From a bacterium (lineage in GTDB: Bacteria; Myxococcota_A; UBA9160; UBA4427): a stretch of 64,000 nt of DNA. How positions within the stretch are numbered: position 1 is the first letter of the stretch; each line of letters opens with the position of its first letter. Positions 1 through 64,000 of the stretch are shown in pieces. A model generated the notes under the pieces. The model was not told the DNA's origin, ran no database searches, and saw only the letters and a list, made by a program, of their open reading frames with translations. The stretch covers positions 186,001 through 250,000 of the forward strand of contig JANSYR010000001.1 in assembly GCA_024742285.1 (NCBI GenBank). Direction: 5' to 3'. The translations under genes and the position numbers were made by a program.

Positions 1-932
1 ACGCACCGGCGCTGGCGCCATGGCTCGCCCTGGCGAGCGTGGCCGCGGTCGTCGTGCTCTATCTCTTCGCCCGCTCGCGGATGGACGACGCCGGTCGTCT
101 CGAGGCGGGTGCGCTCCTCACGAGCACCTACGCGTCGGTCGTCACGGCACACATCGTCTACGTCGAGCTGATGCCCGACGGATGGCATGCCTGGGCCGGC
201 CTGCTGGTTCCGCTTGCCTTCGGGTTCGTGCTCCGCACGACGCCCCGTCCGAGTCGCGCGCTCCTCCCCGCGGCCGCCGTCTCGGGGATCGTCTTCGTGG
301 TGTCCTTCTTGCGAGCCATCTTCGGCCCCGAAGGTGGCGACGACGTCCCGATGCCGGCGCTCCTCCTGATGCTCTACGCCGCCGCGCTCTACGGGATCTA
401 CGGCGTCTTCCGTTCGCGCCCGGAGGGCTTCCGCGCGGCGCCGCTCTCGCTCTACGCCGGACACGGCGCCCTGCTGACGGCGAGCGTACGCTTCCTCGAC
501 AGCGCGATGGCCATCTCCGTCGCGTGGGCGGTGCTCGCGATCCTGCTCCTGCTCTACTCGATCAAGCGCCTCGATCGTACGGTGGGCCAGTCTTCGCTCG
601 TGATCTTCACGGCCTCGAGCCTCAAGGTCCTGATCCACGACCTGTCGGACAGCACGCCGATCGTGCGCGTCGTCACCCTCGTCGTGCTCGCGGCGAGTCT
701 CTACGCGGGAGGCTGGCTCTACCAGAAGATCGGCGGCAACGACGACGCCTATCATCCCGATCCTCGCGTGAACGAACAGCTCAACCTCATCCGACGACTC
801 GCAGGCCCCGACCGGAGCGACGAGGACGTCGCGGCGGAGCTGGTCCGGCGCGGCGTCGAGTGCCTCGACCCCGGCAAGGAGTGGACGGCCGACCTGGTCG
901 CGCGCATTCGCCAGGAATTCGGCTTCCGCTGA
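1..932 (+). CDS. DUF2339-type multi-pass membrane protein, 3' part (5' end outside window)
   Basis: The frame is open to the first base of the window, so the gene very probably begins upstream; the first in-frame start inside is a GTG at position 39. The visible part has about eight hydrophobic segments. The C-terminal block, with a conserved DLS and the terminal membrane helix ending GGWLYQKI, matches the end of DUF2339 predicted membrane proteins. A soluble tail of about 60 residues follows (NDDAYHPDP to QEFGFR). No catalytic motif is visible and the function of the family is unknown. It converges with the EGF-repeat lipoprotein gene; the 127-base gap shows no clear terminator. Confidence 0.7.
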   Translation, partial: APALAPWLALASVAAVVVLYLFARSRMDDAGRLEAGALLTSTYASVVTAHIVYVELMPDGWHAWAGLLVPLAFGFVLRTTPRPSRALLPAAAVSGIVFVVSFLRAIFGPEGGDDVPMPALLLMLYAAALYGIYGVFRSRPEGFRAAPLSLYAGHGALLTASVRFLDSAMAISVAWAVLAILLLLYSIKRLDRTVGQSSLVIFTASSLKVLIHDLSDSTPIVRVVTLVVLAASLYAGGWLYQKIGGNDDAYHPDPRVNEQLNLIRRLAGPDRSDEDVAAELVRRGVECLDPGKEWTADLVARIRQEFGFR

Positions 933-1059
933 GGCGCGGAAGCCTGGGGAGCGACGCGCTCGCGAGGCCTCTCCCGGGTCTGCCCGATCTCGCCCCGGTC
1001 GGGACGCCGAGTGCGGAATCGGCGCGGGCCGCGACCGATCGTCAGCTCCTCCGGGCGCC

Positions 1060-2373
1060 CTAGCGGAACACGCCCAACAACATGACCGAGTCGTAGAGCT
1101 GGCTCGACGAGGGCGGCGGGCTGTATCCCGGATCCTGTGCCCAGCCGAGCGTGTGATCGCCCGCCTCCAGGAGCGCGCTTCCCGCGTAGGCGCGTCCGTC
1201 ATGGAAATCCGTGATCGGCTGGGTCGGGTTCGCGTAGGTCGTCAGCCCGTCGCCGACGGGTACGGAGTCGATCGCAGCGCTCGAGGAGAGAAAGCTGAGC
1301 ACGATCGACTCGGTCGTCAACGTCACGTCGAGGGTCACCTCGAGGACAGAGGGCGACTCGTCGGTCACCAGCACCCGGTCCTGCTCCAGGGCCGAAGCGC
1401 CCGCCAGGGTGACGGCGGACAGCGTGGGGCGCCGCGCCCTCCCGCCGACGAAGTCGACCTGGATCGTCCCCGAGTCGCCGCGCAGGACGGGCAGCATGTA
1501 CATCGCGCCGTGGGTGAGTCGCAGGCCGGGCGTCGCGGTCTCGCCCTCGGCCACGAACGTCATCGGCGTCCCACCGAAAGTCGGCGTGAGCGCCTCGGAC
1601 GGGTCGTACCAGCTGACCGTGAGCACGAGGAGTCCGTCGCTCTCGACCGAGTAGGGGAGCGAGATCGCCGACACGCCCCAGGTCGGAATCCCCGCGGTCC
1701 GGACGTTGTCGAGGAAGAGAGGGCCGCCGGTCGGCGCCGTGCACGTGAAGCCGTTGCCCACCATTCCCGCCGGGCATTCGCATCGGAAGCTGCCCGGCGT
1801 GTTCGTGCAGAACGCGACAGGGTCGCAGCCCGCCGTGCCCGTCGCGCACTCGTCGACGTCGGCGCAGTCGTAGCCGTCTCCGGAGTAGCCCGGCGCGCAG
1901 GCGCAGCTGAAGTTGCCCGGCGTATTCGTGCAGATGGCGTTGGCGCGGCAGTCGTCCGTGTCGAGCGTGCACTCGTCGATGTCCGCGCAGCTCCGTCCGC
2001 TGCCCTCGTAGCCGGGCCCGCATTGGCAGTCGAACCCGCCGAACGTGTTCGTGCAGACCGCGTTCGGATCACAATCGTCGAGCGACTCGGCACATTCGTC
2101 GACGTCCCGGCAGTCGAGACCGTCCGCCCGAAAGCCGGCATCACAGACACAACCCGCGGGTTGACAGGTGGAGTGCGCACGGCAGTCGCTCTGGGTGGTG
2201 CAGGCACCGGCGATCTGACTGCTCGGCGGACCGACCGAGCCGACGCCCGCCGCGGAGTCGCCACCGCCCCCGCTCGGGCAGCCGCCGAGCACGAAGACCA
2301 GGCCGAGCGCGAGCGCCGAGGCGAGAATCACGCCCCGTATCCCACCCCGACATCGTCCCGGTCCCGTCGACAT
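1060..2373 (-). CDS. Lipoprotein with tandem EGF-like (calcium-binding type) repeats
   Basis: About 437 residues. I prefer the ATG at 2373 (MSTGPGRC) to the GTG at 2403 because GAGAGG lies a few bases upstream. A signal peptide ends in a lipobox (LVFVLGGC), followed by a Gly/Ser linker. Then come four cysteine-rich EGF-like modules, three with the calcium-binding signature D-V/I-D-E-C and the C-x-N-T-x-G-x-F-x-C hydroxylation-type consensus. The last about 220 residues form a beta-rich domain with no recognised motif. EGF repeats of this kind are typical of animal extracellular proteins and occur in large marine or myxobacterial genomes. Likely an outer-surface binding or adhesion protein; the ligand is unknown. 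Confidence 0.8.
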   Translation of the reverse strand: MSTGPGRCRGGIRGVILASALALGLVFVLGGCPSGGGGDSAAGVGSVGPPSSQIAGACTTQSDCRAHSTCQPAGCVCDAGFRADGLDCRDVDECAESLDDCDPNAVCTNTFGGFDCQCGPGYEGSGRSCADIDECTLDTDDCRANAICTNTPGNFSCACAPGYSGDGYDCADVDECATGTAGCDPVAFCTNTPGSFRCECPAGMVGNGFTCTAPTGGPLFLDNVRTAGIPTWGVSAISLPYSVESDGLLVLTVSWYDPSEALTPTFGGTPMTFVAEGETATPGLRLTHGAMYMLPVLRGDSGTIQVDFVGGRARRPTLSAVTLAGASALEQDRVLVTDESPSVLEVTLDVTLTTESIVLSFLSSSAAIDSVPVGDGLTTYANPTQPITDFHDGRAYAGSALLEAGDHTLGWAQDPGYSPPPSSSQLYDSVMLLGVFR

Positions 2374-2673
2374 TCGCCTCTCGCCCCTCTGACTACAGGC
2401 CACATCGCTTCAATGCGGGCGCCTCCCGCATCGACACATCGAGCGGTTCCGACGCCTCACCGTGGCATCGGTCGAGTCGTCGCCGCGCCCCATGACGCGG
2501 ATCACGACTGGGACGCTCGTCCGTCGATGGAATTGCGGTTTGGAGCCCACGCGGGCGGCGCGATGATAGCCCGATGCGCTCGTCGCGCAGCGTCCACTCG
2601 GGGCGAAGGCCGCAGAGGAGACCTTACGCTCCGTCAGCAACCGGCCTCTCGCTGAGGGTCTGCACCGCGCAGA
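2374..2673. other. Intergenic region, 300 bases, no gene seen
   Basis: Upstream region of the EGF-repeat lipoprotein and downstream of the sulfotransferase, both on the minus strand. A 76-codon minus-strand frame (2410-2640) is rich in Arg/Ser, lacks a convincing ribosome site and looks like chance coding. The promoter of the lipoprotein gene should lie here, but I see no clear -35/-10 pair. Confidence 0.5.
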
Positions 2674-3942
2674 TCAGTGCCGGCGGACGAAGGGCTCCGC
2701 GGCCACGTCGAAGCGCTCTCGGTAGCCCTTGAACGCCGCGTTCACGGCGTCCTCCTCGAGACCGAAGGCCTCGAGGCTGTAGTGGTGGGTCCCGAACTCG
2801 TCCTTCGGATGAAGGGCGAGGTACTTCTGCATGCGCGCGCGGGCCTCGTCCGAGAGGTCGAGCTCGAAGTGGCGGTAGATCTTCTCGACGCACGCGATCG
2901 GGTCGCCCACGACTTCGCCCATCGACAGATCGAGGATCCGCGCCTCGCGCTCGGGATGACGATCCCGCGCCGCCATCCCCTGGTCGAGAAGCTTCGACCA
3001 GACCGCGAGCATCTGGCGCCCGACCCGCGCCGGGTCGACGTCGTCCGACGAGACGAGTCGCATGGTGTACTCGAGGTGTGCGACCGACGGGATCACGCGG
3101 ATCGGGTCGCGGTGGGTCTGGACGACCATGGCGTCGGGATAGGTCTCGAAGAGCGCGTCGATCGGCCCGAGATGACCGGGCGATTTGAGGATCCACCGCT
3201 CGCACGCGTGGCGGGACTGCATGTGCTGCAGGAAGCGCCGATGCCAGGCGTAGGTCGGGCGCATGTCCTGCTCGAGCAGCCACTCGTCGTAACGCTCGAC
3301 GTCGAAGGCCATCTGGAAGCGGATGCTCATGAACTCCGAGGCCGTCGGGACGATGCACTCCTGGGGCATCAGCGCACCGACGGGGTGGATGGTCTGGAAT
3401 CCCGGCGCGAGGGTCTTCACCTGGTCGAAGCGCGCCTGGGTCGTGGCGATCCGGGGATCCGTCTCGTAGGTCGCGCTCTCGGCGGGCGGACTCGGCTGGT
3501 CGATCTCCCAGGAGAGCGGCGCGCGGTTCGCCGGGTCCTCGGCGAGCAGGCCGTAGAGAAGCGTGGTCCCCGTCCGCGGGAGCCCGAGGATGAAGAGCGG
3601 CCGTCGGATCTCGACCTCCGCGATCTCGGGACGACGCTTCCGCCAGTCGGTCAGCTCGAGACGATGGGAGAGCAGCTCGAGGAGCTGACGTCGCGCGAAG
3701 AAGCGGCCGAAGAGTGTGAGCCGACCGTCCGTCTGCACCGAGTCGAGGAGCTTGCGCAGGCCGGGCTCGAACGTGTCCGGACCGAAGTCGGACAGCCCCG
3801 TGTCCTTGCGCGCGGTCTCGAGGAGCTCGTCCGGATCGAGCGAGATCGGCACGATGCCCACGCGCGCGAGACCGCGACCGATCGCGTTCATCGCGCGAAT
3901 CGGAAGGGGCCGGAACGGTTTCGAGAGCAGATCTTCGTCCAC
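2674..3942 (-). CDS. Sulfotransferase family protein (PAPS-dependent type)
   Basis: 422 residues with a GTG start. The 5'-phosphosulfate loop is clear at about residues 113-130 (LFILGLPRTGTTLLYGLLAE), the P-loop-like PAPS-binding motif of sulfotransferases. A second conserved segment (RWILKSPGHLGPIDALFETYPDAM, read in parts) and the downstream THRDP element are the 3'-phosphate-binding part of the Sulfotransfer_3 family. These enzymes move a sulfonate group from PAPS to hydroxyls of lipids, sterols or glycans; the acceptor cannot be read here. An internal ATG (MNAIGRGLARVG) is an alternative start. The gene lies 161 bases downstream of the indolepyruvate oxidoreductase on the same strand. Confidence 0.85.
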   Translation of the reverse strand: MDEDLLSKPFRPLPIRAMNAIGRGLARVGIVPISLDPDELLETARKDTGLSDFGPDTFEPGLRKLLDSVQTDGRLTLFGRFFARRQLLELLSHRLELTDWRKRRPEIAEVEIRRPLFILGLPRTGTTLLYGLLAEDPANRAPLSWEIDQPSPPAESATYETDPRIATTQARFDQVKTLAPGFQTIHPVGALMPQECIVPTASEFMSIRFQMAFDVERYDEWLLEQDMRPTYAWHRRFLQHMQSRHACERWILKSPGHLGPIDALFETYPDAMVVQTHRDPIRVIPSVAHLEYTMRLVSSDDVDPARVGRQMLAVWSKLLDQGMAARDRHPEREARILDLSMGEVVGDPIACVEKIYRHFELDLSDEARARMQKYLALHPKDEFGTHHYSLEAFGLEEDAVNAAFKGYRERFDVAAEPFVRRH

Positions 3943-4103
3943 GCGAGCGTCGTCCTCGGGCGCGGACGGAGAACCCGCCCGCGGTCGCGCAACACTAGAC
4001 AGGGATCCCGCGACGCGCCTTCACGAAGGCGAAGGATGCCCGACTCGGGCGCAAAATCGGTCCAACGACGGCGCACGCCCGCGAGCGGCGGAGTCCGGTC
4101 GGG

Positions 4104-7100
4104 TCAGCGGAACGCGGCGCGCGCCTCCGCGAGCTTCTCGCGATAGGCGGCGGCGCGTTCGAGCTTCAGGTCCTCGTAGCCGCGAACCGAGTCCGGCAGC
4201 GACGCGAGCGCCACCGCGGCCTCGAGGCTCGGCGCATCGAGGCCTTCGAGGACCTCCTCGATCGCGTTTCGGTACTCCCCCGGGAGCGCCCGCTCGACGC
4301 GCCGGACTTCGGCGTAGCCGAAGACGTCGAAGGGCGTGCCGCGCAGGAACCGTCCCTTCGCGAGGAGCCGGACCAGCGGCGCGGCCCCGAAGCCGACCCG
4401 GATCTTCGTGCGGAGGCCGAGGGCGCGCAGGATCGGCGGATGGAGACGCCAGGCGATCCGGCCGTTCTCGCCCGCGACTTCACGGGCAGCGGCCAGCCCG
4501 TCCGGATTCGTCATCAGGCGCGCGACTTCGTACTCGTCCTTGTAGGCCGTCAGCTTGTAGAGCTGCTCGGCCACGACCCGGGTCAACCGACGACTCCCCG
4601 GGACCACGCGTTCCTCGCTCGCGAGGGTCGACTCGACCAGGTCGAGCCATCGTGCGGCCTCGGCCTGCCCGCCCCAGGCGACGAGCTCGCTCGCGAGCCG
4701 CCGGAGATCGGCGGCGAGGGCCTCGTCGACGTCGAGGCGCACGACCCGGGCTTCGAGGGGCGCCGGGACCGGATACGAGATCGAAGGGGCCACCGGGACC
4801 GGCGCCCGCGCGCCGGCGCGACGGGCTTCCGCGACGTCCTCGGGACACGCGACCTGCGCCCGGCCCCACCGGAACGCCGCGAGATTCGCGTCGACCGCGA
4901 CGCCGTTCAGACGGATCGCTTCCTCGAGGCGTTCGGCCGCGACCGGCAGGCAGCCCGCCTGGATCGCCATGCCGACGACGAAGAGGTTGGCCGTCGTCGC
5001 GTTGCCGAAGAGATCCTCGGTGATCGCGGCGGCATCGGCCCAGAAGCTCGCGTTCGGCCGGGTCCGCGCGCCGATCCGCTCGCTCAGCGCGGCCGCCGAG
5101 GGCAGCTGGACTTCCGGGTGCGTGATCATCTCGCCGGTGGGCGTCGCCGTCGTCGAGCCGACGACCGTCGTGCGCTCGGGGTCCGTCGTGAGGAGCCCCT
5201 TGTCCGAGGCCGCGACGAGCTGATCGAAGGCGAGGAGGAGGTCGGCCTGCCCCTCGCCGAGCCGATTCGTCGACGTCGGCGCCGTGCGCGAGAGACGCAG
5301 GTCGCTCACCACCGGACCGGCCTTCTGCGAGAGGCCGATCTGGTCGAGCCCGCGCACGTGGAAGCCGTCGAGCATCGCCGCCGTCCCGACGACCTGGGCG
5401 ACGGTCACGACGCCGGTCCCGCCGATGCCGGTGATCCGGACCGCGAAATCGTCCTCGGGGACGATCCGCGGAGGAGTCGGAGAGACCGGCGGCTCGGGCA
5501 CGGGGTCCGGGGCGGACGACGACGCCTTCTCGCTCATGCCCGTCACGGTCATGAAGGACGGACAGTCGCCTTCGAGGCACGAGTAGTCGAGGTTGCAGGT
5601 CGTCTGGTCGATCTCGGTCTTGCGTCCGAAGGGCGTCTCCACCGGCTGGACCGAGAGGCAGTTGCTGACCTGGCCGCAATCGCCGCACCCCTCGCAGAGT
5701 CGGTGGTTGATGACGACGCGATGGGGCGGCGTCTCGACCTTGCCCCGCTTGCGCGCCCGGCGCGCCTCCGCGGCGCAGCCCTGGTCGTGGATCAGGACCG
5801 TCGTGCCGGGGACCTCTGCCAGGACCTCCTGGGCTTCGATGATCCGATCCCGCGACCAGACCGAGACACCGGCCGGAAGCGAGATGGCGTCGTAGCGAGC
5901 GAGGTCGTCGGTCGTCACGATCACGCGGGCCACGCCCTCGTTGAGCAGCCCACGCACGACCCTCGGCACCTCGAGCTGCCCCTGCGGATCCTGTCCGCCG
6001 GTCATCGCGACCGTCCCGTTGTAGAGGAGCTTGTAGGTCACGTTCACGCCGGCGGCGACGCTCGCCTGGATCGCGAGCTGACCGGAGTGGAAGAAGGTTC
6101 CGTCGCCGAGGTTCTGGATGAAGTGGTCCCGGTCGAGGAAGTCGGACATCCCGATCCACTGCACGCCTTCGTTCCCCATGCAGCCGAGCCCGCCGATGTC
6201 GCCGACCCGCTTCTCGTCCATCAGCAGGACCATCGTGTGGCAGCCGATCCCCGCCCCGACCAGCGCCCCGTCCGGGACCCGGGTGCTCCGGTTGTGCGGG
6301 CAGCCCGAACAGAAGAAGGGGGAGCGGGCCACCGGGAGGACGGTGAGCGCGTCCTGCGGCGCGGGCTTCTCCGGCACGAGCCGGTCGGCGATCCGCGCCG
6401 AGAGACGTCGGCGCAGGACCGGGATCACGCCGTCCGCATCGAGGGCGCCGTGGCCCGGGACGAGGGGCGCGCCGTCGGCGTCCTGCTTGCCGACGATGAC
6501 CGGGCGATCGACCTCGGCGTAGAGCGCGTCCTTGATCAGGGACTCGAGTCCCGGGCGCTTCTCCTCGATCACGAGGACCTCGTGCAGCCCCTTCGCGAAG
6601 CCGCGGACCGTCGCCGGGTCGAAGGGCATCGGCATCCCCATCTTGAGCAGCCGGATCCCGCAGGCGGCGATGTCCTCGTCGCGGCGTAGGCCGAGCCGCG
6701 CGAGGGCCTCGCGCACTTCGCGGTAGGTGATGCCCGAGGAGACGATCCCGATCCAGGCATCGGTCGGGTCGACGGTCACGTGGTTCAACCGGTTCGCGGT
6801 CGCATACCGTCGCGCCAGCTCGTAGCGGACCTCGACGATCTCACGCTCGACCTCCACGGTTCTCGGCGTGAGGAGCGCGCCGTCGGCATGATGCTCGTAG
6901 AGCCGGCCGTCGATCCGCGGGATCACCGGCACGACGCGATCGGGACCGAGCTCGACGCTCGCGGTCGCGTCCGCCACGTCCGCCACGATCTTGAGGGCGC
7001 TCCAGAGTCCCGTCGTCCGGGAGAGCGCGATCGCGTGACGCCCGAGATCGAGGGCCTCGGCGGGATCCCCCGGATAGAGCAGCGGCACGTGCATGTCCGT

Positions 7101-7616
7101 CAGGACCCCGGCCGAGGACGAGGGCACGGTCGAGCTCTTGGCCGCGGGGTCGTCGCCGACGATCGCGACGGCGCCGCCGTGCATCGACGTCCCTGCGTAG
7201 ACCGCGTGGCGAAGCGCATCGGCCGCGCGGTCGACGCCCGGCGCCTTGCCGTACCAGAGTCCGACGATCCCGTCGTAGCGACAGTCCGGCTGGGCGGCCG
7301 CGAGCTGGGAGCCCATGACCGCGCTCGCGCCGTACTCCTCGTTCATCGCGGGGCGACACGAAATCGGCAGCTCCGGCGCGAGGGCCGCGGCCTGCGCGGC
7401 GGCCCGGTCGTAGCCACCGAGGGGAGAGCCCGGATAGCCGGAGATCAGCGCGGCGGTATGGAGGCCCGCGGCCCGATCCACGCGCAGCTGCTCGAGGGGG
7501 AGTCGCGCGAGGGCCTGGATCCCCGTCAGGAAGACCACACCCTCGTCCGACAGGTAGCGATCGTCCAGCGAGTAGCCGGACGTACGGTCCGAGTCCTTCG
7601 ACCTTCGATCGTCCAT
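4104..7616 (-). CDS. Indolepyruvate:ferredoxin oxidoreductase, fused alpha-beta type
   Basis: About 1170 residues from the ATG at 7616, which has a G-rich ribosome site; an in-frame start at 7673 is less likely. The N-terminal part is a pyruvate-oxidoreductase-like domain beginning SDEGVVFLTGIQALARLP. The thiamine diphosphate region has GLGCMGNEGVQ and NLGDGTFFHSGQLA. Cysteine motifs CSGCPHNRST and CEGCGDCGQVSNC, plus later cysteines, would hold 4Fe-4S clusters. The C-terminal gamma domain shows ITGIGGTGVVTVAQV and IGLSQKAGPVVSDLR. The enzyme oxidatively decarboxylates aryl pyruvates to acyl-CoA with ferredoxin. Length and domain order fit the single-chain bacterial form, so no separate iorA/iorB is expected. 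Confidence 0.92.
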   Translation of the reverse strand: MDDRRSKDSDRTSGYSLDDRYLSDEGVVFLTGIQALARLPLEQLRVDRAAGLHTAALISGYPGSPLGGYDRAAAQAAALAPELPISCRPAMNEEYGASAVMGSQLAAAQPDCRYDGIVGLWYGKAPGVDRAADALRHAVYAGTSMHGGAVAIVGDDPAAKSSTVPSSSAGVLTDMHVPLLYPGDPAEALDLGRHAIALSRTTGLWSALKIVADVADATASVELGPDRVVPVIPRIDGRLYEHHADGALLTPRTVEVEREIVEVRYELARRYATANRLNHVTVDPTDAWIGIVSSGITYREVREALARLGLRRDEDIAACGIRLLKMGMPMPFDPATVRGFAKGLHEVLVIEEKRPGLESLIKDALYAEVDRPVIVGKQDADGAPLVPGHGALDADGVIPVLRRRLSARIADRLVPEKPAPQDALTVLPVARSPFFCSGCPHNRSTRVPDGALVGAGIGCHTMVLLMDEKRVGDIGGLGCMGNEGVQWIGMSDFLDRDHFIQNLGDGTFFHSGQLAIQASVAAGVNVTYKLLYNGTVAMTGGQDPQGQLEVPRVVRGLLNEGVARVIVTTDDLARYDAISLPAGVSVWSRDRIIEAQEVLAEVPGTTVLIHDQGCAAEARRARKRGKVETPPHRVVINHRLCEGCGDCGQVSNCLSVQPVETPFGRKTEIDQTTCNLDYSCLEGDCPSFMTVTGMSEKASSSAPDPVPEPPVSPTPPRIVPEDDFAVRITGIGGTGVVTVAQVVGTAAMLDGFHVRGLDQIGLSQKAGPVVSDLRLSRTAPTSTNRLGEGQADLLLAFDQLVAASDKGLLTTDPERTTVVGSTTATPTGEMITHPEVQLPSAAALSERIGARTRPNASFWADAAAITEDLFGNATTANLFVVGMAIQAGCLPVAAERLEEAIRLNGVAVDANLAAFRWGRAQVACPEDVAEARRAGARAPVPVAPSISYPVPAPLEARVVRLDVDEALAADLRRLASELVAWGGQAEAARWLDLVESTLASEERVVPGSRRLTRVVAEQLYKLTAYKDEYEVARLMTNPDGLAAAREVAGENGRIAWRLHPPILRALGLRTKIRVGFGAAPLVRLLAKGRFLRGTPFDVFGYAEVRRVERALPGEYRNAIEEVLEGLDAPSLEAAVALASLPDSVRGYEDLKLERAAAYREKLAEARAAFR

Positions 7617-7726
7617 TCGCCCCCCGGCGCGCGGCGCGCCGTAGAGCATAGATCGGCACTCGGGACGCTCCAATCAAGTGCAGGCGGGATGCACCCGGGC
7701 GGCGGACCGAAAGCGGATCGAACGAA

Positions 7727-9166
7727 TCAGACGGCGATGCCGCTCTCGCGCAGCTTGCGGTCGACGCCCTCCCAGACGGCGGTCTCGGACCCGAAGCTGA
7801 TGTGAGACCCCTCGTACCAGACGATCTCGGGCTCTTCCCAGTGTCGCCAGAGATCGCGCACGTGATCCGGCGTGACGAGACGGTCGCCGGTGGCGCCGAA
7901 GAGGAAGCGGTTTTCCTTCGGCACCTGCGGCGTGAGCGACGTCGGCGTGATCACCCGGAGCAGATCCGCCGCGCGGTCGAGATCGAAGCCCAGCGACTTC
8001 GCCCAGGCGAGCTGGGCGGCGGGCGCATGTCGCCGGAGGATCCGTTCGATCGACATGAGCGGAATCCCCGGCAGCGCCGCGGAGAGCCCCGTCGCGAGGC
8101 TCGCGAAGTTCGCGGTCGTGAGGCCGCCGAGCGAGAGGCCGAACGCCCCGATCGCGGGCGCGTCCTGGGCACGTACCCAGGAGAGCAGACGGCGCATGTC
8201 CCAGAGTCCCTGGGTCTCGGCATGGATCGTGTCGAGGACGTCGACGCCGAGGAATCCCTGTCCCGAGTGCCAGTGGGTCTTGCGCGGTCCATGGAGCGGC
8301 AAGACGGGAATCAGGAGGTTCACCCCGAGCCCCGCCGCCCCCTGGCTGCCGGGCCGTCCGTAGTCCTTGAAGAAGCGCGCGAAGAGCGAGACGTCGATCC
8401 GCGCGTGCCCCATGCGGTAGCCGTTGGTCGCGATCAGCCACGGGCGCGGCGGTCCTTCGTGACGGAGGACGTAGGCCCAGGCTTCTCGGCAGGGTTCGTA
8501 GCCGAGCCAGCGCTCACGACCGGGCTCGCCTTCCGGCGGCGCGTAACCACTCTCGAAGCGAAGGATCTCGACGCGCTGCCTGGCGATCTCTTCCACCCGC
8601 ACGTCCGGATCGACGAGGTCCGGAGGCGTCACGTGATAGGTCTCGGGCTTCTCGAGGAAGCCTTCCCGGGTGAAGAACGAATGGGCCCGATCGAGCTCGT
8701 CGATCACCCGGTCGAGGGTTCCGTCGGTCGGGATGGCGCCGGTCCCCGAGAGTGTCTCGAAGCCGAGGATGGCCTCGTCGACCGCGACCTTCGCCGCGGT
8801 GGAGACGCGGGTTCCCGGCTTCGGCACGCCCTCGACGTGGGGCTCGACCTGGATCGCCATTCGGCCCGCGCCCCACGCGCCGACCAGCGCCGAGAGGAAG
8901 AGCGCGGCGCCGGCGCCGAATCCGACGAAGAACGACATCGGCAGGGCGACGAGCGCGCCGGCGAGACCGGCGAAGGCGCCGAGCTGGGTGATGCGGTGAT
9001 CCCCGGGCGCGAGAAGCTGCATCACGCCGGAGGCGCCCAGACCCGCGCCGATGAGGCCGATCGGGAGGGCGGCCAGCCCCGAATGCGAGGCGGCGATCGA
9101 GATCCAGACGATCCCCGCCACGAGGGTCGGGGCCGCCCAGATCGAGAAGCGCGGCTGTTCGAACAA
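7727..9166 (-). CDS. Alpha/beta hydrolase with N-terminal membrane anchor
   Basis: 479 residues. The first about 105 residues hold four hydrophobic segments in two hairpins (11-50 and 64-100), so the catalytic part is membrane-tethered. A soluble linker leads to an alpha/beta hydrolase fold with nucleophile elbow GLSLGG (Ser345), acid Asp428 in GDRLVTP and His455 in EGSHISF, in the right order and spacing. The layout resembles the DUF2048/ABHD18-type hydrolases. The substrate is not readable; an ester or acyl lipid is plausible. It sits between the oxidoreductase and the predicted selenoprotein on the same strand, 33 bases after the latter. Confidence 0.8.
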   Translation of the reverse strand: MFEQPRFSIWAAPTLVAGIVWISIAASHSGLAALPIGLIGAGLGASGVMQLLAPGDHRITQLGAFAGLAGALVALPMSFFVGFGAGAALFLSALVGAWGAGRMAIQVEPHVEGVPKPGTRVSTAAKVAVDEAILGFETLSGTGAIPTDGTLDRVIDELDRAHSFFTREGFLEKPETYHVTPPDLVDPDVRVEEIARQRVEILRFESGYAPPEGEPGRERWLGYEPCREAWAYVLRHEGPPRPWLIATNGYRMGHARIDVSLFARFFKDYGRPGSQGAAGLGVNLLIPVLPLHGPRKTHWHSGQGFLGVDVLDTIHAETQGLWDMRRLLSWVRAQDAPAIGAFGLSLGGLTTANFASLATGLSAALPGIPLMSIERILRRHAPAAQLAWAKSLGFDLDRAADLLRVITPTSLTPQVPKENRFLFGATGDRLVTPDHVRDLWRHWEEPEIVWYEGSHISFGSETAVWEGVDRKLRESGIAV

Positions 9167-9199
9167 GATGGCTCTCCGAGGATGGGTCGCTCGCGTGAT

Positions 9200-10534
9200 T
9201 CAGTCGGCGCGTCTGCGCGCCATGGTTCGCATGATCCGTCGGAAGATCGGCCGTGTCACCTGACCGAGGAAGCGCTGGACCGGCGTCACGATCTTCGTCC
9301 GTTCCGCGGCCGCGAAAGCGTCGATACCGAGCTCGTCACGGATCGTCGCCGTTCCGACGTTGACCACGGTATCGAGGGGAATTCCGGTTCCGTCCGCGAT
9401 CCGGACCATCCGCTCGAAGTTGCCGATCACCCCCGCTGCATCGACGAGCGCCGGCGCCCCCAGGACCTCGCGCACATGACCCCGCGCCTTCGCGATCGCC
9501 GCCTCGTCCTCGAGGAGCGCCGCCTCCACGAACCCGACGAGCGCGTCGGCGCCGGGGATCGCCGACTCGGAGGCGGCATCGCCGTCGGTGATCGCGCGCA
9601 GGTCGACCGCGCCGCCTTCGATCTCGATGCTCTCACGGAGCATCATCGCGTGCGAGCTCGTTCAATAGAAACACTCGTTGAGGGCGGACACGCGGCCTGC
9701 GATCAGCTCCGTCTGCGCCCGGGACAATGGCCCCCTCCCCCGCGAGAAGTCCATCATCTCTCCGCCCGCCATCGGCAGGTAGTGCGCCTGGGACAGATCC
9801 TTCAGCCAACGGACGCCGTCGGGCACGAGGCTCAGCGCCTTGATCACGTTCGGGACCATCGGCGCTGCCGGGAAGAGATCGTCGTTCTCCGCCTCGAGCT
9901 TCGCCGGCACGATCAGCGGCACCCAGGCGGTCCTGGTCTCGGTCACCGCCGGCCGCTTCCGGCTCGGCGCTCCCGTCTCGCTCGCCGGGAACGGCGTCGG
10001 CAAGGGCTCGGGGGCGAGCCCCATGGCGCGGTGAAACGCGTCGATGCTGCGGATGGCGACGACGATGCTCAGGAGCTCCACATAGTGGGTATCGGGTACG
10101 CCCTTCTGCGCCAGACCCTCGATCCAGCTGCCGCTGAGCCGCGTCGCGTCGGTGACCAGGCGATGGACCGCGTCGACGGCAGCCCTGGGAAGCACGTCTG
10201 CCGTGACGTGGGCGTGCTCCCCCTCGACGGAGAAGGGCGAGAGCGCCTCGCGCCGCTCCCGACAGAACGGGCAATAGACCGCCGCGCGCGTCTCGGCGGC
10301 GATCGCGACGCGCTCCTCGGCGGTCCACCAGGTTCCGGGGCGGGCGAGTCGCGCCCAGGCGCGTCGATGCGCGGCCGGAATGTCCTCGCGGATCGCATCC
10401 GAGAGCGCACCCGACGAGAACGCACCGGCGTAGTCGAAGGCCCCTTCGAAGGCCGCGGCGAAGCCCGGCACGAAGGCTTCGTCCCGCGCGGAGGTCGCGT
10501 CGGCAGCGATGGGTCGCGTGGAAGCGGCGGCCAT
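9200..10534 (-). CDS. AhpD/CMD-like alkylhydroperoxidase-related selenoprotein (in-frame TGA = Sec291)
   Basis: Two open frames, 9662-10534 and 9200-9646, are in the same phase and separated only by TGA at 9664-9662 plus five sense codons (T-S-S-H-A). Read through, they make a 444-residue protein in which TGA falls in the CMD/AhpD redox signature: NECFY-U-TSSHAMML, where the family has N-x-C-x-Y-C-x-x-x-H. So the second, attacking cysteine of C-x-x-C is replaced by selenocysteine. A hairpin of bacterial SECIS type lies directly downstream (separate entry). The N-terminal half carries a second C-x-x-C (AVYCPFCRERR), suggesting two CMD-like domains. The start ATG has GAGG upstream. AhpD-type C-x-x-U selenoproteins are known; the expected role is thiol/selenol reduction of organic hydroperoxides. 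The second half alone lacks the active site, so two separate genes are unlikely. Confidence 0.85.
9626..9644 (-). promoter_or_regulatory. Predicted bacterial SECIS hairpin within the selenoprotein coding sequence
   Basis: On the minus-strand transcript, 17 bases after the UGA, a perfect 7-bp stem GATGCTC / GAGCATC encloses the 5-base loop CGTGA, extendable by one U-G pair. The apical loop starts 25 bases after the UGA and has G as its second base. Both fit the usual bacterial SECIS rules: a small loop with G in the first two positions, roughly 16-37 bases from the UGA. SelB would bind it to direct Sec-tRNA to the UGA. The bases also encode M-L-R-E-S-I. Confidence 0.75.
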
Positions 10535-10764
10535 GGTCGATCCTCACGCTCGGGCTTCTCCACAAGACTCCCTCGTGGAGGGGCGGGCGTCAACGGATCG
10601 CGATCCGACCCGGCACCGTTTCGTCCGCCGACAAAACCCGTGCAAGGCCATGCCCTCACTCGCCTTTCCCGCGCCTCGCCGGGCTTCTGTCGGGCTTTTG
10701 TCGGGCCTCGGACACGACTCCGGGGCGCACGGGGAAGCGATGCAGGACTGCTAGGCTGCGCGCC

Positions 10765-13071
10765 ATGCTCCCCTTCCTGGACGACGACGACGTGCGCGCG
10801 TGGGTGCGCTCCCGCGTCGGCACGTTCTTCCTGGTCGCTCTCTTCGGCGTCGCCCTCGCCGGTCCGGCCGCCGGTCAGAATCCGCTCCTCGGGGCGCTCG
10901 ATGCATCCGAAGAAGGGCCGGCGGCGGCAGAGCCGGATCGACCGAGCGACGCCGATCCCCTGAGCGCGATCGAGATTGCGCTGACCGAGGCCCGTAGTCG
11001 CCTCGCCGCGCTCACCAGCGCCCAGGCCTCGGAGGACGAGGAAGACGGCGAACCGCTGCCGCCCTCCGCCTCGATCGAGCTCGCGAACCGCCTCGTCCGG
11101 GTTCTCGAGCAGCGACGCGAGGCCCAGCTCAAGATCGATGCCCTCGAGGTCGGTCGGAGCATGATCGAGTCCGGACTCGCACGAGACCCGTCGGAGATCG
11201 TCGCCGATCCTCCGCCCTTCCCGGTCCCGACCCTCGATGGCGTGCTCCAGGCCTGGCGGGACGCCGCGCGCGAGGAGGAGAAGACGAGGTCCATTCTCGA
11301 GGATCGGCGCGCGAACCTCGACCTCGCCCGCAAAGCCCGCGACGACCTCGCCAGAGAGCGACGGCGCGTGAAAGACGTGCTCGAACGCGAGAAGCAGGAG
11401 GTCGAGCGGATCCGGCTGCGGACCGAGCTCCGCGTGCTCGAGGACCAGCTGCGGATCGCCAACGAGCAGGTCCTGCTCGCGGAGCAGCGCGTCGCGAGCG
11501 TCACGATCGAGCACGACATCCACGTCTCGATGACCCGCCAGACCCGCGCGGCGCTCACCTGGGTCGAGACCCAGCTCCAGCCCCGCGAGTCGGATCTCAC
11601 CGATGCCATCGCCCGCCTCGACCGGGAGCGCCTCGACCTCGACCGCGAGCTCGACCTGAAACGCTCGCGTCTCGTCGCCGCGGAGGGCACGCTCCGCACG
11701 ACCGAAGAGCGGCGCGGACGTGTCGACGCCGGGAGGTCCCCCGACTTCGCGCTCGAGCTCGCGACCCGACGCGCCCAGCTCTCCCATCGCCAGGAGATGG
11801 TCTCCCTCCTCTCGGAGCGGATCGAGCGCCTGGCGCGGATGCGCACGACCTGGCAGCACCGCTACGCGGTGCTCGGCCCGGACTTCGACCTCGAGGCCGC
11901 CCCGGGCTGGCGCGCAGCCGCCAACCTCCAGCTGGAACGGCTCCAGAACCTCCAACGCATTCACGAGACCGAACGCGCCGAGGCCCAGCTCGCCCAGGCC
12001 GACCTGCTCCGGCGCTCGACGGAGGTCGGGAGCGAGTCCCCCTCGGCCCAGCGCTTCCTCGAGCTCGAGTTCGAGGACCTGGACGAACTCGTCGCGCTCT
12101 ACGACGCGGACCTGCTCTCGTTCGACGCGGCGATCGCCCTCGAGGAGCGACTCGTCGAGGAGCTGACGTCCCGGATGAAGCGACGCAGCCTGAGCGAGCG
12201 GGCCCGCTCCGCCTGGGCCACGATCACGTCCTTCTGGACGCGGGAACTCACGACCTCCCAGGACAGCCCGATCACCCCGGGCAAGATCGCGATCGCCCTC
12301 GCCGTCTTCGTCTTCGGCCTCTACGTCGCTCGCCTGGTCCGCTCCCAGCTCCGCCAGCGCTTCTTCCCCCAGTTCGGCTTCGACGCCGGCGCCTCGAGCG
12401 CCTTCGCCTCCCTGACCTTCTACGCGCTCATGGCGGTCGCGTTCCTGCTGGCGCTCCAGGCCGTCAACATCCCCCTGACCGCCTTCGCCGTCGCCGGTGG
12501 CGCGCTCGCCATCGGGATCGGCTTCGGCTCCCAGACCGTCATCTCGAACTTCATCAGCGGGCTGCTCCTGCTGGCGGAGCGACCGATCCGGACCGGCGAT
12601 CTCGTCGAGGTCGGCGGCGTCGTCGGCACCGTCGACACGATCGGCCTGCGCAGCACGCGAATCCAGACCCCGGACAACTTCCACATCATCGTGCCCAACG
12701 CGGCCTTCCTCGAGAGCAACGTCGTCAACTGGACCCACGAGGATCCGCTTCTTCGCCTGCGCGTGAGCGTCGGCGTCGCCTATGGCTCCCCCGCTCGAGA
12801 GGTGGAGGCGCTGCTCCTCCGGGCGGCGAGCGAGCACCCTCGGTGCCTCCGTCGGCCGAGCGAGCCGAGCGTGATCTTCCAGGACTTCGGGGACAGCGCG
12901 CTGCTCTTCGAGGTCCGCTTCTGGGTCCGCTACACCGAACAGACCGACCGCGCCGCGATCCGCAGCGACATCCGCTACCGGATCGACGAGCTCTTCGCGG
13001 AGCACGGGATCGTCATCGCATTCCCGCAGATGGACGTCCATCTCGACGTCGCCGGGAAGGAGTCGTCCTGA
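10765..13071 (+). CDS. MscS-family mechanosensitive channel, large periplasmic-domain type
   Basis: 768 residues. An N-terminal hydrophobic segment near residues 14-35 precedes a long charged coiled-coil region (about 60-480). The C-terminal part is the MscS core: membrane helices about 507-570, the pore helix rich in Gly/Ala (AVAGGALAIGIGFGSQTVISNFISG), the beta domain (RTGDLVEVGGVVGTV, IQTPDNFHIIVPNAAFLESNVVNWT) and the mixed C-terminal domain. The layout resembles MscK/MscM-type channels. It opens on membrane tension to release osmolytes. It is divergent from the selenoprotein gene across 230 bases and converges on the 13096-13812 lipoprotein. Confidence 0.92.
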   Translation: MLPFLDDDDVRAWVRSRVGTFFLVALFGVALAGPAAGQNPLLGALDASEEGPAAAEPDRPSDADPLSAIEIALTEARSRLAALTSAQASEDEEDGEPLPPSASIELANRLVRVLEQRREAQLKIDALEVGRSMIESGLARDPSEIVADPPPFPVPTLDGVLQAWRDAAREEEKTRSILEDRRANLDLARKARDDLARERRRVKDVLEREKQEVERIRLRTELRVLEDQLRIANEQVLLAEQRVASVTIEHDIHVSMTRQTRAALTWVETQLQPRESDLTDAIARLDRERLDLDRELDLKRSRLVAAEGTLRTTEERRGRVDAGRSPDFALELATRRAQLSHRQEMVSLLSERIERLARMRTTWQHRYAVLGPDFDLEAAPGWRAAANLQLERLQNLQRIHETERAEAQLAQADLLRRSTEVGSESPSAQRFLELEFEDLDELVALYDADLLSFDAAIALEERLVEELTSRMKRRSLSERARSAWATITSFWTRELTTSQDSPITPGKIAIALAVFVFGLYVARLVRSQLRQRFFPQFGFDAGASSAFASLTFYALMAVAFLLALQAVNIPLTAFAVAGGALAIGIGFGSQTVISNFISGLLLLAERPIRTGDLVEVGGVVGTVDTIGLRSTRIQTPDNFHIIVPNAAFLESNVVNWTHEDPLLRLRVSVGVAYGSPAREVEALLLRAASEHPRCLRRPSEPSVIFQDFGDSALLFEVRFWVRYTEQTDRAAIRSDIRYRIDELFAEHGIVIAFPQMDVHLDVAGKESS

Positions 13072-13095
13072 GGGCCCGCCGAAGCGCCGCCGTCC

Positions 13096-13812
13096 CTACT
13101 TGATGTTCGTCGGTCGCCACTCTCGCTCGTCGCGGAGCCTTCGGATGGCGTGTTCGATGCCGTCGTCTCGACGCTCCTTCGTCCGTCTCTTCCGATCCTC
13201 GTAGCCGGCGTAGTTCGGCGGGATGGCGAAGAGATAGGCCGCCTGCGGCCCGCGCTGGACTTCGCCGTAGTCGATCCGGACCGTACTCGCGCCGTCCCGA
13301 CGCTCGACCTCTCCCTCGAAGCGGATCGGAACGCCGTCCATCGAGATCCAGGCGACGCCCCGGACCCGATCCCCTTCCACCTCGAATCGACGCGCCGGCG
13401 TGCCGGCGATCTCGTCCACGCCCGCTTCGCGGAACCGGCCCTCCATGCGCGGACCGAAGGGATCGGGTGTCAGGAACGCGTCGACGTCCGTATTGCGCAG
13501 CCAGAGCTCCTCGAAGGCCTCCGCTGCGGGATCGAGGATCCAGGTGACGGCGAGATCGGGTCGGTCGATGACGACCAGGTCGTGCCCTTCGATCGTCGCC
13601 TGGCGGCGTCGCAGCCCGCGGGCGTAGAACTCGGTCAGCTGCTCGACGGGGCGGCGCTCCCCGTCCGGATCGACGACCTCGACCCGGACGTCCGCCTGAT
13701 AGGACACGCCGGGCGGGGGCGGACCGAGGCGGACGCACGCGCAGAGCGTGATCGCGAGGGCCGGAAGCAGCAGGCGGACTCGCCGCCATCGGATCGGTGC
13801 GCTCTTCGCCAT
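13096..13812 (-). CDS. Hypothetical lipoprotein
   Basis: 238 residues from the ATG at 13812, chosen for GGAGGG eight bases upstream; the track-longest start at 13830 has none. A basic N-terminus, hydrophobic helix and Cys in LCAC form a probable lipoprotein signal. The mature part (YQADVRVEVVDPDGERRP to a basic tail) alternates beta-strand-like segments and resembles the lipid-handling or DUF4412-like folds in which a protein measures or carries a lipid, but I do not recognise a specific family. The last about 40 residues are strongly charged. Confidence 0.65.
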   Translation of the reverse strand: MAKSAPIRWRRVRLLLPALAITLCACVRLGPPPPGVSYQADVRVEVVDPDGERRPVEQLTEFYARGLRRRQATIEGHDLVVIDRPDLAVTWILDPAAEAFEELWLRNTDVDAFLTPDPFGPRMEGRFREAGVDEIAGTPARRFEVEGDRVRGVAWISMDGVPIRFEGEVERRDGASTVRIDYGEVQRGPQAAYLFAIPPNYAGYEDRKRRTKERRDDGIEHAIRRLRDEREWRPTNIK

Positions 13813-13893
13813 GCTGGGACCCTCCGGCACGAACCGAGAAGGTACCGCAGGACGAGCGTTGCGATCGCCACCCCCCGGAGACGCGTCGGGGGC

Positions 13894-15123
13894 CTAGAGC
13901 CGCCCCGAGCCCGGGGCCATGACCGGACGGACGGTCGCCGGCCGCGCGCCGACGAGTCCCTTCACGCCGTCCTCGAGGCCGTTCACCGAGAGGTGGTACA
14001 TCGGGAACATCCCGGAGATCTGGCGGCACGTCGACGACATCGCCCACTCGACGGGGCGATCCGGATTCAGCCAGACGCTCCGGTCGAAGTGGCGCTGGAG
14101 CCGGTCGAGCCAGGCAGCGCCGCTCGTCTCGGTCTCGTTCCGGAAGTTGATGTTGCCTCGCGCGGAGTTCAGCTCCGACGGGTGCATCGCCGCGTCGCCC
14201 ACGATCATCAGCTTCCATCGCTCGCCGTAGGTCCGGAGCAGGTCCGCGGTCATCATCGACTCGCTCCGCAGCAGGCGCGCCGTCGTGTAGACCCGCTCGT
14301 ACACGCAGTTGTGGAAGTAGTAGGCCTGGAAGTCCCGCAGGCCGCGCTCTTCGTGAAGGGCCGTGAGCAGACGGCTGACCGGCTCGTAGTACGGGTCCAT
14401 CGTTCCGCCGACGTCCATGAGCAGGAGCAGCCGGACGTCGTTCTTGCGCTTCGGCCGAAAGACGAGCTCGATCTCGCCCGCGTCCTTGCAGGTCTTGTCG
14501 ATCGTCCCATCGATGTCGAGTTCTTCGGGGCCATCGGTCCGCGTGAGCTGTCGCAGCCGCCGCAGCGCGAGCTTCACGTTCCGCGTGTCCAGCGCGACGT
14601 CGGTCCGGTAGTCGGTGAACTGGCGATCTTCATAGACCTTCATCGCGGAGCGCTTGCCGGGCGCGCCGCCGACGCGAATCCCCGTCGGGTGGGTTCCGCC
14701 GTGACCGTAGGGGGACTTGCCGCCGGTCCCCACCCACTTGGAGCCGCCGTCGTGGCGCTCCTGCTGCTCGGCCATCGTCTCCTGGAACTTCTTCATGAGC
14801 TCCTCGATGTCGAGGTGCTCGAGGGCCGCCAACTCCTCCGGTGTCAGCTCGTCCGCCGGCTTCGGGTTCGCGAGCCACTCGAGGAGCTCGGGGGAGAGCT
14901 CGATCGCCCCTTCGATCCCCCGGAAGTAGTCGGCGAAGACCAGGTCGAACGTGTCGAAGTCGCTCTCGCTCTTCACGAGGCAGGCGCGGGCCACGTGGTA
15001 GAAGCCCTCGACGGTCGAGCCGTGGAGCCCCTTCTCGAGGCACGTGAGGAGCATGCGCCACTCCTGCAGCGTGCTCTTCAGTCCCGCGGCGCGGAGCGCG
15101 TAGAAGAAATCGAGAAAGACCAT
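13894..15123 (-). CDS. CoxE-like von Willebrand factor A domain protein
   Basis: 409 residues from the ATG at 15123 (MVFLDFFYALR), with GAGG upstream. The N-terminal part (VFLDFFYALRAAGL, TLQEW, VKSESDFDTFDLVF) and the central Gly-rich linker (GTGGKSPYGHGG) are typical of VWA proteins paired with MoxR ATPases. The VWA domain starts at RLLLLMDVGGTMDP; the usual metal site D-x-S-x-S reads D-x-G-G-T, as is common in this family. It lies 62 bases downstream of the MoxR-type ATPase on the same strand, the standard MoxR/VWA pair that assembles or activates a metal-dependent or membrane complex. The target is unknown. Confidence 0.85.
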   Translation of the reverse strand: MVFLDFFYALRAAGLKSTLQEWRMLLTCLEKGLHGSTVEGFYHVARACLVKSESDFDTFDLVFADYFRGIEGAIELSPELLEWLANPKPADELTPEELAALEHLDIEELMKKFQETMAEQQERHDGGSKWVGTGGKSPYGHGGTHPTGIRVGGAPGKRSAMKVYEDRQFTDYRTDVALDTRNVKLALRRLRQLTRTDGPEELDIDGTIDKTCKDAGEIELVFRPKRKNDVRLLLLMDVGGTMDPYYEPVSRLLTALHEERGLRDFQAYYFHNCVYERVYTTARLLRSESMMTADLLRTYGERWKLMIVGDAAMHPSELNSARGNINFRNETETSGAAWLDRLQRHFDRSVWLNPDRPVEWAMSSTCRQISGMFPMYHLSVNGLEDGVKGLVGARPATVRPVMAPGSGRL

Positions 15124-15185
15124 CGGCGAGCCTCGTTGATCGGCGGACCTCGTGGAAAGTGCGGCCTCGCGGAGCCGGTCCCGGC

Positions 15186-16076
<891 letters not shown>

Positions 16077-16171
16077 GGGGGGCTTCTTCTTTCTTGGATG
16101 GGATCCCGGAACCTGGGGCCCGAGGCGATCCGCCCGACGCGGACGCGAACAGAGCCCACGCCCCGAGCCGG

Positions 16172-16215
16172 TCCGCCCAGCGCAGCGGCAAAATCCGCCC
16201 AGCGCAGCGGCAAAA
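16172..16215. repeat. Perfect tandem duplication of a 22-bp unit
   Basis: Two identical copies of TCCGCCCAGCGCAGCGGCAAAA (16172-16193 and 16194-16215), starting five bases from the stop of the CarD-tail protein gene, in the gap before the MoxR gene. On the minus strand each copy reads TTTTGCCGCTGCGCTGGGCGGA. It is probably a slippage duplication; no regulatory role can be assigned. Confidence 0.9.
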
Positions 16216-16219
16216 AGTG

Positions 16220-17296
16220 CTAGGGGCGCTCGTGGATCAGGAGCTTCTTCTCTTCGCCGAAGAGCACGGCGATCTTCCCGCGACCGGTGACGCCCTGCAC
16301 GACGCCCTCGCCGAGGGTCTTGTGCGCGATGCGATCTCCGGGCTGGAAGCTCTCGCGAATGTTGTAGGTCCGGACCGGGCGCGACAGGTCGGCCTCGACG
16401 ATCTCGTCCGCCGGATCCGTCTTCTTGGGCTTCGGCTTCGGCTTGAGCTTGCCCGCGCCGGTCTCCCACGCCTTGTCGAGGGTCACCGCCCCGGACAGGA
16501 CCGCACCCTCGTCGTCGTAGGTCCACCCGACCCCGTCCGTCGTGTCGGTGGAGAGCGCCACGAAGAAGACCTCGCTTCCGATCGATTCGCCGATCTCGCG
16601 GGCGAGGCGCTCGAGCTCGCGGATCCAGCCGGCGCCCTTCTGCGCCTCGCGCTTCCGGCAGAGCTTCCAGTACTGCGGGCTCGCCGCGAGGATCACCGCG
16701 GGCGCTTCCTCGCCGAGCGTCTTCCCGGTCGCCTCGGCGATCTCCGCCTTGAGCGCTTCACGATTGCCGTCGACGGCCGCCGCGTGCGTGAGTCCCTGCA
16801 GGAAGAGACGAAGCGGGGTGTCGCCGGCGCCACTTCGGGTGGCTTCGGGCTCGAGGAACTTCAGGACCGCGACCGCCGGCCGGTCGTCCCCGATGACGGC
16901 GAGGAGCGGGATTTCGTCGACGCCCGCGTTCGGATCCGCGTCGCCCTTCTCCTTGTCGGCCGCAGCGGTCTTGATCGGAACGCTGTGGTCCACGATCGTG
17001 AGCGTCTCGCCGGACGGAAGCTCGAGCGTGGGCGGGCTCTCGCCCTGCGCCGCGCGCGCGATCGCCTCGGCGAGGTGCTTCTCGTCCTTGTTGTTCTGGC
17101 GCTGCTTGGCCTTTCGGCCGACGCGGACGCCGAGATACTTCAGGTCCTCGGCCGAGCGCTTCGGGACGTTCGCGGTCTCGGTTTGGTAATCGGCCTCGAG
17201 GGACGCGCCGGTCAGCTTCTCGGCGGCGGCACGGAAGCCCTTCGCTTGCTTGACGTCGCGGTCGTTCGCGAGGGCGATGAGCGGATGCAGACTCAA
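16220..17296 (-). CDS. Unknown protein with C-terminal CarD/KOW-like domain (TTG start)
   Basis: About 358 residues from a TTG at 17296 (MSLHPLIALANDRDVK), preceded by GGGAGAACCGAA, a good ribosome site; there is no nearby ATG or GTG in phase. The body (about 1-270) is an alpha/beta protein with no motif I recognise. It ends in a Lys/Pro-rich linker (KLKPKPKPKKTD) and a short beta domain, FQPGDRIAHKTLGEGVVQGV, ending KIAVLFGEEKKLLIHERP, which resembles the CarD/UvrD C-terminal fold that binds RNA polymerase or nucleic acid. It is encoded upstream of the MoxR/CoxE pair on the same strand. Confidence 0.7.
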   Translation of the reverse strand: MSLHPLIALANDRDVKQAKGFRAAAEKLTGASLEADYQTETANVPKRSAEDLKYLGVRVGRKAKQRQNNKDEKHLAEAIARAAQGESPPTLELPSGETLTIVDHSVPIKTAAADKEKGDADPNAGVDEIPLLAVIGDDRPAVAVLKFLEPEATRSGAGDTPLRLFLQGLTHAAAVDGNREALKAEIAEATGKTLGEEAPAVILAASPQYWKLCRKREAQKGAGWIRELERLAREIGESIGSEVFFVALSTDTTDGVGWTYDDEGAVLSGAVTLDKAWETGAGKLKPKPKPKKTDPADEIVEADLSRPVRTYNIRESFQPGDRIAHKTLGEGVVQGVTGRGKIAVLFGEEKKLLIHERP

Positions 17297-17534
17297 TTCG
17301 GTTCTCCCGGGGAAGCGCGCAGGGGCCGGCAGGCGCGCGGGATGCGGGCAGGCGCTGGGATCGAGCGGTGTTGGTCGAAAATCGGGCGCAGCCGGTGCCC
17401 CAATGGATTCGAGGCCCCATCGTGGTCCGAGGGGCCTCGAGAAGACGTTAACACCGCTCGTCGGAGATTTCCGGGCCTGACCGGGGGGATTCAGCCTCGT
17501 CGGCTGCACGCGCGGTTCGACGCGCTCGCCGGGA

Positions 17535-17750
17535 TCAGCGCTTCCGCTGCTCCGCGCGGAGCCGGAGCTGCCCCGCGTCGAGCTCGAGGACGAGCTCGTA
17601 GGGATCCCGAGCGGCTCGGAAGACCGTCGCGTCGAGGGCGGCCTGGTGCTCGATCGCGCTCTGCGGTTCGCTCGGCCCCTCGCACCACGCGTTGGTCTCG
17701 TCGTGCGACCCATCCGGGTTCAGCGAAGTCGTCCCTCTACTTCTACTCAT
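17535..17750 (-). CDS. Small hypothetical protein, 71 residues
   Basis: A frame from ATG 17750 (MSRSRGTTSLNPDGSHDETN) to LRLRAEQRKR. A weak ribosome site (GGAACGAAG) lies upstream. Composition is balanced and hydrophilic, unlike the Arg-rich shadow frames around it. The C-terminal half (AALDATVFRAARDPYELVLELDAGQLRLRAE) looks like a helix followed by beta strands. No family is recognised. The 238 bases between its stop and the CarD-tail protein start contain no other gene that I can support. Confidence 0.4.
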   Translation of the reverse strand: MSRSRGTTSLNPDGSHDETNAWCEGPSEPQSAIEHQAALDATVFRAARDPYELVLELDAGQLRLRAEQRKR

Positions 17751-17998
17751 CGATCTTCGTTCCACGTTCTTCAGCGCGGGTCGTGCCCGCTTCCGCGTTC
17801 GGGTCCTGCCCGCTTCCGCCTCGTCCGGGTGGCCGTCGACCGCCCGGCAAAGAGGCGGCAACCGATTGGACTTATCGCGACGCAACCCCCGGCCCTTTAC
17901 GGCTTTTCCCGTTTCGACGGACCCGAATCGCGGATCCCTGGCACTCTCTCCAGACACCCCGGAATCGCTTCGTTCTGGTTGGAAGGCGACGTTTCGAC

Positions 17999-18559
17999 AT
18001 GCAATGGCCCATCACACTCTGGAGGACGATCGCGACCCTCGCGCTCGCGACCGCACCGCTCGCGCTGGCGTCCTGTGACGCCGGCGCCCCTTCCGGGGAA
18101 CCCGAACCGACGCGCACGCAGGCCGCCACCACGGAAGACCGGGCGGCGACGCGCGCCGCCGGGCCGGCGGAGCTGGAGTCGATCCAGCGCCGCGCCGACG
18201 CCGCCTTCGCGGCCCTCGACGAGCCGAACACCCGGAGCGAGAGCCGGATCGGGCCGCAACCCTGGCCCGCCGACCTGCCCGCGCGGTGGCCGCGCCTCGA
18301 AGGCGGGCGGGTCCTCGCGGATACCCGTCGCAACGGAGACCGACTGCTGCTGGTCGATCTGCCCGGAGAACCGGACGCCGCACGCGAACGCTACGGCGCG
18401 GCGCTCCGCGCCGAGGGCTTCGAAGTCGTCCCGGGCGCGGACCGCGGGGCGGGTTCTCTCCGGGCGACCGGGCCGACGGCCGCCGCGGATCTGACTTTCT
18501 ACCCGCGCGAGACGGTCACTCGCGTCGAAATTCTCTTCCGCGATCCGCCGACGGGCTAG
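17999..18559 (+). CDS. Small hypothetical lipoprotein
   Basis: 186 residues from ATG 17999 (MQWPITLWRTIATLALA), with GGAAGG about 12 bases upstream. The signal peptide ends in PLALASC. A Thr/Ala/Pro-rich spacer (about 25-70) leads to a domain beginning PADLPARWPRLEGGRVLADTR, with an alternating pattern ending in FYPRETVTRVEILF. In plan (lipobox, disordered linker, small alpha-beta domain built around a subtle residual signal) it resembles the lipoprotein at 30047-30628. No function is known. It is divergent from the 71-residue frame on the other strand. Confidence 0.65.
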   Translation: MQWPITLWRTIATLALATAPLALASCDAGAPSGEPEPTRTQAATTEDRAATRAAGPAELESIQRRADAAFAALDEPNTRSESRIGPQPWPADLPARWPRLEGGRVLADTRRNGDRLLLVDLPGEPDAARERYGAALRAEGFEVVPGADRGAGSLRATGPTAAADLTFYPRETVTRVEILFRDPPTG

Positions 18560-18602
18560 CGGACGTCTCGACAGAACCCCTAAGCCGGACGAGACTCGCC
18601 CC

Positions 18603-19016
18603 GTGCCGACCGACCTGCCTCGCCCGCAGCGGCCCCGCCTCGTGCTCGCCGCCCTCTTCGCCGCCACGTTCCTCCAGGCGGGCTGCGGCGTGTTGCTCCT
18701 CGCCGGCGGCGCCGGCACGAGCGCGATCGCGTTCGCGACGGGCGAGCTGCGGGTGACGGAGGGCGTGCCGATGGCGACACTCCACGAGGCGGTGAAGTCG
18801 GCGGTCGAAACCCTTCGCTACGTCGACGTCGAGGCGGTCCTCGAAGACACCGGCGATCGGATCCGCTGGCGCGCGACGACGGCGGGCGGAGACCCGGTCG
18901 ACATCCGTCTGATCGCGAAGGGTGACGAGCAGACCGATCTCCGGATCCGGATCGGCGTCTTCGGCAACGAGGCCCGCTCGCGCCTCGTCCTCGAACAGAT
19001 CCGGCAGGCTCTTTGA
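18603..19016 (+). CDS. DUF3568-family lipoprotein
   Basis: 137 residues with a GTG start. A lipobox (FLQAGC) follows a hydrophobic segment. The mature part (AFATGELRVTEGVPMATLHEAV, VETLRYVDVEAVLEDTGDRI, DLRIRIGVFGNEARSRLVLEQI) matches DUF3568, a small family of periplasmic lipoproteins of unknown role. It sits 43 bases after the preceding lipoprotein and 44 bases before the antiporter on the same strand, so the three may be cotranscribed. Confidence 0.75.
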   Translation: MPTDLPRPQRPRLVLAALFAATFLQAGCGVLLLAGGAGTSAIAFATGELRVTEGVPMATLHEAVKSAVETLRYVDVEAVLEDTGDRIRWRATTAGGDPVDIRLIAKGDEQTDLRIRIGVFGNEARSRLVLEQIRQAL

Positions 19017-19060
19017 ACGGAATCGCGCCGCGGCGGGACGCGCACGGGGAGTAGTCGGCG

Positions 19061-21040
19061 TTGGAGGTCTCGCACGGGCTGATCGAAGCCGTCGTCCTGC
19101 TCGCGCTGGCCTCCGCGGGCCTCGCCGCGACGGAGCGACTGCGCCTGCCCTCGGTCGTCGGGTTCCTGGTGGTCGGCGCGATCGCGGGCCCCGGCGCGCT
19201 CGGGCTCGTTTCGGATCCCGACGCGGTACGCGAGCTGGCGGAGCTCGGGGTCGTCTTCCTGCTCTTCGAGATCGGGCTCGAGCTGCCCCTCGAACGCGTG
19301 CGCACGCTCTGGCGGCCTGCGCTCGTGGGCGGCGGCTTCCAGGTCGCGGTCACCCTCGCCGTCGTCGCGGCGGCCGCCGCCGCGGCGGGACTCACGTGGC
19401 CCGCGGCCTTCGTCGTCGGCGCGGGGGTCTCGATGTCGTCGACTGCGATCGTCCTGCGGCTGCTGACCGACGAGGGGCAGATCGACGCCCCGAGCGGTCA
19501 GCTCTCGGTCGCCGTCCTGCTCATGCAGGACCTCGCGATCGTGCCCTTCCTGCTGATCGTGCCGCTCCTCGCCGGGGACGTCGGGGGAACCGGCGCCCTC
19601 GCCTTCGCGGTCGGCAAGATGGTCGTCGCGCTGGCCCTGGTCGGCTTCGGCGTCTGGTTCCTCGTCCCGCGCCTGCTCGACCGCGTCGCCCAGGATCGCG
19701 GCGGCGAGCTCTTCAGTCTCTTCGCGCTGCTGATCGTGCTGGGCTCGGCGCTCGCCGCCGAAGCCCTCGGCCTGACCCTCGCCGTCGGCGCCTTCCTCGC
19801 CGGCGTCGCCGCGAGCGGTTCCCCCTACGCCCACCAGCTCTTCAGCGAAGTCGTCCCCCTCCGCGGCGTCCTGCTCGGCATCTTCTTCACCGCCGTCGGC
19901 ATGTTCTTCTCCCCGGCCCAGGTCGCCGAGGCGCCGGGCACCCTCGTGCTCGACGTCCTCGCGATCCTCATCGGCAAGAGCCTGATCGTGGTCTTCGCCG
20001 GCACGGTCCTGCTTCGCCGCTCCTTGCGCGTGAGCCTCGAAGCGGGTCTCTCCCTCGCACAGATGGGCGAGTTCGCCTTCGTCCTGCTCGGCGTCGCCAG
20101 CGCCGTCGGCGTGATCGAGCCCGTCCTCCAGGCCCGGGTCGTCGCCGCGTCGATCGTGAGCCTCGTCCTCTCCCCCTTCCTGATCGGAAGCGCACCGGCG
20201 ATCGCCGGCGCGATCGCCGAACGCCTGGGGCACCCCGGACAACGGTTCGCCGAGGACGCGGCGCTGCCGGCCGCCGACGCGGGGGAACGGGTCGTGGTGA
20301 TCGGCTACGGGCCGGCGGGACAGACGCTGATCCGACTCCTGCGCTCCCTCGACGTGCCCTTCATCGCCGTCGACACGAACCCGAGCGCGGCGCTCGAGGC
20401 GCGCGAGACCGGGGAGCCCGTGATCTACGGCGATGCGACGCGGCCGCAGGTCCTGCGTCATCTCGCGGTCTGGGACGCACGGCTCGTCGCCGTCGCGATC
20501 TCGGATCCCCTCGCGACCCGGCGGATCGTCTCACGGATCCGCGCCATGGCCCCGGACACGCCGATCCTCGCGCGCACGCGCTACGTGCGCGAGGTCGACC
20601 GCCTGTCGATGGCCGGCGCCGACGTCGTCGTCGCCGAGGAGTTCGAGGGCTCGATCGAGCTGGTCGCCCGGGCCCTCGAGAACTTCGAGGTCCCGGGCGG
20701 CGCGATCGCGCGCTTCACCGAGGCGCTGCGCGAAGAGGGCTACGGCGCGATCCGGGCGCCGGCGGCGCTGCCCATCGATCCCTGGCTGATGGAGCTCCTC
20801 GAACACACCGACACCGAGTGGGTCGAGGTCCCGCTGGACCTGACGACCCGGCCGACCCTCGGCTCCCTCGACCTGCGCGCGAGGACGGGTGGTTTCGTCC
20901 TCGTCGTCGAGCGGGGCGACGACAGCCACGCGAATCCGAGCCCGGACTTCGCCCTGGAGCCGGGCGATCGGCTGCTGGTCCTGGGCGGCGCCGAGGAGCT
21001 CCTCCGCGTGCGCGCGCTGCTCGCCGACGCCGAGGGCTGA
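19061..21040 (+). CDS. Kef/CPA2-type monovalent cation:proton antiporter with TrkA-N and TrkA-C domains
   Basis: 659 residues, TTG start with GGGGAG upstream. The first about 395 residues form some 12-13 membrane helices of the Na+/H+ exchanger fold (family segments RLPSVVGFLVVGAIAGPGAL, VSMSSTAIVLRLL, LLMQDLAIVPFLL). A Rossmann RCK/TrkA-N domain follows (RVVVIGYGPAGQTLIRLL, then a distal Asp in AVDTNP), the NAD-binding regulatory module. The C-terminal segment (GGFVLVVERGDD, FALEPGDRLLVLG) is TrkA-C. It probably effluxes K+ in exchange for H+. A 7-bp hairpin without a T-tract (21053-21070) lies after the stop. Confidence 0.9.
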   Translation: MEVSHGLIEAVVLLALASAGLAATERLRLPSVVGFLVVGAIAGPGALGLVSDPDAVRELAELGVVFLLFEIGLELPLERVRTLWRPALVGGGFQVAVTLAVVAAAAAAAGLTWPAAFVVGAGVSMSSTAIVLRLLTDEGQIDAPSGQLSVAVLLMQDLAIVPFLLIVPLLAGDVGGTGALAFAVGKMVVALALVGFGVWFLVPRLLDRVAQDRGGELFSLFALLIVLGSALAAEALGLTLAVGAFLAGVAASGSPYAHQLFSEVVPLRGVLLGIFFTAVGMFFSPAQVAEAPGTLVLDVLAILIGKSLIVVFAGTVLLRRSLRVSLEAGLSLAQMGEFAFVLLGVASAVGVIEPVLQARVVAASIVSLVLSPFLIGSAPAIAGAIAERLGHPGQRFAEDAALPAADAGERVVVIGYGPAGQTLIRLLRSLDVPFIAVDTNPSAALEARETGEPVIYGDATRPQVLRHLAVWDARLVAVAISDPLATRRIVSRIRAMAPDTPILARTRYVREVDRLSMAGADVVVAEEFEGSIELVARALENFEVPGGAIARFTEALREEGYGAIRAPAALPIDPWLMELLEHTDTEWVEVPLDLTTRPTLGSLDLRARTGGFVLVVERGDDSHANPSPDFALEPGDRLLVLGGAEELLRVRALLADAEG

Positions 21041-21346
21041 GCGGACGCGAGACTCCGGGATTCCCCGGAGCCGACGTGACCGGAGTCACGCCGATCCCGA
21101 CTCGACCGTTGCTTTTTCACCCCTCCCCGTTCGCGCCCGTCGAGAAGCTTCGTGCGACGGCTCGAACGGCCCGGTCGGGCGAAGAAGTTTCACTACAGCG
21201 GGCCCTTAGGCGCGCCGATCCGACCCGAAAGCGACCAGATCGGGGAGAACTGTGTGCGCAGCGTGCCGGAAGCCGAGATTCCGGGCGCCGCCGTCGTCTC
21301 CCCGTCTCGTTGGCGCTCTTCGCGCCGCCCATCGGAGACGAACCCT
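21041..21346. other. Intergenic region, 306 bases, no gene seen
   Basis: Between the antiporter and the beta-propeller lipoprotein, both on the plus strand. Shortly after the antiporter stop there is a hairpin CTCCGGG-ATTC-CCCGGAG (21053-21070) with no following T-run, so it is not a convincing terminator. The last about 15 bases carry GGAG ahead of the lipoprotein ATG. No promoter elements could be assigned with confidence. Confidence 0.5.
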
Positions 21347-23587
21347 ATGTCGATCCACTTTCCCCGTGTGTTTCCCCGACCCGACCAGCTGCGTTCCGCA
21401 CTGATCTGGGCTTCGGTGCTCGCACTCAGCGCCTCGACCGCCTGTCTCGACTCGAACATGGACGGCGGCGGCGCTGGCGGCGGAGGCGGCGGCGGGGGCA
21501 GCAGCGTGTCGAGCGTGTTCTCCGACCCGGCCCCCACGCCGAACCCGGGCGCCGCGGGTGCGATCGGTGCGGCGACCAGCTGCGTCACGGACACCGTCGC
21601 GGGTGTGGCCGAGACGGGACGGATCGGTCTCCCCTTCGACTCCGGCGACGTGATCGCGCTCTGCGACGGATGGGTCCTGATCGCCGACAAGACCAACGAA
21701 CGGCTCGAGCTGCGCAACATCTTCACGGGCGAGTGGGACACGCGCTGGGACCTGCCCGGCGCGCCGGACGACCTCGAGCTCGATGCGACCGAGGACTATG
21801 TCTACGCAACCCTGCCCGACCAGAGCCTGATCGCGGCCGTCGACCTCGACGCCGGAACGGTCTATGTCGCGGCCACGAACAGCGCGCCGACCTCGATCAC
21901 CCAGAGTGCCAACCATCTCCTGGTCTCGGCCAATGCCGGCGCCGAGCTCCGCGCCTACAGCAAGCCCCAGCCGACCTTCGTCGGCCTCGACGCGACGCTG
22001 GCGGGCACCGAGATCATCTACAACGAGACCACCGACCAGCTGATCGGAATCGACGACAGCAACATCACGCTCTTCGACTACGCCGAGGGCGGGGTCGTCC
22101 TGACCGCGACCGGCGACGAGGACCCGTCGACCGGCACGGTCCTCGACCTCGACCTGTCCCCGGACGACAGCCGGATCGCCTTCGTGAACGAGTCGGGCAA
22201 CGCCAGCTTCGCCGGCAGCAACGTCATCAACGACATGTCGACGGCGGACGTCGACACGGTCATGGGCGCCTGGAAGGTCGAGGTCGCTCCCACGGCGGCG
22301 GCCTTCAACCCGATCGGCGGTGAGGACTTCCTCCTCGCGACGAGCGCCTCGTCCTACGTCGTCTTCGACTTCGCCAGGCACGCCGAGATCACGCGAACGA
22401 CCCCGACGAGCAGCTGCGGCGGCAGCTTCGACGAGGCCGAGTTCTCCGCCGGCGGCGAGATCGCCATCGCCAAGATGAGCTGCTCCGGGACCGGCACCGA
22501 GCTCCACTGGTACGCGCCCGCCGCGGGCTTCGGCGACTCCAACAGCACGATCGGCGTCCCGGCCGGCATCCTTGCGACGACGATCGGAGATCCCTTCTGC
22601 TCGACGGACACACCCCCCGGCCCGACCCGGGGCTCGCTCGCGGTCCCGCGCGGCGAGGACTTCGAGCCCTTCTGCGACGGCTGGGCGTTCGTGACCGAGC
22701 GCGGCACCAACCGCGTCGTCCTGAAGGACATCGTGAGCGGTACGACCGCCGCGGAGTGGGACCTCCGGGACGTCCCGGTCGAGATGGTCGTCGACGAGGC
22801 GACCCAGTTCCTCTACGTCGCGATGGGCGCCGGCGGTGGCCTCGCCCGCATCGACCTCGCCGGCGCGGGCGCGGGGACGCTCGTCCAGCAGGAGGCCCCG
22901 GCCTTCCCGCAGTCGCTCACTCTCGGCAACGGCGGCGACGTCTGGACGACCGGGTTCTACGAGCCGGGCGAGATCGGCATCAACGTGACGAACGGACCGG
23001 GCATGGTCGACGGCGGTGCCTTCGGCGCGAGCCCGTCCTTCACGACGGATCCGCACACCTTCACGAGCGGCACCACCCAGATCGCTTTCGACCGCACCAA
23101 CAACGTGATGTTCGTCAGCGGAACGAGCGGACTCGCGAGCTTCACGGAAGGTGCGGGCACCTTCGACCAGCAGGACGTCGACCTCGAGGTCTTCGACGAC
23201 CTCGCCTCAGAGATCATCCTGGCTTCGCCGGATGACGTCTCGATCGCGATCGTCGACCAGAACGCCGACCTGATCTTCGACCTCGAGACCGGCGACACCC
23301 AGGACCTGACCGACACGTTCTGGATCGTCGACTCGCTGCTCGACATGACGGGACTCGCCTTCACCGGCGGAACGGGGAACCGCCTCGGCGTGGCGACGAC
23401 GCAGGAGCTAATCGTCTTCGACGCGAACGGAGCCCACGACGAGATCGTGACGGTCCAGCCGACGTCCTGTGACGTCGACTCGGAGGCTCGCCCGGGCATT
23501 TCCCGCGGCGACGGGATCGGCTTCTACAAGACCGACTGTGGCGACCCGAACTCGCTGACCGAGACCATCTACTGGTGGCAGCTCTAG
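21347..23587 (+). CDS. Large lipoprotein with two YVTN-type beta-propeller-like halves
   Basis: 746 residues from ATG 21347 (GGAG about 10 bases upstream). The signal peptide ends in a lipobox (LSASTAC), then a Gly-rich tether (about 40-55). The mature chain has two similar halves: LCDGWVLIADKTNERLELR, with DLPGAPDDLELD, in the first, and FCDGWAFVTERGTNRVVLK, with DLRDVPVEMVVD, in the second. Each is built of repeats of the form 'x-x-D-x-x-x-x-x-x-Y-V/V-A'. The repeated CDGW starts suggest an internal duplication. Expected outside the cytoplasm; probably a binding or scaffolding protein, with no catalytic residues visible. Ends 165 bases before gcvP, with a terminator between. Confidence 0.75.
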   Translation: MSIHFPRVFPRPDQLRSALIWASVLALSASTACLDSNMDGGGAGGGGGGGGSSVSSVFSDPAPTPNPGAAGAIGAATSCVTDTVAGVAETGRIGLPFDSGDVIALCDGWVLIADKTNERLELRNIFTGEWDTRWDLPGAPDDLELDATEDYVYATLPDQSLIAAVDLDAGTVYVAATNSAPTSITQSANHLLVSANAGAELRAYSKPQPTFVGLDATLAGTEIIYNETTDQLIGIDDSNITLFDYAEGGVVLTATGDEDPSTGTVLDLDLSPDDSRIAFVNESGNASFAGSNVINDMSTADVDTVMGAWKVEVAPTAAAFNPIGGEDFLLATSASSYVVFDFARHAEITRTTPTSSCGGSFDEAEFSAGGEIAIAKMSCSGTGTELHWYAPAAGFGDSNSTIGVPAGILATTIGDPFCSTDTPPGPTRGSLAVPRGEDFEPFCDGWAFVTERGTNRVVLKDIVSGTTAAEWDLRDVPVEMVVDEATQFLYVAMGAGGGLARIDLAGAGAGTLVQQEAPAFPQSLTLGNGGDVWTTGFYEPGEIGINVTNGPGMVDGGAFGASPSFTTDPHTFTSGTTQIAFDRTNNVMFVSGTSGLASFTEGAGTFDQQDVDLEVFDDLASEIILASPDDVSIAIVDQNADLIFDLETGDTQDLTDTFWIVDSLLDMTGLAFTGGTGNRLGVATTQELIVFDANGAHDEIVTVQPTSCDVDSEARPGISRGDGIGFYKTDCGDPNSLTETIYWWQL

Positions 23588-23641
23588 GGACGCCTCGGCG
23601 ATCCACCACCGAACGAGGAGACGGCTGGTCCGGCCTCCTGG

Positions 23642-23669
23642 AACGTCCGCGGCCCCTGCCGCGGGCGTT
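23642..23669 (+). terminator. Intrinsic terminator after the beta-propeller lipoprotein
   Basis: A 12-bp stem (AACGTCCGCGGC / GCCGCGGGCGTT) with one G-U pair and a 4-base loop CCCT, followed by TTTTCG. It lies 55 bases after the stop and before gcvP, so gcvP likely has its own promoter. Confidence 0.8.
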
Positions 23670-23752
23670 TTCGCTTGGGCTGCTAGGATCCGGGCACCCC
23701 GTGGTCGCCAGGCGCGCACCCCCCATCGCGCCGGCTCGACAGGTCCCCCCGC

Positions 23753-26695
23753 ATGCCTCAGCCGTCTCCTGAATCGTTCCTCGCGAAGGTCCGTCCGTCG
23801 GACACGTTCGCCCGTCGCCATCTCGGTCCCCGAACGAGCGACCTGCCGGAGATGCTCGCGCGCGTCGGTGTCGACCGGCTCCAGGACCTCGCCGACGCGA
23901 CGATTCCGGCGTCGATCCGTTCGAAGGAAGCGCTCGTCCTCGACGGACTGCCCGAAGCGCCCCTCGGCGAAGCCGAGCTGCTGGCCGCGCTGCGCGAGAT
24001 CGCCAACGAGAATCGCGTCCATCGCAGCTATCTCGGCCAGGGCTACCACGACACGATCGTGCCCGGGGTGATCGCGCGGAACGTGCTCGAGAATCCGGGG
24101 TGGTACACCCAGTACACGCCCTACCAGGCGGAGATCTCGCAGGGAAGGCTCGAGGCGCTCCTCAATTTCCAGACGATGGTCTCGGATCTGACGGGACTCG
24201 ATCTCGCGAATGCCTCGCTCCTCGACGAGGCGACTGCGGCGGCGGAAGCGCTCGGTCTCTGTCGCGCCGTCGCGAAGGGAGACCGGAAGAACGCGATCTT
24301 CGCCGCCGACGACTGCCACCCGCAGACCCTCGGCGTGCTCCGGACCCGCGCCGAGGGCCTCGGCATGACGCTCCACGTCGGCGACCCGGAGACGGCGGAC
24401 TTCGACGCGCTCGGGGTCGGCGGCGTGATCCTCCAGTATCCCGCCACCGACGGCCGGGTCCGCGACCCGCGCGGAATCATCGAGCGCGCCCACGATGCCG
24501 GCGCCCTCGCCTGCGTCGCGGCGGACCTGCTGGCGATGACGCTGCTCACGCCGCCCGGCGATCTCGGTGCGGACGTGGCCTTCGGCACGACCCAGCGCTT
24601 CGGCGTCCCGATGGGCTTCGGGGGTCCCCATGCTGCCTATTTCGCGACGCGCGACAAGCACGCACGCCGGATCCCCGGTCGACTCGTGGGGCTTTCGCGT
24701 GACCGCGACGGTCGCCTCGCCTACCGCCTCGCCATCCAGACCCGCGAGCAGCACATCCGCCGCGAGAAGGCGACGAGCAACATCTGCACCGCGCAGGTCC
24801 TGCTCGCGATCCTCGCGTCGATGTACGCGGTCTACCACGGACCGGAAGGCCTCACCCGGACGGCGAAGCGCGTCCGCGCCCTGACCGGCGCGCTCAAGCG
24901 TGGTCTCGTCCGACTCGGACAGGAGGTCGAGGACTTCGACTATTTCGACACGCTGCGGGTCCGGCCCGTCGGCCTCTCCGCGCAGGACGTGCTCTCCGCG
25001 GGCTGGGAGCGCGAGCTGAACCTGCGCGCCTTCTATCGTCAGGGCGCGGAAGGTGTGGAGCCCGATGGTTCGCTCGGCATCTCCCTCGACGAGACGACGA
25101 CCCCGGACGACGTGCTCGACATCCTGTCGTGCTTCGCGGGCGAGGCGGATCTCGATTTCGACTTTGACGCCCTCACGCCGACCGACGAGAACGAGGACGC
25201 CCTTCCCGAGTCCCTGGTCCGCACGAGCCCGTTCCTCACCCACGAGGTCTTCCACCGGCACCACTCCGAGACGGAGATGCTGCGATACATCCATCGCCTC
25301 GAGGCGAAGGACCTGTCCCTCACGACGTCGATGATCCCGCTCGGGTCGTGCACGATGAAGCTGAACGCGACCGTCGAGATGATCCCGGTCACGTGGCCCG
25401 AGTTCGGCCAGCTCCACCCCTACGCGCCGGCGGACCAGGCGGCGGGCTACTCGATGCTCTTCGAGCAGCTCGAGACCTGGCTCGGCCAGATCACCGGACT
25501 CCCCGCCGTCTCCCTGCAGCCCAACGCCGGATCCCAGGGCGAGTACGCAGGCCTGCTCGCGATTCGGCGCTACCACCAATCCCGAAGACAGGCCCGCGTC
25601 GAGGCCGAGCGCGACGTGTGCCTGATTCCGGTATCCGCCCACGGCACGAACGCGTCGAGCGCGGTCATCGCCGGCTTCCGCTGCGTCGCCGTCAAGTGCG
25701 ACGAGCGCGGGAACATCGACGTCGCCGACCTGCGCGAACGGATCGACGAGTACCGCGACCAGCTCGGTGCGCTCATGATCACCTACCCGTCCACCCACGG
25801 CGTCTTCGAGGAAGCGGTGGTCGAGATCTGCGGCGCGATCCACGAGGCGGGCGGTCAGGTCTACATGGACGGCGCGAACATGAACGCGCAGGTCGGCCTG
25901 ACCTCGCCCGCCGAGATCGGCGCCGACGTCTGCCACCTGAACCTGCACAAGACGTTCTCGATTCCGCACGGCGGCGGCGGTCCCGGCATGGGGCCGATCT
26001 GCGCGGCCGAACACCTGCGCGACTTCATCCCGGGCCACCCGGTCTTCGGAGAAGGCGCGGTCTCCGCGGCGCCCTTCGGCTCGCCCTCGATCCTGCCCAT
26101 CTCGTGGGCCTACATCGCGCTGATGGGCGCCGAGGGGCTGACCCGCGCGACCCAGATCGCGATCCTCAACGCCAACTACATGGCTCGCAAGCTCGCGGAC
26201 CATTTCGAAGTCCTCTACACCGGACCCGGCGGTCGCGTCGCCCACGAGTTCATCATCGACTGCCGCCCCTTCGAACGAACGGCGAACGTGACCGTCGAGG
26301 ACATCGCCAAGCGCCTGATCGACTACGGATTCCACGCGCCGACGATGTCCTTCCCGGTCGCCGGAACGCTGATGATCGAGCCGACCGAGAGCGAGTCCAG
26401 GGAAGAGCTCGACCGACTCTGCGAGGCCCTGATCGGGATCCGGCAGGAGATCGTCGCGATCGAGCGGGGTGACGTGGCCGACGGGGAATCGCCCCTCAAG
26501 CACGCCCCGCATCCGGCGGAAGTCGTCTGCGGCGACGACTGGCCCTTCGCCTACACCCGCGCCGAGGCCGCCTACCCGGCGCCCTGGACCCGGGAGCACA
26601 AGTTCTGGCCGCCGGTGGCGCGAATCGACAACGCCTACGGGGACCGAAACCTGGTCTGCACCTGCCCGCCCCTCGAAGAGCTCACCGAGAACTGA
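23753..26695 (+). CDS. gcvP: Glycine dehydrogenase (decarboxylating), GcvP, single-chain form
   Basis: 980 residues. The two-lobed P-protein architecture is complete: N-terminal lobe ([49 protein letters not shown]) and C-terminal PLP lobe. The PLP lysine is in [18 protein letters not shown] (Lys about 733). It decarboxylates glycine with pyridoxal phosphate and passes the aminomethyl group to the H-protein. No gcvT, gcvH or lpdA lies nearby; the rest of the cleavage system must be elsewhere. I saw no glycine riboswitch upstream. Confidence 0.97.
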
Positions 26696-26834
26696 GCCGT
26701 CCTCGACCCAGCCGACCCGGGGCTGCCCCGGAGGCGGCCCGGCCTCGGATCCGCGCTTGCGTGCCAGTGCTACCGTTTCGCGCTTCGATGCGTGCGGGCG
26801 CCGGCGGGCGCGACACGCGAGGGGTGCTCGTAGC

Positions 26835-29045
26835 GTGGGTGATCCGGACTCGTTGTTCTCGATTCTCTGGCCGTCCGATGGGACGGGCCAGCAGGCCCTG
26901 TGGGTCGTGCTCGGCGCCGCCGCCCTCGCGGCGATCACGGTCTACGGCCCGCTCGCGGTCCGGCTCGTCCGCCTCTTTCTGCTCGAACGGCGCCTCCGCG
27001 ACCAGACCCGGGACGCCGGGCAAGGGAGACCGCCCGGCGACGCCGGGGATCCGCTGCGCGACGCGATGGCGGACTCGCCCCTCGCGGACGCCTTCGCCGA
27101 GTTCGATCGACGCTGGTCGACCGCCCAGCTCGGCGAGGCCGGCGGCCGGGCCCCGATCCGACTGATCGACGTCTTCGAGGACAAGCCCCTGCTGCCCTTC
27201 GGACCCCGGCGAAGCCTGCTTCCGACGCTGCCCGGGATCTTCCTCGGACTCGGGGTCTTCGGCGCCCTGGCCGGGCTGATTCCGAGCCTTTCGAGCCTGG
27301 CCGCCGACGAGGCCGGCGCAGACGCGCAGTCGGCCTGGCTCGCCATGCAGCTGGGCCAGGCGCTTCGCGTGACGGCCTGGGGGTTCCTCTGTGGCCTGGG
27401 CGCCTCGCTGACCGGTCGCCTCCTCGAAGGCGGCTTCAACGCCCGCGCCGTGGCGCTCGACGAGGTCGTCGAGCGCGCCTACGGCTCGGTCTCCCCCGGC
27501 GAGCTCGCCGAGATCACGCGGCAGACCCAGCAGCGCAGCCTCGAGACCCTGGGCAAGGAGCTGGGCCAGTTCGGCAACGAGCTGAACGAACGCCTCGACC
27601 GCGGCCTGCAGCGGATCGAGCAGTCGACCTCGCGCGCCGCGAGCCTGGTCTCCCAGGAACAGCGCGGCGCCCTCCACACCGTCGTCCAGGAGCTCTCCCT
27701 CTCCGTGCGACAGGGCGTGGAGCACCACCTCGCCGAGCTGCGCAACGCGCTCCAGCGCGCCACCGAACACCAGGGAACGGTCACGAGCGGCCTGGCCGAG
27801 ACCTTCGAGCGAATGGTCGAGAACGCGCAGACACAGGACCGCATCGCCCGCACCCTGATCGAGAGCGCGAGTGCCGTCGAAGAGGCGGCGCGCACGATGC
27901 ACGGGACCGCCGGCGAGATGCAACCCGTCCTCGACCACCTCGGATCGACCAGTCGGTCGCTGTCGAACACCGCGGATCGCATGGGCGACACCCAGCAGGT
28001 CGTCGCGCGAACGGCCGAGGGCGTCCGGACTTCCCTCGAGCACGCCGCGGAAGGCGTCGAGGAGCAGCGACAGTTCGTCGAGCGCTCACTCTCCGAGATC
28101 CGACGCGCCCTGGTCGGCCTGGGGGACGGACTCGGCGACTCGCTCCAGCGCTCCCTCCGCGAAGTCGACGACGTGCTCGGCCTGACGGTCGGCCAGCTGC
28201 GCGACACCCTCGCCGAGAGCAACGAGACGATCGACCGGCTGGCCGGTCCGATCCGCGCCGCAGAGGGCTCGACCCGCGAGACCCACGTCGCCCTCGACCG
28301 CGTCCGCAACGAGGTCGAAGCCCTCGGGCAGTGGATGAATCAGGCCATCAAGCCGCTCCGGACCGGAGTCGGCGACGTCGAGGCCCGCGCCGAAGACATC
28401 GCCCGTGCGATCGGCGAGTTCACCAGCCACACGCGCCAGATCGACAAGACCATGGACGCGCTCCGCCAGGAGATCCACGAGGAGAGCCGGAGGCTGCAGG
28501 GCGCGGGCGGTGACCTCGGTCGGCGTCTCACCCAGGCGACCGACGCCGTCGCGCTCCTCGAGACTGCGACCTCGGAAGCGGCGCGCAAGGCGCGGCCGAA
28601 GGACATCGTCGCCGGGGCGCCGCGGGAGCGCGAGTCCGGCGTGGCGCGGGAACGCAACTGGTCTCCGGCCCCGCCCTCGGATCCTGCCCGGGAGACGGAG
28701 CCGCCGCGGGACACGAGCCGCGCCGTTCGACCGCCGCGCGAGCCGGAGCCCCTCGCGAACGAGCCGACGACCCCCGCCTTCGCGGCGGCCGAGGCGAGCG
28801 AGGAGCCCCACGAATCGACGGGGCGCGACCTCGCGCTCTCCGGCTACCGGATGGGAACACCGCGCGCCCAGGGTCCCGACCCCTACGCGCGCTTCGACGA
28901 CGCCGAGTCCGAGCCCCAGTCGAACGTACGCCACTTCCCGACCCCGGATCGCGAGCTCGGTGAGGATCTCAAGCTGTCGGGACTGCTCGGAACGAGCGCG
29001 AAGGACCGCGACGACGAAGCGGACGACGAAGAAGAGAAGGACTGA
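26835..29045 (+). CDS. MotA/ZorA-like membrane protein with long coiled-coil tail
   Basis: About 736 residues from a GTG at 26835, preceded by GAGGGG. One N-terminal membrane helix (about 18-40), a cytoplasmic stretch with FEDKPLLPF, then two more helices (TLPGIFLGLGVFGALAGLIP about 130-150, and TAWGFLCGLGASLTGRLLEG about 178-200). A very long helical tail (about 210-580) with heptad-like spacing follows, then a Pro/Arg/Glu-rich disordered end. This is the ZorA/MotA plan: stator helices plus an extended cytoplasmic tail. The next gene, four bases on, is a MotB/ZorB-like partner, so the two form a stator unit. No zorC, zorD or zorE lies nearby. Function (defence, trafficking or gliding) cannot be told. 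Confidence 0.75.
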   Translation: MGDPDSLFSILWPSDGTGQQALWVVLGAAALAAITVYGPLAVRLVRLFLLERRLRDQTRDAGQGRPPGDAGDPLRDAMADSPLADAFAEFDRRWSTAQLGEAGGRAPIRLIDVFEDKPLLPFGPRRSLLPTLPGIFLGLGVFGALAGLIPSLSSLAADEAGADAQSAWLAMQLGQALRVTAWGFLCGLGASLTGRLLEGGFNARAVALDEVVERAYGSVSPGELAEITRQTQQRSLETLGKELGQFGNELNERLDRGLQRIEQSTSRAASLVSQEQRGALHTVVQELSLSVRQGVEHHLAELRNALQRATEHQGTVTSGLAETFERMVENAQTQDRIARTLIESASAVEEAARTMHGTAGEMQPVLDHLGSTSRSLSNTADRMGDTQQVVARTAEGVRTSLEHAAEGVEEQRQFVERSLSEIRRALVGLGDGLGDSLQRSLREVDDVLGLTVGQLRDTLAESNETIDRLAGPIRAAEGSTRETHVALDRVRNEVEALGQWMNQAIKPLRTGVGDVEARAEDIARAIGEFTSHTRQIDKTMDALRQEIHEESRRLQGAGGDLGRRLTQATDAVALLETATSEAARKARPKDIVAGAPRERESGVARERNWSPAPPSDPARETEPPRDTSRAVRPPREPEPLANEPTTPAFAAAEASEEPHESTGRDLALSGYRMGTPRAQGPDPYARFDDAESEPQSNVRHFPTPDRELGEDLKLSGLLGTSAKDRDDEADDEEEKD

Positions 29046-29048
29046 CGC

Positions 29049-29876
29049 GTGGGCGCACGATTCCACGGCAGGAGCGCGAACGCGCGGGACGCGGGGCAGC
29101 CCATCCGCGGCGGACTGACGCCGGCGGGCGCGTCGGGATTCGGCGAGTGGTGGGGCGGACTCGTGGCCGTCGCGCTGGTCGCGGTCGGCGTGGTCCTCCT
29201 GACCGGCAGCCGCGATCCGGGCGCTGGCGGGAATCGGATCGATCCATCGCCCCGGATGCTCGCAGCGATCGAGCCCTCGGCCCGCTCCCTCGAAGCCGTG
29301 GATCGCGCCTTCGCCTCCCTGTGCGCAGATCCCGTCCTGCTCGCCCTCGAGCTCGAGCCGAATTGCGAGACCGGCGTGATCACGCTCTCCGACGAGCTCT
29401 TCGACGGCTTCGGCAGCGCCGCCCTCGGCCCGGAGGCCCAGGAGGATCTGCTCGCGGCGATGCGCGTCTACCTGGCGAAGCTGCGCGCGCTGCCGTCGAT
29501 CTGGAGAAGCCTCGAAGCGATCGAGCTCCGCGGACACGCCGATCCGCGTGCGGTCCGAGACCCCTACGTCACGAACCTGGTCGGTTCGCAGCAGCGGCCG
29601 CTCGGCGTGCTCCTCTTCCTGGTCGGCGAGAACGGCCTCGGCGCGGTCGACCGGGCCGACCTCGAGCGACTCGCGGTGGTGTCGGGCGTGTCGTTCTCCC
29701 GCCCGCCGGAGACGTGCCCCGACCGCAGCCGCGAGTGCTACCCGGAATGGCGCCGGGTGGAGATCCGACCCGTCCTCTCCGAGTCGCTCCGTCGCGGTGA
29801 CTGGTCGCGAACTCTCGAAGACGTTCGCGTCAGCGCCCGGCAGCTCCGGGCGGAACTCGCCGAAACGGAGCCCTGA
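29049..29876 (+). CDS. MotB/ZorB-like protein with OmpA-type peptidoglycan-binding domain
   Basis: 275 residues. One membrane helix near residues 38-58 precedes a periplasmic OmpA/MotB-like domain: FDGFGSAALGPEA, ELRGHADPRAV (the G-H-x-D motif), TNLVGSQQRPLGVL and RRVEIRP at the end. In MotB/ZorB the helix begins with an F-A-D-x-M-type motif whose Asp carries the ion. Here the aligned motif is F-G-E-W-W-G-G-L, so Glu may replace Asp. The gene starts four bases after the MotA/ZorA-like stop, and the two are almost certainly cotranscribed and form a complex. Confidence 0.75.
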   Translation: MGARFHGRSANARDAGQPIRGGLTPAGASGFGEWWGGLVAVALVAVGVVLLTGSRDPGAGGNRIDPSPRMLAAIEPSARSLEAVDRAFASLCADPVLLALELEPNCETGVITLSDELFDGFGSAALGPEAQEDLLAAMRVYLAKLRALPSIWRSLEAIELRGHADPRAVRDPYVTNLVGSQQRPLGVLLFLVGENGLGAVDRADLERLAVVSGVSFSRPPETCPDRSRECYPEWRRVEIRPVLSESLRRGDWSRTLEDVRVSARQLRAELAETEP

Positions 29877-30046
29877 TCCGCCGGGCTGCCCGGACCTCGC
29901 GGCCGACCCGCCGGCGATCCAGCGGCCCGGGAATCCCGCCGTCACACGGGAAGAACCGCCCGCCCCGTCTTCGCGAGGAAACGCCCGCTGGCCCAGCGGG
30001 TTCCTTTGGTATGCTCTGGCCGCTTCAACTCCAGGGGAGACGCCCG

Positions 30047-30628
30047 ATGTCCCGTTCTCGATCCGCCCTTTCCTTCCTCGACCGCCGCCCCGTCGCGGCG
30101 ATCGCGGCTGCCCTGATCACACTCCTGGCCCTGGCGGGCTGCGAGTCCGGAACCCAGGAGCCGGAGGCCCCGACCGCCGAGCCGGTCGAGTTCGGCGCCG
30201 ATCCGACCCCGGAAGCCTCGGAGCCGAGCGCGACCGCGTCGGGTTCGGGCGCCACGGGCGCCGGTGGAATCGCGGCCGAGCGCTTCCCCGAGGCGCTTCC
30301 GGATACCGCAGAGGCTGCGATCCCGTCGAACTTCCCGAGCAGCCTGCCGGTCTACCCGAACTCCGTGCCCGCGCTGGGCATGTCCGGCAACGTCGAAGGC
30401 AGCGAGCGGAGCGCCGTCCAGCTCCTGTCGAACGACCCGCCGGCGGAGGTCGCCCGCTTCTACAGCGACGAGCTCGAGGCGAACGGGTGGGAGATCACGG
30501 CCTCCGAGTCCGGTGCCTCCGGCGAGTCGATCACCGCCACGAACGGGTCGACGACGACCGTGCTCTTCTTTCGCGCCTCAGCGGACGGCGGCACGGACAT
30601 CTTCCAGCTGAACGAGGGCGGCGTCTGA
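30047..30628 (+). CDS. Small hypothetical lipoprotein
   Basis: 193 residues from ATG 30047, with GGGGAGA upstream. Basic N-terminus, hydrophobic segment and lipobox (LALAGC). An acidic Pro/Ala/Ser-rich linker (about 35-80) precedes a domain (SLPVYPNSVPALGMSGNV, SNDPPAEVARFYSDELEANG, WEITASES, TTTVLFFRAS). The PAEVARFYSDELEANGWEI segment resembles domains found in secreted bacterial lipoproteins that sense a decaying signal, but no function is known. An intrinsic terminator follows. Confidence 0.65.
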   Translation: MSRSRSALSFLDRRPVAAIAAALITLLALAGCESGTQEPEAPTAEPVEFGADPTPEASEPSATASGSGATGAGGIAAERFPEALPDTAEAAIPSNFPSSLPVYPNSVPALGMSGNVEGSERSAVQLLSNDPPAEVARFYSDELEANGWEITASESGASGESITATNGSTTTVLFFRASADGGTDIFQLNEGGV

Positions 30629-30689
30629 GCGTCACGCGCCTCGCCGCTCCCGGCCCTTCCCGGACGGCTCCGGGAAGCGCTCGAACCAG

Positions 30690-30717
30690 AACGGCGTCGC
30701 CTGCGGGCGGCGCCGTT
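30690..30717 (+). terminator. Intrinsic terminator between converging genes
   Basis: A stem AACGGCGTCGCC / GGCGGCGCCGTT (12 bp, one G-U pair) with 4-base loop TGCG, followed by TTCT. It lies between the lipoprotein gene (plus) and the FHA-cyclase gene (minus), which ends at 30762. The A-rich end on the other strand is short, so it works mainly for the plus strand. Confidence 0.75.
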
Positions 30718-30761
30718 TCTCGTCGGGGCGTGATCTTCCCTGCCGATGGGCAGTCGCGGAT

Positions 30762-32291
30762 TCAGGCGCCGCTACGAACGTCTTCGGGTGCGAGGAAACG
30801 ATCCACCCGATAGAGCGGCCCCCCGTCGCCCGCGAGCTCGCCGACACTCGTGACCGGCAGGTCCTTGCCGACGCTCTCGAGCGTCTGCTCCGAGATCAGC
30901 ATCGTGTTCGGCTCGGCCTGCTTCTGGATGTGCCCCGCGGTATCGAGGACTTCGCTGTACGCGATGCCCGCCGAGAGATCGACGAGAGACACGCCGGTAT
31001 GGGCGCCGATCCGGAAACGGAAGGGCTTGCCGAGCAGGTTCGAGTCCTCGTTGAACGCTTCGAGGCGTTCGAGAATCGCGCTGCCGGCCAGGAGCGCCGA
31101 TTCGGGACTCTCGAAGAAGCACATCAGCTCGTCGCCGTTGCTGTTCAGGACCTGCCCTTCGAACTCTTCGCAGATCCCGGACACGAAGCCGCGGAAGCGA
31201 TCGAACGACACGATGATGTGTTCCGCCTTCTCGCCGCCGCCCTTCATCTTTCTGGACTCGACGACGTCGACGTCGAGGAAGCTGCCCATCACGTTGAACT
31301 GCTCGATCTCCCGCTCGAGATCGAGCTTGTGCTCCATGCGAGCAGAGAGGGCGGAGCCGGAGAGCGAACTCGCGGCGCGCTCGGCGGGTCGCGCCTTCGC
31401 CGCGAGGGCCAGGCGGAGCACCACCTGATCCGCGAGCTGGATCTCGTCCCCGTTCTCGAGCTCGACCCGATCGACGACGGGAAAGCCGTTCACGAAGGTC
31501 TGGTTCGTACCGCTCTTGTGGACCAGCTCGAGGGAGCGGCCGGCGATCTCGATCTCCGCATGGAGCCGCGACACGCCGCGCTCGGGAATGCGGACATCGA
31601 CGTCATCGCCACGGCCGATCGTGGTCGTCCCCATCGAGATGGGGAAGCGTGCGCTCGCGAGCTCTTCGATCCCACGCGCGACGATCAGGTCGCCGATCTG
31701 CACGTCCACCGGGCGCATGTCCGTCGCGTCGCTGACGATGCCCGCGCCGACGTCGACGGTCGAAACCGTGACTTCGGAGGCGGAATCCCGCGGCGAAGGC
31801 GAGCGGGTCGCGGCGGGCTGGGTCACCGCGGAGCGCAGGGTGGCCCCCGTCGCGGTGCTCTCCCGCGCGGCGTCCTCCATGATCTCCGTCAGACCGGAGA
31901 GGTTCATGCCCTGCCGCGCGCGCACGTCGATCGCGACCCGGCCCATCTCGATCCGGTCCCCGACCGAGAGGCGCGCGCGAGAGATCTCGGCCCCGTTCAG
32001 GAGGGTCGGGTTCGCGGCGGTCGGGATGTGCTCGATCGAGGTGCCGGACGCGTCGCGGCGGATCCAGGCCTGCTTTCGCGAGATGCTCTTGTCGTCGAGC
32101 CGGATCACGTCGACCTGGCCGCTCGCAGGCTGGCCGCGGCCGAGCAGGACTTCGTTGCCCTCGAGGGTGAACTGGCTGCCTGCGTCCGCACCCGCGACGA
32201 CCAGGAGCTCCATGACGGGCCCCGTGGGCTCGCGCTCCTCACGACTGCGCCAGGCGGTCAGCCAGGTCGACAAGGGTGCTCTCCCCTCCAT
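30762..32291 (-). CDS. FHA-FHA-cyclase-like signalling protein
   Basis: About 509 residues from ATG 32291; an ATG at 32213 (MELLVVAGADAG) is an alternative. Two forkhead-associated domains: about 30-105 (VLLGRGQ, SISRKQAWI, LLNGAEI) and about 205-290 (TTIGRGDDVDVRIPERGVSRLHAEIEI, read in parts, and TFVNGFPV). FHA domains bind phosphothreonine. The C-terminal about 150 residues resemble a class III nucleotide cyclase (SFDRFRGFVSGICEEFEGQV, NSNGDELMCFFESPESALLA, FRFRIGAHTGVSLVDLSAG). The second metal-site Asp (NGDEL) is present, but the first metal site reads F-D-R rather than F-A-D, so activity is uncertain. Confidence 0.8.
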   Translation of the reverse strand: MEGRAPLSTWLTAWRSREEREPTGPVMELLVVAGADAGSQFTLEGNEVLLGRGQPASGQVDVIRLDDKSISRKQAWIRRDASGTSIEHIPTAANPTLLNGAEISRARLSVGDRIEMGRVAIDVRARQGMNLSGLTEIMEDAARESTATGATLRSAVTQPAATRSPSPRDSASEVTVSTVDVGAGIVSDATDMRPVDVQIGDLIVARGIEELASARFPISMGTTTIGRGDDVDVRIPERGVSRLHAEIEIAGRSLELVHKSGTNQTFVNGFPVVDRVELENGDEIQLADQVVLRLALAAKARPAERAASSLSGSALSARMEHKLDLEREIEQFNVMGSFLDVDVVESRKMKGGGEKAEHIIVSFDRFRGFVSGICEEFEGQVLNSNGDELMCFFESPESALLAGSAILERLEAFNEDSNLLGKPFRFRIGAHTGVSLVDLSAGIAYSEVLDTAGHIQKQAEPNTMLISEQTLESVGKDLPVTSVGELAGDGGPLYRVDRFLAPEDVRSGA

Positions 32292-32535
32292 CCCCGATCG
32301 GGCCCCATGAACGGGCCCGAGAACCGGCCGAGCCGGCTCGTTCGGCGAACGGGAGACACCATAGGGGGCCCTGTCGGCCGAGGGAAGCAACGGAGCATGG
32401 CGGGCCGGCCTTCCCCGAGGGGCATTCGTTCTCGGCTCCGGTCGAGTCGTCTTCGTCGGCGGATCGGGGCGTGCGGATGAGCCGGTTCGTGGACGAGGGG
32501 GAATCGAACCAGGGCAGGTCCGAAAGCGTGTCGAA

Positions 32536-32760
32536 TCAGCGCTGGGCCTTCAGGCTCTTCGCCAGCAGCTCGTAGGCAAGGGTCGCCAGCGGCGTCTTCT
32601 TCCGAGACGCGAGACGGTTCAGCCTCTTGAGCTCGGCATCGGTCAGCATGATCGCGACGCGGTTCCTGCGCGCGTTGGGCGAAGGTCCGCTTCCGGATCC
32701 CTTCGGACGCCCCGCCCCGGGACGCGCGCCGCCCCAGCCGAATTTCTTCTTCGCTGCCAT
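32536..32760 (-). CDS. Small ribbon-helix-helix-type DNA-binding protein
   Basis: 74 residues from ATG 32760 (MAAKKKFGWGG), chosen for GGGAGAG five bases upstream. A Gly/Arg/Pro-rich arm (GGARPGAGRPKGSGSG) precedes a short segment (RRNRVAIMLTDAELKRLNRLASRKKTPLATLAYELLAKSL, read in parts) shaped like a ribbon-helix-helix domain. The G-G-x-R-x-G-A-G-R-P arm is shared by many small bacterial and phage-associated proteins that bind DNA. It is probably a repressor or nucleoid factor; no target is known. Confidence 0.75.
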   Translation of the reverse strand: MAAKKKFGWGGARPGAGRPKGSGSGPSPNARRNRVAIMLTDAELKRLNRLASRKKTPLATLAYELLAKSLKAQR

Positions 32761-32934
32761 GATCTCTCCCACTCGAGGGCGTGGGTCCCCGTTCGCATGC
32801 GAACGGAACCGGCCCCCGAGCCGAGTCGTTGGCCAACCGATCGTCCGCCCCGTCGAGCAGATCGATCGGGCGAACCCAACAATTCGAGGTGGGAGAAGAC
32901 CGTAGTCGCGCCGAGCCCTTCGAAATCGAAGGAC

Positions 32935-33381
32935 TCAGTCGTCATCTCGTCGGTGGCGACGCTCACGCTTGACCGCACTTCTGCGACGTTTCTCCTGCAA
33001 ACGTCGCTCGACGGCCCCCTTGCGCGGCTTCGTCGGCCGCCTGGCAGGCGCCTGATAGAGGGCCGTCCGAACGACCTCGAAGAGGCGATCGTGGGCTTCT
33101 TCGAGGTTCCGGCGCCGGCTGCGATGGCGGTCCGCATGGACCACCAGCACGCCGTCACTCGTGAGCCGGCTCGCCAGCTTGCGGAGCAGGCGTTCCCGGC
33201 CGTCCGGCATGAGCCCCCTCGACGTGCGCAGGTTCCAGCGCAGCGAGACTCGGGTGCTGGACGTGTTCACGTGCTGGCCGCCGGGGCCGCTGGCCCGGCT
33301 CGCCAGCTCCTCGATCTCGAGGGCCGGGATACGATTGCCGCCCGGCAGCGCCCGATCCTCGCGCCCGCGCCTCGCTGCCAT
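32935..33381 (-). CDS. arfB: Peptidyl-tRNA hydrolase ArfB (RF-1 domain, ribosome rescue)
   Basis: 148 residues. The catalytic GGQ is in RASGPGGQHVNTSSTRVSLRW, and the rest matches YaeJ/ICT1-type release factors, which lack the codon-reading domains. The basic C-terminal tail (RRPTKPRKGAVERRLQEKRRR) is the element that enters the empty mRNA channel of a stalled ribosome. It hydrolyses peptidyl-tRNA on ribosomes stuck on non-stop mRNA. It is transcribed toward the ribbon-helix-helix gene, 174 bases away. Confidence 0.92.
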   Translation of the reverse strand: MAARRGREDRALPGGNRIPALEIEELASRASGPGGQHVNTSSTRVSLRWNLRTSRGLMPDGRERLLRKLASRLTSDGVLVVHADRHRSRRRNLEEAHDRLFEVVRTALYQAPARRPTKPRKGAVERRLQEKRRRSAVKRERRHRRDDD

Positions 33382-33632
33382 GGTGCCTCCCTCCCCTCCC
33401 TGCGTCCGTACCCGCGGTGGCCGACTCTGGCCGCTCCCGGCACCCCCGCCCGCCGACCGATCGGAAAAAAGGGGCCGACCTCGGGATTCCGATTGCCGGC
33501 GCCGGATTCCTCGGTCGGGGCTTCAGACCGGGGCCCGAACGGTCGAATCGTCCAGAGGGGAAGCCCCCCTTGTCGAGACGCTCCGCGGCGCCGCCCGGAC
33601 CCTCGATTCGCGGGCAAGGGAAGCGCGACTTC

Positions 33633-35303
33633 GTGAGTGAGTCCAGCAGCGAACAGGTGAATAGCCGCGCGATCGTGATCCAGCGCGCCGGCGAGCTCTC
33701 CGAGTTCGTGACGATCCTCCAGAAGCTCGCGGTCACCGTGGAGATCCACGACGGCCCAGGGCTTCCGAGCCCCGACGAGGTCGCGAACGCGTCGGTCGTC
33801 ATCGTCGCCGGCAAGCGCCTGCTCGAAGGCCGTACCCCGAATCTCTCGCTCTGGCCCCGCACGCTCGCGGTCGCGGACAACGCGAGCAAGACGATGCTCG
33901 CCCACTTGAACCGGGTCGGGGCATCCCTCGTCATCCGCCGACCGATCCACCCGCGTACGCTTCGCCTCGTCCTGCTGCACCAGCTCTACCGGGGTCCCGA
34001 GCGTCGCAAACGCAAGCGCACCCACATCGGTCATCCGATCCGGGTCGGTGCGGGCCTCTTCAAGCAGCGGGCGACGCTGCTCGAGCTCTCGGATACCGGC
34101 GCACGCGTCGAGCTGCCGAAGGAGCCGAAGGTCGGGATGAAGCTCAATCTGCTGCTCGGCAAGGAGCTGACCCTCGGCAAGCCGCTCAAGCTCAGTGCCA
34201 AGGTCGTCCGCGGAATTCGCGCCCCCGGCGAGAACGGGCGCCAGGACTCGATCATCGGCGTCGCCTTCGTCGATCCGCGCCAGCACCACAAGGCCGTCTC
34301 GGCGATCCTCGATCGATTCGCCGCTGGCCCGGCGAGCTGGAGCGGCAAGCTCGAGGCGACCGCAGGCGAGGCGCCCGCCAAACCGACGAGCCCGCCGATC
34401 GAGCCGGTCCCGCTGCCCGAGGAGATCGATCCCGAAGCGTCCGCGCGCAGACTCCCCCCGACCCGAGCAGCGCACCCGCGGCCCGCGGCTGCGGTCGCTG
34501 CGACACCTCCGGCGACCGGGACGCCCGTCGAGCCGGTTGCCATCGACGAGCCCGCGGCCGCCGCCGCGACCGCAGCGCCCGAGCCGAAGATGAAGGTGAA
34601 CGCCGAAGCGGAGGCGGCCCCGGCGACGGACGAGGGCACTTTCCACGACGACCTGACCGAGGCGATCGAGCCGGATGCGCTCCCGGACCCGGACGAGATC
34701 GAGTTCGAAGCGGACTTCGATCCCCTCGCGCCGCCGGTCGAAGACCCGGAAGAAGTCTTCGAAGACGAGGTGGCCTCCGCCCTCGACGTGCTGGGCGGCG
34801 AGGAAGTCGAGCCCGAAGAAACCGACGTCGACGAGCGACGAAGCGACCCGCGGATCCCGTACGACCGCCGCATCGTCGCCCTCGGCGAGGAGGCCGCGCG
34901 CGTCCTCGTCGGTCGCGACCTCTCCCATGGCGGGATGCGCATCGGCCCGACCGATGCCGTCGACGTCGGCGACACGCTCCGCGTGGCGCTCCATTGCGGG
35001 ACCGAGCTCGAGCCCCTGGTCGTCCTCGCGACGGCGCTCCGGGACGACGGGGTCGCCGGGGTCGTGCTCGAGTTCCAGGAGCTCTCGGACGGTCAGCGGG
35101 ACCACCTCGAGAAGATCATCGCCAGCAGCAGCCCGCTCCGGATGGGCCGGGACGAAGACCTCTTCGAGAAGAGCGGCGCGGTCGTGATGGGCGAGATGCT
35201 CGAGACGATCTCGAAGGCGGGTCCGCCGCCGCCGAAGGACAAGCTCGTCGACAGCGACGACGAGATCAACGCCCACCTCGACGATCTATTCGACGCAGAC
35301 TAG
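33633..35303 (+). CDS. Double PilZ-domain protein
   Basis: About 556 residues from the GTG at 33633; another GTG eight codons downstream is possible. The first about 115 residues resemble a degenerate receiver-like domain (AIVIQRAGELSEFVTILQKL, VAGKRLLEGRTPN). A first PilZ domain runs about 120-235 (RRKRKRTHIGHPIRV, LLELSDTGARVEL). An acidic Pro/Ala/Glu-rich linker (about 245-395) precedes a second, canonical PilZ (RRSDPRIPYDRRIVA, GRDLSHGGMRIGPTDAVDVGD, RxxxR and D-x-S-x-x-G motifs). The second is likely to bind cyclic di-GMP. Its 3' end overlaps the 3' end of the converging lipoprotein gene by 18 bases. Confidence 0.85.
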   Translation: MSESSSEQVNSRAIVIQRAGELSEFVTILQKLAVTVEIHDGPGLPSPDEVANASVVIVAGKRLLEGRTPNLSLWPRTLAVADNASKTMLAHLNRVGASLVIRRPIHPRTLRLVLLHQLYRGPERRKRKRTHIGHPIRVGAGLFKQRATLLELSDTGARVELPKEPKVGMKLNLLLGKELTLGKPLKLSAKVVRGIRAPGENGRQDSIIGVAFVDPRQHHKAVSAILDRFAAGPASWSGKLEATAGEAPAKPTSPPIEPVPLPEEIDPEASARRLPPTRAAHPRPAAAVAATPPATGTPVEPVAIDEPAAAAATAAPEPKMKVNAEAEAAPATDEGTFHDDLTEAIEPDALPDPDEIEFEADFDPLAPPVEDPEEVFEDEVASALDVLGGEEVEPEETDVDERRSDPRIPYDRRIVALGEEAARVLVGRDLSHGGMRIGPTDAVDVGDTLRVALHCGTELEPLVVLATALRDDGVAGVVLEFQELSDGQRDHLEKIIASSSPLRMGRDEDLFEKSGAVVMGEMLETISKAGPPPPKDKLVDSDDEINAHLDDLFDAD

Positions 35304-36080
35304 TCCGTAGAGGACGCCGGGGAGCCCGAGCGGGCCCTCCCCGTCTTCGTCGAGCCAGCGCTCCTCGAGCGCCTCCGCCCCCGCCGCGCGGCGCAGGGCC
35401 GAGGGCGACGGGTCGATCTCCCGCGCCATGCGCGCGACGCCGCGGCCATCGTCGAAGACGCGCTTCTCGATCCGGCTCTCGAGGGCGATCGCCAACGCGA
35501 GGCGCGCATCCCCGAGCGCCGACGCTTCCTGATCCTCGGCCTTCCAGGTCGGCCCGGAGATCCCCGTCGCACAGACGCGCTCGGCGGCGCTCGGTGCCTC
35601 GATCAGCCAGCGCGGGTATTCGAGGTCGGGAAGCCCGCTCAGGTCGGCGTCCGGGAAGCACGCGAGGGCGTGAACCTGACGAAGGCGGGCGCGCCCCTGC
35701 ATGCCCGGATTCGTTTCCGCCCAGAGCGCCGCGATCCGCGCGTCCGCGAGAACCCCGGACAGGGATTGCGTCGTCATCTCGAACTCGCCGCGGGAGCCCG
35801 TTCCCGTGATCGACTGGACGTCGACGGAGAGCGAGCCCGCCGCGAGGGCATCGATCGCGGCGACTCGCGAATAGCGAATCGCGTTCCGCGGATTGAGCGT
35901 CGGCCCCGAGGACCCGACCGCACATCGTACCGGCGGCTGATCGACCCAGGCCGCCACCGGCCGCGGCGGCTCGAACCGATCCACCACCGGCGGCCCGCCC
36001 CGCTCCGCCCCCGCGCACGAAACGAAACAAGCCACGAGTCCCAACAGACTCGTGGCTCGTTTCAACATCATCATCTCCAT
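35286..36080 (-). CDS. LPP20-type lipoprotein with two internal repeats
   Basis: 264 residues. Four in-frame ATG codons lie near the start; GGAG sits just upstream of the later ones, so the true start may be 36068. The lipobox is ACFVSC. The mature part has two LPP20-like units: CAVGSSGPTLNPRNAIRYSR-V/A-A-I-D-A-L and CATGISGPTWKAEDQEASAL-G-D-A-R-L-A-L, both following the family pattern 'G-V/T-G ... A-x-x-x-A/A-x-A'. Members carry out poorly known envelope functions. The gene's 3' end overlaps that of the double-PilZ gene on the other strand. Confidence 0.7.
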   Translation of the reverse strand: MEMMMLKRATSLLGLVACFVSCAGAERGGPPVVDRFEPPRPVAAWVDQPPVRCAVGSSGPTLNPRNAIRYSRVAAIDALAAGSLSVDVQSITGTGSRGEFEMTTQSLSGVLADARIAALWAETNPGMQGRARLRQVHALACFPDADLSGLPDLEYPRWLIEAPSAAERVCATGISGPTWKAEDQEASALGDARLALAIALESRIEKRVFDDGRGVARMAREIDPSPSALRRAAGAEALEERWLDEDGEGPLGLPGVLYGLVCVE

Positions 36081-36210
36081 CGGAGCGTCCCGGTCAAGGA
36101 GAGGATCATTCGCCGGTTGCCGGCTCGCTCGGAGCTGGCTCCCAACTCGCGCCGAGCGCCCCTGGAGCCGGAGCGAACTCCAAGCTCGCCGAGCGCCCGC
36201 AGGCGAAGGA

Positions 36211-36804
36211 TCAGTAGTCCTCCATCTCCTCGTCGAGCTCCGCGAACGACTTCTTGGCGCGGGACTCGATGAAGGTGCGGAGCTTGTCGCTCATCTCGTC
36301 CATTTCGCGGACCGAGTTCTCGAAGGCGGCCACGTCGAGGGCGACGAGGACGTAGAGCTCGTTGCTCGGCGAGATCCACGTGTCCTGCTGCTGGGTGCCG
36401 TTGAGGGTGGCCTTCGAGAGGGAGACGGTCGTGCTCGAGAACTGCTCGGCGGTCATCTCGGACTCGCCGTCGGTGACCTGCTCCTGGAAGTCCTTGACCA
36501 TGTTCTTGACCTTGGTCTCGAGGGTCCGGCTGATCTCGGCGCGCGCTCGGGAGGTCGCCTTCGTGCGCGTGATCGACATGTTGCCGGTGAACTTGGCGTT
36601 GCCGACGCCGCAAATGCGCGCGCCGCCATCGTCGCCCCAGTAGGCGCTGCAGCCGGAGAGCACCCAGTCCGGGGCGCCGGCGAACTCGCTCGGGATCTGC
36701 TCATCGGGGGTCGACACGTCCTTGCCGCAGCCCGCGGTCACGGCCACGACGGCCAGCGCCGCGACGGTGAGGAAACTTCGAATCATTCGGTTCTGGACAC
36801 GCAT
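36211..36804 (-). CDS. LPP20-family lipoprotein
   Basis: 197 residues from ATG 36804, which has GGAGG eight bases upstream; a further in-frame start at 36834 lacks one. Lipobox AVTAGC. The mature chain has the LPP20 pattern (APDWVLSGCSAYWGDDGGAR, ICGVGNAKFTGNMSITRTKA, TSRARAEISRTLETKVKNMV) and DELYVLVALD-like C-terminal strands (LYVLVALDVAAFENSV). It lies 130 bases upstream of the other LPP20 gene on the same strand and is divergent from the DUF4384 protein. LPP20 proteins are envelope lipoproteins of unknown molecular role. Confidence 0.8.
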   Translation of the reverse strand: MRVQNRMIRSFLTVAALAVVAVTAGCGKDVSTPDEQIPSEFAGAPDWVLSGCSAYWGDDGGARICGVGNAKFTGNMSITRTKATSRARAEISRTLETKVKNMVKDFQEQVTDGESEMTAEQFSSTTVSLSKATLNGTQQQDTWISPSNELYVLVALDVAAFENSVREMDEMSDKLRTFIESRAKKSFAELDEEMEDY

Positions 36805-37233
36805 TCCGTGTGCCTCCAATCCTTGCTGGCTCATCTCGTGCGACCCCGACCACCTGGTCCCCTATGGGTCGCGCTCTCGATTCTGTAGGCGCGATTCCTG
36901 CCCGGATCGGGCAACCGCCCAGCGCATTTTTTCTCAGCGCCCGTCTCGCACGCTCACCGCGTTCGCTGCGCCCCACGCCTCACCGGCCCCGCAGGCCTCC
37001 GAAGCCATGGATCGCCGCGTCGCAGGGGACACCCCCCCGGCGGCTGCTGGGATTAAGTAGCGTATCCCTTCGAATAGGTTTCACGCGGTTTCGCGCTTTT
37101 TCGACGGAAACGCAGGCGGCCCGAATCGGCACTCCCGATCGCGTATCTCCCCTTCTTCCCTTGCCCCGTCCAGTCCATTCGATCGGACGACGCGGGGCCC
37201 GGGCCGACGCGCTTCCCCGGAGGATTTCCCCAC
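36805..37233. other. Divergent intergenic region, 429 bases, no gene seen
   Basis: Separates the LPP20 lipoprotein (minus) from the LPP20/DUF4384 protein (plus), so it should hold promoters for both. The base composition is less G+C-rich between about 37045 and 37100 (AAGTAGCGTATCCCTTCGAA, then AGGTTTCACGCG), a plausible promoter zone, but no clear -35/-10 pair could be fixed. GGAGGATTTCCCCAC leads directly into the plus-strand ATG. Short open frames here look like chance coding. Confidence 0.5.
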
Positions 37234-38859
37234 ATGCATCGCCGCGCATCCGCCCGATCCGCGCTCGCCGCCGGCCTCGCCTACTTCCTGTTGGTCGCCG
37301 GCACCCTCGTCCCCGGCCCCGGCGCCGCGGCGGCGACACCGGACTGGGTCGAGCAGAACGGCACGGCCGCTGCCTTCCCGGCCGGACGATTCCTGGTCGG
37401 CTTCGCGCAGACGACCGGGAAGAACGAAGATGCAGTCGAAGCGGCGAAGCAGCAGGCCGCCGCCGACCTCGCGCGACAGGTCTCGGTCCAGATCGAATCG
37501 AACGTCGTCGACGTCCTCCACGAGCAGAAGGGCCACATCGAGAACGAGCTCACCAGCCGCATCCGAGCGACCTCGGACATCCGCCTCGACGGCGTCCGCT
37601 TCGAGACCCACCGCAAGCGCAAGCGCGTCTACGCCCTCGCCATCCTCGAGCGGCTGCCGGCGGCCGGCGCCCGCCGTCGCCAGCGCGATCGCGCCATGGC
37701 CGAGACCGAAGGCTGCCTCGAGGCCGCGGCGGCCGAAGAAGCGGCCGGCCGAGCCCAGCAGGCGCTCGACGCCTACCGCGGTTGCCGCCGTTCCCTCGAC
37801 GAGGCCCTCGAACACGAAGCCGTCGCTGCGGCCCTCTCGCGCGGCGGGCTGCTCGGGGACGACGTCGGCGCGACCCTGGCCGCCCAGTCCACCCGGATCA
37901 GCGCGCGCATTCGCGCTCTCCCCCATGAAGACGCGACGTCGATCCGGGGCGCGACCTCGGCCCTCGCCGCCCAGCTCGCCGAAGCCGGCATCGGCCGCGG
38001 CGCCACGCTCGTCGTCGCCCCGCTCCTCTATCAGGGCCGCGACGTCTCGAGCCCGTTCGGACGGGAGGTCGCGCTCTCCCTCGAATCCGCCATCGGTCGG
38101 AGCGAGGTCGGCTCGGCGCCCGCCAGCGGCACGGTCGTTCTTCGCGGGACCTATGCAGAGCTCCAGGCCGACCCCTCCGTCGAGGTCGTCGCGGACGTCG
38201 GAGACACCACGGGGCCCGCCCACGCCGCGTCGAAGCGCGACGCCCCCGCCCGCGACTTCCAGCTCCGCGTGAACGCCAAGGAAGCCGCGACCGGGCGACT
38301 CCTCGCCAGCGCCGAGGTCGTGCTCGCCGGCTCCGGTGTGCCGGCGACCCTCGCGACGCGACCGGCGAACTTCGAGCGCTTCGCCGAAGATGCGGACAAG
38401 CTCGCCGGCGGCGACGTCGTTTCCGGCGACCTCCGCGTCGAGGTCCGGACCGACCGCGGCGACCGCGGCATCGTCTACGACGAGGGGGAGGAGCTCTCGC
38501 TCTACGTGCGCGTGAACCAGCCCGCCTGGGTCCGCTTGATCTACGTCCTCACGAGCGGCGACCACGTCCCCATCACGCAGGAGTGGTACATCGACCAGGA
38601 CAAGGTGAACCAGCTCGTCGAGTACCCGTCTTCGTTCGAGATCGTGCCGCCGTTCGGGGTCGAGATGATCCACGCCATGGCCTCCAACGAGCGACCGCCG
38701 AAGCTCGTGACGCGGACGACGACGATCGACGGGGAGCGCTACACGGTGATTCCGGACGGCGCGGACCAGGTGGTCCGCACCCGCGGCATCGCCCGCCGCG
38801 CGCGCAAGCAGGTCGCCGAGCAGACGCTGACACTTACGACGATGCGCAGGCCGCGGTAA
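37234..38859 (+). CDS. LPP20-like/DUF4384 exported protein
   Basis: 541 residues, with GGAGG upstream of the ATG. An N-terminal signal peptide (about 1-34, ending GAAAA) precedes an LPP20-like domain (PDWVEQNGTAAAFPAGRFLV, AVEAAKQQAAADLARQVSVQ). A long Ala/Arg-rich helical region follows, then the C-terminal DUF4384 (GEELSLYVRVNQPAWVRLIY, SSFEIVPPFGVEMIHAMA, read in parts). The LPP20 plus DUF4384 combination is common in proteins of unknown envelope function. The last codons are followed by a near-perfect 23-bp repeat, 38836-38893. Confidence 0.8.
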   Translation: MHRRASARSALAAGLAYFLLVAGTLVPGPGAAAATPDWVEQNGTAAAFPAGRFLVGFAQTTGKNEDAVEAAKQQAAADLARQVSVQIESNVVDVLHEQKGHIENELTSRIRATSDIRLDGVRFETHRKRKRVYALAILERLPAAGARRRQRDRAMAETEGCLEAAAAEEAAGRAQQALDAYRGCRRSLDEALEHEAVAAALSRGGLLGDDVGATLAAQSTRISARIRALPHEDATSIRGATSALAAQLAEAGIGRGATLVVAPLLYQGRDVSSPFGREVALSLESAIGRSEVGSAPASGTVVLRGTYAELQADPSVEVVADVGDTTGPAHAASKRDAPARDFQLRVNAKEAATGRLLASAEVVLAGSGVPATLATRPANFERFAEDADKLAGGDVVSGDLRVEVRTDRGDRGIVYDEGEELSLYVRVNQPAWVRLIYVLTSGDHVPITQEWYIDQDKVNQLVEYPSSFEIVPPFGVEMIHAMASNERPPKLVTRTTTIDGERYTVIPDGADQVVRTRGIARRARKQVAEQTLTLTTMRRPR

Positions 38860-38893
38860 GAGCGTTCCTCACGACGATGCGCAAGCCGCGGTA
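38836..38893. repeat. Duplicated 23-bp segment at the 3' end of the DUF4384 gene
   Basis: ACGACGATGCGCAGGCCGCG followed by GTA (38836-38858) recurs at 38871-38893 with one change (G to A). The period is 35 bases, not a multiple of three, so the second copy lies outside the reading frame. It is probably a small tandem duplication spanning the stop codon. Confidence 0.85.
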
Positions 38894-39071
38894 GCGGCGT
38901 AATCCATCGCTCCTCCGCGTTCTCTCGCGAAACGACGCCACGCGGATCCCGCACGTCGTTGCCGGTCGCCTGCCGACCGCCTGCCGGCCGGCGGAGTTTC
39001 TGCGACCCGGCTTCCGCACGTGACAGATCGCACTCCAGCGACCCTCCGGTCCCGACGATGCATTTCTCGTC

Positions 39072-39602
39072 ATGAACGAACGACTTCTCCGATCGGATCG
39101 CCTACGAGGATTCACGCTGATCGAGCTGATGATCGTCGTCGCGATCCTGGGGATCCTCGCCTCCATCGCGATCCCGATGCTCGCCTCGCAGCAGCTGCGC
39201 TCGAAGACCACCGAGGCCAAGACCAACCTCGGCGCCATTCGCGTGGTCGAGGAGGCGAACTTCGGCGAGACCGGCGAATACATCGCGGCCAACGCCGAGC
39301 CGGCGGTCATCCCGGGCTCGGTCGCCGTCGACTTCGACGTCGCCGGCAGCGACTTCGCCGCACTCGGCTGGTCGCCGGAAGGTCGCGTCTTCTTCTCCTA
39401 TGCCGTCGCGATCTCCGCCGATTCCAGCGGCTACACCGCCGACGCCGCGGCCGACCTCGACGAGAACGGCGTGGTCCAGATCTGGGGCTACAAGAAGGCC
39501 GCCGGCAACGGCAGCTTCGTGAACGGCGGTCTCGGCTGCGACCACACGACGCTGACGCCCGAGATCCTCGGCTCCTGCATCACGAGCGGAACCGTCTACT
39601 AG
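39072..39602 (+). CDS. pilA: Type IV major-pilin-like protein (PilA-like)
   Basis: 176 residues. The class III signal is clear: a short basic leader (MNERLLRSDRLRG), prepilin cleavage before FTLIELMIVVAILGILASIA, with Glu5 of the mature pilin and a long hydrophobic N-terminal helix. The globular part ends with a disulfide-type pair of cysteines (CDHTT and SCITSG). No pil assembly gene (pilB, pilC, pilD, pilQ) is in the window, so the filament is built by genes elsewhere. It could instead be a pseudopilin; the symbol records similarity only. Confidence 0.82.
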   Translation: MNERLLRSDRLRGFTLIELMIVVAILGILASIAIPMLASQQLRSKTTEAKTNLGAIRVVEEANFGETGEYIAANAEPAVIPGSVAVDFDVAGSDFAALGWSPEGRVFFSYAVAISADSSGYTADAAADLDENGVVQIWGYKKAAGNGSFVNGGLGCDHTTLTPEILGSCITSGTVY

Positions 39603-39649
39603 GTCTCCGGCGCGGTCCCGCCCGCCCGGCCTGCCGATCGAGGTTTCGC

Positions 39650-41374
39650 ATGAGCGCCGAGACGAGCCCGAACGCAGCGACCACCCAGGACGATGCCCTG
39701 AGCCCCCGACTCGCTCGTTTGAGCGACCTGCGCTCGGCCTGGGGCGTGCTCGCGCCGGCCGGCATCGTCGAACACGCCGACGAGATCGGAGCGACGGGCC
39801 GCGCGCTGACCAAACACCTCTCGACGATCATCGACTCCCGCAGCGACGTCTCCCCGAGCGCCCTCGCCGGGATCGACAACCTGCTCTCCGAGTTCGAGAC
39901 CTCGATCCGCCACGTCGCGACGGGCGTGCCGGTCGGACAGCTGCGATCCGCCCTGCCCGGCTTTCGCGACGAAGATCGTCGCAGCCTGCTCCACCTGCTC
40001 GATCTCCTGGTCGGCCCGGACTTCGCGGGCGCTTCCGGCATCGAAGAGCGGATCGGAGCGATCGACTACCTCGTGACCCTCCTCTGCACCCACGGTGCCG
40101 AACGCGGCTCCGTCCGCTTCGATCCGGTCACGCTGACCGAGCGCCTCTCCGCCCTCTGCCAGACCCACGACGATCCCGACGATCCCCGCCTGGCGGAGAT
40201 CGAAGGGGAGTTCTTCGCCGCTGCGAACCTCGACGCGGAAGAGCTCCGGGAAGAGCTTCGCCAGCGCACCCTGCGCCAGCGCAAGGCCGAGCTCGGCCCC
40301 CTCTACTTCGCGCCGAGAGTCCTCCGTGCGATCGTGACCTACAACGCCGCCCTCCTCGCCCGCGTCGAGGACGAGCTCCTCGACTCCGCCGACTGGGGCG
40401 ACGTCGGCGCGGGCACCCTCCGGACCCCGAAGACGGAACCCACGTCGGTCTTCGAGTCCGCCCCGCTTCGCGCGGTCGCGGAAGCCGTCCGCCGCCGACT
40501 CGCCGACGGGTCGCCCGAGCCGACGCCGACCGACCGGATCGCCTGGGCCCTCGACTTCGACTATCTGGCCGACAGCGAGCGCCAGTCCCTCCAGAGCCCC
40601 GCGCTCGCCACCGCCGACGATCCGCTCGGAACCGCCGTGCTGATCGGTCTGCTCTGCCGCTCCGTCGCCGTGCTCGGCATCGATCTCCAGGACGCGGACC
40701 TCCCGCCGGATCAGCTGTCGGGTCCCTGGGTCGACGAGCTCGGCGTCGTGTTCCAGAGCGAGATCAACCAGAACATCGCGGACGATGCCTACAAGGTCGC
40801 CTGCGCCCTCTCGGAGCTGAAGAACAAGTTCCTGCTCGAGCCCCTCGCCGAGCACCTCCGCGAAGAACGGGCTGCGAAGCGCCAGGAAAGCCGGCCGCCC
40901 CAGCGCGAGCGCAAGGCACCGAACGCGGCGGAGGCGCCGCGAGAGAACGCCCGCGACCTCGTCCGCGAGGCGCTTCACGCCGACGACGAGAAGGTCGCGC
41001 CGGCGCGCGCCCGCTCGATGGAGATCCCGTGGGCCCGGGTCGCCCAGGGCCTTGCCCTCGCCGGGGCCATCGGAGTCGGGCTCTGGATCTACGCGGAACG
41101 TGACGGAGACCTCGACCGGCTAGGCCGCGAGCAGCTCGCGGCGGTCTCACCCTATCTCGAATCCGGCGGCCGCGACGCCGCCGGCACGGGCCGATCCTTC
41201 GTCGGCGAGGTCACCGACGCCTGGCTCGCCCTCCCCGACGCCGAGCGCGAGGCCAGCGCCCAGGACATCGTGTCGCGCCTCCGCGCGAGCGGCATGCAGC
41301 AGGTCATGATCTACGACGACGACCGCCGCGTCCGGATCCAGGCGCTGGGGTCGCAACCCGTTCGGGTGCTCTGA
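39650..41374 (+). CDS. Hypothetical membrane-anchored protein
   Basis: 574 residues from ATG 39650 (GAGG nine bases upstream). Largely helical and charged, with no recognised motif. A single membrane helix lies near residue 460-480 (VAQGLALAGAIGVGLWIYAE), dividing a long N-terminal cytoplasmic part from a C-terminal part of about 95 residues. An Arg/Lys/Glu-rich segment (EERAAKRQESRPPQRERKAP) precedes the helix. It starts 47 bases after the pilin on the same strand, which suggests cotranscription; a pilus-related role is only a guess. It ends 13 bases from the converging 41388-41957 gene. Confidence 0.6.
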   Translation: MSAETSPNAATTQDDALSPRLARLSDLRSAWGVLAPAGIVEHADEIGATGRALTKHLSTIIDSRSDVSPSALAGIDNLLSEFETSIRHVATGVPVGQLRSALPGFRDEDRRSLLHLLDLLVGPDFAGASGIEERIGAIDYLVTLLCTHGAERGSVRFDPVTLTERLSALCQTHDDPDDPRLAEIEGEFFAAANLDAEELREELRQRTLRQRKAELGPLYFAPRVLRAIVTYNAALLARVEDELLDSADWGDVGAGTLRTPKTEPTSVFESAPLRAVAEAVRRRLADGSPEPTPTDRIAWALDFDYLADSERQSLQSPALATADDPLGTAVLIGLLCRSVAVLGIDLQDADLPPDQLSGPWVDELGVVFQSEINQNIADDAYKVACALSELKNKFLLEPLAEHLREERAAKRQESRPPQRERKAPNAAEAPRENARDLVREALHADDEKVAPARARSMEIPWARVAQGLALAGAIGVGLWIYAERDGDLDRLGREQLAAVSPYLESGGRDAAGTGRSFVGEVTDAWLALPDAEREASAQDIVSRLRASGMQQVMIYDDDRRVRIQALGSQPVRVL

Positions 41375-41387
41375 GACGGCGCAGCGC

Positions 41388-41957
41388 CTAACGCCCGTCG
41401 ATCCGACCCGGTAGCGTCGAAACGATCCCGGCGGTCGCGTCGTCGGTCCAGGTCAGCGCCCCGCTCACGCAGGCGGAGACGCCCGCCGCTGCGCGCTCGA
41501 GCGCGTCTCCGGGCACGCCGCAGAGCAGCCCGATCTCGATCTCGTCGGAGCCCGTCGCGCGGGGGCGCGCGACCGCCTCGAGCCAGAGGAGCGGCGGCGG
41601 ACGGTCCGCTACGTCGAAGAAGCCGCGACTCGCCGCTTCCGCCTCCCCGCTCCGGAGGGATCGCCCCGGTCGGAAGAGCAGGCCACGGAGCCCGCTCGTC
41701 ACGGCCTCGACGGCCGAAACCCGCTCGGCGCGCTGCGTATCGAGCTCGGCCAGCAAGGCCTGCGCCACCGGGAGCGAGGGCGCCTCGTCGAGCTCGTCGA
41801 GCTCTGCGGCGAGTGCGTGGGCAGCGTCCGCCGAAAACGACCGGAGGCGCGTCCAGGGAGTGCCCAACGCGAAGCGCGCCCGCGTTTCGACGCGGGCACG
41901 CTCGGCTTCGGTCAGCGCCGGGAAGGGCGCCTGCGATCGCGGCAGCAGATTGGCCAT
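41388..41957 (-). CDS. Hypothetical protein, 189 residues
   Basis: No family is recognised. Composition is even for the genome. The N-terminal half is helical (LTEAERARVETRARFALGTP, DAAHALAAELDELDEAPS); the C-terminal half has strands around a single ALTWTDD segment. It is encoded 27 bases downstream of the S1C-type protease on the same strand, so the two may be cotranscribed; a joint role is not supported by motifs. Confidence 0.55.
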   Translation of the reverse strand: MANLLPRSQAPFPALTEAERARVETRARFALGTPWTRLRSFSADAAHALAAELDELDEAPSLPVAQALLAELDTQRAERVSAVEAVTSGLRGLLFRPGRSLRSGEAEAASRGFFDVADRPPPLLWLEAVARPRATGSDEIEIGLLCGVPGDALERAAAGVSACVSGALTWTDDATAGIVSTLPGRIDGR

Positions 41958-41984
41958 CGAGGGAGCCCGACCCGCTGCGACAGG

Positions 41985-43181
41985 CTAGAAGTTGTCGTAG
42001 TCGTCGAAGAGCTTTTCCATCTCGTTGATCGACTTGTCGCGACGCTTCGTGAGCTCCGCGTACGCCTCGCGGACCTGCATCAGCGAGTCGTTCAGGTCGT
42101 TCTCGAGATTCGGCACGCCATACATGCGCGTTCCGTCCGGCGCGACGAACTCGCGCGCTTCCGGCTCGGCGGGCGCGGGCGGGGGCGTCTCGGCGCGCTG
42201 CGGGGCGGGGGCGGGCGGCGCCTCCGGAGCGGTCTCCGGCTGGTCGCCGAGCATGCGCGAGGGCGCCACGTCGCCGCGCGGGGCCGGCTCGGGCTCCGGA
42301 GTGGCCTCCGCACGCGGGGCGGGCTCGGGCGCGGGTTCGGCACGCGGCGCGGGCGCAGGCTCCGAACGCGGGGCCGGCGCGGGGGTCGGCGCCTGGGCCG
42401 AAGCGCGGGAGACGGCGCCGACGCGACCGGCCCCCTGGCGATTCACCCAGGCGAGCGCCAGCGAACTGCGCAGCGAGTAGTTGAGGCCCTCGAGCGGAAG
42501 GCCCTGCTCGTTCACGCGGCGCACGAAGGTGTTCACGCCGACCAGCCGGGCGTACTCGTCGAGGAGCGGACCGCCGGAGTTGCCGGGGTTGATCGCGGTG
42601 TCCGTCTGGAAGATGTCGCGCTTCTGGTCGCGCCGCTTGCTCGAGACGGTGCCCGTCGTGAGCGTCCAGAGACCGCCGCCGCCCGGGTGGCCGATCGCCG
42701 CGACGTTCTCGCCGATGTCGACCTCTTCCGAGTTCCCGATCGGGAGCGGGCGAAGACCGGGGGGCGCGTTCTTCACGCGGAGCAGCGCGAGGTCGAGCTC
42801 GGCGTCGCGGGCGATCACGTCGACCAGGAAGGGCTTCGTCAGGTCCTTCCGGTTGTCTCCGGAGATCGGATTCGGCTTGAAATAGACGACGAGGTTCGAG
42901 TAGAGCTTCCCGCTCTCACCCCGGGCGATCACGTGGTTGTTGGTCAGCACCAGCCCGTCCCGGGTCAGGATCGAGCCCGTTCCCGAGCTGCCGGCCCCGC
43001 TGTCCTCGAATCCGAAGATCAGCACGACCGAGCTCGCGGCCTCGCGATAGACCCTGGCGGCGGAGAAGGCCTGCGCCGATGTCGCGACGACGAACAGCGC
43101 TCCGGCGAGCACCCCGGCCCAGAGGAGCAGACTCCGCAGGCGAAGCACCCCATTCCGGTTTCCAGTTTCGATCCCCATCAC
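41985..43181 (-). CDS. Trypsin-like (S1C/HtrA-type) serine protease without PDZ domains
   Basis: 398 residues. The N-terminus has a membrane segment or signal (about 13-37). The catalytic triad is intact: His83 in LTNNHVIA, Asp130 in AELDLALL, Ser202 in NPGNSGGPLLDE. The C-terminal third is unusual: a stretch rich in Pro/Ala/Glu/Arg (about 255-345) followed by a helical end, in place of the PDZ domains of DegP. Periplasmic protein quality control is the expected role. It lies 300 bases downstream of the LPP20 gene at the end of the lpoB operon. Confidence 0.88.
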   Translation of the reverse strand: MMGIETGNRNGVLRLRSLLLWAGVLAGALFVVATSAQAFSAARVYREAASSVVLIFGFEDSGAGSSGTGSILTRDGLVLTNNHVIARGESGKLYSNLVVYFKPNPISGDNRKDLTKPFLVDVIARDAELDLALLRVKNAPPGLRPLPIGNSEEVDIGENVAAIGHPGGGGLWTLTTGTVSSKRRDQKRDIFQTDTAINPGNSGGPLLDEYARLVGVNTFVRRVNEQGLPLEGLNYSLRSSLALAWVNRQGAGRVGAVSRASAQAPTPAPAPRSEPAPAPRAEPAPEPAPRAEATPEPEPAPRGDVAPSRMLGDQPETAPEAPPAPAPQRAETPPPAPAEPEAREFVAPDGTRMYGVPNLENDLNDSLMQVREAYAELTKRRDKSINEMEKLFDDYDNF

Positions 43182-43481
43182 TCACCTCTCTTGTTCGCTG
43201 CGTGGCGCCCGCTCGTTCACGGATCCCGGACTCGCCCGGGCTCGGCGCCCGCGTAGGCCGGGTCGTCGGGGAGATAGCTCCCCCGCCTGTCGGGCGCACG
43301 ACCATCGGACTCTCGGACCGGCTCGGCGGCCGGCTCGTCCGTGCCGGGCTCGCAGGTCGAGCCCACCCCGCCGGCGAAGCGGGTTCACACGGTCGGTCGG
43401 AAGTGCCGCGCGGCGCCGATCGGGTTCCGGGGCGCGCACCCCGCGCCATGGAGGGAAGTCGCCCCCCCGCCCCGCGAGGGC
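43182..43481. other. Intergenic region, 300 bases, no gene seen
   Basis: Upstream of the protease and downstream of the LPP20 lipoprotein, both on the minus strand. It should hold the protease promoter. Reads as dense G+C with several short inverted GC-rich stretches; I could not assign a terminator with a T-run or a promoter. The small frames it contains resemble chance Arg/Pro-rich translation. Confidence 0.5.
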
Positions 43482-44534
43482 TCAGTCCGGGGTGTTCTCT
43501 TCGAGGAACGCCTTGATGCGCTGATCGAGCTGGTGCGCCAGATCCCGCTCTCCGGCGCGCCGGGCCCGCAGGCGCGCGCTCGACGGCTCGGGATGACTCT
43601 CGGCGCCGGAGGTCTCGACGACGATCGTCGCCGGATCGCCCGCCACCGGGCTCATGACCTCGGCGGAGCCTTCATAGCGGTACTCGACCCATTCGGTCCC
43701 GCGCTCGACGCGGGAGAGCCGAAGCCGGGCGTTGACCGGCACGACCCGCGCGCCGCTGGCGGGGCCCACCTGGAAGCCGAGCTTGCTCAGGTTGCCGGCG
43801 ATCTGCTCGCGCAGCTGGGGAAGCTCGGCGGTCGCGCGACCCGAGCGCGGATCGACGTCCGCGGTCCGAACCACGAACGAGAGCGCCGCCAACCGCTCGG
43901 CGGCTTCGCCCTTGAGCTGGCCGGTCGAGATCGATCGTGCGGGGGCGCACTGGGTCCCGAGGACGCGACTCCGGGCCTGGAGCCCGTCGAGCTCCGCGCC
44001 CACGCGGACCGCGTCCACGGACGCGCGGATCGCCACGAGGGGATTCGGATCCCGTCGGGCGACCCCGACGTGGCTGTCGAGCTCGGTCAGGAGATCGCGC
44101 CCCTCGCTGCGGATCCGCAGGCATTCCTTGTTCCGCTCGAGCACGGCGAAGGCCCAGATCTCGCCGGTTCTCGGGTCGCGCCAGTGGAGCGGGACCTCGG
44201 CTCCCTGGAGCTCGAGGTCGGTCGTGATCCGGGTCGTATCGAGCAGGTCGGAGCTCGCGTTCGCGACGCCGTCGACCACGTTCTCGCGATCGATCAGCTC
44301 GATCTCGGACGCGAGCTTCGCCGAGAAGACCCGGCTGAGCTCGCCCTTCGCGGCGATCTGCGCGGCTGAGAGGTTCTCGCCCAGGCCGATCGCCGCCACG
44401 TACTGGCGCTCGGGGTATTCGGGGGGACGCTCGCCGTTCACCCATCCCGGCGTGCCGCCCGTCCCCGCACAGCCCACGGCCGCGGTCACGAACAGAAGGG
44501 TCAGCCATCCTACGAGTCGATTCGTCGTCATCAT
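43482..44534 (-). CDS. LPP20-family lipoprotein (third gene of the lpoB operon)
   Basis: 350 residues. The lipobox is TAAVGC. The mature part has the LPP20 pattern (PGWVNGERPPEYPERQYVAA, IGLGENLSAAQIAAKGELSR, read in parts), then a long helical C-terminus. The ATG overlaps the stop of the preceding COG3014-type gene (ATGATGA), so translation is coupled. The order lpoB, COG3014 TPR lipoprotein, LPP20 lipoprotein is a conserved envelope operon in several proteobacteria. Confidence 0.85.
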   Translation of the reverse strand: MMTTNRLVGWLTLLFVTAAVGCAGTGGTPGWVNGERPPEYPERQYVAAIGLGENLSAAQIAAKGELSRVFSAKLASEIELIDRENVVDGVANASSDLLDTTRITTDLELQGAEVPLHWRDPRTGEIWAFAVLERNKECLRIRSEGRDLLTELDSHVGVARRDPNPLVAIRASVDAVRVGAELDGLQARSRVLGTQCAPARSISTGQLKGEAAERLAALSFVVRTADVDPRSGRATAELPQLREQIAGNLSKLGFQVGPASGARVVPVNARLRLSRVERGTEWVEYRYEGSAEVMSPVAGDPATIVVETSGAESHPEPSSARLRARRAGERDLAHQLDQRIKAFLEENTPD

Positions 44535-45970
44535 CACTTCACCGTCCGGAGGATCACGAAACGCCGGCCGCCGGCGGGCACTTCGATGCCGCTCACGCTC
44601 TGGGATTCGACGAGTCCCGCCTGGGCCGTCAAGAAGTCGACTTCGAGGTCGTGTCGACCGGCCGGCACGATCATCGACGTCATCCAGATCTCGTCCGGCA
44701 GCGTCGACCACACCCGCTTGTCCGCCTGCTCCGTCGCGAAGCGCCCGATCGTGCCGAGGAGCTGGGTCCCCGCCACGAGCAGAGCCTGATTCTGATCCCC
44801 GTTCGACGCCTGGCGCGCCGCTTCTTCGGCCCCCTTCTGGATGGCGTACTTGATCGCCGCCCGGGCCACCGCCTTCGCGTAGATCCGTGCGCGGCGATCC
44901 GCGAGGTCCTTCTCCGCGATGGCGCCGATGTCTTCCACCAGCTCGGGCCCGGTGATCTGTGTCGCGGCGGCCAGTCGGGGTTCCATCGCGGCGATCGAAT
45001 AGGGCCGCGAGACGTACTTGGGGAATGCGACCGGGACGACGTCGACCCCGGAAAGCATCGAGATGTAGGTCGTCGCCCGCGCGATCTGCTGCTGGGCCTG
45101 GTCGTCCCCGATCAGCTGGAGCGCGAGGACGATCGCCCAGGCCTCGTTGAAGGGCAGGACGATCATCTCCTGGTCCTTGATCGGAGCGAGACCGTTGTAG
45201 TGGAGGATCACGAGCTCGCCGTGGCCGTCCGGAATCTCGCGCGCGACGCCGCTGCTTCCGCGATCCCGCAGATCGTCCCGGGCCCAGCGTCCGAGCCGCC
45301 CGGCGACGCGCTCGGCGTTCGCGAAGAGCGAGGGCGGGCGCGAGACCGCGAAGTGCTCGGCGTAGGTGTCGTACGCGTCGAGCGCCTTCTTGTAGTCGAC
45401 GAGGGCGGCATCGTACTCGCCGCCGAGCTCGTAGAAGAGTGCCCCCAGGTATCGGGCGAAGGCGTCTTCCTGGTAGGTGTTGTCGTTGGTCGAGTCGACC
45501 TGGAGCTTCCGCAGGTAGTCCCCGACCTGACGGATCTCGACCAGCGCCGAGTCGACCTCGCCGAGCTGCTCGTAGTTGAGCGCAGAGAAGAGATGGATCA
45601 GCGTGCGCTCGAAGTTCTCGCCGGCATAGTCGAGGGCGTAGTCGTTCGTCATGAGCGACAGGCCGGTGCCGGTGATGCTCGCCGCGTAGAGCTCGCTCCC
45701 CACCTGCTTGGCGTTCTCGAACGCCGCGTTGCTCTCGGCGTACCGACCCGAGAGGTGGAGCAGCATCCCCCGCTCGAGGTAGTAGAGCAGGCGGTTCTTG
45801 CCGCGATAGGCCCGCTCCCGCTCGGTCTCGACCGTCTGGACCGCCGTCGCGTAGTCCCCGAGCCTCATCTGCGCCTCCAGCTGCTGCTGGACGCGACCGG
45901 TCGAGGCACAGCCGAAGGCGGTGACGACCAGGAGGCAAGCGAGGAGCGTGACGAGCGGGCGGCGGATCAT
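44534..45970 (-). CDS. COG3014-type TPR lipoprotein
   Basis: 478 residues. Lipobox TAFGCA; mature part begins with tetratricopeptide-like helical repeats (LGDYATAVQTVETERERAYR, YLERGMLLHLSGRYAESNAA, YEQLGEVDSALVEIRQVGDY, YDAALVDYKKALDAYDTYA). The C-terminal half has beta-rich segments (GELVILHYNGLAPIKDQEMI) and a final conserved GGRRFVILRTVK. The gene lies in the lpoB operon and overlaps the next gene's start. Such lipoproteins are thought to scaffold envelope complexes; the exact partner is not known. Confidence 0.82.
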   Translation of the reverse strand: MIRRPLVTLLACLLVVTAFGCASTGRVQQQLEAQMRLGDYATAVQTVETERERAYRGKNRLLYYLERGMLLHLSGRYAESNAAFENAKQVGSELYAASITGTGLSLMTNDYALDYAGENFERTLIHLFSALNYEQLGEVDSALVEIRQVGDYLRKLQVDSTNDNTYQEDAFARYLGALFYELGGEYDAALVDYKKALDAYDTYAEHFAVSRPPSLFANAERVAGRLGRWARDDLRDRGSSGVAREIPDGHGELVILHYNGLAPIKDQEMIVLPFNEAWAIVLALQLIGDDQAQQQIARATTYISMLSGVDVVPVAFPKYVSRPYSIAAMEPRLAAATQITGPELVEDIGAIAEKDLADRRARIYAKAVARAAIKYAIQKGAEEAARQASNGDQNQALLVAGTQLLGTIGRFATEQADKRVWSTLPDEIWMTSMIVPAGRHDLEVDFLTAQAGLVESQSVSGIEVPAGGRRFVILRTVK

Positions 45971-46010
45971 GGGCTCGGTCCTGCGGACGGGGGGAGCGGC
46001 AGGCGCGGGC

Positions 46011-46652
46011 CTAGAGGCGGTACTTGGGGTTCTTCACCAGCTTCTTGAGCTTGTGCTGGCCGATCCAGACCTTCTCGTTCGTCTCGAGCGCGATCAGCTC
46101 GAGCTCGACCTGATAGAAGCGGACCTGCTTGTTGTCGGCGGCGTCGATGATCGTGTTGATGCCGCCGATCAGCATGAAGTCGGCCCCGATCTCCTTGCCC
46201 ATGCTCTTGGCGGTCTCGATCGTGGCGTTGCGGAGCTGGTCGAGGCGTTCGGTGCGAAGCCCCTCGCGCTCGCCGCTGTCCGCGACGACCCGGACGCGGC
46301 CGGAGTTCACGAAGGCCCTTTCGAGGTCCTTGGTGAAGGTCCGCGTGTTGATGTGCTCGCTCGACTTGTTGCGGACGGCGCCGACGATCACGGTCGGCCT
46401 CTGGCCCGTGCGGTCCCGCCAGTCCTCGATCCAGTAGCGCGAGAGCGAGTCGGTGATCATCTCCTCGGAGACCTTCTGGCTGTCGACGTCGTTCCAGAGG
46501 CCCGAGAGATCGATCTCTTCTTCGACGGCCGTCCGAGTGACGGTGGTGCCGCCGCAGCCGACGGCGAAGGCGATCACGAGGAGCAACCCGAGGCGAAGCG
46601 CGCCGTGGGAAGCGCGAGCGGAAAACGAAGAACGGAACGGAACGCGAAGCAT
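46011..46652 (-). CDS. lpoB: Penicillin-binding protein activator LpoB-like lipoprotein
   Basis: 213 residues from ATG 46652, with GGGGGAG upstream. Lipobox AFAVGC. The mature part has the LpoB/COG3417 pattern: LSGLWNDVDSQKVSEEMI, RPTVIVGAVRNKSSEHI, GADFMLIGGINTIIDAAD and VWIGQHKLKKLVKNPKYRL. In E. coli, LpoB activates PBP1B for peptidoglycan synthesis from the outer membrane; here this role follows by homology. It heads the operon with the COG3014 and LPP20 genes, and is divergent from another LPP20 gene at 46890. Confidence 0.85.
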   Translation of the reverse strand: MLRVPFRSSFSARASHGALRLGLLLVIAFAVGCGGTTVTRTAVEEEIDLSGLWNDVDSQKVSEEMITDSLSRYWIEDWRDRTGQRPTVIVGAVRNKSSEHINTRTFTKDLERAFVNSGRVRVVADSGEREGLRTERLDQLRNATIETAKSMGKEIGADFMLIGGINTIIDAADNKQVRFYQVELELIALETNEKVWIGQHKLKKLVKNPKYRL

Positions 46653-46889
46653 GGGATCTCCCCCTATCCTCATATCGTCTCGGAAATTGCGATCGGACCC
46701 GATGATCCTGCTTCGGGCCCCCGGGGTCAACGGCCCGTCGGGCGACTCGTGGATCGAAAGGGCGGACGAAGCCGTCGCGTCGATGCAGTGGAGCGGGACG
46801 CTGGTTAGGTTCCAGGCTCGCTGCGGGCGGACGGGGACGACGGGCGGCGACCACGCCGTGATCCGCTCCGCTCGAAGAGAGGACCATCG

Positions 46890-47495
46890 ATGAAGATCCG
46901 AGGGAAGAGCGATCGCGTTGCCCGGCTCACGATCGGATTCGCTCTCGCGCTCGCGATCGGCTGTGCCAACTCCGCACCACCCGCGAAGTCGCGCTACGCG
47001 ACACGGCCCCCGAAACCCGCATCGCTCGCCGACGCACCCGCATGGCTGACCTCCGGGTGCCGCGCGAACTGGTCCGACCCGGCGCGCGCACGACGGATCG
47101 TCTGCGGCGTCGGCTCCGCCCCGGCGCATCGCAATCGCGTCGCGGCCCGCGAGACGGCAATCGCCCGAGGACGCGCCGAGATCGCCCGGAGCCTCGAAGT
47201 GACCATCGAGAGCCTCGTCCGCCTCGAAGACCGAAGCGGCGGGAGCGGCGACCTCGACACGATCGTCCACCAGCTCTCGAGCACCTCGATGCGCGGGATC
47301 CAGCTCGAAGAGGTCTGGCGGGCCACCAGTGGCGAGACCTACGCCCTCGTCTCGCTGGACGTGGCCCGGATCGAGGAGACGGTGCGCGACACGCCGCGCC
47401 TCTCCCCGGCGGCCCGCGAGTCCCTCGCCACCCGCGCCGCGGCCGCCTTCGCCGCGCTCGAAGCCGAAACCACCGAAGCGAGTCGACCGCGCTAG
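46890..47495 (+). CDS. LPP20-family lipoprotein
   Basis: 201 residues. Lipobox ALAIGC. The mature chain resembles that at 36211 ([60 protein letters not shown]), with the C-terminal [15 protein letters not shown]. The likeness of W-L-T-S-G-C and V-C-G-V-G blocks marks the two as paralogs. It is divergent from lpoB across 237 bases and starts 17 bases upstream of the DUF2993-like gene, after which both run together. Confidence 0.8.
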
Positions 47496-47512
47496 CCGGC
47501 CGGGAATCCACC

Positions 47513-48184
47513 ATGCGCTCCGATGCCATCGATCAGGTGATCAGCACCTTCCTCGAGATGCCCGCCCGGGTGAGCTGGAGCGGCGCGATCGCGGACAGCG
47601 CCCGGGGTCATTTCGAGGACGCGCGGCTCGAGCTCGCCGGCATGGCCGTCCTCGCGCTGCCCGTCGAACGCCTGGTCCTCGAGGCGCGGCGTTTCCAGTT
47701 CGTCCCCGGGCTCCCGGCGCGCTTCGTGGTCGAAGGGCCCCGAATGGTCCTGACCCTCCACCAGCGACAGATCGACAGCTGGCTCGACCGGTCGAAGGCA
47801 CCCTTCGCGCTGCGGCTGACCGACCAGTCCGTCGAGTTTCGGGTCGACGTCGCCGGATTCCCGATCAGTCGCGCCGAGACGGAAGTCAGGGTCTCGCGAG
47901 GATGGATCGTCCTCCAGCCGAAGCACCAGGAGTTCCTGGGCATCCGCAACCGGCTGGCGGCGCTCTTCCGGACCTACGTACCGCTCCCGCGCCTCGCCCC
48001 CCAGACGCGGCTGACGGGCGTCGAGCACGGCGAGGGCGTAGTCCGGCTCGAGCTCACCCTCGACGACTTCGAGGACGTGATCACGCCGGGACTCGTCGAC
48101 CGGGTCAAGGAACGCTTCCTCCCCTTCGCGAAGCCCCTGGCGGAGTGGACGCGCGGACCGAAGCGACCGAACGATCGGGGCTGA
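47513..48184 (+). CDS. Probable DUF2993/LmeA-like lipid-binding protein
   Basis: 223 residues from ATG 47513. No signal peptide is clear. The chain alternates beta strands ([75 protein letters not shown]), typical of the tubular lipid-binding folds grouped as DUF2993/LmeA. This family link is my inference. It follows the LPP20 gene by 17 bases and is likely cotranscribed with it, and converges on the TIGR04073 gene. Confidence 0.55.
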
Positions 48185-48201
48185 AGCCGGACGGAGGCCG
48201 C

Positions 48202-48591
48202 CTAACGTCGCGTGGCGCGGCGCTCGGTGAAGTACTCCCAGGGAAACTCGGGCTTCATGATGGGCTTGTAGCCGGGCGGCGTCTCGAAGGGGCAGGTCAG
48301 GAGCTCGAAGAGACCGACGACCTCGTGCGCCGCGACGTATCCGACGCCCTTCACGAATCCCCAGGTGGCCCCGACGAAGGGGCCGGAGTCCTCGGTCGTA
48401 TCCTTCATCTGACCCGGAAGCGCGAGCACACCCAGCGTCAGGTTCGAGACGCCTCGGCCGAGCTTGCGCGCCGCGGTGTCCCGGGCGGACGCGGCCGAGG
48501 GCACGACGAGCGCGATCGCCAGCGCGATCAGGAGAGTGGTGACGAGGGCTCGGCGCGAACGCGCGCGGGTCGTGGACGAAAACTGGCTCAC
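48202..48591 (-). CDS. Exosortase system-associated TIGR04073-family protein
   Basis: 129 residues from GTG 48591, chosen for GAGGAAG six bases upstream; the longer frame to 48672 lacks a ribosome site. A signal-like helix (about 15-35, ending ASA) precedes the conserved core: [60 protein letters not shown] and the final [11 protein letters not shown]. The pattern is that of TIGR04073, small exported proteins often found in genomes with an exosortase. No exosortase or PEP-CTERM protein is present in this window. Confidence 0.8.
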
Positions 48592-48825
48592 GGGTCTTCC
48601 TCGGTCCCGGCGCGGTCCGTGGCCTCTGCTCGGCCACCCGCCCCGGCGCGCAGCCGCGCTGCGCAGGGTCATCGGTCACCGAACCCATCGTCGAAGCAGG
48701 GGATAAGCTGTAACCCCGACGGCCCGTCGAACGAATCATCCCTCGAAGCGTCGGAACGAGAGACGCCCGCGCCCCATGGGGCCGGGCACCACCGGCAAGT
48801 CGCCGGCAGAAGAGGAGAAGCGAAC

Positions 48826-49803
48826 GTGCGCAACAAGGACCTGCCCTCCCTCCCCGGTTCGGAGATCACCGACGAAGCGGTCTTCATGAACCGGCGCGAG
48901 GTCCTGCGCCTCGGCGCGACCGCCGCGATCGGCGCAGCCCTCGCGGGCTGCAGCGCCGACGAGGCGGAGGCCGAAGCCGCGACGCCGGAGGCGTCGGGCC
49001 TTCGCGCGCTCCAGTTCGAGACCCCGAGAGACCCCGGGTTCCGCGCGGAGGACACGGTCTCGAGCTACGACGACGCCACCAGCTACAACAACTTCTACGA
49101 GTTCGGCACGGGCAAGCGCGACCCGAAGGCGAACGCGCATACGCTCCGCCCCGAGCCCTGGTCGGTCGTGATCGACGGCGAGGTCGGGAAGCCCGGCCGG
49201 GTCGGATTCGAGGACCTGATCGCTCCGGCCGTGCTCGAGGAGCGCATCTACCGCTTCCGCTGCGTCGAGGCGTGGTCGATGGTCGTGCCCTGGATCGGGC
49301 TCTCCCTCGGCGAACTGATCGCGCGATTCGAGCCGACCAGCAAGGCGAAGTACGTCGCCTTCGAGACCCTCGTCGACGAGGAGCAGATGCCCGGCCAGCG
49401 CCGCCGCGTGATCGACTGGCCGTATCGCGAAGGCCTCCGCATCGACGAGGCGATGAACCCGCTCTCGATCCTCGCGGTCGGCATGTACGGGCGCATCCTC
49501 CCGAACCAGAACGGCGCGCCGATCCGTCTCGTCGTCCCGTGGAAGTACGGATTCAAGAGCATCAAGTCGATCGTGCGCATCACGCTCACCGAGAAGCAGC
49601 CGAAGACGAGCTGGAACATGCTCCAGCCCTCCGAATACGGCTTCTACGCGAACGTGAACCCCGAAGTTTCGCACCCGCGCTGGAGTCAGGCCCGGGAGCG
49701 ACGCCTCGGCAACTTCCGCAAGCAGCCGACGCTGCCCTTCAACGGCTACGGCGAGCAGGTCGCCTCGCTCTACGCGGGCATGGACCTGCGGCGCTCGTTC
49801 TGA
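48826..49803 (+). CDS. msrP: Protein-methionine-sulfoxide reductase catalytic subunit MsrP
   Basis: 325 residues, GTG start with AGAGGAGAAG upstream. A twin-arginine signal ([20 protein letters not shown] at about 22-41) exports the folded molybdoenzyme; a Cys follows, so it might also be lipidated. The molybdenum-ligand cysteine is Cys146 in [11 protein letters not shown], in the sulfite-oxidase-like fold ([34 protein letters not shown], read in parts, [12 protein letters not shown]). The enzyme repairs oxidised methionine in the periplasm. The haem-binding partner MsrQ is the next gene, 20 bases downstream. Confidence 0.93.
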
Positions 49804-49823
49804 CGGCGGAGCGTGTCCGCACC

Positions 49824-50408
49824 ATGACCCGCTTCCGACTGCAGGCGATCACGATCGTCGTGGTGCTCCTCCCGGCCCTCGGGCTCGGGCTCCGCTTCGC
49901 GACGGAGGGCCCCGGCGCGAATCCCGTCGACGACCTGACCCACGTGACCGGGGAGTGGGGCCTGCGCTTCCTGCTGCTTTCGCTCGCGGTGACCCCGGCG
50001 CGCCGCTTCCTGGGCTGGCACTGGGCGCAGCCCCTCCGCCGCACCCTCGGCCTGGCCGCGTTCTCCTACGCCCTCGCCCATCTCGCGACGTGGTCGATCT
50101 TCGATCTGGGCCTCGACGTGCCGGCGATCATCGACGACGTGATCGAGCGCCCCTACGTGACCGCGGGCATGGCGGCGTTCGTGATCCTGCTGGCCCTCGC
50201 CTTCACGAGCACCCGGGGCTGGATCAAGCGCCTCGGCGCCCGCTGGGTCACGCTCCACCGTGCGGTGTATGGCGCCGGCGCCCTGGCCGTCCTGCACCAC
50301 TTCTGGCTGGTGAAGGCCGACTACCGGCCCGCCATCGTCCACGGCGTCCTCCTGGCGGGCCTCCTCGCCGCGCGGCTCGCCTGGCGGGCCCGGTCCCGGA
50401 CGGCCTGA
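49824..50408 (+). CDS. msrQ: MsrQ, haem-binding membrane subunit of the MsrPQ system
   Basis: 194 residues with five to six membrane helices and family residues: HVTGEWGLRFLLLSLAVTPA, RRTLGLAAFSYALAHLATW, RWVTLHRAVYGAGALAVLHH with haem-ligand-type histidines (His in ALAHL, TLHR and LHHF). It passes electrons from the respiratory chain to MsrP. The stop TGA is followed in the same frame by a decayed cytochrome P450 end (next entry). Confidence 0.92.
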   Translation: MTRFRLQAITIVVVLLPALGLGLRFATEGPGANPVDDLTHVTGEWGLRFLLLSLAVTPARRFLGWHWAQPLRRTLGLAAFSYALAHLATWSIFDLGLDVPAIIDDVIERPYVTAGMAAFVILLALAFTSTRGWIKRLGARWVTLHRAVYGAGALAVLHHFWLVKADYRPAIVHGVLLAGLLAARLAWRARSRTA

Positions 50409-50423
50409 TCGACGGGGCAGCGG

Positions 50424-50618
50424 AACCCGAGGGCCATCCTCTCCTTCGGCTGGGGCAATCATCTCCGCGTGGGCAGCCGCGTGGCGGAGATGCAGCTGCG
50501 AATCCTCTGGGAGGAGATCATGCAGCGCTACCGCATGGTCGAGGTCGCGGGCGAGCCCGTGCGCGTCCGCTCCAATTTCGTGAAGGGCTTCACCGGGCTC
50601 CCGGTCCGGCTGCACGCG
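50424..50618 (+). pseudogene. Decayed 3' end of a cytochrome P450 gene, haem cysteine lost
   Basis: The frame after msrQ reads [19 protein letters not shown], then [20 protein letters not shown], then [20 protein letters not shown] and LPVRLHA. This matches the P450 C-terminus (F-x-x-G-x-x-x-C-x-G, then [13 protein letters not shown] and the E-V-x-G-E-P-x-R-V-x-S-x-F-V-x-G block). The haem-ligand cysteine position is Arg (CGC at 50466-50468). Nothing upstream in any frame looks like the rest of a P450. This is a fragment, not a working enzyme. Confidence 0.85.
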
Positions 50619-50743
50619 AAGTCGCCCGTTCCGGGGGGCTACACCCGGCTGACCGGACGGTCGATGAGAGCGCTTGCCCCGCGCGTGCGCGGAACGCATT
50701 CTCTGGGCCCTTCGCCCCCAGCCTCCCCCGGAGCCCCATCCGA

Positions 50744-51955
50744 ATGAGCGACGAACCGAAGCCCGACGCCGAAGTCGGGAACGAATCCGACGTCCACATC
50801 GTCGAGGTCGGTGGGCGCACGCTCTATCTCGTAGGGACGGCCCACGTCTCCCAGCAATCCGTGGACCTCGTCCGCCTGGTGATCGAGCGCGAGAAGCCCG
50901 ACGCCGTCTGCATCGAGCTCGACGAAGGCCGCTACGAGGCGCTCTCCCAGGAGAAGAAGTTCCAGGAGCAGGATCTCCGCGAGGTACTGAAGAACAAGCA
51001 GCTCGCGACGCTGATGCTGAACCTGATCCTCGCGTCCTACCAGCGTCGCCTCGGCCTCCAGCTCGGCGTGACCCCGGGCAGCGAGTTGATGGAGGCGGCC
51101 CGCGCGGCCAAGGACCACGACATCCCGATCTCGCTCTGCGATCGCGACGTCCGCATCACCCTGCGCCGCGCCTGGCAGAGCCTCGGCTGGGGCCAGCGCC
51201 TGCGCCTGCTGACCGAGCTCGTCGCGTCGCTCTTCGAGGACACGGAGGTCTCCGAGGAAGAACTCGCGCGCATTCGCGAGCAGGACGTCGTGACCGAGGT
51301 CATGAGCGAGCTGGGGCGGATGATGCCCGACCTGAAGCGCGTCCTGATCGACGAGCGCGACGCGTACCTCGCCCACGAGATCCTCGAGACCGAGGGCGAA
51401 CGGATCGTCGCCGTCGTCGGCGCGGGACACGTCGACGGAATGAAGGGCCGGCTGCTCCGCGACGAGCGGGCTGACCTGGACGAGATCTGCGAGATCCCCG
51501 AGAGCAGCGGCCTCTGGAAGGTCGTCGGCTGGGCGATCCCGCTCGTGATCGTCGCCTCGATCGCCGCCATCGGCTGGACCCAGGGCGCCGCCGCTGCCGG
51601 CGAGAACGCGATGATCTGGTTCCTGGCGAACGCCGTCCCGGCGGGCGTCGGCGCGGTGATCGCCCTCGGCCATCCCGCGACGATCGTCGCCGCCGCGCTC
51701 GCCGCGCCGTTCACGAGCCTCACGCCGCTGATCGGCGCCGGCTACGTCGCCGCCTTCACCCAGCTCTGGGCCGCACCGCCGCGGGTCGCGGACTTCGGCT
51801 CCGTGGGCGACGACCTCGCGGCCCCGAAGCGCTGGTGGCAGAGCCGACTGATGCGGATCTTCCTCGTGTTCGTGCTCACCACCATCGGCAGCCTGATCGG
51901 GACCTACACCGGCGGCTTCGAAGTCCTGAGCAACCTCGTGGGCGGCACGTCCTGA
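50744..51955 (+). CDS. TraB/PrgY-GumN-type membrane protein
   Basis: 403 residues. The N-terminal about 245 residues follow the TraB pattern: [80 protein letters not shown], with the G-T-A-H and G-A-G-H-V-x-G motifs of the metallopeptidase-like fold. The C-terminal part has about four membrane helices (about 262-395). In enterococci TraB acts in pheromone shutdown; in other bacteria the role is open. The ATG overlaps the end of the P450 fragment's frame by 4 bases, a chance layout. Confidence 0.88.
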
Positions 51956-51979
51956 GCATCTTCTCGTCGCGATCGGTCT

Positions 51980-52546
51980 TCAGCGCTCGATCGCCACGAA
52001 CAGGAAGACCGCGATCAGGACGTAGGCGATCCCGATCATCCGGGTGTGGAGCCTGCGGTCGCGGATCCGCGCCGCCGCGACGCAGAGCCCGATCGCGAGC
52101 CCGCGGATCGCGTTCTCGGCGTGAATCAGCGGGTGTTCGTTGATCGACACGTCCGCGATCCCGAAGAACACGAAGGTCAGCGCGGCCATCCCGTAGATCC
52201 CCGCGCGGTGGTCGAGGTAGTGCTCGCCCAGGTCCAGGCGCTCGTTCGGCGATCCCGCCCCGATACGCGGAACCAGGATCAAGCCGGCGGTCACGATCGT
52301 GGCGACGGGGGTCAGGACGATCAGCACGGTGAGGTAGGTCCAGTCCTCGACCAGGCGATAGTTCCAGAAGCCCCACCAGAACTGGGTCAGGAGCAGGACG
52401 AGCAGGCCCGTCGCACCAGCATGGAGCCAGTCGAACTTCACGGCCTCGCGCCGCTGGAGGAGCTCCGCGATCGCCGCCATCACGTGACTGAGGCCGATCG
52501 CGAGGACCAGCGACACGAGCACGGCGATGTATTCGAAGTGGGTCAT
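51980..52546 (-). CDS. Hypothetical integral membrane protein
   Basis: 188 residues from ATG 52546, with GGGGAAAG upstream. About six membrane helices (5-25, 43-62, 70-90, 112-131, 141-160, 168-186). The first helix starts [20 protein letters not shown], with a conserved His-rich or Asn-rich edge ([14 protein letters not shown]) later. No motif that would assign a function. It converges on the TraB-family gene. Confidence 0.65.
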
Positions 52547-52638
52547 GCACTTTCCCCGCCGACAGGGAGCCGACGTCCGCCCTAGCCTATCGCGGCCCCG
52601 GCCCGACGGGTTCCATCCGCGGCATTCTGTTTCGCGGC

Positions 52639-53012
52639 ATGTCGACGGCCCTCGAACCCCTGTGTGATGCGGGACCGCTCCCGCTCCTCGCCATCGTCCT
52701 GCTGGCGGGAAGCGCGGCCGGCGCCGCGTCGGTCGCGACGGCCCCCGCGACGATCGTCGCGATCGTCCGCGAGACCCGCTCGAATGGCGCCTTCGTGAAG
52801 ACTCTGACCGGGAGGGTCTGCCCTTCGACACCCCCGACGGGCGACCGGTCCACTGCATGGTCCTCCTCTGCACGAGCCCGGACGAGCGAAACCGGCATCT
52901 CCAGGCCCTGGCCTCCCTCGGCCGCACGGTCGGCTCGAACCCCGCCTTCCAGGAGAGGCGCTTCGATTCGCAGAGCCCCGCGCACGCGTACGAGCTCCTG
53001 CACGGCGAATAG
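52639..53012 (+). pseudogene. Remnant of a cation antiporter fused to a PTS EIIA domain
   Basis: One frame reads [20 protein letters not shown] and [20 protein letters not shown], like the central membrane segment (T-A-P-A-x-x-V-A-x-x-R-E) of Na+/H+ or CPA2 antiporters. About 15 codons later a different frame reads [40 protein letters not shown] and [10 protein letters not shown] then TAG (53010-53012), matching the C-terminal half of a PTS EIIA (PtsN/fructose) domain. The EIIA active-site His lies in the missing part. Such antiporter-EIIA fusions exist; here a large internal deletion and frameshift has destroyed it. Confidence 0.75.
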
Positions 53013-53130
53013 AGCGGGCATTTCAACGACTTCATGGACGAGGCCACCGAGGGCGGACCCGCCCGAGGCCCAGCCGCGCTACGTTGGGTCTCCCCCCAGT
53101 CAACACCCCGTCGATTCGAGTCCGACCGAC

Positions 53131-53973
53131 ATGCAGAGCTACCTCGATCTCCTCCGCGACATCATGGAGAACGGCGTCGACAAGGAAGACCGGACGGGCA
53201 CCGGCACACGCTCCGTCTTCGGACGGCAGCTGCGCTTCGACCTCGACCCGGCGCGTTCTCCCGCCGAGGGCGGCGGCTTCCCGCTGATCACGACCAAGAA
53301 GGTCCACACGAAGAGCATCCTCCACGAGCTGCTCTGGTTCGTGGCCGGCGACACGAACAACAACACGCTGCGCGACGCGGGCGTGACCATCTGGGACGAA
53401 TGGGCCGACGAAGACGGCTCCCTCGGACCGGTCTACGGCGCCCAGTGGCGCCGGTGGCGTGCGGCGGCGCCCGAAGGGGCCGACTCGGACGAAGCGGTCG
53501 AGATCGATCAGCTCGCGGACCTCGTCGAGCAGATCCGAACCCACCCCGACTCCCGGCGCCTGATCCTCTCGGCCTGGAACGTCGGCGAGCTCGGCGCGAT
53601 GAAGCTTCCGCCCTGCCACCTGCTCGTCCAGTGGAACGTCCAGCGCGAGAAGCTCCACTGCATGATGACGATGCGGAGCTGCGACGTCTTCCTCGGCCTG
53701 CCCTTCAACATCGCGAGCTACGCGCTGCTCACGATGATGATGGCCCAGGTGACGGACCTCGTTCCGGGCGAGCTGGTCCTCTCGCTCGGCGATACCCACA
53801 TCTACCAGAACCACTTCGACCAGGTGCGCGAGCAGCTGACGCGGGACCCGCGGCCACTGCCGACGATGACCCTGAACCCCGCCGTGAAGGACCTCTTCGC
53901 CTTCACCTACGAGGACTTCAAGCTCGAGGGCTACGATCCGCACCCGAAGATCAGCGCCCCCATTGCGGTCTAG
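53131..53973 (+). CDS. thyA: Thymidylate synthase
   Basis: 280 residues from ATG 53131. The classical (ThyA) family is clear: the nucleotide and folate segments ([20 protein letters not shown], read in parts, and [21 protein letters not shown]), the catalytic Cys162 in [10 protein letters not shown], and the R-S-x-D-V-F-L-G-x-P-F-N and GDTHIYQNH blocks. It converts dUMP to dTMP with methylene-THF, yielding dihydrofolate. The folA start codon follows its stop codon directly (TAGATG). Confidence 0.96.
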
Positions 53974-54468
53974 ATGCGGATCTCGTTGATCGTCGCGGTC
54001 GCGCGGAACGGCGTGATCGGGAACGACGGGGAGATCCCGTGGCGGTTGCCGGAGGACCAGAAGTTCTTCCGGCGCGCGACGATGGGGCAGGCGCTCGTGT
54101 ACGGGCGCAAGACCTTCGACTCGATCGGGAAGGCCCTGCCCGGACGCGCGAACTTCGTGCTCACCCGGAATGAACACGCGCCGGTCGAGGGCGTCGATTT
54201 CGTGGCGGACCTCGACGAGGCGATCGAGCGGGCCCGCGCGGCCGGATACGACGAGTGCTTCGTCGCCGGTGGCGAAGCGATCTATCGCGCCGCCCTCGCG
54301 ACCGCGGACCGGGTCCTGCGAACCGTCGTCGACGCCGAGCCCGAAGGCGACACCTTCTTTCCGCCGCTCGACCCGGCGGACTGGATCTGCACCGGGCGCG
54401 TGCCTCACGATGTCGACGATCGCCACGCACACGCGTTCGTGATCGAGACCTGGGAGCGCCGGGGCTAG
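53974..54468 (+). CDS. folA: Dihydrofolate reductase
   Basis: 164 residues. The DHFR pattern is complete: ISLIVAVARNGVIGNDGEIP, WRLPEDQKFFRRAT, the NADPH-loop region VYGRKTFDSIGKALPGRANF, and CFVAGGEAIYRAAL. It regenerates THF from the dihydrofolate made by ThyA and so completes the dTMP cycle; the two genes abut without a gap. Confidence 0.95.
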   Translation: MRISLIVAVARNGVIGNDGEIPWRLPEDQKFFRRATMGQALVYGRKTFDSIGKALPGRANFVLTRNEHAPVEGVDFVADLDEAIERARAAGYDECFVAGGEAIYRAALATADRVLRTVVDAEPEGDTFFPPLDPADWICTGRVPHDVDDRHAHAFVIETWERRG

Positions 54469-54496
54469 CGGACGCGATCGACACCTCCGAGCCGCT

Positions 54497-55486
54497 ATGG
54501 TCCGCGGCATGGACTCCCCGCAGCACGGCGACGACCGCGTCGACTCGACGCGCCTCGTCGCCTCCCCGCATACCGGCGCCGATCGCCTGGTCCGCACGAT
54601 TTCCGACGGCGGCACGATCGCGATCAAGGTCCTCGTGGCGAGCGAGCTCGTCGGCGAAGCCCTGCGTCGGCGGCGCTACGCGCCGACGGCCGGGGACGCG
54701 CTCGGTCGCGCCATGATGGGCGCCCTGCTGATCGCGGTCGGGAGCGCGCCGGACGATGCCGACGAGCCGAACGTCGAGTCGGTCCAGCTCCAGTTTCGCG
54801 GTGACGGTCCCCTCGGTTCACTGACGGCGATCGCCGACTCCCGCGCTCGCGTGCGCGGAACGGTGCAGCACCCGGAGCACTCCCGGGTCCTCTCGGATGG
54901 AACGCCGGACATCGCGCGCTCCATCGGCCAGGGGCCGCTCAACGTCGTGCGACACCGCCCCCGCTGGCGCTCGCCCTACACGGGAACCGTGCCGCTCGTG
55001 TCCGGCGAAGTCGCGGGCGACCTGACGCTCTACCTGACCGAGAGCGAACAGACACCGTCGGCGATGGGGCTCGGCGTCGCCTTCGGCCCGGGCATGACCG
55101 ACGTCGCCGCCTGCGGCTTCCTGATCCAGGCGCTGCCCGGCGCCTCGGACGAGGAACTCACGATCGTGGAGGAGAACGTGCAGGGCCTCCCCGGCCTGGC
55201 GACGCTCCTCCGCTCGCCCCTCGAGCCCGACGAGCTCGTCGATCGTCTGATGATCGGACTCGGGACCCGCGCGCGGCACACGATGACGCCGTGCTTCCAT
55301 TGTCCGTGCTCGGCCGAGCGCGCGCTGCGGACGCTGGCGCTCCTCGATCGCAGGGAACTCGAAGAGCTCGTGGCGACGGCCTCCTCGCAGGAGGTCGTGT
55401 GCGATTTCTGCGGCAAGCAGTACGACCTCGGCCCGGACCAGGTGGCGACGCTGCTCCGGGTCGAAGCGGAAGCCACGCCCCGCTAG
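54497..55486 (+). CDS. hslO: Hsp33-family redox-regulated chaperone
   Basis: 329 residues; a second in-frame ATG four codons on is an alternative start. The core pattern (VLVASELVGEALRRRRYAPT, GRAMMGALLIAVG, MGLGVAFGPGMTDVAACGFLIQALPGA, read in parts) and the zinc site at the C-terminus (HCPCSAERALRTL, then CDFCGKQYDLG) give the C-x-C ... C-x-x-C set that senses oxidation. On oxidative stress the zinc is released and the chaperone binds unfolded proteins. It follows folA by 28 bases on the same strand. Confidence 0.92.
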   Translation: MVRGMDSPQHGDDRVDSTRLVASPHTGADRLVRTISDGGTIAIKVLVASELVGEALRRRRYAPTAGDALGRAMMGALLIAVGSAPDDADEPNVESVQLQFRGDGPLGSLTAIADSRARVRGTVQHPEHSRVLSDGTPDIARSIGQGPLNVVRHRPRWRSPYTGTVPLVSGEVAGDLTLYLTESEQTPSAMGLGVAFGPGMTDVAACGFLIQALPGASDEELTIVEENVQGLPGLATLLRSPLEPDELVDRLMIGLGTRARHTMTPCFHCPCSAERALRTLALLDRRELEELVATASSQEVVCDFCGKQYDLGPDQVATLLRVEAEATPR

Positions 55487-55516
55487 CGACGGGCCCGATC
55501 GGTCGCGCGCCGCGCG

Positions 55517-56248
55517 CTACTCCAGACAGCGGTCCCGCAGACGTTCGAGATCCGCGTCGGAGAGGCCCCCGATCCGCAGGTACTCGCCCATCGAGCCCCA
55601 GCGGTCCCCGACAAGCGCGAGCACGGTCTCCATCGACTCGGGCTTCGCGTGGAGCGTGTCCGCCGGCATGTCCTTCAGGGTCTCTGCGTAGCCCTTCATG
55701 CTCATCACACGATCGATGATCGCGTCGATCCGTTCGCCCGAGAGCGCGTAGTCCGCGACGATCAGCTCGTCGTCGACGCCGAGGGTCCCGAGCAGGATCG
55801 CCGAGATCACGCCCGTCCGATCCTTGCCGGCGGCGCAGTGGTAGACCGCGCCCTGCTCCGCCCGCGCCAGCAGGCGAACCGCGTTCACGATCTTCTCGTG
55901 CCCGAACTCCATCATCCCGACGTACCGCTCGCCGAGGGACATCTCGTCCGCGCGCCTTCGCTCGGCGGTCGAAGGGTCTCCGTCGAAGAGCGGGTTGTGG
56001 TGGAACGCGATCGGCTCGTGTTCGAGCGGCCCGCGGCCCTCGTTCGAGAGCTCATGGGTCGATCGCAGGTCCACGATGTCGGAGAGGGACAGTTCGTCAC
56101 GCAGCCGACCGACGTCGGACTCGGAGAGGGCATGGAGCGCATCGCTGCGGAAGAGTCGCCGCCAGCGCAGCGTTCGACCGTCGCGGGTCGGGTAGCCCCC
56201 GAGATCACGGAAGTTCACGCAGCCGTCGAGGTCGATGGATCGGTTCAC
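55517..56248 (-). CDS. Tyrosine/dual-specificity protein phosphatase (Y_phosphatase3 type)
   Basis: 243 residues from the GTG at 56248 (MNRSIDLDGCVNFRDLGGYP). The N-terminal NFRDLGG and later DLRSTHELS are family signatures. The catalytic loop H-C-x-x-G-x-x-R is HCAAGKDRTG with Cys138 and Arg144. A dephosphorylating role on protein phosphotyrosine or on lipids or nucleotides is possible. It converges on hslO and is divergent from the 56435-57388 gene across 186 bases. Confidence 0.9.
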   Translation of the reverse strand: MNRSIDLDGCVNFRDLGGYPTRDGRTLRWRRLFRSDALHALSESDVGRLRDELSLSDIVDLRSTHELSNEGRGPLEHEPIAFHHNPLFDGDPSTAERRRADEMSLGERYVGMMEFGHEKIVNAVRLLARAEQGAVYHCAAGKDRTGVISAILLGTLGVDDELIVADYALSGERIDAIIDRVMSMKGYAETLKDMPADTLHAKPESMETVLALVGDRWGSMGEYLRIGGLSDADLERLRDRCLE

Positions 56249-56434
56249 GGCGCGGGAGTCTAGCCACGGTCGATTCGGAAACCAGCATCGCGACCTGCGG
56301 CCCCGCTCGACCTCGCGTGCGCACGCGCCCGGACGAATCGTCGATGCCGAAGCGAAGGCGCCTCGCCGAGCCGGTTCGCGCTTGCGCATCTCGCTGTATG
56401 ATGGAGAGACGGTGCGGAGGCTGTCGGGGGGATC

Positions 56435-57388
56435 ATGGCGGACACGGTATCGAGTCCGCGGGGTGCGGAGATTTCGGATCGGTCGGCGGAGCTCGTCCTT
56501 CCGGATGACGACGCCGTCTCCGCCCCGCTACGAAGGGAGTTCGGCGTGAGCGAGTCGGAGGGGACGACTGCGCAGATCCTGCGTGATCGCACGGACGAGA
56601 GCCGCAGCGACGATGACGGCGGAAGCGCGGCCCTCGGCGGTGGACTGACGTCGACCAGCGGCACGACACCTTCGACGCCTCCCGCGACGACCTCCACACC
56701 GCGAGCCACGGCCGCCACCGGCCTCGCGAACTCGCTCACGACCCCGCCCGGTGGTCCACCGCCTTCGGACGCGGAGACCCCGACATCTCGGACGCAGCCC
56801 GAGTCCCGCGGCGTCGCGCTGCCCGGAGATCGAGGCCCCCGAACCCAGAAGGCACAGAGCCAGAGGCCGTCGTTCTGGCGACGCATCGCGCTCGGCCGCC
56901 GCCATCAAGATTCGCCGGCGGCTTCGACACCGCCGCCGGCGCCGGAGACCCACGTGGCCCCGCCCGACGCCCAGACCCGACCGCCGGTACCCACCGCGCC
57001 CGATCGCCCGAGCCTCGCCGAGCGAGCGAAGAGCGTCGTCGCGCCCGCGCCTCCGACACCCGCCGTAGACACCCGAGCGATCGAAGCGGTGATCGTGGAG
57101 CCCATGTTGCAGGCGCTGGTCTCCGTCGAAGCCAAGCTCGAGCGGAGCCATGCAGAGCTCATCAATCGAAGCGATACGGTCGACCAGCGGCTGACCCAGC
57201 TCTGGGACATCGAGGAGCAGCTCGGAACGCTCTCCGAGCTGCAGGACTCGCTGCTCCAGGTCTCCGAGCAGCAGCGACGGCTCGAGAACGCCGTCGTCTC
57301 GCAGACGAAGACGCTGCGCTGGCTCGTCGGTGCGGTCTTCTTCTCGCTGGCCGCCGCCGCCTTCGTCGTCGCCGCGGTCCTCCCCTAG
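56435..57388 (+). CDS. Hypothetical tail-anchored protein with Pro/Ser/Thr-rich region and coiled coil
   Basis: 317 residues with GGGGGGATC before the ATG. Residues about 40-210 are low in complexity and rich in Ser, Thr, Pro and Ala (disordered). A helical region (about 225-285: [60 protein letters not shown]) is likely a coiled coil. One membrane helix closes the protein ([20 protein letters not shown]). It is encoded divergently from the phosphatase gene. No homology is recognised. Confidence 0.65.
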
Positions 57389-57567
57389 ACCGACTCCGTC
57401 CCCGGCCGGGCTCCGGCCCCGACCGCGGTCCCGGCCGCGGACCGGCGGCCAGCGCGCGGTCGCCATTCTGCCGATTTGCGAACGCGCTCGCAGATCGCAC
57501 GAAGGGCTGCATGTGCCCGCCATGGCAATCTTTTTCCCGGAATCTCGCCCCGACGGTTGACGCTCCT

Positions 57568-57607
57568 CAATCTATATACCAGTTTATCCGCATATTCAGA
57601 TATTCAT
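57568..57607 (+). promoter_or_regulatory. AT-rich island upstream of ahcY with an ATAT-TCAG-ATAT dyad
   Basis: A 40-base stretch of far lower G+C than its surroundings. It contains TCTATATACC, TTTATCCG and, at 57592-57603, ATAT-TCAG-ATAT, an inverted repeat with 4-base spacer; the heptamer ATATTCA also occurs twice in tandem (57592-57598 and 57600-57606). TTGACG lies at 57557-57562. ArsR-type regulators such as SahR, which governs methyl-cycle genes in proteobacteria, bind operators of AT-rich palindromic form, so an operator/promoter is a reasonable guess; I do not recall the exact SahR consensus. Confidence 0.4.
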
Positions 57608-57681
57608 CCGGCACAGCGACTGCCCGCTGTCCGCGACAGGTCCCCTCCCCGCCAGGGACGAGGACCAGGAGATCCGAGCCG

Positions 57682-59142
<1,461 letters not shown>

Positions 59143-59232
59143 GAGAAGCGCCGTGACGCCTTCGGGGCGTCGAGGCGAACGGCGACCTCGGTGATCGGGG
59201 TCGTGCGACACGACTTTCGGTGCTGCCAACGA

Positions 59233-59264
59233 AAACGCCGGAGGACCTCGGTTCTCCGGCGTTT
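59233..59264 (+). terminator. Intrinsic terminator after ahcY
   Basis: An 11-bp perfect stem AAACGCCGGAG / CTCCGGCGTTT with a 10-base loop, ending in the T-run GTTTCT. It lies 90 bases after the ahcY stop. The stem is nearly symmetrical in its A/T ends, so it may also act on the other strand. Confidence 0.85.
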
Positions 59265-59339
59265 CTGCGCTTGGCGCCGGGGGCTCGAGTCGCCTCTCCG
59301 AACTGCCGATAGGCCCCGGGTGTCCCTCTCGGAGCCACC

Positions 59340-59696
59340 ATGCTCGAAGCCTTCATCAGTCTCGGGATCGTGATCCTCTTCAGCGTCCTTGCCTGGGCGG
59401 CGAACGCTGGGGCCGAGGCGATGGTCTGGGGTGGTGTCGCGATCTCCGCGATCGGCTTCGGGTACGGGATCCCGACGGCGATCGTCTACCACTGGGTGCT
59501 CTACCGCTCGCTCGTTCGCGCGGATCGACTGCCCGACCGGTGGTGGCTCTCTCCGACCGCACATCACGGACTCATCCCGCGTGAAGAGCGAGCCGGCGTC
59601 TACGCCTGGGGCGCGATCGGCGGCTCCGGCTTCATGGTGATCGTGCTGGGGATCCTGGTGACGGCGGTCGGCCTCTGGCGATTGCTCGTTCCGTGA
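59340..59696 (+). CDS. Small hypothetical membrane protein
   Basis: 118 residues with three membrane helices (about 5-22, 28-50 and 88-115). The loop between helices 2 and 3 (YRSLVRADRLPDRWWLSPTA, HHGLIPREERAGVY) is charged and Trp-rich. No family is recognised. Its start follows the ahcY terminator, so it has its own promoter, and it converges on the DUF58 gene. Confidence 0.65.
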   Translation: MLEAFISLGIVILFSVLAWAANAGAEAMVWGGVAISAIGFGYGIPTAIVYHWVLYRSLVRADRLPDRWWLSPTAHHGLIPREERAGVYAWGAIGGSGFMVIVLGILVTAVGLWRLLVP

Positions 59697-59709
59697 GCCG
59701 CGACGAGCG

Positions 59710-61065
59710 CTAGAGCCCGCCGCCGCGCTTCGCGTCGAAGTATCGACTGACGAGCGCCGGGCCGAGCGTCGCCGGCGAGACGTCGAGGGTCCGGATTCCT
59801 TCCGCGCGCAGCCGATCGTGCATCGCCTTGCGATCGAGGAGCGCGTCCCAGGCGCCGAGCGCCGTGAACGCCTCGCCGAGATCCTCGGGATCGCGCGCCA
59901 GACGTTCGTCGAGCTCGATCGGGTGCAGGTCCGCGACGAGGACGAAGTGGCGACGCCGCAGCAGCCGGAGCGCAGGCAGCACGTCCGGCTCGTCCTCGGG
60001 ACGCAGGTGCGTCAGGAGGATCACCATCGAACGCCTTCGCTGATGCCGGCCGAGCTCCTCCGCGGCGCCGCGGAAGTCGACGCCCAGGGTGGTCGGCTCG
60101 AGGTCGTAGACGCGGTGCAGCAGCTGGCTCACGGTCGCCGCGCCCTTCGCCGGCGGCGTCCAGCGGCGCTCCTCGCCGAAGCTCAGGAGACCGACGGCGT
60201 CGCCTCCCTTCAGCGCGACGTGCGCGAGCAGGATCATCGCGTTCAAGCCGTGGTCGAAGTGGGAGAGGTCGCCGTCCTTGGTCCGCATGCGTCGGCTGCA
60301 GTCGAGCAGGAACACGATCCGCTGGTCGTGTTCGGCTTCGTACTCCCGGCTGATCAGCTCGCGCTTGCGGCTCGTCGCCTTCCAGTCGATCTGGCGGATC
60401 GAATCGCCGGCGCGGTACTCGCGGAGCTGGTGGAACTCGAGGCCCTCGCCGCGCAGGCGTTGTCGCTTGATCCCGACGTCCCGGGTGCGCGCCGCCTGGA
60501 CGAGCTCGTCGAAGCGCGTCGTCGCCGCGAAGTTCGGATAGACCCGGATCGAGGCCGGCTCCCCGAGGCGGGCCGTGTAGCGCCAGAATCCGAGCGGCGT
60601 GTGCGCGCGAAACGTCGCCGCCTCGAACACCACGTCGCCCCGCACGAGGGGGCGGACGCGATAGACCGCGCGCTGGAGCTCGCCGCGCTCCGGGTCGAGG
60701 GCCAACGGCAGACCGGAGACCTCGGCGGAGGTCGGCACGCCGTCGATCAGCTCGACCCGGGAGCCGGTGAAGCCCCGGGTCCGGAGCTCGACGCCGACGT
60801 CGCTCCACGCCTCCAGGGACAGGCTGCGCGGGAGCGCCCGTCGGAAGCGTGGCGCTTCGACACGGTCGAGCAGGAAGAGGTCGACGAACAGCGCGAGCCC
60901 CGCCAGGAGCACGACCGCGAGCACGAAGGTCCGCGCCAGGACGGCCCCCAACACGAGCGGGGCGCCCTGTACGAGCCCGACCCCCTCGACGGCGAGAGCC
61001 AGACTCCACAGCGCGCCGCCGACCACGAGGGCCGCGGGGCTCGGTCTGCGCTGGGTCGTCTTCAT
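59710..61065 (-). CDS. DUF58 domain protein
   Basis: 451 residues. Two membrane helices near the N-terminus (about 10-60). The DUF58 core is clear: RGEGLEFHQLREYRAGDSIR, QIDWKATSRKRELISREYEA, and a VWA-like continuation FLLDCSRRMRTKDGDLSHFD, SLHA-like segments and HLRPEDEPDVLPAL. It is the last gene of the DUF4129-DUF4350-MoxR-DUF58 operon, 14 bases after MoxR. Such operons are common but their substrates are unknown. Confidence 0.9.
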   Translation of the reverse strand: MKTTQRRPSPAALVVGGALWSLALAVEGVGLVQGAPLVLGAVLARTFVLAVVLLAGLALFVDLFLLDRVEAPRFRRALPRSLSLEAWSDVGVELRTRGFTGSRVELIDGVPTSAEVSGLPLALDPERGELQRAVYRVRPLVRGDVVFEAATFRAHTPLGFWRYTARLGEPASIRVYPNFAATTRFDELVQAARTRDVGIKRQRLRGEGLEFHQLREYRAGDSIRQIDWKATSRKRELISREYEAEHDQRIVFLLDCSRRMRTKDGDLSHFDHGLNAMILLAHVALKGGDAVGLLSFGEERRWTPPAKGAATVSQLLHRVYDLEPTTLGVDFRGAAEELGRHQRRRSMVILLTHLRPEDEPDVLPALRLLRRRHFVLVADLHPIELDERLARDPEDLGEAFTALGAWDALLDRKAMHDRLRAEGIRTLDVSPATLGPALVSRYFDAKRGGGL

Positions 61066-61079
61066 GCTCGCGCGCCTCG

Positions 61080-62069
61080 TCAGATCCGCGGCGCGGGCAC
61101 GTCGTCGAGGAGCGCGGCGATGATCTCGTCCGCCGGCGCGCCCTCGATCTCGAGATCCGCGGTCAGCTGGATGCGGTGACGCAGAACCGCCGGGGCGACG
61201 CGCTTCACGTCGTCCGGCGTGACGAAGGCATTGCCCTCGAGGAGCGCGTGGGCCTTCGCCGCCCGCATGAGCGAGATCGTGGCGCGCGGTCCCGCGCCCT
61301 GGGCGACGCCGATCCGCTGGCGGGTCTCGCGAGCGATCCGAACCGCGTAGGCATAGACCTCACGATCGACCTCGAGCCTCGCGGCCACCTGCTGCAGCCG
61401 GAGTACCTCGTCGGGCTGGACGACCGGCTCGAGCCCCTCCAGGTGGAACTCGTTGCCGGTCCGCCCTTCCGTCACGAGCCGAAGCATCTCTTCTTCCGCC
61501 TCGGCCCCGGGGTAGTCGACGAGCAGCTTCATCAGGAAGCGATCGAGCTCGGACTCCGGAAGCGGATACGTGCCCTCCTGCTCGAGGGGGTTCTGGGTGG
61601 CGAGCACCATGAAAGGGCTCGGCGTCTCATGCGCCTCGCCCTCGATCGTGATCTGCCCCTCCTGCATCACCTCGAGCAGCGCGGCCTGGGTCTTCGCCGG
61701 CGAGCGGTTGATCTCGTCCGCCAGGAGCAGGTTCGTGAAGGCCGGACCGCGACGGATCGTGAAGCGCTGGGTCGCGGCATCGAAGAACGCGTGACCCGTC
61801 ACGTCGCTCGGCATGAGGTCGGGGGTGAACTGAACCCGCGCGAACTCGCCGCCGAAGCACGCCGCGAGGCTGCGGACCATCAGCGTCTTCCCGAGCCCGG
61901 GCACGCCCTCGATCAGCACGTGCCCCCCGGCCACGAAGGCGACCAGGATGTCGGCGACGAGCGCATCCTGCCCGATCACCGCGCGCGCGATCTGCTCGCG
62001 CATCGCGTCGATCCGCCCCTTCGCCCAGGCGACCTCCTCACTCGTGGCCGCCGTCATCGTCTCGCTCAT
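61080..62069 (-). CDS. MoxR-family AAA+ ATPase (DUF58 partner)
   Basis: 329 residues from ATG 62069, with GAGGAGG upstream; ATG overlaps the DUF4350 stop (ATGA). Walker A: HVLIEGVPGLGKTLMVRSLA; Walker B: LLLADEINRSPAKTQAALLE; sensor and finger: VLATQNPLEQEGTYPLPESE. The C-terminal lid contains the conserved GAGPRATISLMRAAKAHALL. It is in a different subfamily from the CoxE-partner MoxR at 15186-16076. Confidence 0.94.
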   Translation of the reverse strand: MSETMTAATSEEVAWAKGRIDAMREQIARAVIGQDALVADILVAFVAGGHVLIEGVPGLGKTLMVRSLAACFGGEFARVQFTPDLMPSDVTGHAFFDAATQRFTIRRGPAFTNLLLADEINRSPAKTQAALLEVMQEGQITIEGEAHETPSPFMVLATQNPLEQEGTYPLPESELDRFLMKLLVDYPGAEAEEEMLRLVTEGRTGNEFHLEGLEPVVQPDEVLRLQQVAARLEVDREVYAYAVRIARETRQRIGVAQGAGPRATISLMRAAKAHALLEGNAFVTPDDVKRVAPAVLRHRIQLTADLEIEGAPADEIIAALLDDVPAPRI

Positions 62070-63331
62070 TTGGTCCTCCTCATCCGGAGCATCGATCTCG
62101 TCCGCTCGACCACCGCGCGTCGATTGCGCGGCACGTCCTCCCGGAGCGCCTCGGCGACCGCGTCGGGCGGGAGCCCAGCGCGTGCGCCCCATTTTTCGCG
62201 ATCCCGTGGCGCCCGGGCCCCGAGGTCTTCGCGCAGTCGCCTCATCAACCGGGCGAAGCCGCCCTTGCGATAGTGGAAGGTCACGCTCGCCTCGACGTGC
62301 TCCAGATGCTCACGGCGGGGCACCGCGGACCCGCGAACCGGGAGCTCGAAGCGAAGCGAATAGGTCAGACAGGCGACCAGCACGAGGCCGATCCCGCCCC
62401 AGCTCACGAGGGGAAAGGTCGCGAAGGCCAGGTCGCTGATCGACGGCACCTCCGGATCGTGGAGCATCCAGACCTTCGGCCGCCCCTCGAACACGTGCCA
62501 CAGAAGCCAGGCGTGATCCTGGCACGCGATCCGTTCGTTGCGGAAGGGATGGATCGACGTCATCGCGACGACCCGCCCCTCGCCCACCGGCAGCGAGAGC
62601 ACCTGCTTCTTCGGCGAGAGATACGCGTCCTCGAGTCGCTCCTCGTAGACCGCGAGCGTGTTCTCGCTCCGGAGTTCGACGAGGGCCTCTCGTCCCTCGA
62701 CGCCCACGTCGACGCGATCGAGCCAGTCCTCGCCCTCGCGGCACTCGGCGGTCCCCAGGAAGAGATCGAGCATCTCGCCGAGGTTCTCCGGCGTGTCGGC
62801 GACGACCTCGTCCTCTTCGTCCGCGGACGCCTCGGAGCGCTCCGCCTCCTCGTTCTCGGAAGGGAGCGCTTGATCGAGGTCGACGTCGACGCCCTCTTCC
62901 AGCTCCTCCTCGTCCTCGATCTCCGGCGGAAGCAGGAACACACCGAGCTGGTCGAGCAACCGATCGCGACTGGCCTCGACCCCGTAGTCGTAGGTCGAGT
63001 GCGCGATCACCATGAGGAGCCCTCCGCGCTCGACCCAGGCGACCAACGCGTCGCGACGCCGCTCGGAGAGGGCCTCCCGCGCCGCCGACATCAGAATCGC
63101 GTCGTCCGCCGGCGGCAGCGCGTCGAGGAGCTTCATCCCGGTCGTCGACTCCGTATCGACGTGATGGAGCGCGAGGAATTGCTCCGCCGCGAGAAAATCG
63201 TTCCGTCGCGCCTCGGCGGAGTAGCCGAGATCGACTTCCTCCTCGATCCACTCGGCGCCGAACCAGAGATAGAGGCAGGCGCCCAGGACGAGGACGCCGA
63301 CGAAGCTCCAGAAGATCGTCGTCCCCTTCAC
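62066..63331 (-). CDS. DUF4350 domain membrane protein
   Basis: 421 residues from GTG 63331, preceded by GGAGGAGG; the start overlaps the DUF4129 stop as GTGA. A membrane helix (about 5-25) follows the start, then the DUF4350 core (FLAAEQFLALHHVDTESTTG, ALVAWVERGGLLMVIAHSTY), a very acidic insert (about 140-190), and a second helix (WGGIGLVLVACLTYSLRFEL) near residue 325. The Arg-rich C-terminus ends RSMLRMRRTK. Part of the four-gene operon. Confidence 0.85.
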   Translation of the reverse strand: MKGTTIFWSFVGVLVLGACLYLWFGAEWIEEEVDLGYSAEARRNDFLAAEQFLALHHVDTESTTGMKLLDALPPADDAILMSAAREALSERRRDALVAWVERGGLLMVIAHSTYDYGVEASRDRLLDQLGVFLLPPEIEDEEELEEGVDVDLDQALPSENEEAERSEASADEEDEVVADTPENLGEMLDLFLGTAECREGEDWLDRVDVGVEGREALVELRSENTLAVYEERLEDAYLSPKKQVLSLPVGEGRVVAMTSIHPFRNERIACQDHAWLLWHVFEGRPKVWMLHDPEVPSISDLAFATFPLVSWGGIGLVLVACLTYSLRFELPVRGSAVPRREHLEHVEASVTFHYRKGGFARLMRRLREDLGARAPRDREKWGARAGLPPDAVAEALREDVPRNRRAVVERTRSMLRMRRTK

Positions 63332-64000
63332 GCGACGGCCTCCTCCGCCGTCCGCCGATCCGGGGCGCCGAAGAAGCGGGGCCACGCCTCGCAGAGGGCG
63401 CCGAGGTCATCCGCCGTGGGATCGAGGTGCCCGTAGGCGCAGCGCAGCCACGTCCGGGTGAGCCGCGCGAAGTACGAAGTCGCCTCCGCCGCGAGCAGCG
63501 GACGCGCGACGTCGAGGCACTCCCGTTCGGTCACGCCCCGGGACAGCTCGGCCCCGTGGACCAGCGCGAGGCGCGAGAGTGCTCCCCGATAGAGCAGCGC
63601 GAGCGCGTCACGGGGGCGTCCCGCCCGCGCCGCCCCGAGCGCCTCTCCGGCGACGTCGTCGGGCAGGCTCTCCTCGGTGATCTCGAGGCCGAAGAGCTCT
63701 CCGGGGACGTGCTTTCGTCGAGCGCCCGGCGCAGGCAGGTCGAGGCGGAGCCCGCCCTCCCGGAGGACCCGAAGCACCAGCCAACCCACGACGCCGAGTG
63801 CGAGGGCGATCAGGATCACCTGACCGAACTCGGCCACGAAGGTCGCGATCGCGGCGAGCAGATCCTGCAGCCACTGCGGCGGCGGGTCGCCAGTCTCGTC
63901 GTCGGTCTCCCACTCCCACTCGTGGAGGAAGCGCGGCATCGAGACCGTATCCGGCTCGTGGAAGTCCTCGCCCTCGAGGATCGTCTCGATCGACGCCTTC
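63328..64000 (-). CDS. DUF4129 domain membrane protein (5' end outside window)
   Basis: Open from its stop to the last base of the window. An ATG at 63939 exists, but the codons upstream (KASIETILEGEDFHEPDTVS) are coherent and in phase, so the true start is probably outside. One membrane helix (ILIALALGVVGWLVLRVLRE) precedes the DUF4129 core: LGAARAGRPRDALALLYRGA, SRGVTERECLDVARPLL and RTWLRCAYGHLDPTADD. DUF4129 proteins accompany DUF58/MoxR operons. It overlaps the DUF4350 start. Confidence 0.88.
   Translation of the reverse strand, partial: KASIETILEGEDFHEPDTVSMPRFLHEWEWETDDETGDPPPQWLQDLLAAIATFVAEFGQVILIALALGVVGWLVLRVLREGGLRLDLPAPGARRKHVPGELFGLEITEESLPDDVAGEALGAARAGRPRDALALLYRGALSRLALVHGAELSRGVTERECLDVARPLLAAEATSYFARLTRTWLRCAYGHLDPTADDLGALCEAWPRFFGAPDRRTAEEAVA

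Follow-up and report, generated by a model that had tools for sequence, protein, structure and literature searches.

The window analysed here, a stretch of 64,000 nucleotides of bacterial DNA, almost certainly carries a single gene for a selenoprotein of the family NF041238 at a place where two shorter frames are seen on inspection. We base this reading on the gene structure, a conserved in-frame UGA, a hairpin behind it, the selenocysteine machinery of the genome and the predicted fold of the protein, all of them shown by computation. The locus adds to the cases where UGA recoding conceals an active site from ordinary gene prediction. The features are collected in Table 1.

Table 1. Features of the selenoprotein locus and of the adjoining genes (positions in the window)
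Feature	Position	Strand	Remarks
Selenoprotein gene, family NF041238 (AhpD_rel_CFYUT)	9200..10534	-	444 codons + stop; 453 bits, E 7.8e-136
In-frame UGA, predicted selenocysteine 291, second position of C-x-x-U (C288-F-Y-U291)	9662..9664	-	TGA in 71/71 homologues
bSECIS hairpin GAUGCUC-CGUGA-GAGCAUC	9626..9644	-	7-bp stem, 5-nt loop; loop starts 24 nt after UGA
C-terminal AhpD-like domain, residues 203-408	9311..9928	-	Pfam CMD 27.8 bits; AhpD structures Z 13.8
N-terminal half, residues 28-200, predicted degenerate AhpD-like domain with C88-x-x-C91	9935..10453	-	AF2 model, PDB matches, profile
Downstream gene, alpha/beta-hydrolase-like (weak match)	7727..9166	-	ABHD18 16.1 bits, below cut-off; 33 nt after selenoprotein stop
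Indolepyruvate ferredoxin oxidoreductase family gene	4104-7673		two places downstream of selenoprotein
Mechanosensitive channel, MscS/MscK type	10765-13071		divergent, adjoins selenoprotein gene

Gene structure and conservation of the UGA

On the minus strand the frame 10534..9203 is broken by a single TGA (9664..9662) and is free of any other stop. The upstream frame begins with the ATG at 10534 and comprises 290 codons up to this TGA (9664-9662). Between the inner TGA and the ATG at 9646 there are five codons (T S S H A), and from there the frame continues to the TGA at 9202-9200. An earlier note on this DNA, made from the letters alone, had given these coordinates, the two frames in phase and the five intervening codons, all of them correctly. 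The read-through product has 444 aa with U at position 291 in NECFY-U-TSSHAMML; the wider context of U291 is GRVSALNECFYUTSSHAMMLRES. A scan of the 64 kb window for TGA codons flanked on either side by coding-type GC3 gave four hits. The TGA of this locus is among them, another is the terminal stop of the selenoprotein gene itself and two more lie elsewhere. That the terminal TGA at 9200 might be read through as well was considered and is ruled out, as relatives terminate there with TAA, TAG or TGA.

The read-through protein matches NF041238 with residues 48-408 over positions 1-356 of the 357 positions of the model, the curated cut-off being 175 bits. Taken separately, the upstream half scores 293 bits over model positions 1-238 and the downstream half 133 bits over positions 240-356. 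Because the halves match these two parts of one and the same model, a chance pairing is implausible, and the proposal of the earlier note that they form one gene is borne out on either side of the UGA. The model ends about 36 residues before the C-terminus, and about 47 N-terminal residues of the window protein also lie outside it. All 53 aligned members match NF041238 too, and the CFYUT signature is present with a UGA-encoded U (C288-F-Y-U291-T). The Pfam CMD cut-off (23 bits) is passed only by the joined halves, with 27.8 bits for the joined protein and 14.8 without joining.

Relatives were sought in genome contigs with peptide stretches away from residue 291, and the search is thus unbiased for Sec or Cys. 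All 41 relatives from this contig scan have TGA at the aligned codon. After loci from the phylum search were added, the aligned set comprises 71 homologues, all with TGA at the codon; they come from varied MAGs with identities down to 33-36%, and C288 is invariant in the same 71. A sequencing error, which the earlier note had named as a possible objection, is excluded because independent genomes carry the same TGA. The family was further searched in 284 genomes of the window's phylum, 369 of the class of G295, 396 of the phylum of G297 and 385 of the class of G288, which gave 61, 1, 15 and 47 matches over the cut-off, respectively. All 124 of these matches from 1,434 sampled genomes (the samples may overlap) hold exactly one in-frame TGA; here the number counts in-frame TGA per match, whereas the codon position was aligned for the 71 homologues.

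The earlier note had expected homologues with Cys or Sec at residue 291. This holds in part. The Sec codon is found throughout the 71 homologues and Cys occurs in distant AhpD structures (6k40 NRCVYCAVSH, 2oyo NRCLYCAVSH, 3c1l NHCYYCLTAH), but no Cys form of NF041238 itself was seen in the four taxonomic groups with their 1,434 genomes. Because AhpD structures carry Cys there, a Sec/Cys pair exists at the level of the superfamily, and the note's reading of the TGA as standing in for the second cysteine of a redox C-x-x-C agrees with these structures. A single stop-free match with E below 1e-20, in G099, came up in the search for a Cys form; it was rejected as a partial hit that ends short of the site. 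A partial literature search did not yield a prior description of the missing Cys form, an absence that itself rests on the sample. The case is an ordinary one for the family. Less ordinary are the predicted double AhpD shape resembling human Sestrin2 (see below) and the fact that every relative found would have selenium at position 291, which makes the family a possible subject for studying what selenium by itself achieves in an AhpD site.

Many genomes contain two to four copies of the selenoprotein, some of them adjoining. The copies are convergent and about 1 kb apart on G066:C80, divergent at a distance of about 130 bases on G259:C12 and in tandem with about 200 bases between them on G1360:C9.

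If the TGA were a real stop, the locus would consist of two separate genes or of a pseudogene, with the second half starting from the ATG at 9646 or dead. This is what a plain list of reading frames suggests, as it shows the locus as a 290-aa and a 148-aa frame. Against it, a stop at this codon would part C288 from H295 and so break up the active site in each of the 71 homologues while both halves are strongly conserved, synonymous constraint is found directly after the junction (see below), and a decaying gene would not retain the identical TGA across distant taxa. We therefore consider two genes or a pseudogene to be very improbable. That neither half holds a complete active site had already been seen in the earlier note; the UGA indeed separates C288 from H295.

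The bSECIS hairpin and the selenocysteine machinery

The hairpin downstream of the UGA fits the bSECIS model of PMC13188914 in its 7 bp, its 5-nt loop CGUGA with G second in the loop and its distance of 24 nt. Taken alone it has a folding energy of -10.3 kcal/mol (z -3.5). For the comparison with relatives a set of 60 distinct sequences was available. RNAalifold on 38 distinct sequences returns a consensus with exactly these 7 pairs; 94.7% of the cells are paired, compared with 27-54% when the partner is slid, and there are 12 two-sided changes. Stronger support than these pairing counts comes from the fixation of codons. Leu299 is encoded by CTC in 59/59 sequences (background 39%), Arg300 by CGT or CGG in 58/58 (background 36%) and Ser302 by AGC or AGT in 56/56 (background 35%); these counts come from related sequences and p-values calculated from them therefore overstate. 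Such codon uniformity, in proteins that differ at about half of their residues, is not accounted for by protein constraint. When a 51-nt stretch is folded alone, the hairpin is not the minimum-energy structure (z -0.89); this reflects a limit of folding a single sequence in the present case. As the single-sequence minimum-energy fold gives no support, the claim of a hairpin rests on comparative evidence. An Rfam scan of the locus returned nothing meaningful. Thus, the hairpin at bSECIS distance that the earlier note had pointed out is supported by the comparison of 60 sequences, by codon choice and by pair-preserving changes.

The genome (6.5 Mb in 56 contigs, 95% complete) contains a tRNA-Sec with the anticodon TCA (67.8 bits, cut-off 47) as well as SelA (523 bits, cut-off 268), SelB (284 bits, cut-off 242) and SelD (259 bits, cut-off 125). 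All four components named in the earlier note are present, each over its curated cut-off. SelA is found in 39 of the 40 family-positive genomes of the phylum and in 173 of 284 overall (hypergeometric p ~1e-8, a value which ignores kinship); most genomes of the class carry SelA regardless of the family. Genomes reached via other loci, most of them from more distant groups, have SelA in 19 of 20 cases. The family-positive phylum genome without selA (G192) may be incomplete, and a distant MAG without selA (G302, locus L057, named Actinomycetes) may be contaminated or incomplete.

An in-frame UGA by itself leaves the inserted residue unspecified, and the codon could be read through with one of the standard residues, such as Trp or Cys inserted by a suppressor. 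We give this reading hardly any credence, since tRNA-Sec, SelA, SelB and SelD are encoded in the genome, the hairpin fits the published bSECIS model (PMC13188914) and the family tracks selA across genomes. We infer instead that selenium is inserted at this codon, and suggest that translation proceeds in the following steps. With the ribosome at UGA codon 291, the downstream hairpin would let SelB deliver selenocysteyl-tRNA(Sec). Translation past Sec291 would then run on to residue 444.

Two other loci of the same genome deserve mention. A CMD-domain gene on the minus strand (L089, C5:93612-93803) has an in-frame TGA at CxxU (MIGCVFULDINSAVG), followed by an apparent hairpin CTCTGCC-GTC-GGCAGAG, and is a candidate selenoprotein. 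Another CMD-domain gene on the plus strand (L090, C7:48507-48755) likewise has an in-frame TGA at CxxU (MNECDTULFARYAQAAH) and behind it an apparent hairpin ATGCGCA-GGC-TGCGCAT; it would be the third CMD-type candidate selenoprotein.

Active site, N-terminal half and gene neighbourhood

The AlphaFold2 model, calculated from an alignment of 53 sequences, has a mean pLDDT of 92.6, and its C-terminal half superimposes on AhpD structures with Z 13.8 over about 176 residues. Residues E276, C288, Y290, position 291 and H295 are invariant and constitute a complete AhpD-type relay. The spacing of these residues is that of YP_296737.1, whose relay consists of Glu74, Cys86, Tyr88, Cys89 and His93 (PMC4674687); the relay of AhpD is described in PMC3141380. 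Cys288 and Sec291 would accordingly form the redox pair of a hydroperoxide or disulfide reductase, and the C-terminal relay (Glu276, Cys288, Tyr290, Sec291, His295) most likely reduces hydroperoxides or disulfides. We favour such a peroxide- or disulfide-reducing activity, with moderate confidence.

AhpD-fold proteins are not all peroxide reducers. The protein could be a selenoprotein with another function, that is, a Sec-dependent enzyme resembling a reductive dehalogenase (cf. Bmp8), another oxidoreductase or a redox sensor with AhpD fold. Structures of the Bmp8 debrominase match the model nearly as well as those of AhpD (Z 13.0), the fold does not reveal substrate specificity, and the neighbouring genes vary between lineages. 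On the other side, the relay residues and their spacing are those of the peroxide-reducing AhpD proteins, and we regard a function outside peroxide reduction as a serious possibility, albeit the less probable one.

The gene neighbourhood offers no clear functional lead. A comparison of related loci revealed no redox partner gene that is broadly conserved beside the selenoprotein. The hydrolase-like gene downstream is possibly co-transcribed with the selenoprotein gene. A homologue of this hydrolase lies directly downstream in the five nearest loci (L018-L021 and L084, with L021 and L084 looking like the same species), and the oxidoreductase is kept after the hydrolase in three of those five; in more distant relatives the adjoining genes are different ones. 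In the gammaproteobacterial locus L045 an indolepyruvate ferredoxin oxidoreductase homologue is located upstream of the selenoprotein, possibly a recurrent association.

The N-terminal half has no Pfam match. Modelled alone it reaches a pLDDT of 90.8 (AF2), and in a structure search AhpD/CMD proteins occupy the first 13 PDB rows (Z 8.0-6.2), with the next row at 3.5; the profile of this half finds 2oyo at E 0.0064. The second C-x-x-C which the earlier note had noticed here is present at residues 88-91 and conserved in nearly all members, with Cys88 in 65 of the 68 sequences that have a residue there and Cys91 in 65 of 66. In place of the relay Glu and His the N-terminal half has V at -12 and R/K at +4. 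A profile-profile test for internal duplication is weak (P 0.012, probability 3.7%); the two CxxC/U motifs are aligned in register. Judged from the predicted model, two AhpD-type helical domains in tandem are the best reading of the protein. This reading gives a structural account of the half without Pfam annotation, and we did not find it described for NF041238 in a partial literature search. The N-terminal dithiol Cys88/Cys91 may pass electrons or may be structural.

Comparison with known systems

Over the whole chain, the predicted model comes closest in structure to human Sestrin2 (Z 16.4 over 237 residues, rmsd 3.2 A). A VIA-align to 5t0n covers residues 26-386 of the model, again a comparison with a prediction. 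Sestrin2 (5t0n, 5dj4) and, as modelled, the window protein each combine two AhpD-like domains in a single chain, arranged as in Sestrins; the tandem of Sestrin2 is pseudo-twofold, and the identity is 12%. Sestrin2 carries an active site with one Cys in its N-terminal domain and has lost the site of the C-terminal domain (PMC4674687). The window protein reverses this order, with the full relay in the C-terminal domain and a degenerate N-terminal half. No Sestrin chain was found in a PDB profile search with E up to 1, and no Sestrin family in a Pfam search with E up to 0.1, results with which distant homology remains compatible. Because the sequence searches show no link to Sestrins, the two may resemble each other simply in having the geometry of an AhpD dimer built within a single chain. 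A link between Sestrins and NF041238 was likewise not found in a partial literature search. One could go further and see in NF041238 a bacterial Sestrin-like tandem AhpD with obligatory Sec, in which the N-terminal CxxC feeds electrons to the C-terminal CxxU and which has common ancestry with the eukaryotic Sestrins. We think this unlikely; if true, one chain would do what AhpD needs partner proteins for.

With AhpD and peroxidase-related proteins (TIGR01926; 6k40, 2oyo, 2prr; M. tuberculosis AhpD 1gu9) the window protein has in common the fold of its C-terminal half and the helix-turn-helix redox motif of Glu, Cys, Tyr/His, second redox residue and His in the same spacing. These proteins are single-motif proteins with CxxC, whereas the window protein is a predicted tandem with CxxU. 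A CxxU in a CMD/AhpD domain is also found in AhpD-like 1 and 2 (PMC2398784) and in the CMD domain-containing protein (PMC1088965), selenoproteins that belong to families other than NF041238.

The family itself goes back to the Sargasso Sea selenoproteome of 2005, where four sequences with CxxU and a predicted SECIS were reported as 'hypothetical protein 1' (PMC1088965). A 2026 review, which refers to the Sargasso Sea work, equates NF041238 with 'AhpD-related protein (hypothetical protein 1, Sargasso Sea metagenome)', with CxxU (PMC13188914). The database name given in the earlier note, 'alkylhydroperoxidase-related (seleno)protein', is indeed that of NF041238. The gene in the window is an additional member of the family published in 2005 and not a new kind of selenoprotein: the full-length match, the CFYUT motif, the CxxU and the bSECIS are all common to both, and nothing essential differs.

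Follow-up and report, generated by a model that had tools for sequence, protein, structure and literature searches.

Does the short hairpin that follows an in-frame UGA at this locus serve as a bacterial SECIS (bSECIS), and is the UGA read as selenocysteine (Sec)? The locus lies in a 64-kb stretch of DNA, called here the window. On its minus strand a reading frame runs from 10534, where an ATG is the likeliest start codon, to the TGA at 9664-9662 and goes on beyond it, in frame, as far as 9200. The features concerned are these:

9200..10534, minus strand: gene for a putative AhpD-related selenoprotein of 444 amino acids (matches to NF041238 and PF02627; frame kept across the TGA in all homologues)
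9662..9664, minus strand: in-frame UGA, predicted to be read as Sec (Cys position of the AhpD CxxC-xxx-H motif; TGA shared by the family)
9626..9644, minus strand: predicted bSECIS hairpin, 7-bp stem with 5-nt loop (sequence, homologue conservation, folding)
9638..9644, minus strand: 5' arm, GATGCTC (G[A/C]TGCTC in most homologues)
9633..9637, minus strand: apical loop, CGTGA
9626..9632, minus strand: 3' arm, GAGCATC (GAGC[A/G][T/G]C in most homologues)

Translated through the UGA, the protein scores 453 bits over residues 48-408 against the curated NCBIfam profile NF041238 (AhpD_rel_CFYUT), whose cut-off is 175 and which describes alkylhydroperoxidase-related (seleno)proteins; it also carries the CFYU-T motif of that family and matches the CMD domain PF02627. 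Sec would be residue 291, in CFYU-TSSH (CFYUTSSH; context SALNECFY-U-TSSHAMMLRESIE), and the UGA occupies the second Cys position of the AhpD-type CxxC...H motif. The phylum was represented by 377 genomes, and each of their 92 matches above the NF041238 cut-off contains exactly one in-frame TGA. A standard ORF caller would split such a gene in two. The AlphaFold model of the selenoprotein has a pLDDT of 90, and its structural matches are the AhpD-type peroxidase-related entries 6k40, 2prr and 3c1l (probability 1.00) and, more weakly, Sestrin2, none of them reaching an E value of 0.001. Judged from family and motif only, the protein is likely to be a Sec-dependent AhpD-like thiol redox enzyme or peroxidase. 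Its N-terminal part holds another CxxC (YCPFCRER, residues 88-91), near-invariant in the homologue alignment; together with the weak match to Sestrin2, this suggests a tandem AhpD-like architecture.

The original prediction described a perfect 7-bp stem, GATGCTC/GAGCATC, at 9626-9644, with a CGTGA loop that has G at its second position and begins 25 bases after the UGA; all of this can be read directly on the minus strand. The hairpin occupies nucleotides 18-36 after the UGA, so that 24 nt separate the UGA from the first loop base at nucleotide 25. The bSECISearch model of Zhang and Gladyshev (quoted in PMC13188914) allows a loop of 3-9 nt, a stem of 4-16 bp, a spacing of 16-37 nt and a minimum free energy (MFE) of at most -7.5 kcal/mol, and expects a G at loop position 1 or 2 with G or U as the next base, the G[G|U] rule. 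None of these constraints fails here: the stem of 7 bp, the loop of 5 nt with the sequence C-G-U-G-A, the 24-nt spacing and the -8.8 kcal/mol of the isolated 19-nt hairpin all lie within the model.

Such a fit says little on its own. The window has 1023 TGA triplets, of which 26 (2.5%) are followed by a Watson-Crick 7-bp hairpin within the same limits on spacing (16-37), loop size (3-9 nt) and G among the first two loop bases, and a looser model of four pairs including GU fits after 77% of the triplets, which makes the isolated hairpin weak evidence. The earlier argument that placement makes chance less likely is thus weak by itself; it is the conservation among 94 homologues that goes far beyond what chance would give. 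When this gene is recoded synonymously, the 45-nt stretch that begins at the UGA reaches the native stability in only 0.2% of cases, although the minimum-energy structure of so short a piece differs from the hairpin. The 65-nt fold contains the hairpin, with an unimpressive dinucleotide-shuffle z-score of -1.08; synonymous recoding makes a better null here than shuffling. An Rfam scan of 9400-9900 returned nothing relevant.

A more stable fold that hides the loop had been named as grounds for rejecting the element. One was found, confined to the isolated piece of UGA plus 48 nt: that piece prefers another structure (-15.7 kcal/mol), in which a competing helix pairs the nucleotides immediately 3' of the UGA, and folding only the 48 nt that follow the UGA gives the hairpin a probability of 0.17. 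The inner pairs of the hairpin form with a probability of 0.97-0.99 once the fold includes 62 nt on the 3' side or leaves out at least the first 6 nt after the UGA. The ribosome should cover these UGA-proximal nucleotides when the UGA is in the A site. Across homologues, mean hairpin probability is 0.62-0.86, compared with 0.02-0.10 for synonymous recodings.

It is the comparative evidence, rather than the single sequence, that appears to settle the identity of the element. We assembled 94 distinct Sec sequences, from records titled Myxococcota or Deltaproteobacteria, Gammaproteobacteria, Alphaproteobacteria, Acidobacteria, Vicinamibacterales and one Actinomycetes MAG; for other phyla, six genomes reached through homologous loci were searched. 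The hairpin stands at the same position throughout, with all seven pairs in 79 of the 94 and at least five in 93, so that the Sec orthologues without a stem that would have spoken against the prediction did not turn up. The mean is 6.76 of 7 pairs, compared with 3.76 when codons are redrawn synonymously from the same genes (maximum 4.28 in 2000 draws). Given the alignment alone, RNAalifold proposed the same seven pairs unprompted, and when the 3' arm was slid by 1-3 alignment columns, only 28-56% of cells remained paired, compared with 97% in register. In every homologue the second loop base is G, and the third is U in 59 and G in 35.

The clearest sign of a SECIS in these sequences is the fixation of codons. 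Leu+8 is written CTC in 93 of 93 cases, with no other Leu codon. Arg+9, which supplies the loop bases C-G-[U/G], is CGT or CGG in all 90 cases and never CGC, although CGC makes up half of the Arg codons elsewhere in these genes; Ser+11 is AGC or AGT in 89 of 89 and never TCN, although two in three Ser codons elsewhere are TCN. Codons +7 and +10 end in G in 94 of 94. On the protein tree the third base of Arg+9 shows 22 or more changes, always between T and G and never to C or A, whereas the conserved Arg -10 mostly has C and G there; most other synonymous positions of the gene that are free to vary show about 23-39 changes. This restriction to T or G is what the published bSECIS model (PMC13188914) prescribes for the loop as G[G|U]. 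The set shows on a large scale how strictly a bSECIS freezes synonymous codons and should be a useful training or benchmark case for bSECIS models.

Compensatory change is concentrated at one well-covered pair, 19-35 (alignment columns 22-38), where C-G switches to A-U with both sides altered in 25 of 91 sequences. This switch amounts to only about three changes on the tree, and an independent-pairs test of it does not reach significance; we therefore dropped covariation as sole proof of the stem. At the protein level, most sequences couple Met+7 with Ile or Val+12, and Leu+7 with Gly or Ser+12. RNA pairing at 19-35, not enzyme function, might dictate these amino acids near the active site, a tentative reading that we hold to be somewhat doubtful and that rests on the same three or so changes.

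The stem had been expected to be dispensable in Cys-containing homologues, and it is indeed missing from distant CxxC relatives, taken from within the phylum and from two other genomes, which have mostly 1-4 scattered pairs of the seven. No Cys orthologue above the NF041238 cut-off was seen. The contrast between conservation in Sec genes and absence from Cys genes thus holds, with its Cys half drawn from remote relatives, a weaker control than true Cys orthologues would be.

These data bear on three other explanations. The UGA might be a true stop separating two adjacent genes of 290 aa (9662-10534) and 148 aa (9200-9646); the ORF list does split there, with an ATG 15 nt further downstream. 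A single NF041238 profile nevertheless spans both halves, every homologue keeps the frame across a UGA at this position, the UGA falls on the catalytic Cys position, and the genome has Sec machinery, all of which makes a true stop vanishingly improbable. Alternatively, the UGA might encode Sec while the hairpin is a chance product of GC-rich coding sequence, the SECIS lying elsewhere or not being needed. The loose matches after 77% of the TGAs of the window, and the 7-bp ones after 2.5%, speak for this, but in the 94 homologues the synonymous positions that make up stem and loop stay fixed, whereas most free positions elsewhere in the gene change 23-39 times, which refutes chance on statistical grounds and leaves it very improbable.

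The stem could also be conserved for the sake of the protein, since residues LLR-x-S are highly conserved. Against this, the synonymous codons are fixed as well, with CGC, TCN and non-CTC Leu codons all absent, and in most of the distant Cys homologues neither LLR-x-S nor the stem is present; we consider a purely protein-level cause highly improbable. The bSECIS reading, by comparison, was supported by every comparative test that we ran. The hairpin at 9644-9626 on the minus strand is thus, with a high degree of confidence, the bSECIS of an AhpD-related selenoprotein whose UGA would be read as Sec.

The host genome encodes a complete Sec-decoding set of selA, selB, selD and tRNA-Sec; its SelB carries the winged-helix domains SelB-wing_2 and SelB-wing_3, and the anticodon of its tRNA-Sec is TCA. 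The selD gene (G000:C16:123873-124790) lies within a 791-aa open frame and may encode a fused protein. Among genomes with an NF041238 match above the cut-off, 56 of 57 have selA, compared with 184 of the remaining 320 genomes of the phylum; the one genome without it, G191, has a completeness of 85%. Searched with a covariance model of this SECIS, the host genome yielded no second copy (best other match E = 0.4), so that other selenoproteins of the genome, if any, would use different SECIS sequences.

From what is known of Sec decoding, the hairpin would sit just outside the mRNA entrance when the UGA at 9664-9662 is in the ribosomal A site. SelB would then bind its G-U loop through the winged-helix domains and deliver Sec-tRNA-Sec, so that Sec is inserted instead of a stop. 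Sec would be the catalytic residue of the CxxU...H AhpD-type redox site, serving peroxidase or thiol-redox chemistry. The hairpin, the codon constraint, the family assignment and the machinery genes behind this scheme are all read from sequence. In the SECIS of Escherichia coli fdhF, a hairpin likewise lies downstream of the UGA inside the coding sequence and presents G-U in its apical loop; the element described here differs in its 7-bp stem without a bulged U.

Both the protein family and this type of signal are already known, and the present case is a well-supported but ordinary example. Among the entries of the Sargasso Sea selenoproteome study of 2005 is a hypothetical protein 1 with a CXXU motif, whose predicted SECIS is listed in a figure (PMC1088965), and a 2026 review equates this protein with NF041238 (PMC13188914). 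As far as that figure's listing goes, the two share family, CxxU motif and a predicted SECIS, and differ only in organism.

Other CxxU or UxxC candidates in the window, inspected by eye, were not gene-like. In several relatives (homologous loci L077, L078 and L080), two divergent copies of this gene lie within ~1-2 kb of each other on opposite strands, and at L078 and L080 each of the two copies has a SECIS hairpin of its own. Directly downstream of the selenoprotein gene in the window, the minus strand encodes a 479-aa protein (7727-9166) with no Pfam match that looks by eye like an alpha/beta hydrolase (GLSLGG). Two genes downstream, at 4104-7673 on the same strand, follows a large indolepyruvate-ferredoxin-oxidoreductase-like protein with TPP C-terminal, POR and DUF6537 domains.

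What the first reader, a model, noticed from the sequence alone, without database searches (positions are those of the whole stretch)
26835..29876. Stand-alone ZorA/ZorB-like motor pair without the other Zorya genes
A MotA-type protein with an unusually long coiled-coil tail is followed by a MotB-type protein, spaced by 3 bases. This is the stator layout of the Zorya defence system, yet there are no zorC, zorD or zorE genes and no other defence gene nearby. The pair may be a separate non-defence use of the motor, such as gliding or envelope transport, or a defence subtype not yet described.
Basis: partly seen in the sequence, partly recalled or inferred. Interest (0 to 1): 0.55.

Follow-up and report, generated by a model that had tools for sequence, protein, structure and literature searches.

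The report
ZorAB-like pair without motor aspartate
A pair of bacterial genes related to an anti-virus rotary motor is kept intact by natural selection although it lacks the amino acid that such motors need to run, so it is probably used as a wall-anchored membrane scaffold rather than as a motor or a defence system.

Summary
The pair is real and ZorAB-like: profile searches rank Zorya ZorA and ZorB first for both genes, and fold searches put them at or near the top. It is not Zorya and probably not a motor. In 12 of 12 full-length ZorB-like relatives from one bacterial family, the transmembrane aspartate that carries the ion is Ala, Val, Tyr or Met; in 5 of 5 relatives read from elsewhere in the phylum, two of them in PADLOC-recognised Zorya loci, it is Asp. 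The matching ZorA pore position is no longer Ser/Thr in 11 of 15 proteins. Yet both genes are under purifying selection, mostly inherited vertically beside gcvP, and keep the peptidoglycan-binding residues and a coiled-coil stalk of about 370 residues. The disordered end of ZorA keeps a short motif ([LIV][SA]xLL) in 16 of 16 proteins read. In four genomes the A subunit persists with no B subunit found. None of 10 neighbours matches a defence family. Best reading: a 'de-motorised' ZorAB, a wall-anchored scaffold that docks a cytoplasmic partner. Absence of the motor residue is shown; scaffold role and partner are inferred.

The parts
26835..29045 (+). ZorA-like A subunit, 736 aa: 3 predicted TM helices, long coiled coil, low-complexity (probably disordered) C-terminus
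27204..27299 (+). predicted TM helix 2 (residues 124-155); carries Ala where E. coli ZorA has Thr147
27318..27428 (+). membrane part of predicted helix 3 (residues 162-198 of helix 162-216); Thr at the Ser184 position; Arg178, shared by 13 of 15 family A subunits
27495..28616 (+). coiled-coil stalk, residues 221-594
28872..28892 (+). GPDPYAR motif near the C-terminus (11 of 16 A subunits have G.DP[YW])
28974..28988 (+). LSGLL motif ([LIV][SA]xLL in the last 120 residues of 16 of 16 A subunits read)
29049..29876 (+). ZorB-like B subunit, 275 aa
29142..29207 (+). single predicted TM helix of ZorB (residues 32-53); Ala40 (29166-29168) in place of the ion-carrying Asp; Glu33 at its cytoplasmic edge
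29349..29777 (+). OmpA/MotB-type peptidoglycan-binding domain; His163, Asp165 and Arg183 invariant in 12 of 12 family members
23753..26695 (+). gcvP (glycine dehydrogenase; name recalled from the sequence, no call names it), frequent upstream neighbour
30047..30628 (+). small predicted lipoprotein (c6), same strand; frequent neighbour, but kept where the pair has decayed
30762..32291 (-). protein with FHA domains (c3), frequent convergent neighbour

Best explanation
A de-motorised ZorAB. SHOWN BY SEQUENCE: a ZorA/ZorB-related pair lacks the transmembrane Asp that carries the ion in ZorB, MotB and the other described 5:2 stators, and mostly lacks the matching ZorA pore Thr, while keeping the TM helix, the peptidoglycan-binding residues and the ZorA stalk under purifying selection. 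INFERRED: the Asp was lost in this family; a ZorA ring around a ZorB dimer sits in the inner membrane as a fixed anchor gripping the cell wall. It holds a coiled-coil stalk in the cytoplasm, whose tip carries short motifs ([LIV][SA]xLL, LGPDPYAR) that recruit a cytoplasmic partner to the wall-attached membrane site. It would scaffold or signal by position or conformation, not by ion-driven rotation. In some genera the B anchor has gone and the A subunit alone keeps the docking tip.
For: Both genes rank ZorA/ZorB first by profile (PDB 8qyk_A E 9.8e-12; 8qyd_F E 1.3e-6) and at or near the top by fold (ZorA 8qyy Z 12.9, rmsd 3.7 over 194; ZorB 8vvi Z 14.4, rmsd 4.3 over 189; TolQ 8vlw at Z 12.5 ties with ZorA). 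Asp column: A 5, V 2, Y 4, M 1 in 12 of 12 full-length family members; Asp in 5 of 5 relatives read outside the family. ZorA Thr147 position: A 10, T 3, V 1, S 1 of 15; Ca-site Glu89 position: R 11, Y 2, G 1, S 1 of 15. Literature: ZorB D24 is crucial for Zorya I and II defence; the PG domain and ZorA tail are required (PMC11890865). Purifying selection: dN/dS 0.12-0.27 over 10 ZorB pairs and 0.19-0.26 over 6 ZorA pairs (gcvP 0.08-0.11 over 3 pairs). PG residues invariant in 12 of 12. Tail motif in 16 of 16 A subunits read, including 4 of 4 with no B found. Vertical: Mantel r 0.88 with gcvP, p 0.0001, for the 12 genomes with both genes on one fetched stretch.
Against: No partner is identified and no complex is modelled or measured. 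The tail motif is short, was chosen after looking at the sequences, its shuffle values (0.002-0.049 per protein) come from related proteins, and it occurs more than once in 5 of the 16 proteins. The Ser184 position stays T or S in 9 of 15 A subunits (9 of the 11 that have a B gene, whole or broken) and Thr147 in 3, so some pore polarity survives. An acid at the cytoplasmic edge of the ZorB helix, seven residues before the Asp position, is present in 8 of 12 members. AF2 confidence is moderate (pLDDT 77.5 and 69.3). In 10 of 30 family genomes neither gene was found, so the pair is dispensable. No tree was built, so loss of the Asp, rather than its original absence, rests on the Asp-bearing relatives.
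Confidence: 0.55

Rival explanations
1. An undescribed defence subtype: the pair still senses wall damage through ZorB and recruits an unlinked or uncharacterised effector, working without ion flow.
For: Relatives include two PADLOC-recognised Zorya loci, one with ZorD and one with ZorC beside the pair; PG-binding residues and stalk are kept; a helicase matching the ZorD helicase core is found, on other contigs, in 19 of 20 family genomes searched.
Against: ZorB D24 is crucial for Zorya I and II defence (PMC11890865). No PADLOC hit in 10 neighbours. Mostly vertical, gcvP-linked inheritance. The helicase hit covers only the helicase core, scores below the two Zorya genomes, and the model also rings in 8 of 14 control genomes including B. 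subtilis.
Confidence: 0.13
2. The cell uses the pair to tune another stator: the ion-dead A or B subunit mixes with live TolQR, ExbBD or MotAB units, or competes with them for peptidoglycan.
For: The own genome has 9 strong MotA_ExbB matches elsewhere; the PG-binding residues are intact.
Against: The A subunits are ZorA-type (3 TM helices, long stalk), so mixing with TolQ or ExbB is unlikely (inference); A-only genomes keep the stalk tip motif. No such gene among the neighbours annotated.
Confidence: 0.08
3. The pair is a live motor that uses another residue to carry ions.
For: The Ser184 position stays T or S in 9 of 15 A subunits; an acid (Glu33 in the window) lies at the cytoplasmic edge of the ZorB helix, seven residues before the Asp position, in 8 of 12 members.
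Against: That edge acid is absent from 4 of 12 (L032, L033, L034, L036) and is present in the two Zorya outgroups in addition to their Asp, so it does not replace it. No acid lies in the hydrophobic core of the ZorB helix of any of the 12, nor in the core of the three window ZorA helices (residues 20-50, 127-155, 166-196). Four genomes have A with no B found.
Confidence: 0.07
4. Decaying remnants of a former Zorya locus without function.
For: Broken B in G005, A remnant in G027, neither gene found in 10 of 30 family genomes.
Against: dN/dS 0.12-0.27; open 736 and 275 aa frames; invariant PG residues; tip motif kept across genera.
Confidence: 0.08

Closest known systems
Zorya type I/II ZorA-ZorB
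   Same: Best profile matches and top or near-top fold matches; 3-TM A subunit with long cytoplasmic coiled coil; single-TM B subunit with OmpA/MotB-type PG domain; adjacent genes A then B; conserved His/Arg of the PG site.
   Different: No TM Asp in any of 12 full-length B subunits; pore Thr mostly gone; Ca-site Glu89 gone; C-terminal extension with short motifs that two Zorya ZorA proteins lack; no zorC/D/E match in 10 neighbours; mostly gcvP-linked vertical inheritance; B not found in some genomes.
Zorya type III (ZorA, ZorB, ZorF, ZorG; PMC8565338 passages)
   Same: ZorAB core.
   Different: No PADLOC match, so no ZorF or ZorG match, in the 10 neighbours scanned.
MotAB / PomAB flagellar stators
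   Same: MotB-type PG domain fold (PomB 3wpw Z 12.5, MotB 3s02 Z 11.7).
   Different: A subunit has 3 predicted TM helices and a stalk; no Asp; A-subunit profile and fold matches weaker than to ZorA (MotA E 0.3; Z 8.3).
TolQR / ExbBD
   Same: A-subunit TM core fold (TolQ 8vlw Z 12.5, tied with ZorA).
   Different: B has an OmpA-like domain; A has a stalk of about 370 residues; no Asp in B; weaker profile match (TolQ E 0.075); no tolA, tolB, pal or tonB among the 10 neighbours scanned with Pfam.

Membership tests
Zorya defence system | ZorA- and ZorB-like adjacent genes | tested here: met
   PADLOC ZorA1 6e-12, ZorB1 1.9e-9; PDB ZorA/ZorB first by profile
Zorya defence system | Ion-carrying Asp in the ZorB TM helix, crucial for defence | tested here: not met
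   A, V, Y or M in 12 of 12 full-length members; importance from PMC11890865
Zorya defence system | Ser/Thr ring in ZorA around the Asp | tested here: inconclusive
   Thr147 position not S/T in 11 of 15; Ser184 position T/S in 9 of 15
Zorya defence system | PG-binding residues of ZorB | tested here: met
   H163, D165, R183 invariant in 12 of 12; sites as described in PMC11890865; binding itself not tested
Zorya defence system | zorC and zorD, zorE, or zorF and zorG beside the pair | tested here: not met
   No PADLOC hit at E 0.001 in 10 window neighbours. Genome-wide ZorC searches: PF15611 0 of 30 family genomes (4 of 377 in the phylum), PDLC00616 0 of 20; that model also missed the Zorya genome G148, so genome-wide absence is weak evidence
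Zorya defence system | Phage protection | not testable with these tools
   needs a plaque assay
5:2 ion-driven rotary motors | Conserved Asp mid-way through the B-subunit TM helix | tested here: not met
   feature as in PMC9389320 passages
5:2 ion-driven rotary motors | A5B2 assembly | not testable with these tools
   only monomers could be predicted
MotAB flagellar stator | A subunit with four TM helices (recalled) | tested here: not met
   3 predicted TM helices; torque interface not tested

The most novel reading that the evidence does not exclude
A rotary motor that natural selection has turned into a non-rotary one: a stator family that kept its wall grip and cytoplasmic stalk, lost ion transport, moved out of defence into a vertically inherited role next to gcvP, and then shed its axle (ZorB) in several genera while the A subunit went on displaying a partner-docking tip.
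Probability: 0.45. Interest if true: 0.72.

Novelty: new variant of a known kind. Interest (0 to 1): 0.57.

Why it matters
The TM aspartate is described as conserved in MotB, TolR, AglQ/S and ZorB (PMC9389320 passages; PMC11890865). A whole clade that lacks it while staying under purifying selection would show that the 5:2 architecture has a use that does not need ion flow. That would let the sensing or scaffolding part of Zorya be studied apart from its motor. It is also a warning that ZorAB profile hits are not enough to call a defence system.

Tried and rejected
Considered and dropped: (1) c3, the FHA protein, as an obligate partner. It is often adjacent, but the family-wide search found c3-like proteins in genomes where the pair was not found (G013, G025, G029) and none in some genomes with it (G010, G016, G017, G023). 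(2) c6, the lipoprotein, as an obligate third gene. It is kept in G027, where the pair has decayed. It is clear in genera g1 and g6; in g10 a lipoprotein at the same place is only weakly alike (E 0.009 and 0.18 to the window's), and g2 has the g10 type. All-against-all BLAST of called genes put no c6 in L034-L038, and candidates in L034 and L037 showed no similarity. (3) The GPDPYAR motif as a shared docking code: its DNA pattern occurs once in the own genome, in this gene. (4) Arg178 of TM3 as a charge replacing the ion: present in 13 of 15 and not in the three references, but no model of the complex was possible. (5) Weak A2 matches in G006, G022 and G025 (E 1e-4 to 1e-5) cover only the common MotA_ExbB core and were not counted as members. 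(6) A helicase as ZorD: helicase core only, also found in control genomes. (7) Coiled-coil Pfam, PHROG and JetC matches of protein 1 are taken as coiled-coil similarity. (8) search for related loci gave one locus, matching the G003 contig in length and identity. (9) Literature searches aimed at ZorAB relatives or an Asp-less MotB/ZorB (the last found no paper) listed nothing on it as far as titles and abstract starts show; the Nature paper on E. coli Zorya is not held and was not read. The numbers D26, T147 and S184 are recalled; the E86/E89 calcium site is taken from a PDB title.

Rows dropped before counts: of 10 non-family genomes hit, B N-termini were read for 5 with a MotB-type TM (L068, L069, L070, L072, L073). 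L074 is a lipoprotein-like OmpA protein and not of this kind. G245 (L071), G292, G357 and G371 were not read. The broken B gene of L040 and the cut-off B of L039 are outside the 12; they have Ile and Ala at the Asp position, and the broken L040 gene has a Glu further along the helix, out of register. L031 lacks the TM. The 16 A subunits read for the tail motif leave out those of G003, G007 and G017 (cut by contig ends or on other contigs); the 15 also leave out L032 (N-terminus missing).

Changed on checking: the edge acid of ZorB is now counted (8 of 12) and the live-motor rival raised from 0.06 to 0.07.
Full report
WHAT IS THERE. Two adjacent genes, 26835-29045 + (736 aa) and 29049-29876 + (275 aa), 3 bases apart, both starting with GTG. 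The window lies in a 6.5 Mb genome (95% complete) at G000:C1:186001-250000. Upstream lie gcvP (name recalled), a 723-aa protein without a Pfam match, and a Na/H-exchanger with TrkA domains. Downstream lie a small predicted lipoprotein, a convergent protein with FHA domains, a PilZ protein, and LPP20 and DUF4384 proteins. None of 10 neighbours scanned matches a PADLOC defence family.

LINEAGE. PADLOC and NCBIfam place protein 1 with ZorA (the NCBIfam hit far below its cut-off) and PADLOC places protein 2 with ZorB, weakly but on both genes. Profiles of 11 ZorA N-termini and 12 ZorB proteins find E. coli ZorA (8qyk, 8qyy, 8qyh, 8qyd) at about 1e-11 and ZorB (8qyd) at 1.3e-6 as best PDB hits; the next B-type hit is MotS at 9.3e-6. 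AlphaFold models (pLDDT 77.5 and 69.3) give a three-TM A subunit and a one-TM B subunit with an OmpA-like domain. Fold comparison puts ZorA (Z 12.4-13.1, tied with TolQ at 12.5) and ZorB (8vvi Z 14.4, 8vvn 12.6; E. coli 8qyd 11.7, below several PG domains) at or near the top. Z values of 12-13 for a helical model are near the background that the tool warns of, so the profile result carries more weight.

THE MOTOR RESIDUE IS MISSING. The HMMER alignment of the family profile to E. coli ZorB aligns FWISYADLMTAMMV of ZorB with the hydrophobic TM of the family without gaps; the Asp falls on a hydrophobic residue. Across 12 full-length relatives the residue is Ala 5, Val 2, Tyr 4, Met 1, never Asp or Glu. 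No acid lies in the hydrophobic core of the helix. At its cytoplasmic edge, seven residues earlier, 8 of 12 have an acid; so do both Zorya outgroups, in addition to their Asp. In five relatives read outside the family but in the same phylum the Asp is present. Two of these have PADLOC-recognised Zorya partners: L068 (G148) has ZorA, ZorB and ZorD, and L069 (G173) has ZorA, ZorB and ZorC, with a ZorD match on another contig of that genome. In ZorA the Thr147 position is A 10, T 3, V 1, S 1 of 15; Ser184 is T 6, S 3, G 2, L 2, P 2 of 15; the calcium-site Glu89 is never acidic (R 11, Y 2, G 1, S 1). In the four A subunits without a B gene, Ser184 is P, P, L and G. Published work found ZorB D24 crucial for both Zorya I and II, and the PG domain and ZorA tail required (PMC11890865: section 6 read in both parts, section 10 read, passages searched). 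No tree was built, so that the Asp was lost here is an inference from its presence in these relatives.

WHAT IS KEPT. The PG-binding motif (GHxD...SQxR) is invariant in 12 of 12. The stalk of the window protein is 373 residues with 4 prolines and a 3.54-residue hydrophobic period. Of 16 A subunits, 13 show a significant period of 3.50-3.74; L105, L106 and L108 do not. The last 120 residues keep [LIV][SA]xLL in 16 of 16 proteins (per-protein shuffle 0.002-0.049; 5 of 16 have it more than once), and 11 of 16 have G.DP[YW]; the two Zorya ZorA outgroups tested lack the first motif. The motif was chosen after inspection. dN/dS is 0.12-0.27 for 10 ZorB pairs and 0.19-0.26 for 6 ZorA pairs, against 0.08-0.11 for 3 gcvP pairs.

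DISTRIBUTION. In the order, only the window's family has the ZorB profile: 15 of 79 genomes at E 1e-6. Of the 30 genomes of that family: 13 hold A and B, in four of them cut by contig ends or on different contigs (G003, G008, G017, G023); 4 hold A and no detectable B (G009, G015, G020, G021); 1 holds A with a broken B (G005); 1 has A at a contig end (G007); 1 has remnants (G027); in 10 neither was found. These are draft genomes, so single absences may be gaps. In G009 and G020 the lipoprotein gene follows A directly, and in G021 only about 600 bases separate A from the FHA gene, so B is missing from those loci. ZorA distances track gcvP distances (Mantel r 0.88, p 0.0001) in the 12 genomes where both lie on one fetched stretch; in these A lies downstream of gcvP on the same strand. 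G012 and G016 have other surroundings, and G015 and G021 show no gcvP on the stretch fetched. This looks like vertical inheritance of a dispensable chromosomal locus, not a mobile defence island.

INTERPRETATION. The simplest reading is that a Zorya-type ZorAB was recruited to a task that needs wall attachment and a cytoplasmic stalk but not ion flow. Steps shown: relatedness to ZorAB, absence of the Asp, selection, retained PG residues, retained stalk and tip motif, A subunits without B. Steps inferred: direction of the change, assembly as a ring, wall binding, recruitment of a partner. The partner is unknown.

NOVELTY. Papers searched listed no Asp-less ZorAB in the titles and abstract starts seen. 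A survey of MotAB relatives left ZorAB out of its trees (PMC12505986, passages). The library is open-access only and the Nature paper on Zorya was not available, so this is not proof that nothing is in print.

Noticed in passing
L105 4286-5734, L106 5757-7205, L107 5587-7611, L108 2024-3925: ZorA-like proteins with no ZorB gene found in the genome; in L105 and L106 they sit directly before a c6-like lipoprotein gene.
   Followed up: partly
L031 8928-9569 and 9569-10062: In G027 the A gene is reduced to a remnant and B survives as an open frame without its TM helix.
   Followed up: partly
L068 344-14933: A Zorya locus (ZorA, ZorB, ZorD by PADLOC; the 357-aa gene between B and D matches no PADLOC model at E 0.001) next to a BrxB-domain protein and a large protein with helicase and REase domains.
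   Followed up: partly
window 35286-38859: Cluster of LPP20-type and DUF4384 genes near the pair, with relatives at the same place in several family genomes.
   Followed up: no
window 21416-23587: 723-aa protein without a Pfam match and without a relative in the other loci.
   Followed up: no
window 29049-29876, residues C92, C106, C223, C230: Four cysteines of ZorB are invariant in the family (12 of 12) and absent from the two Zorya outgroups: possible periplasmic disulfides.
   Followed up: no
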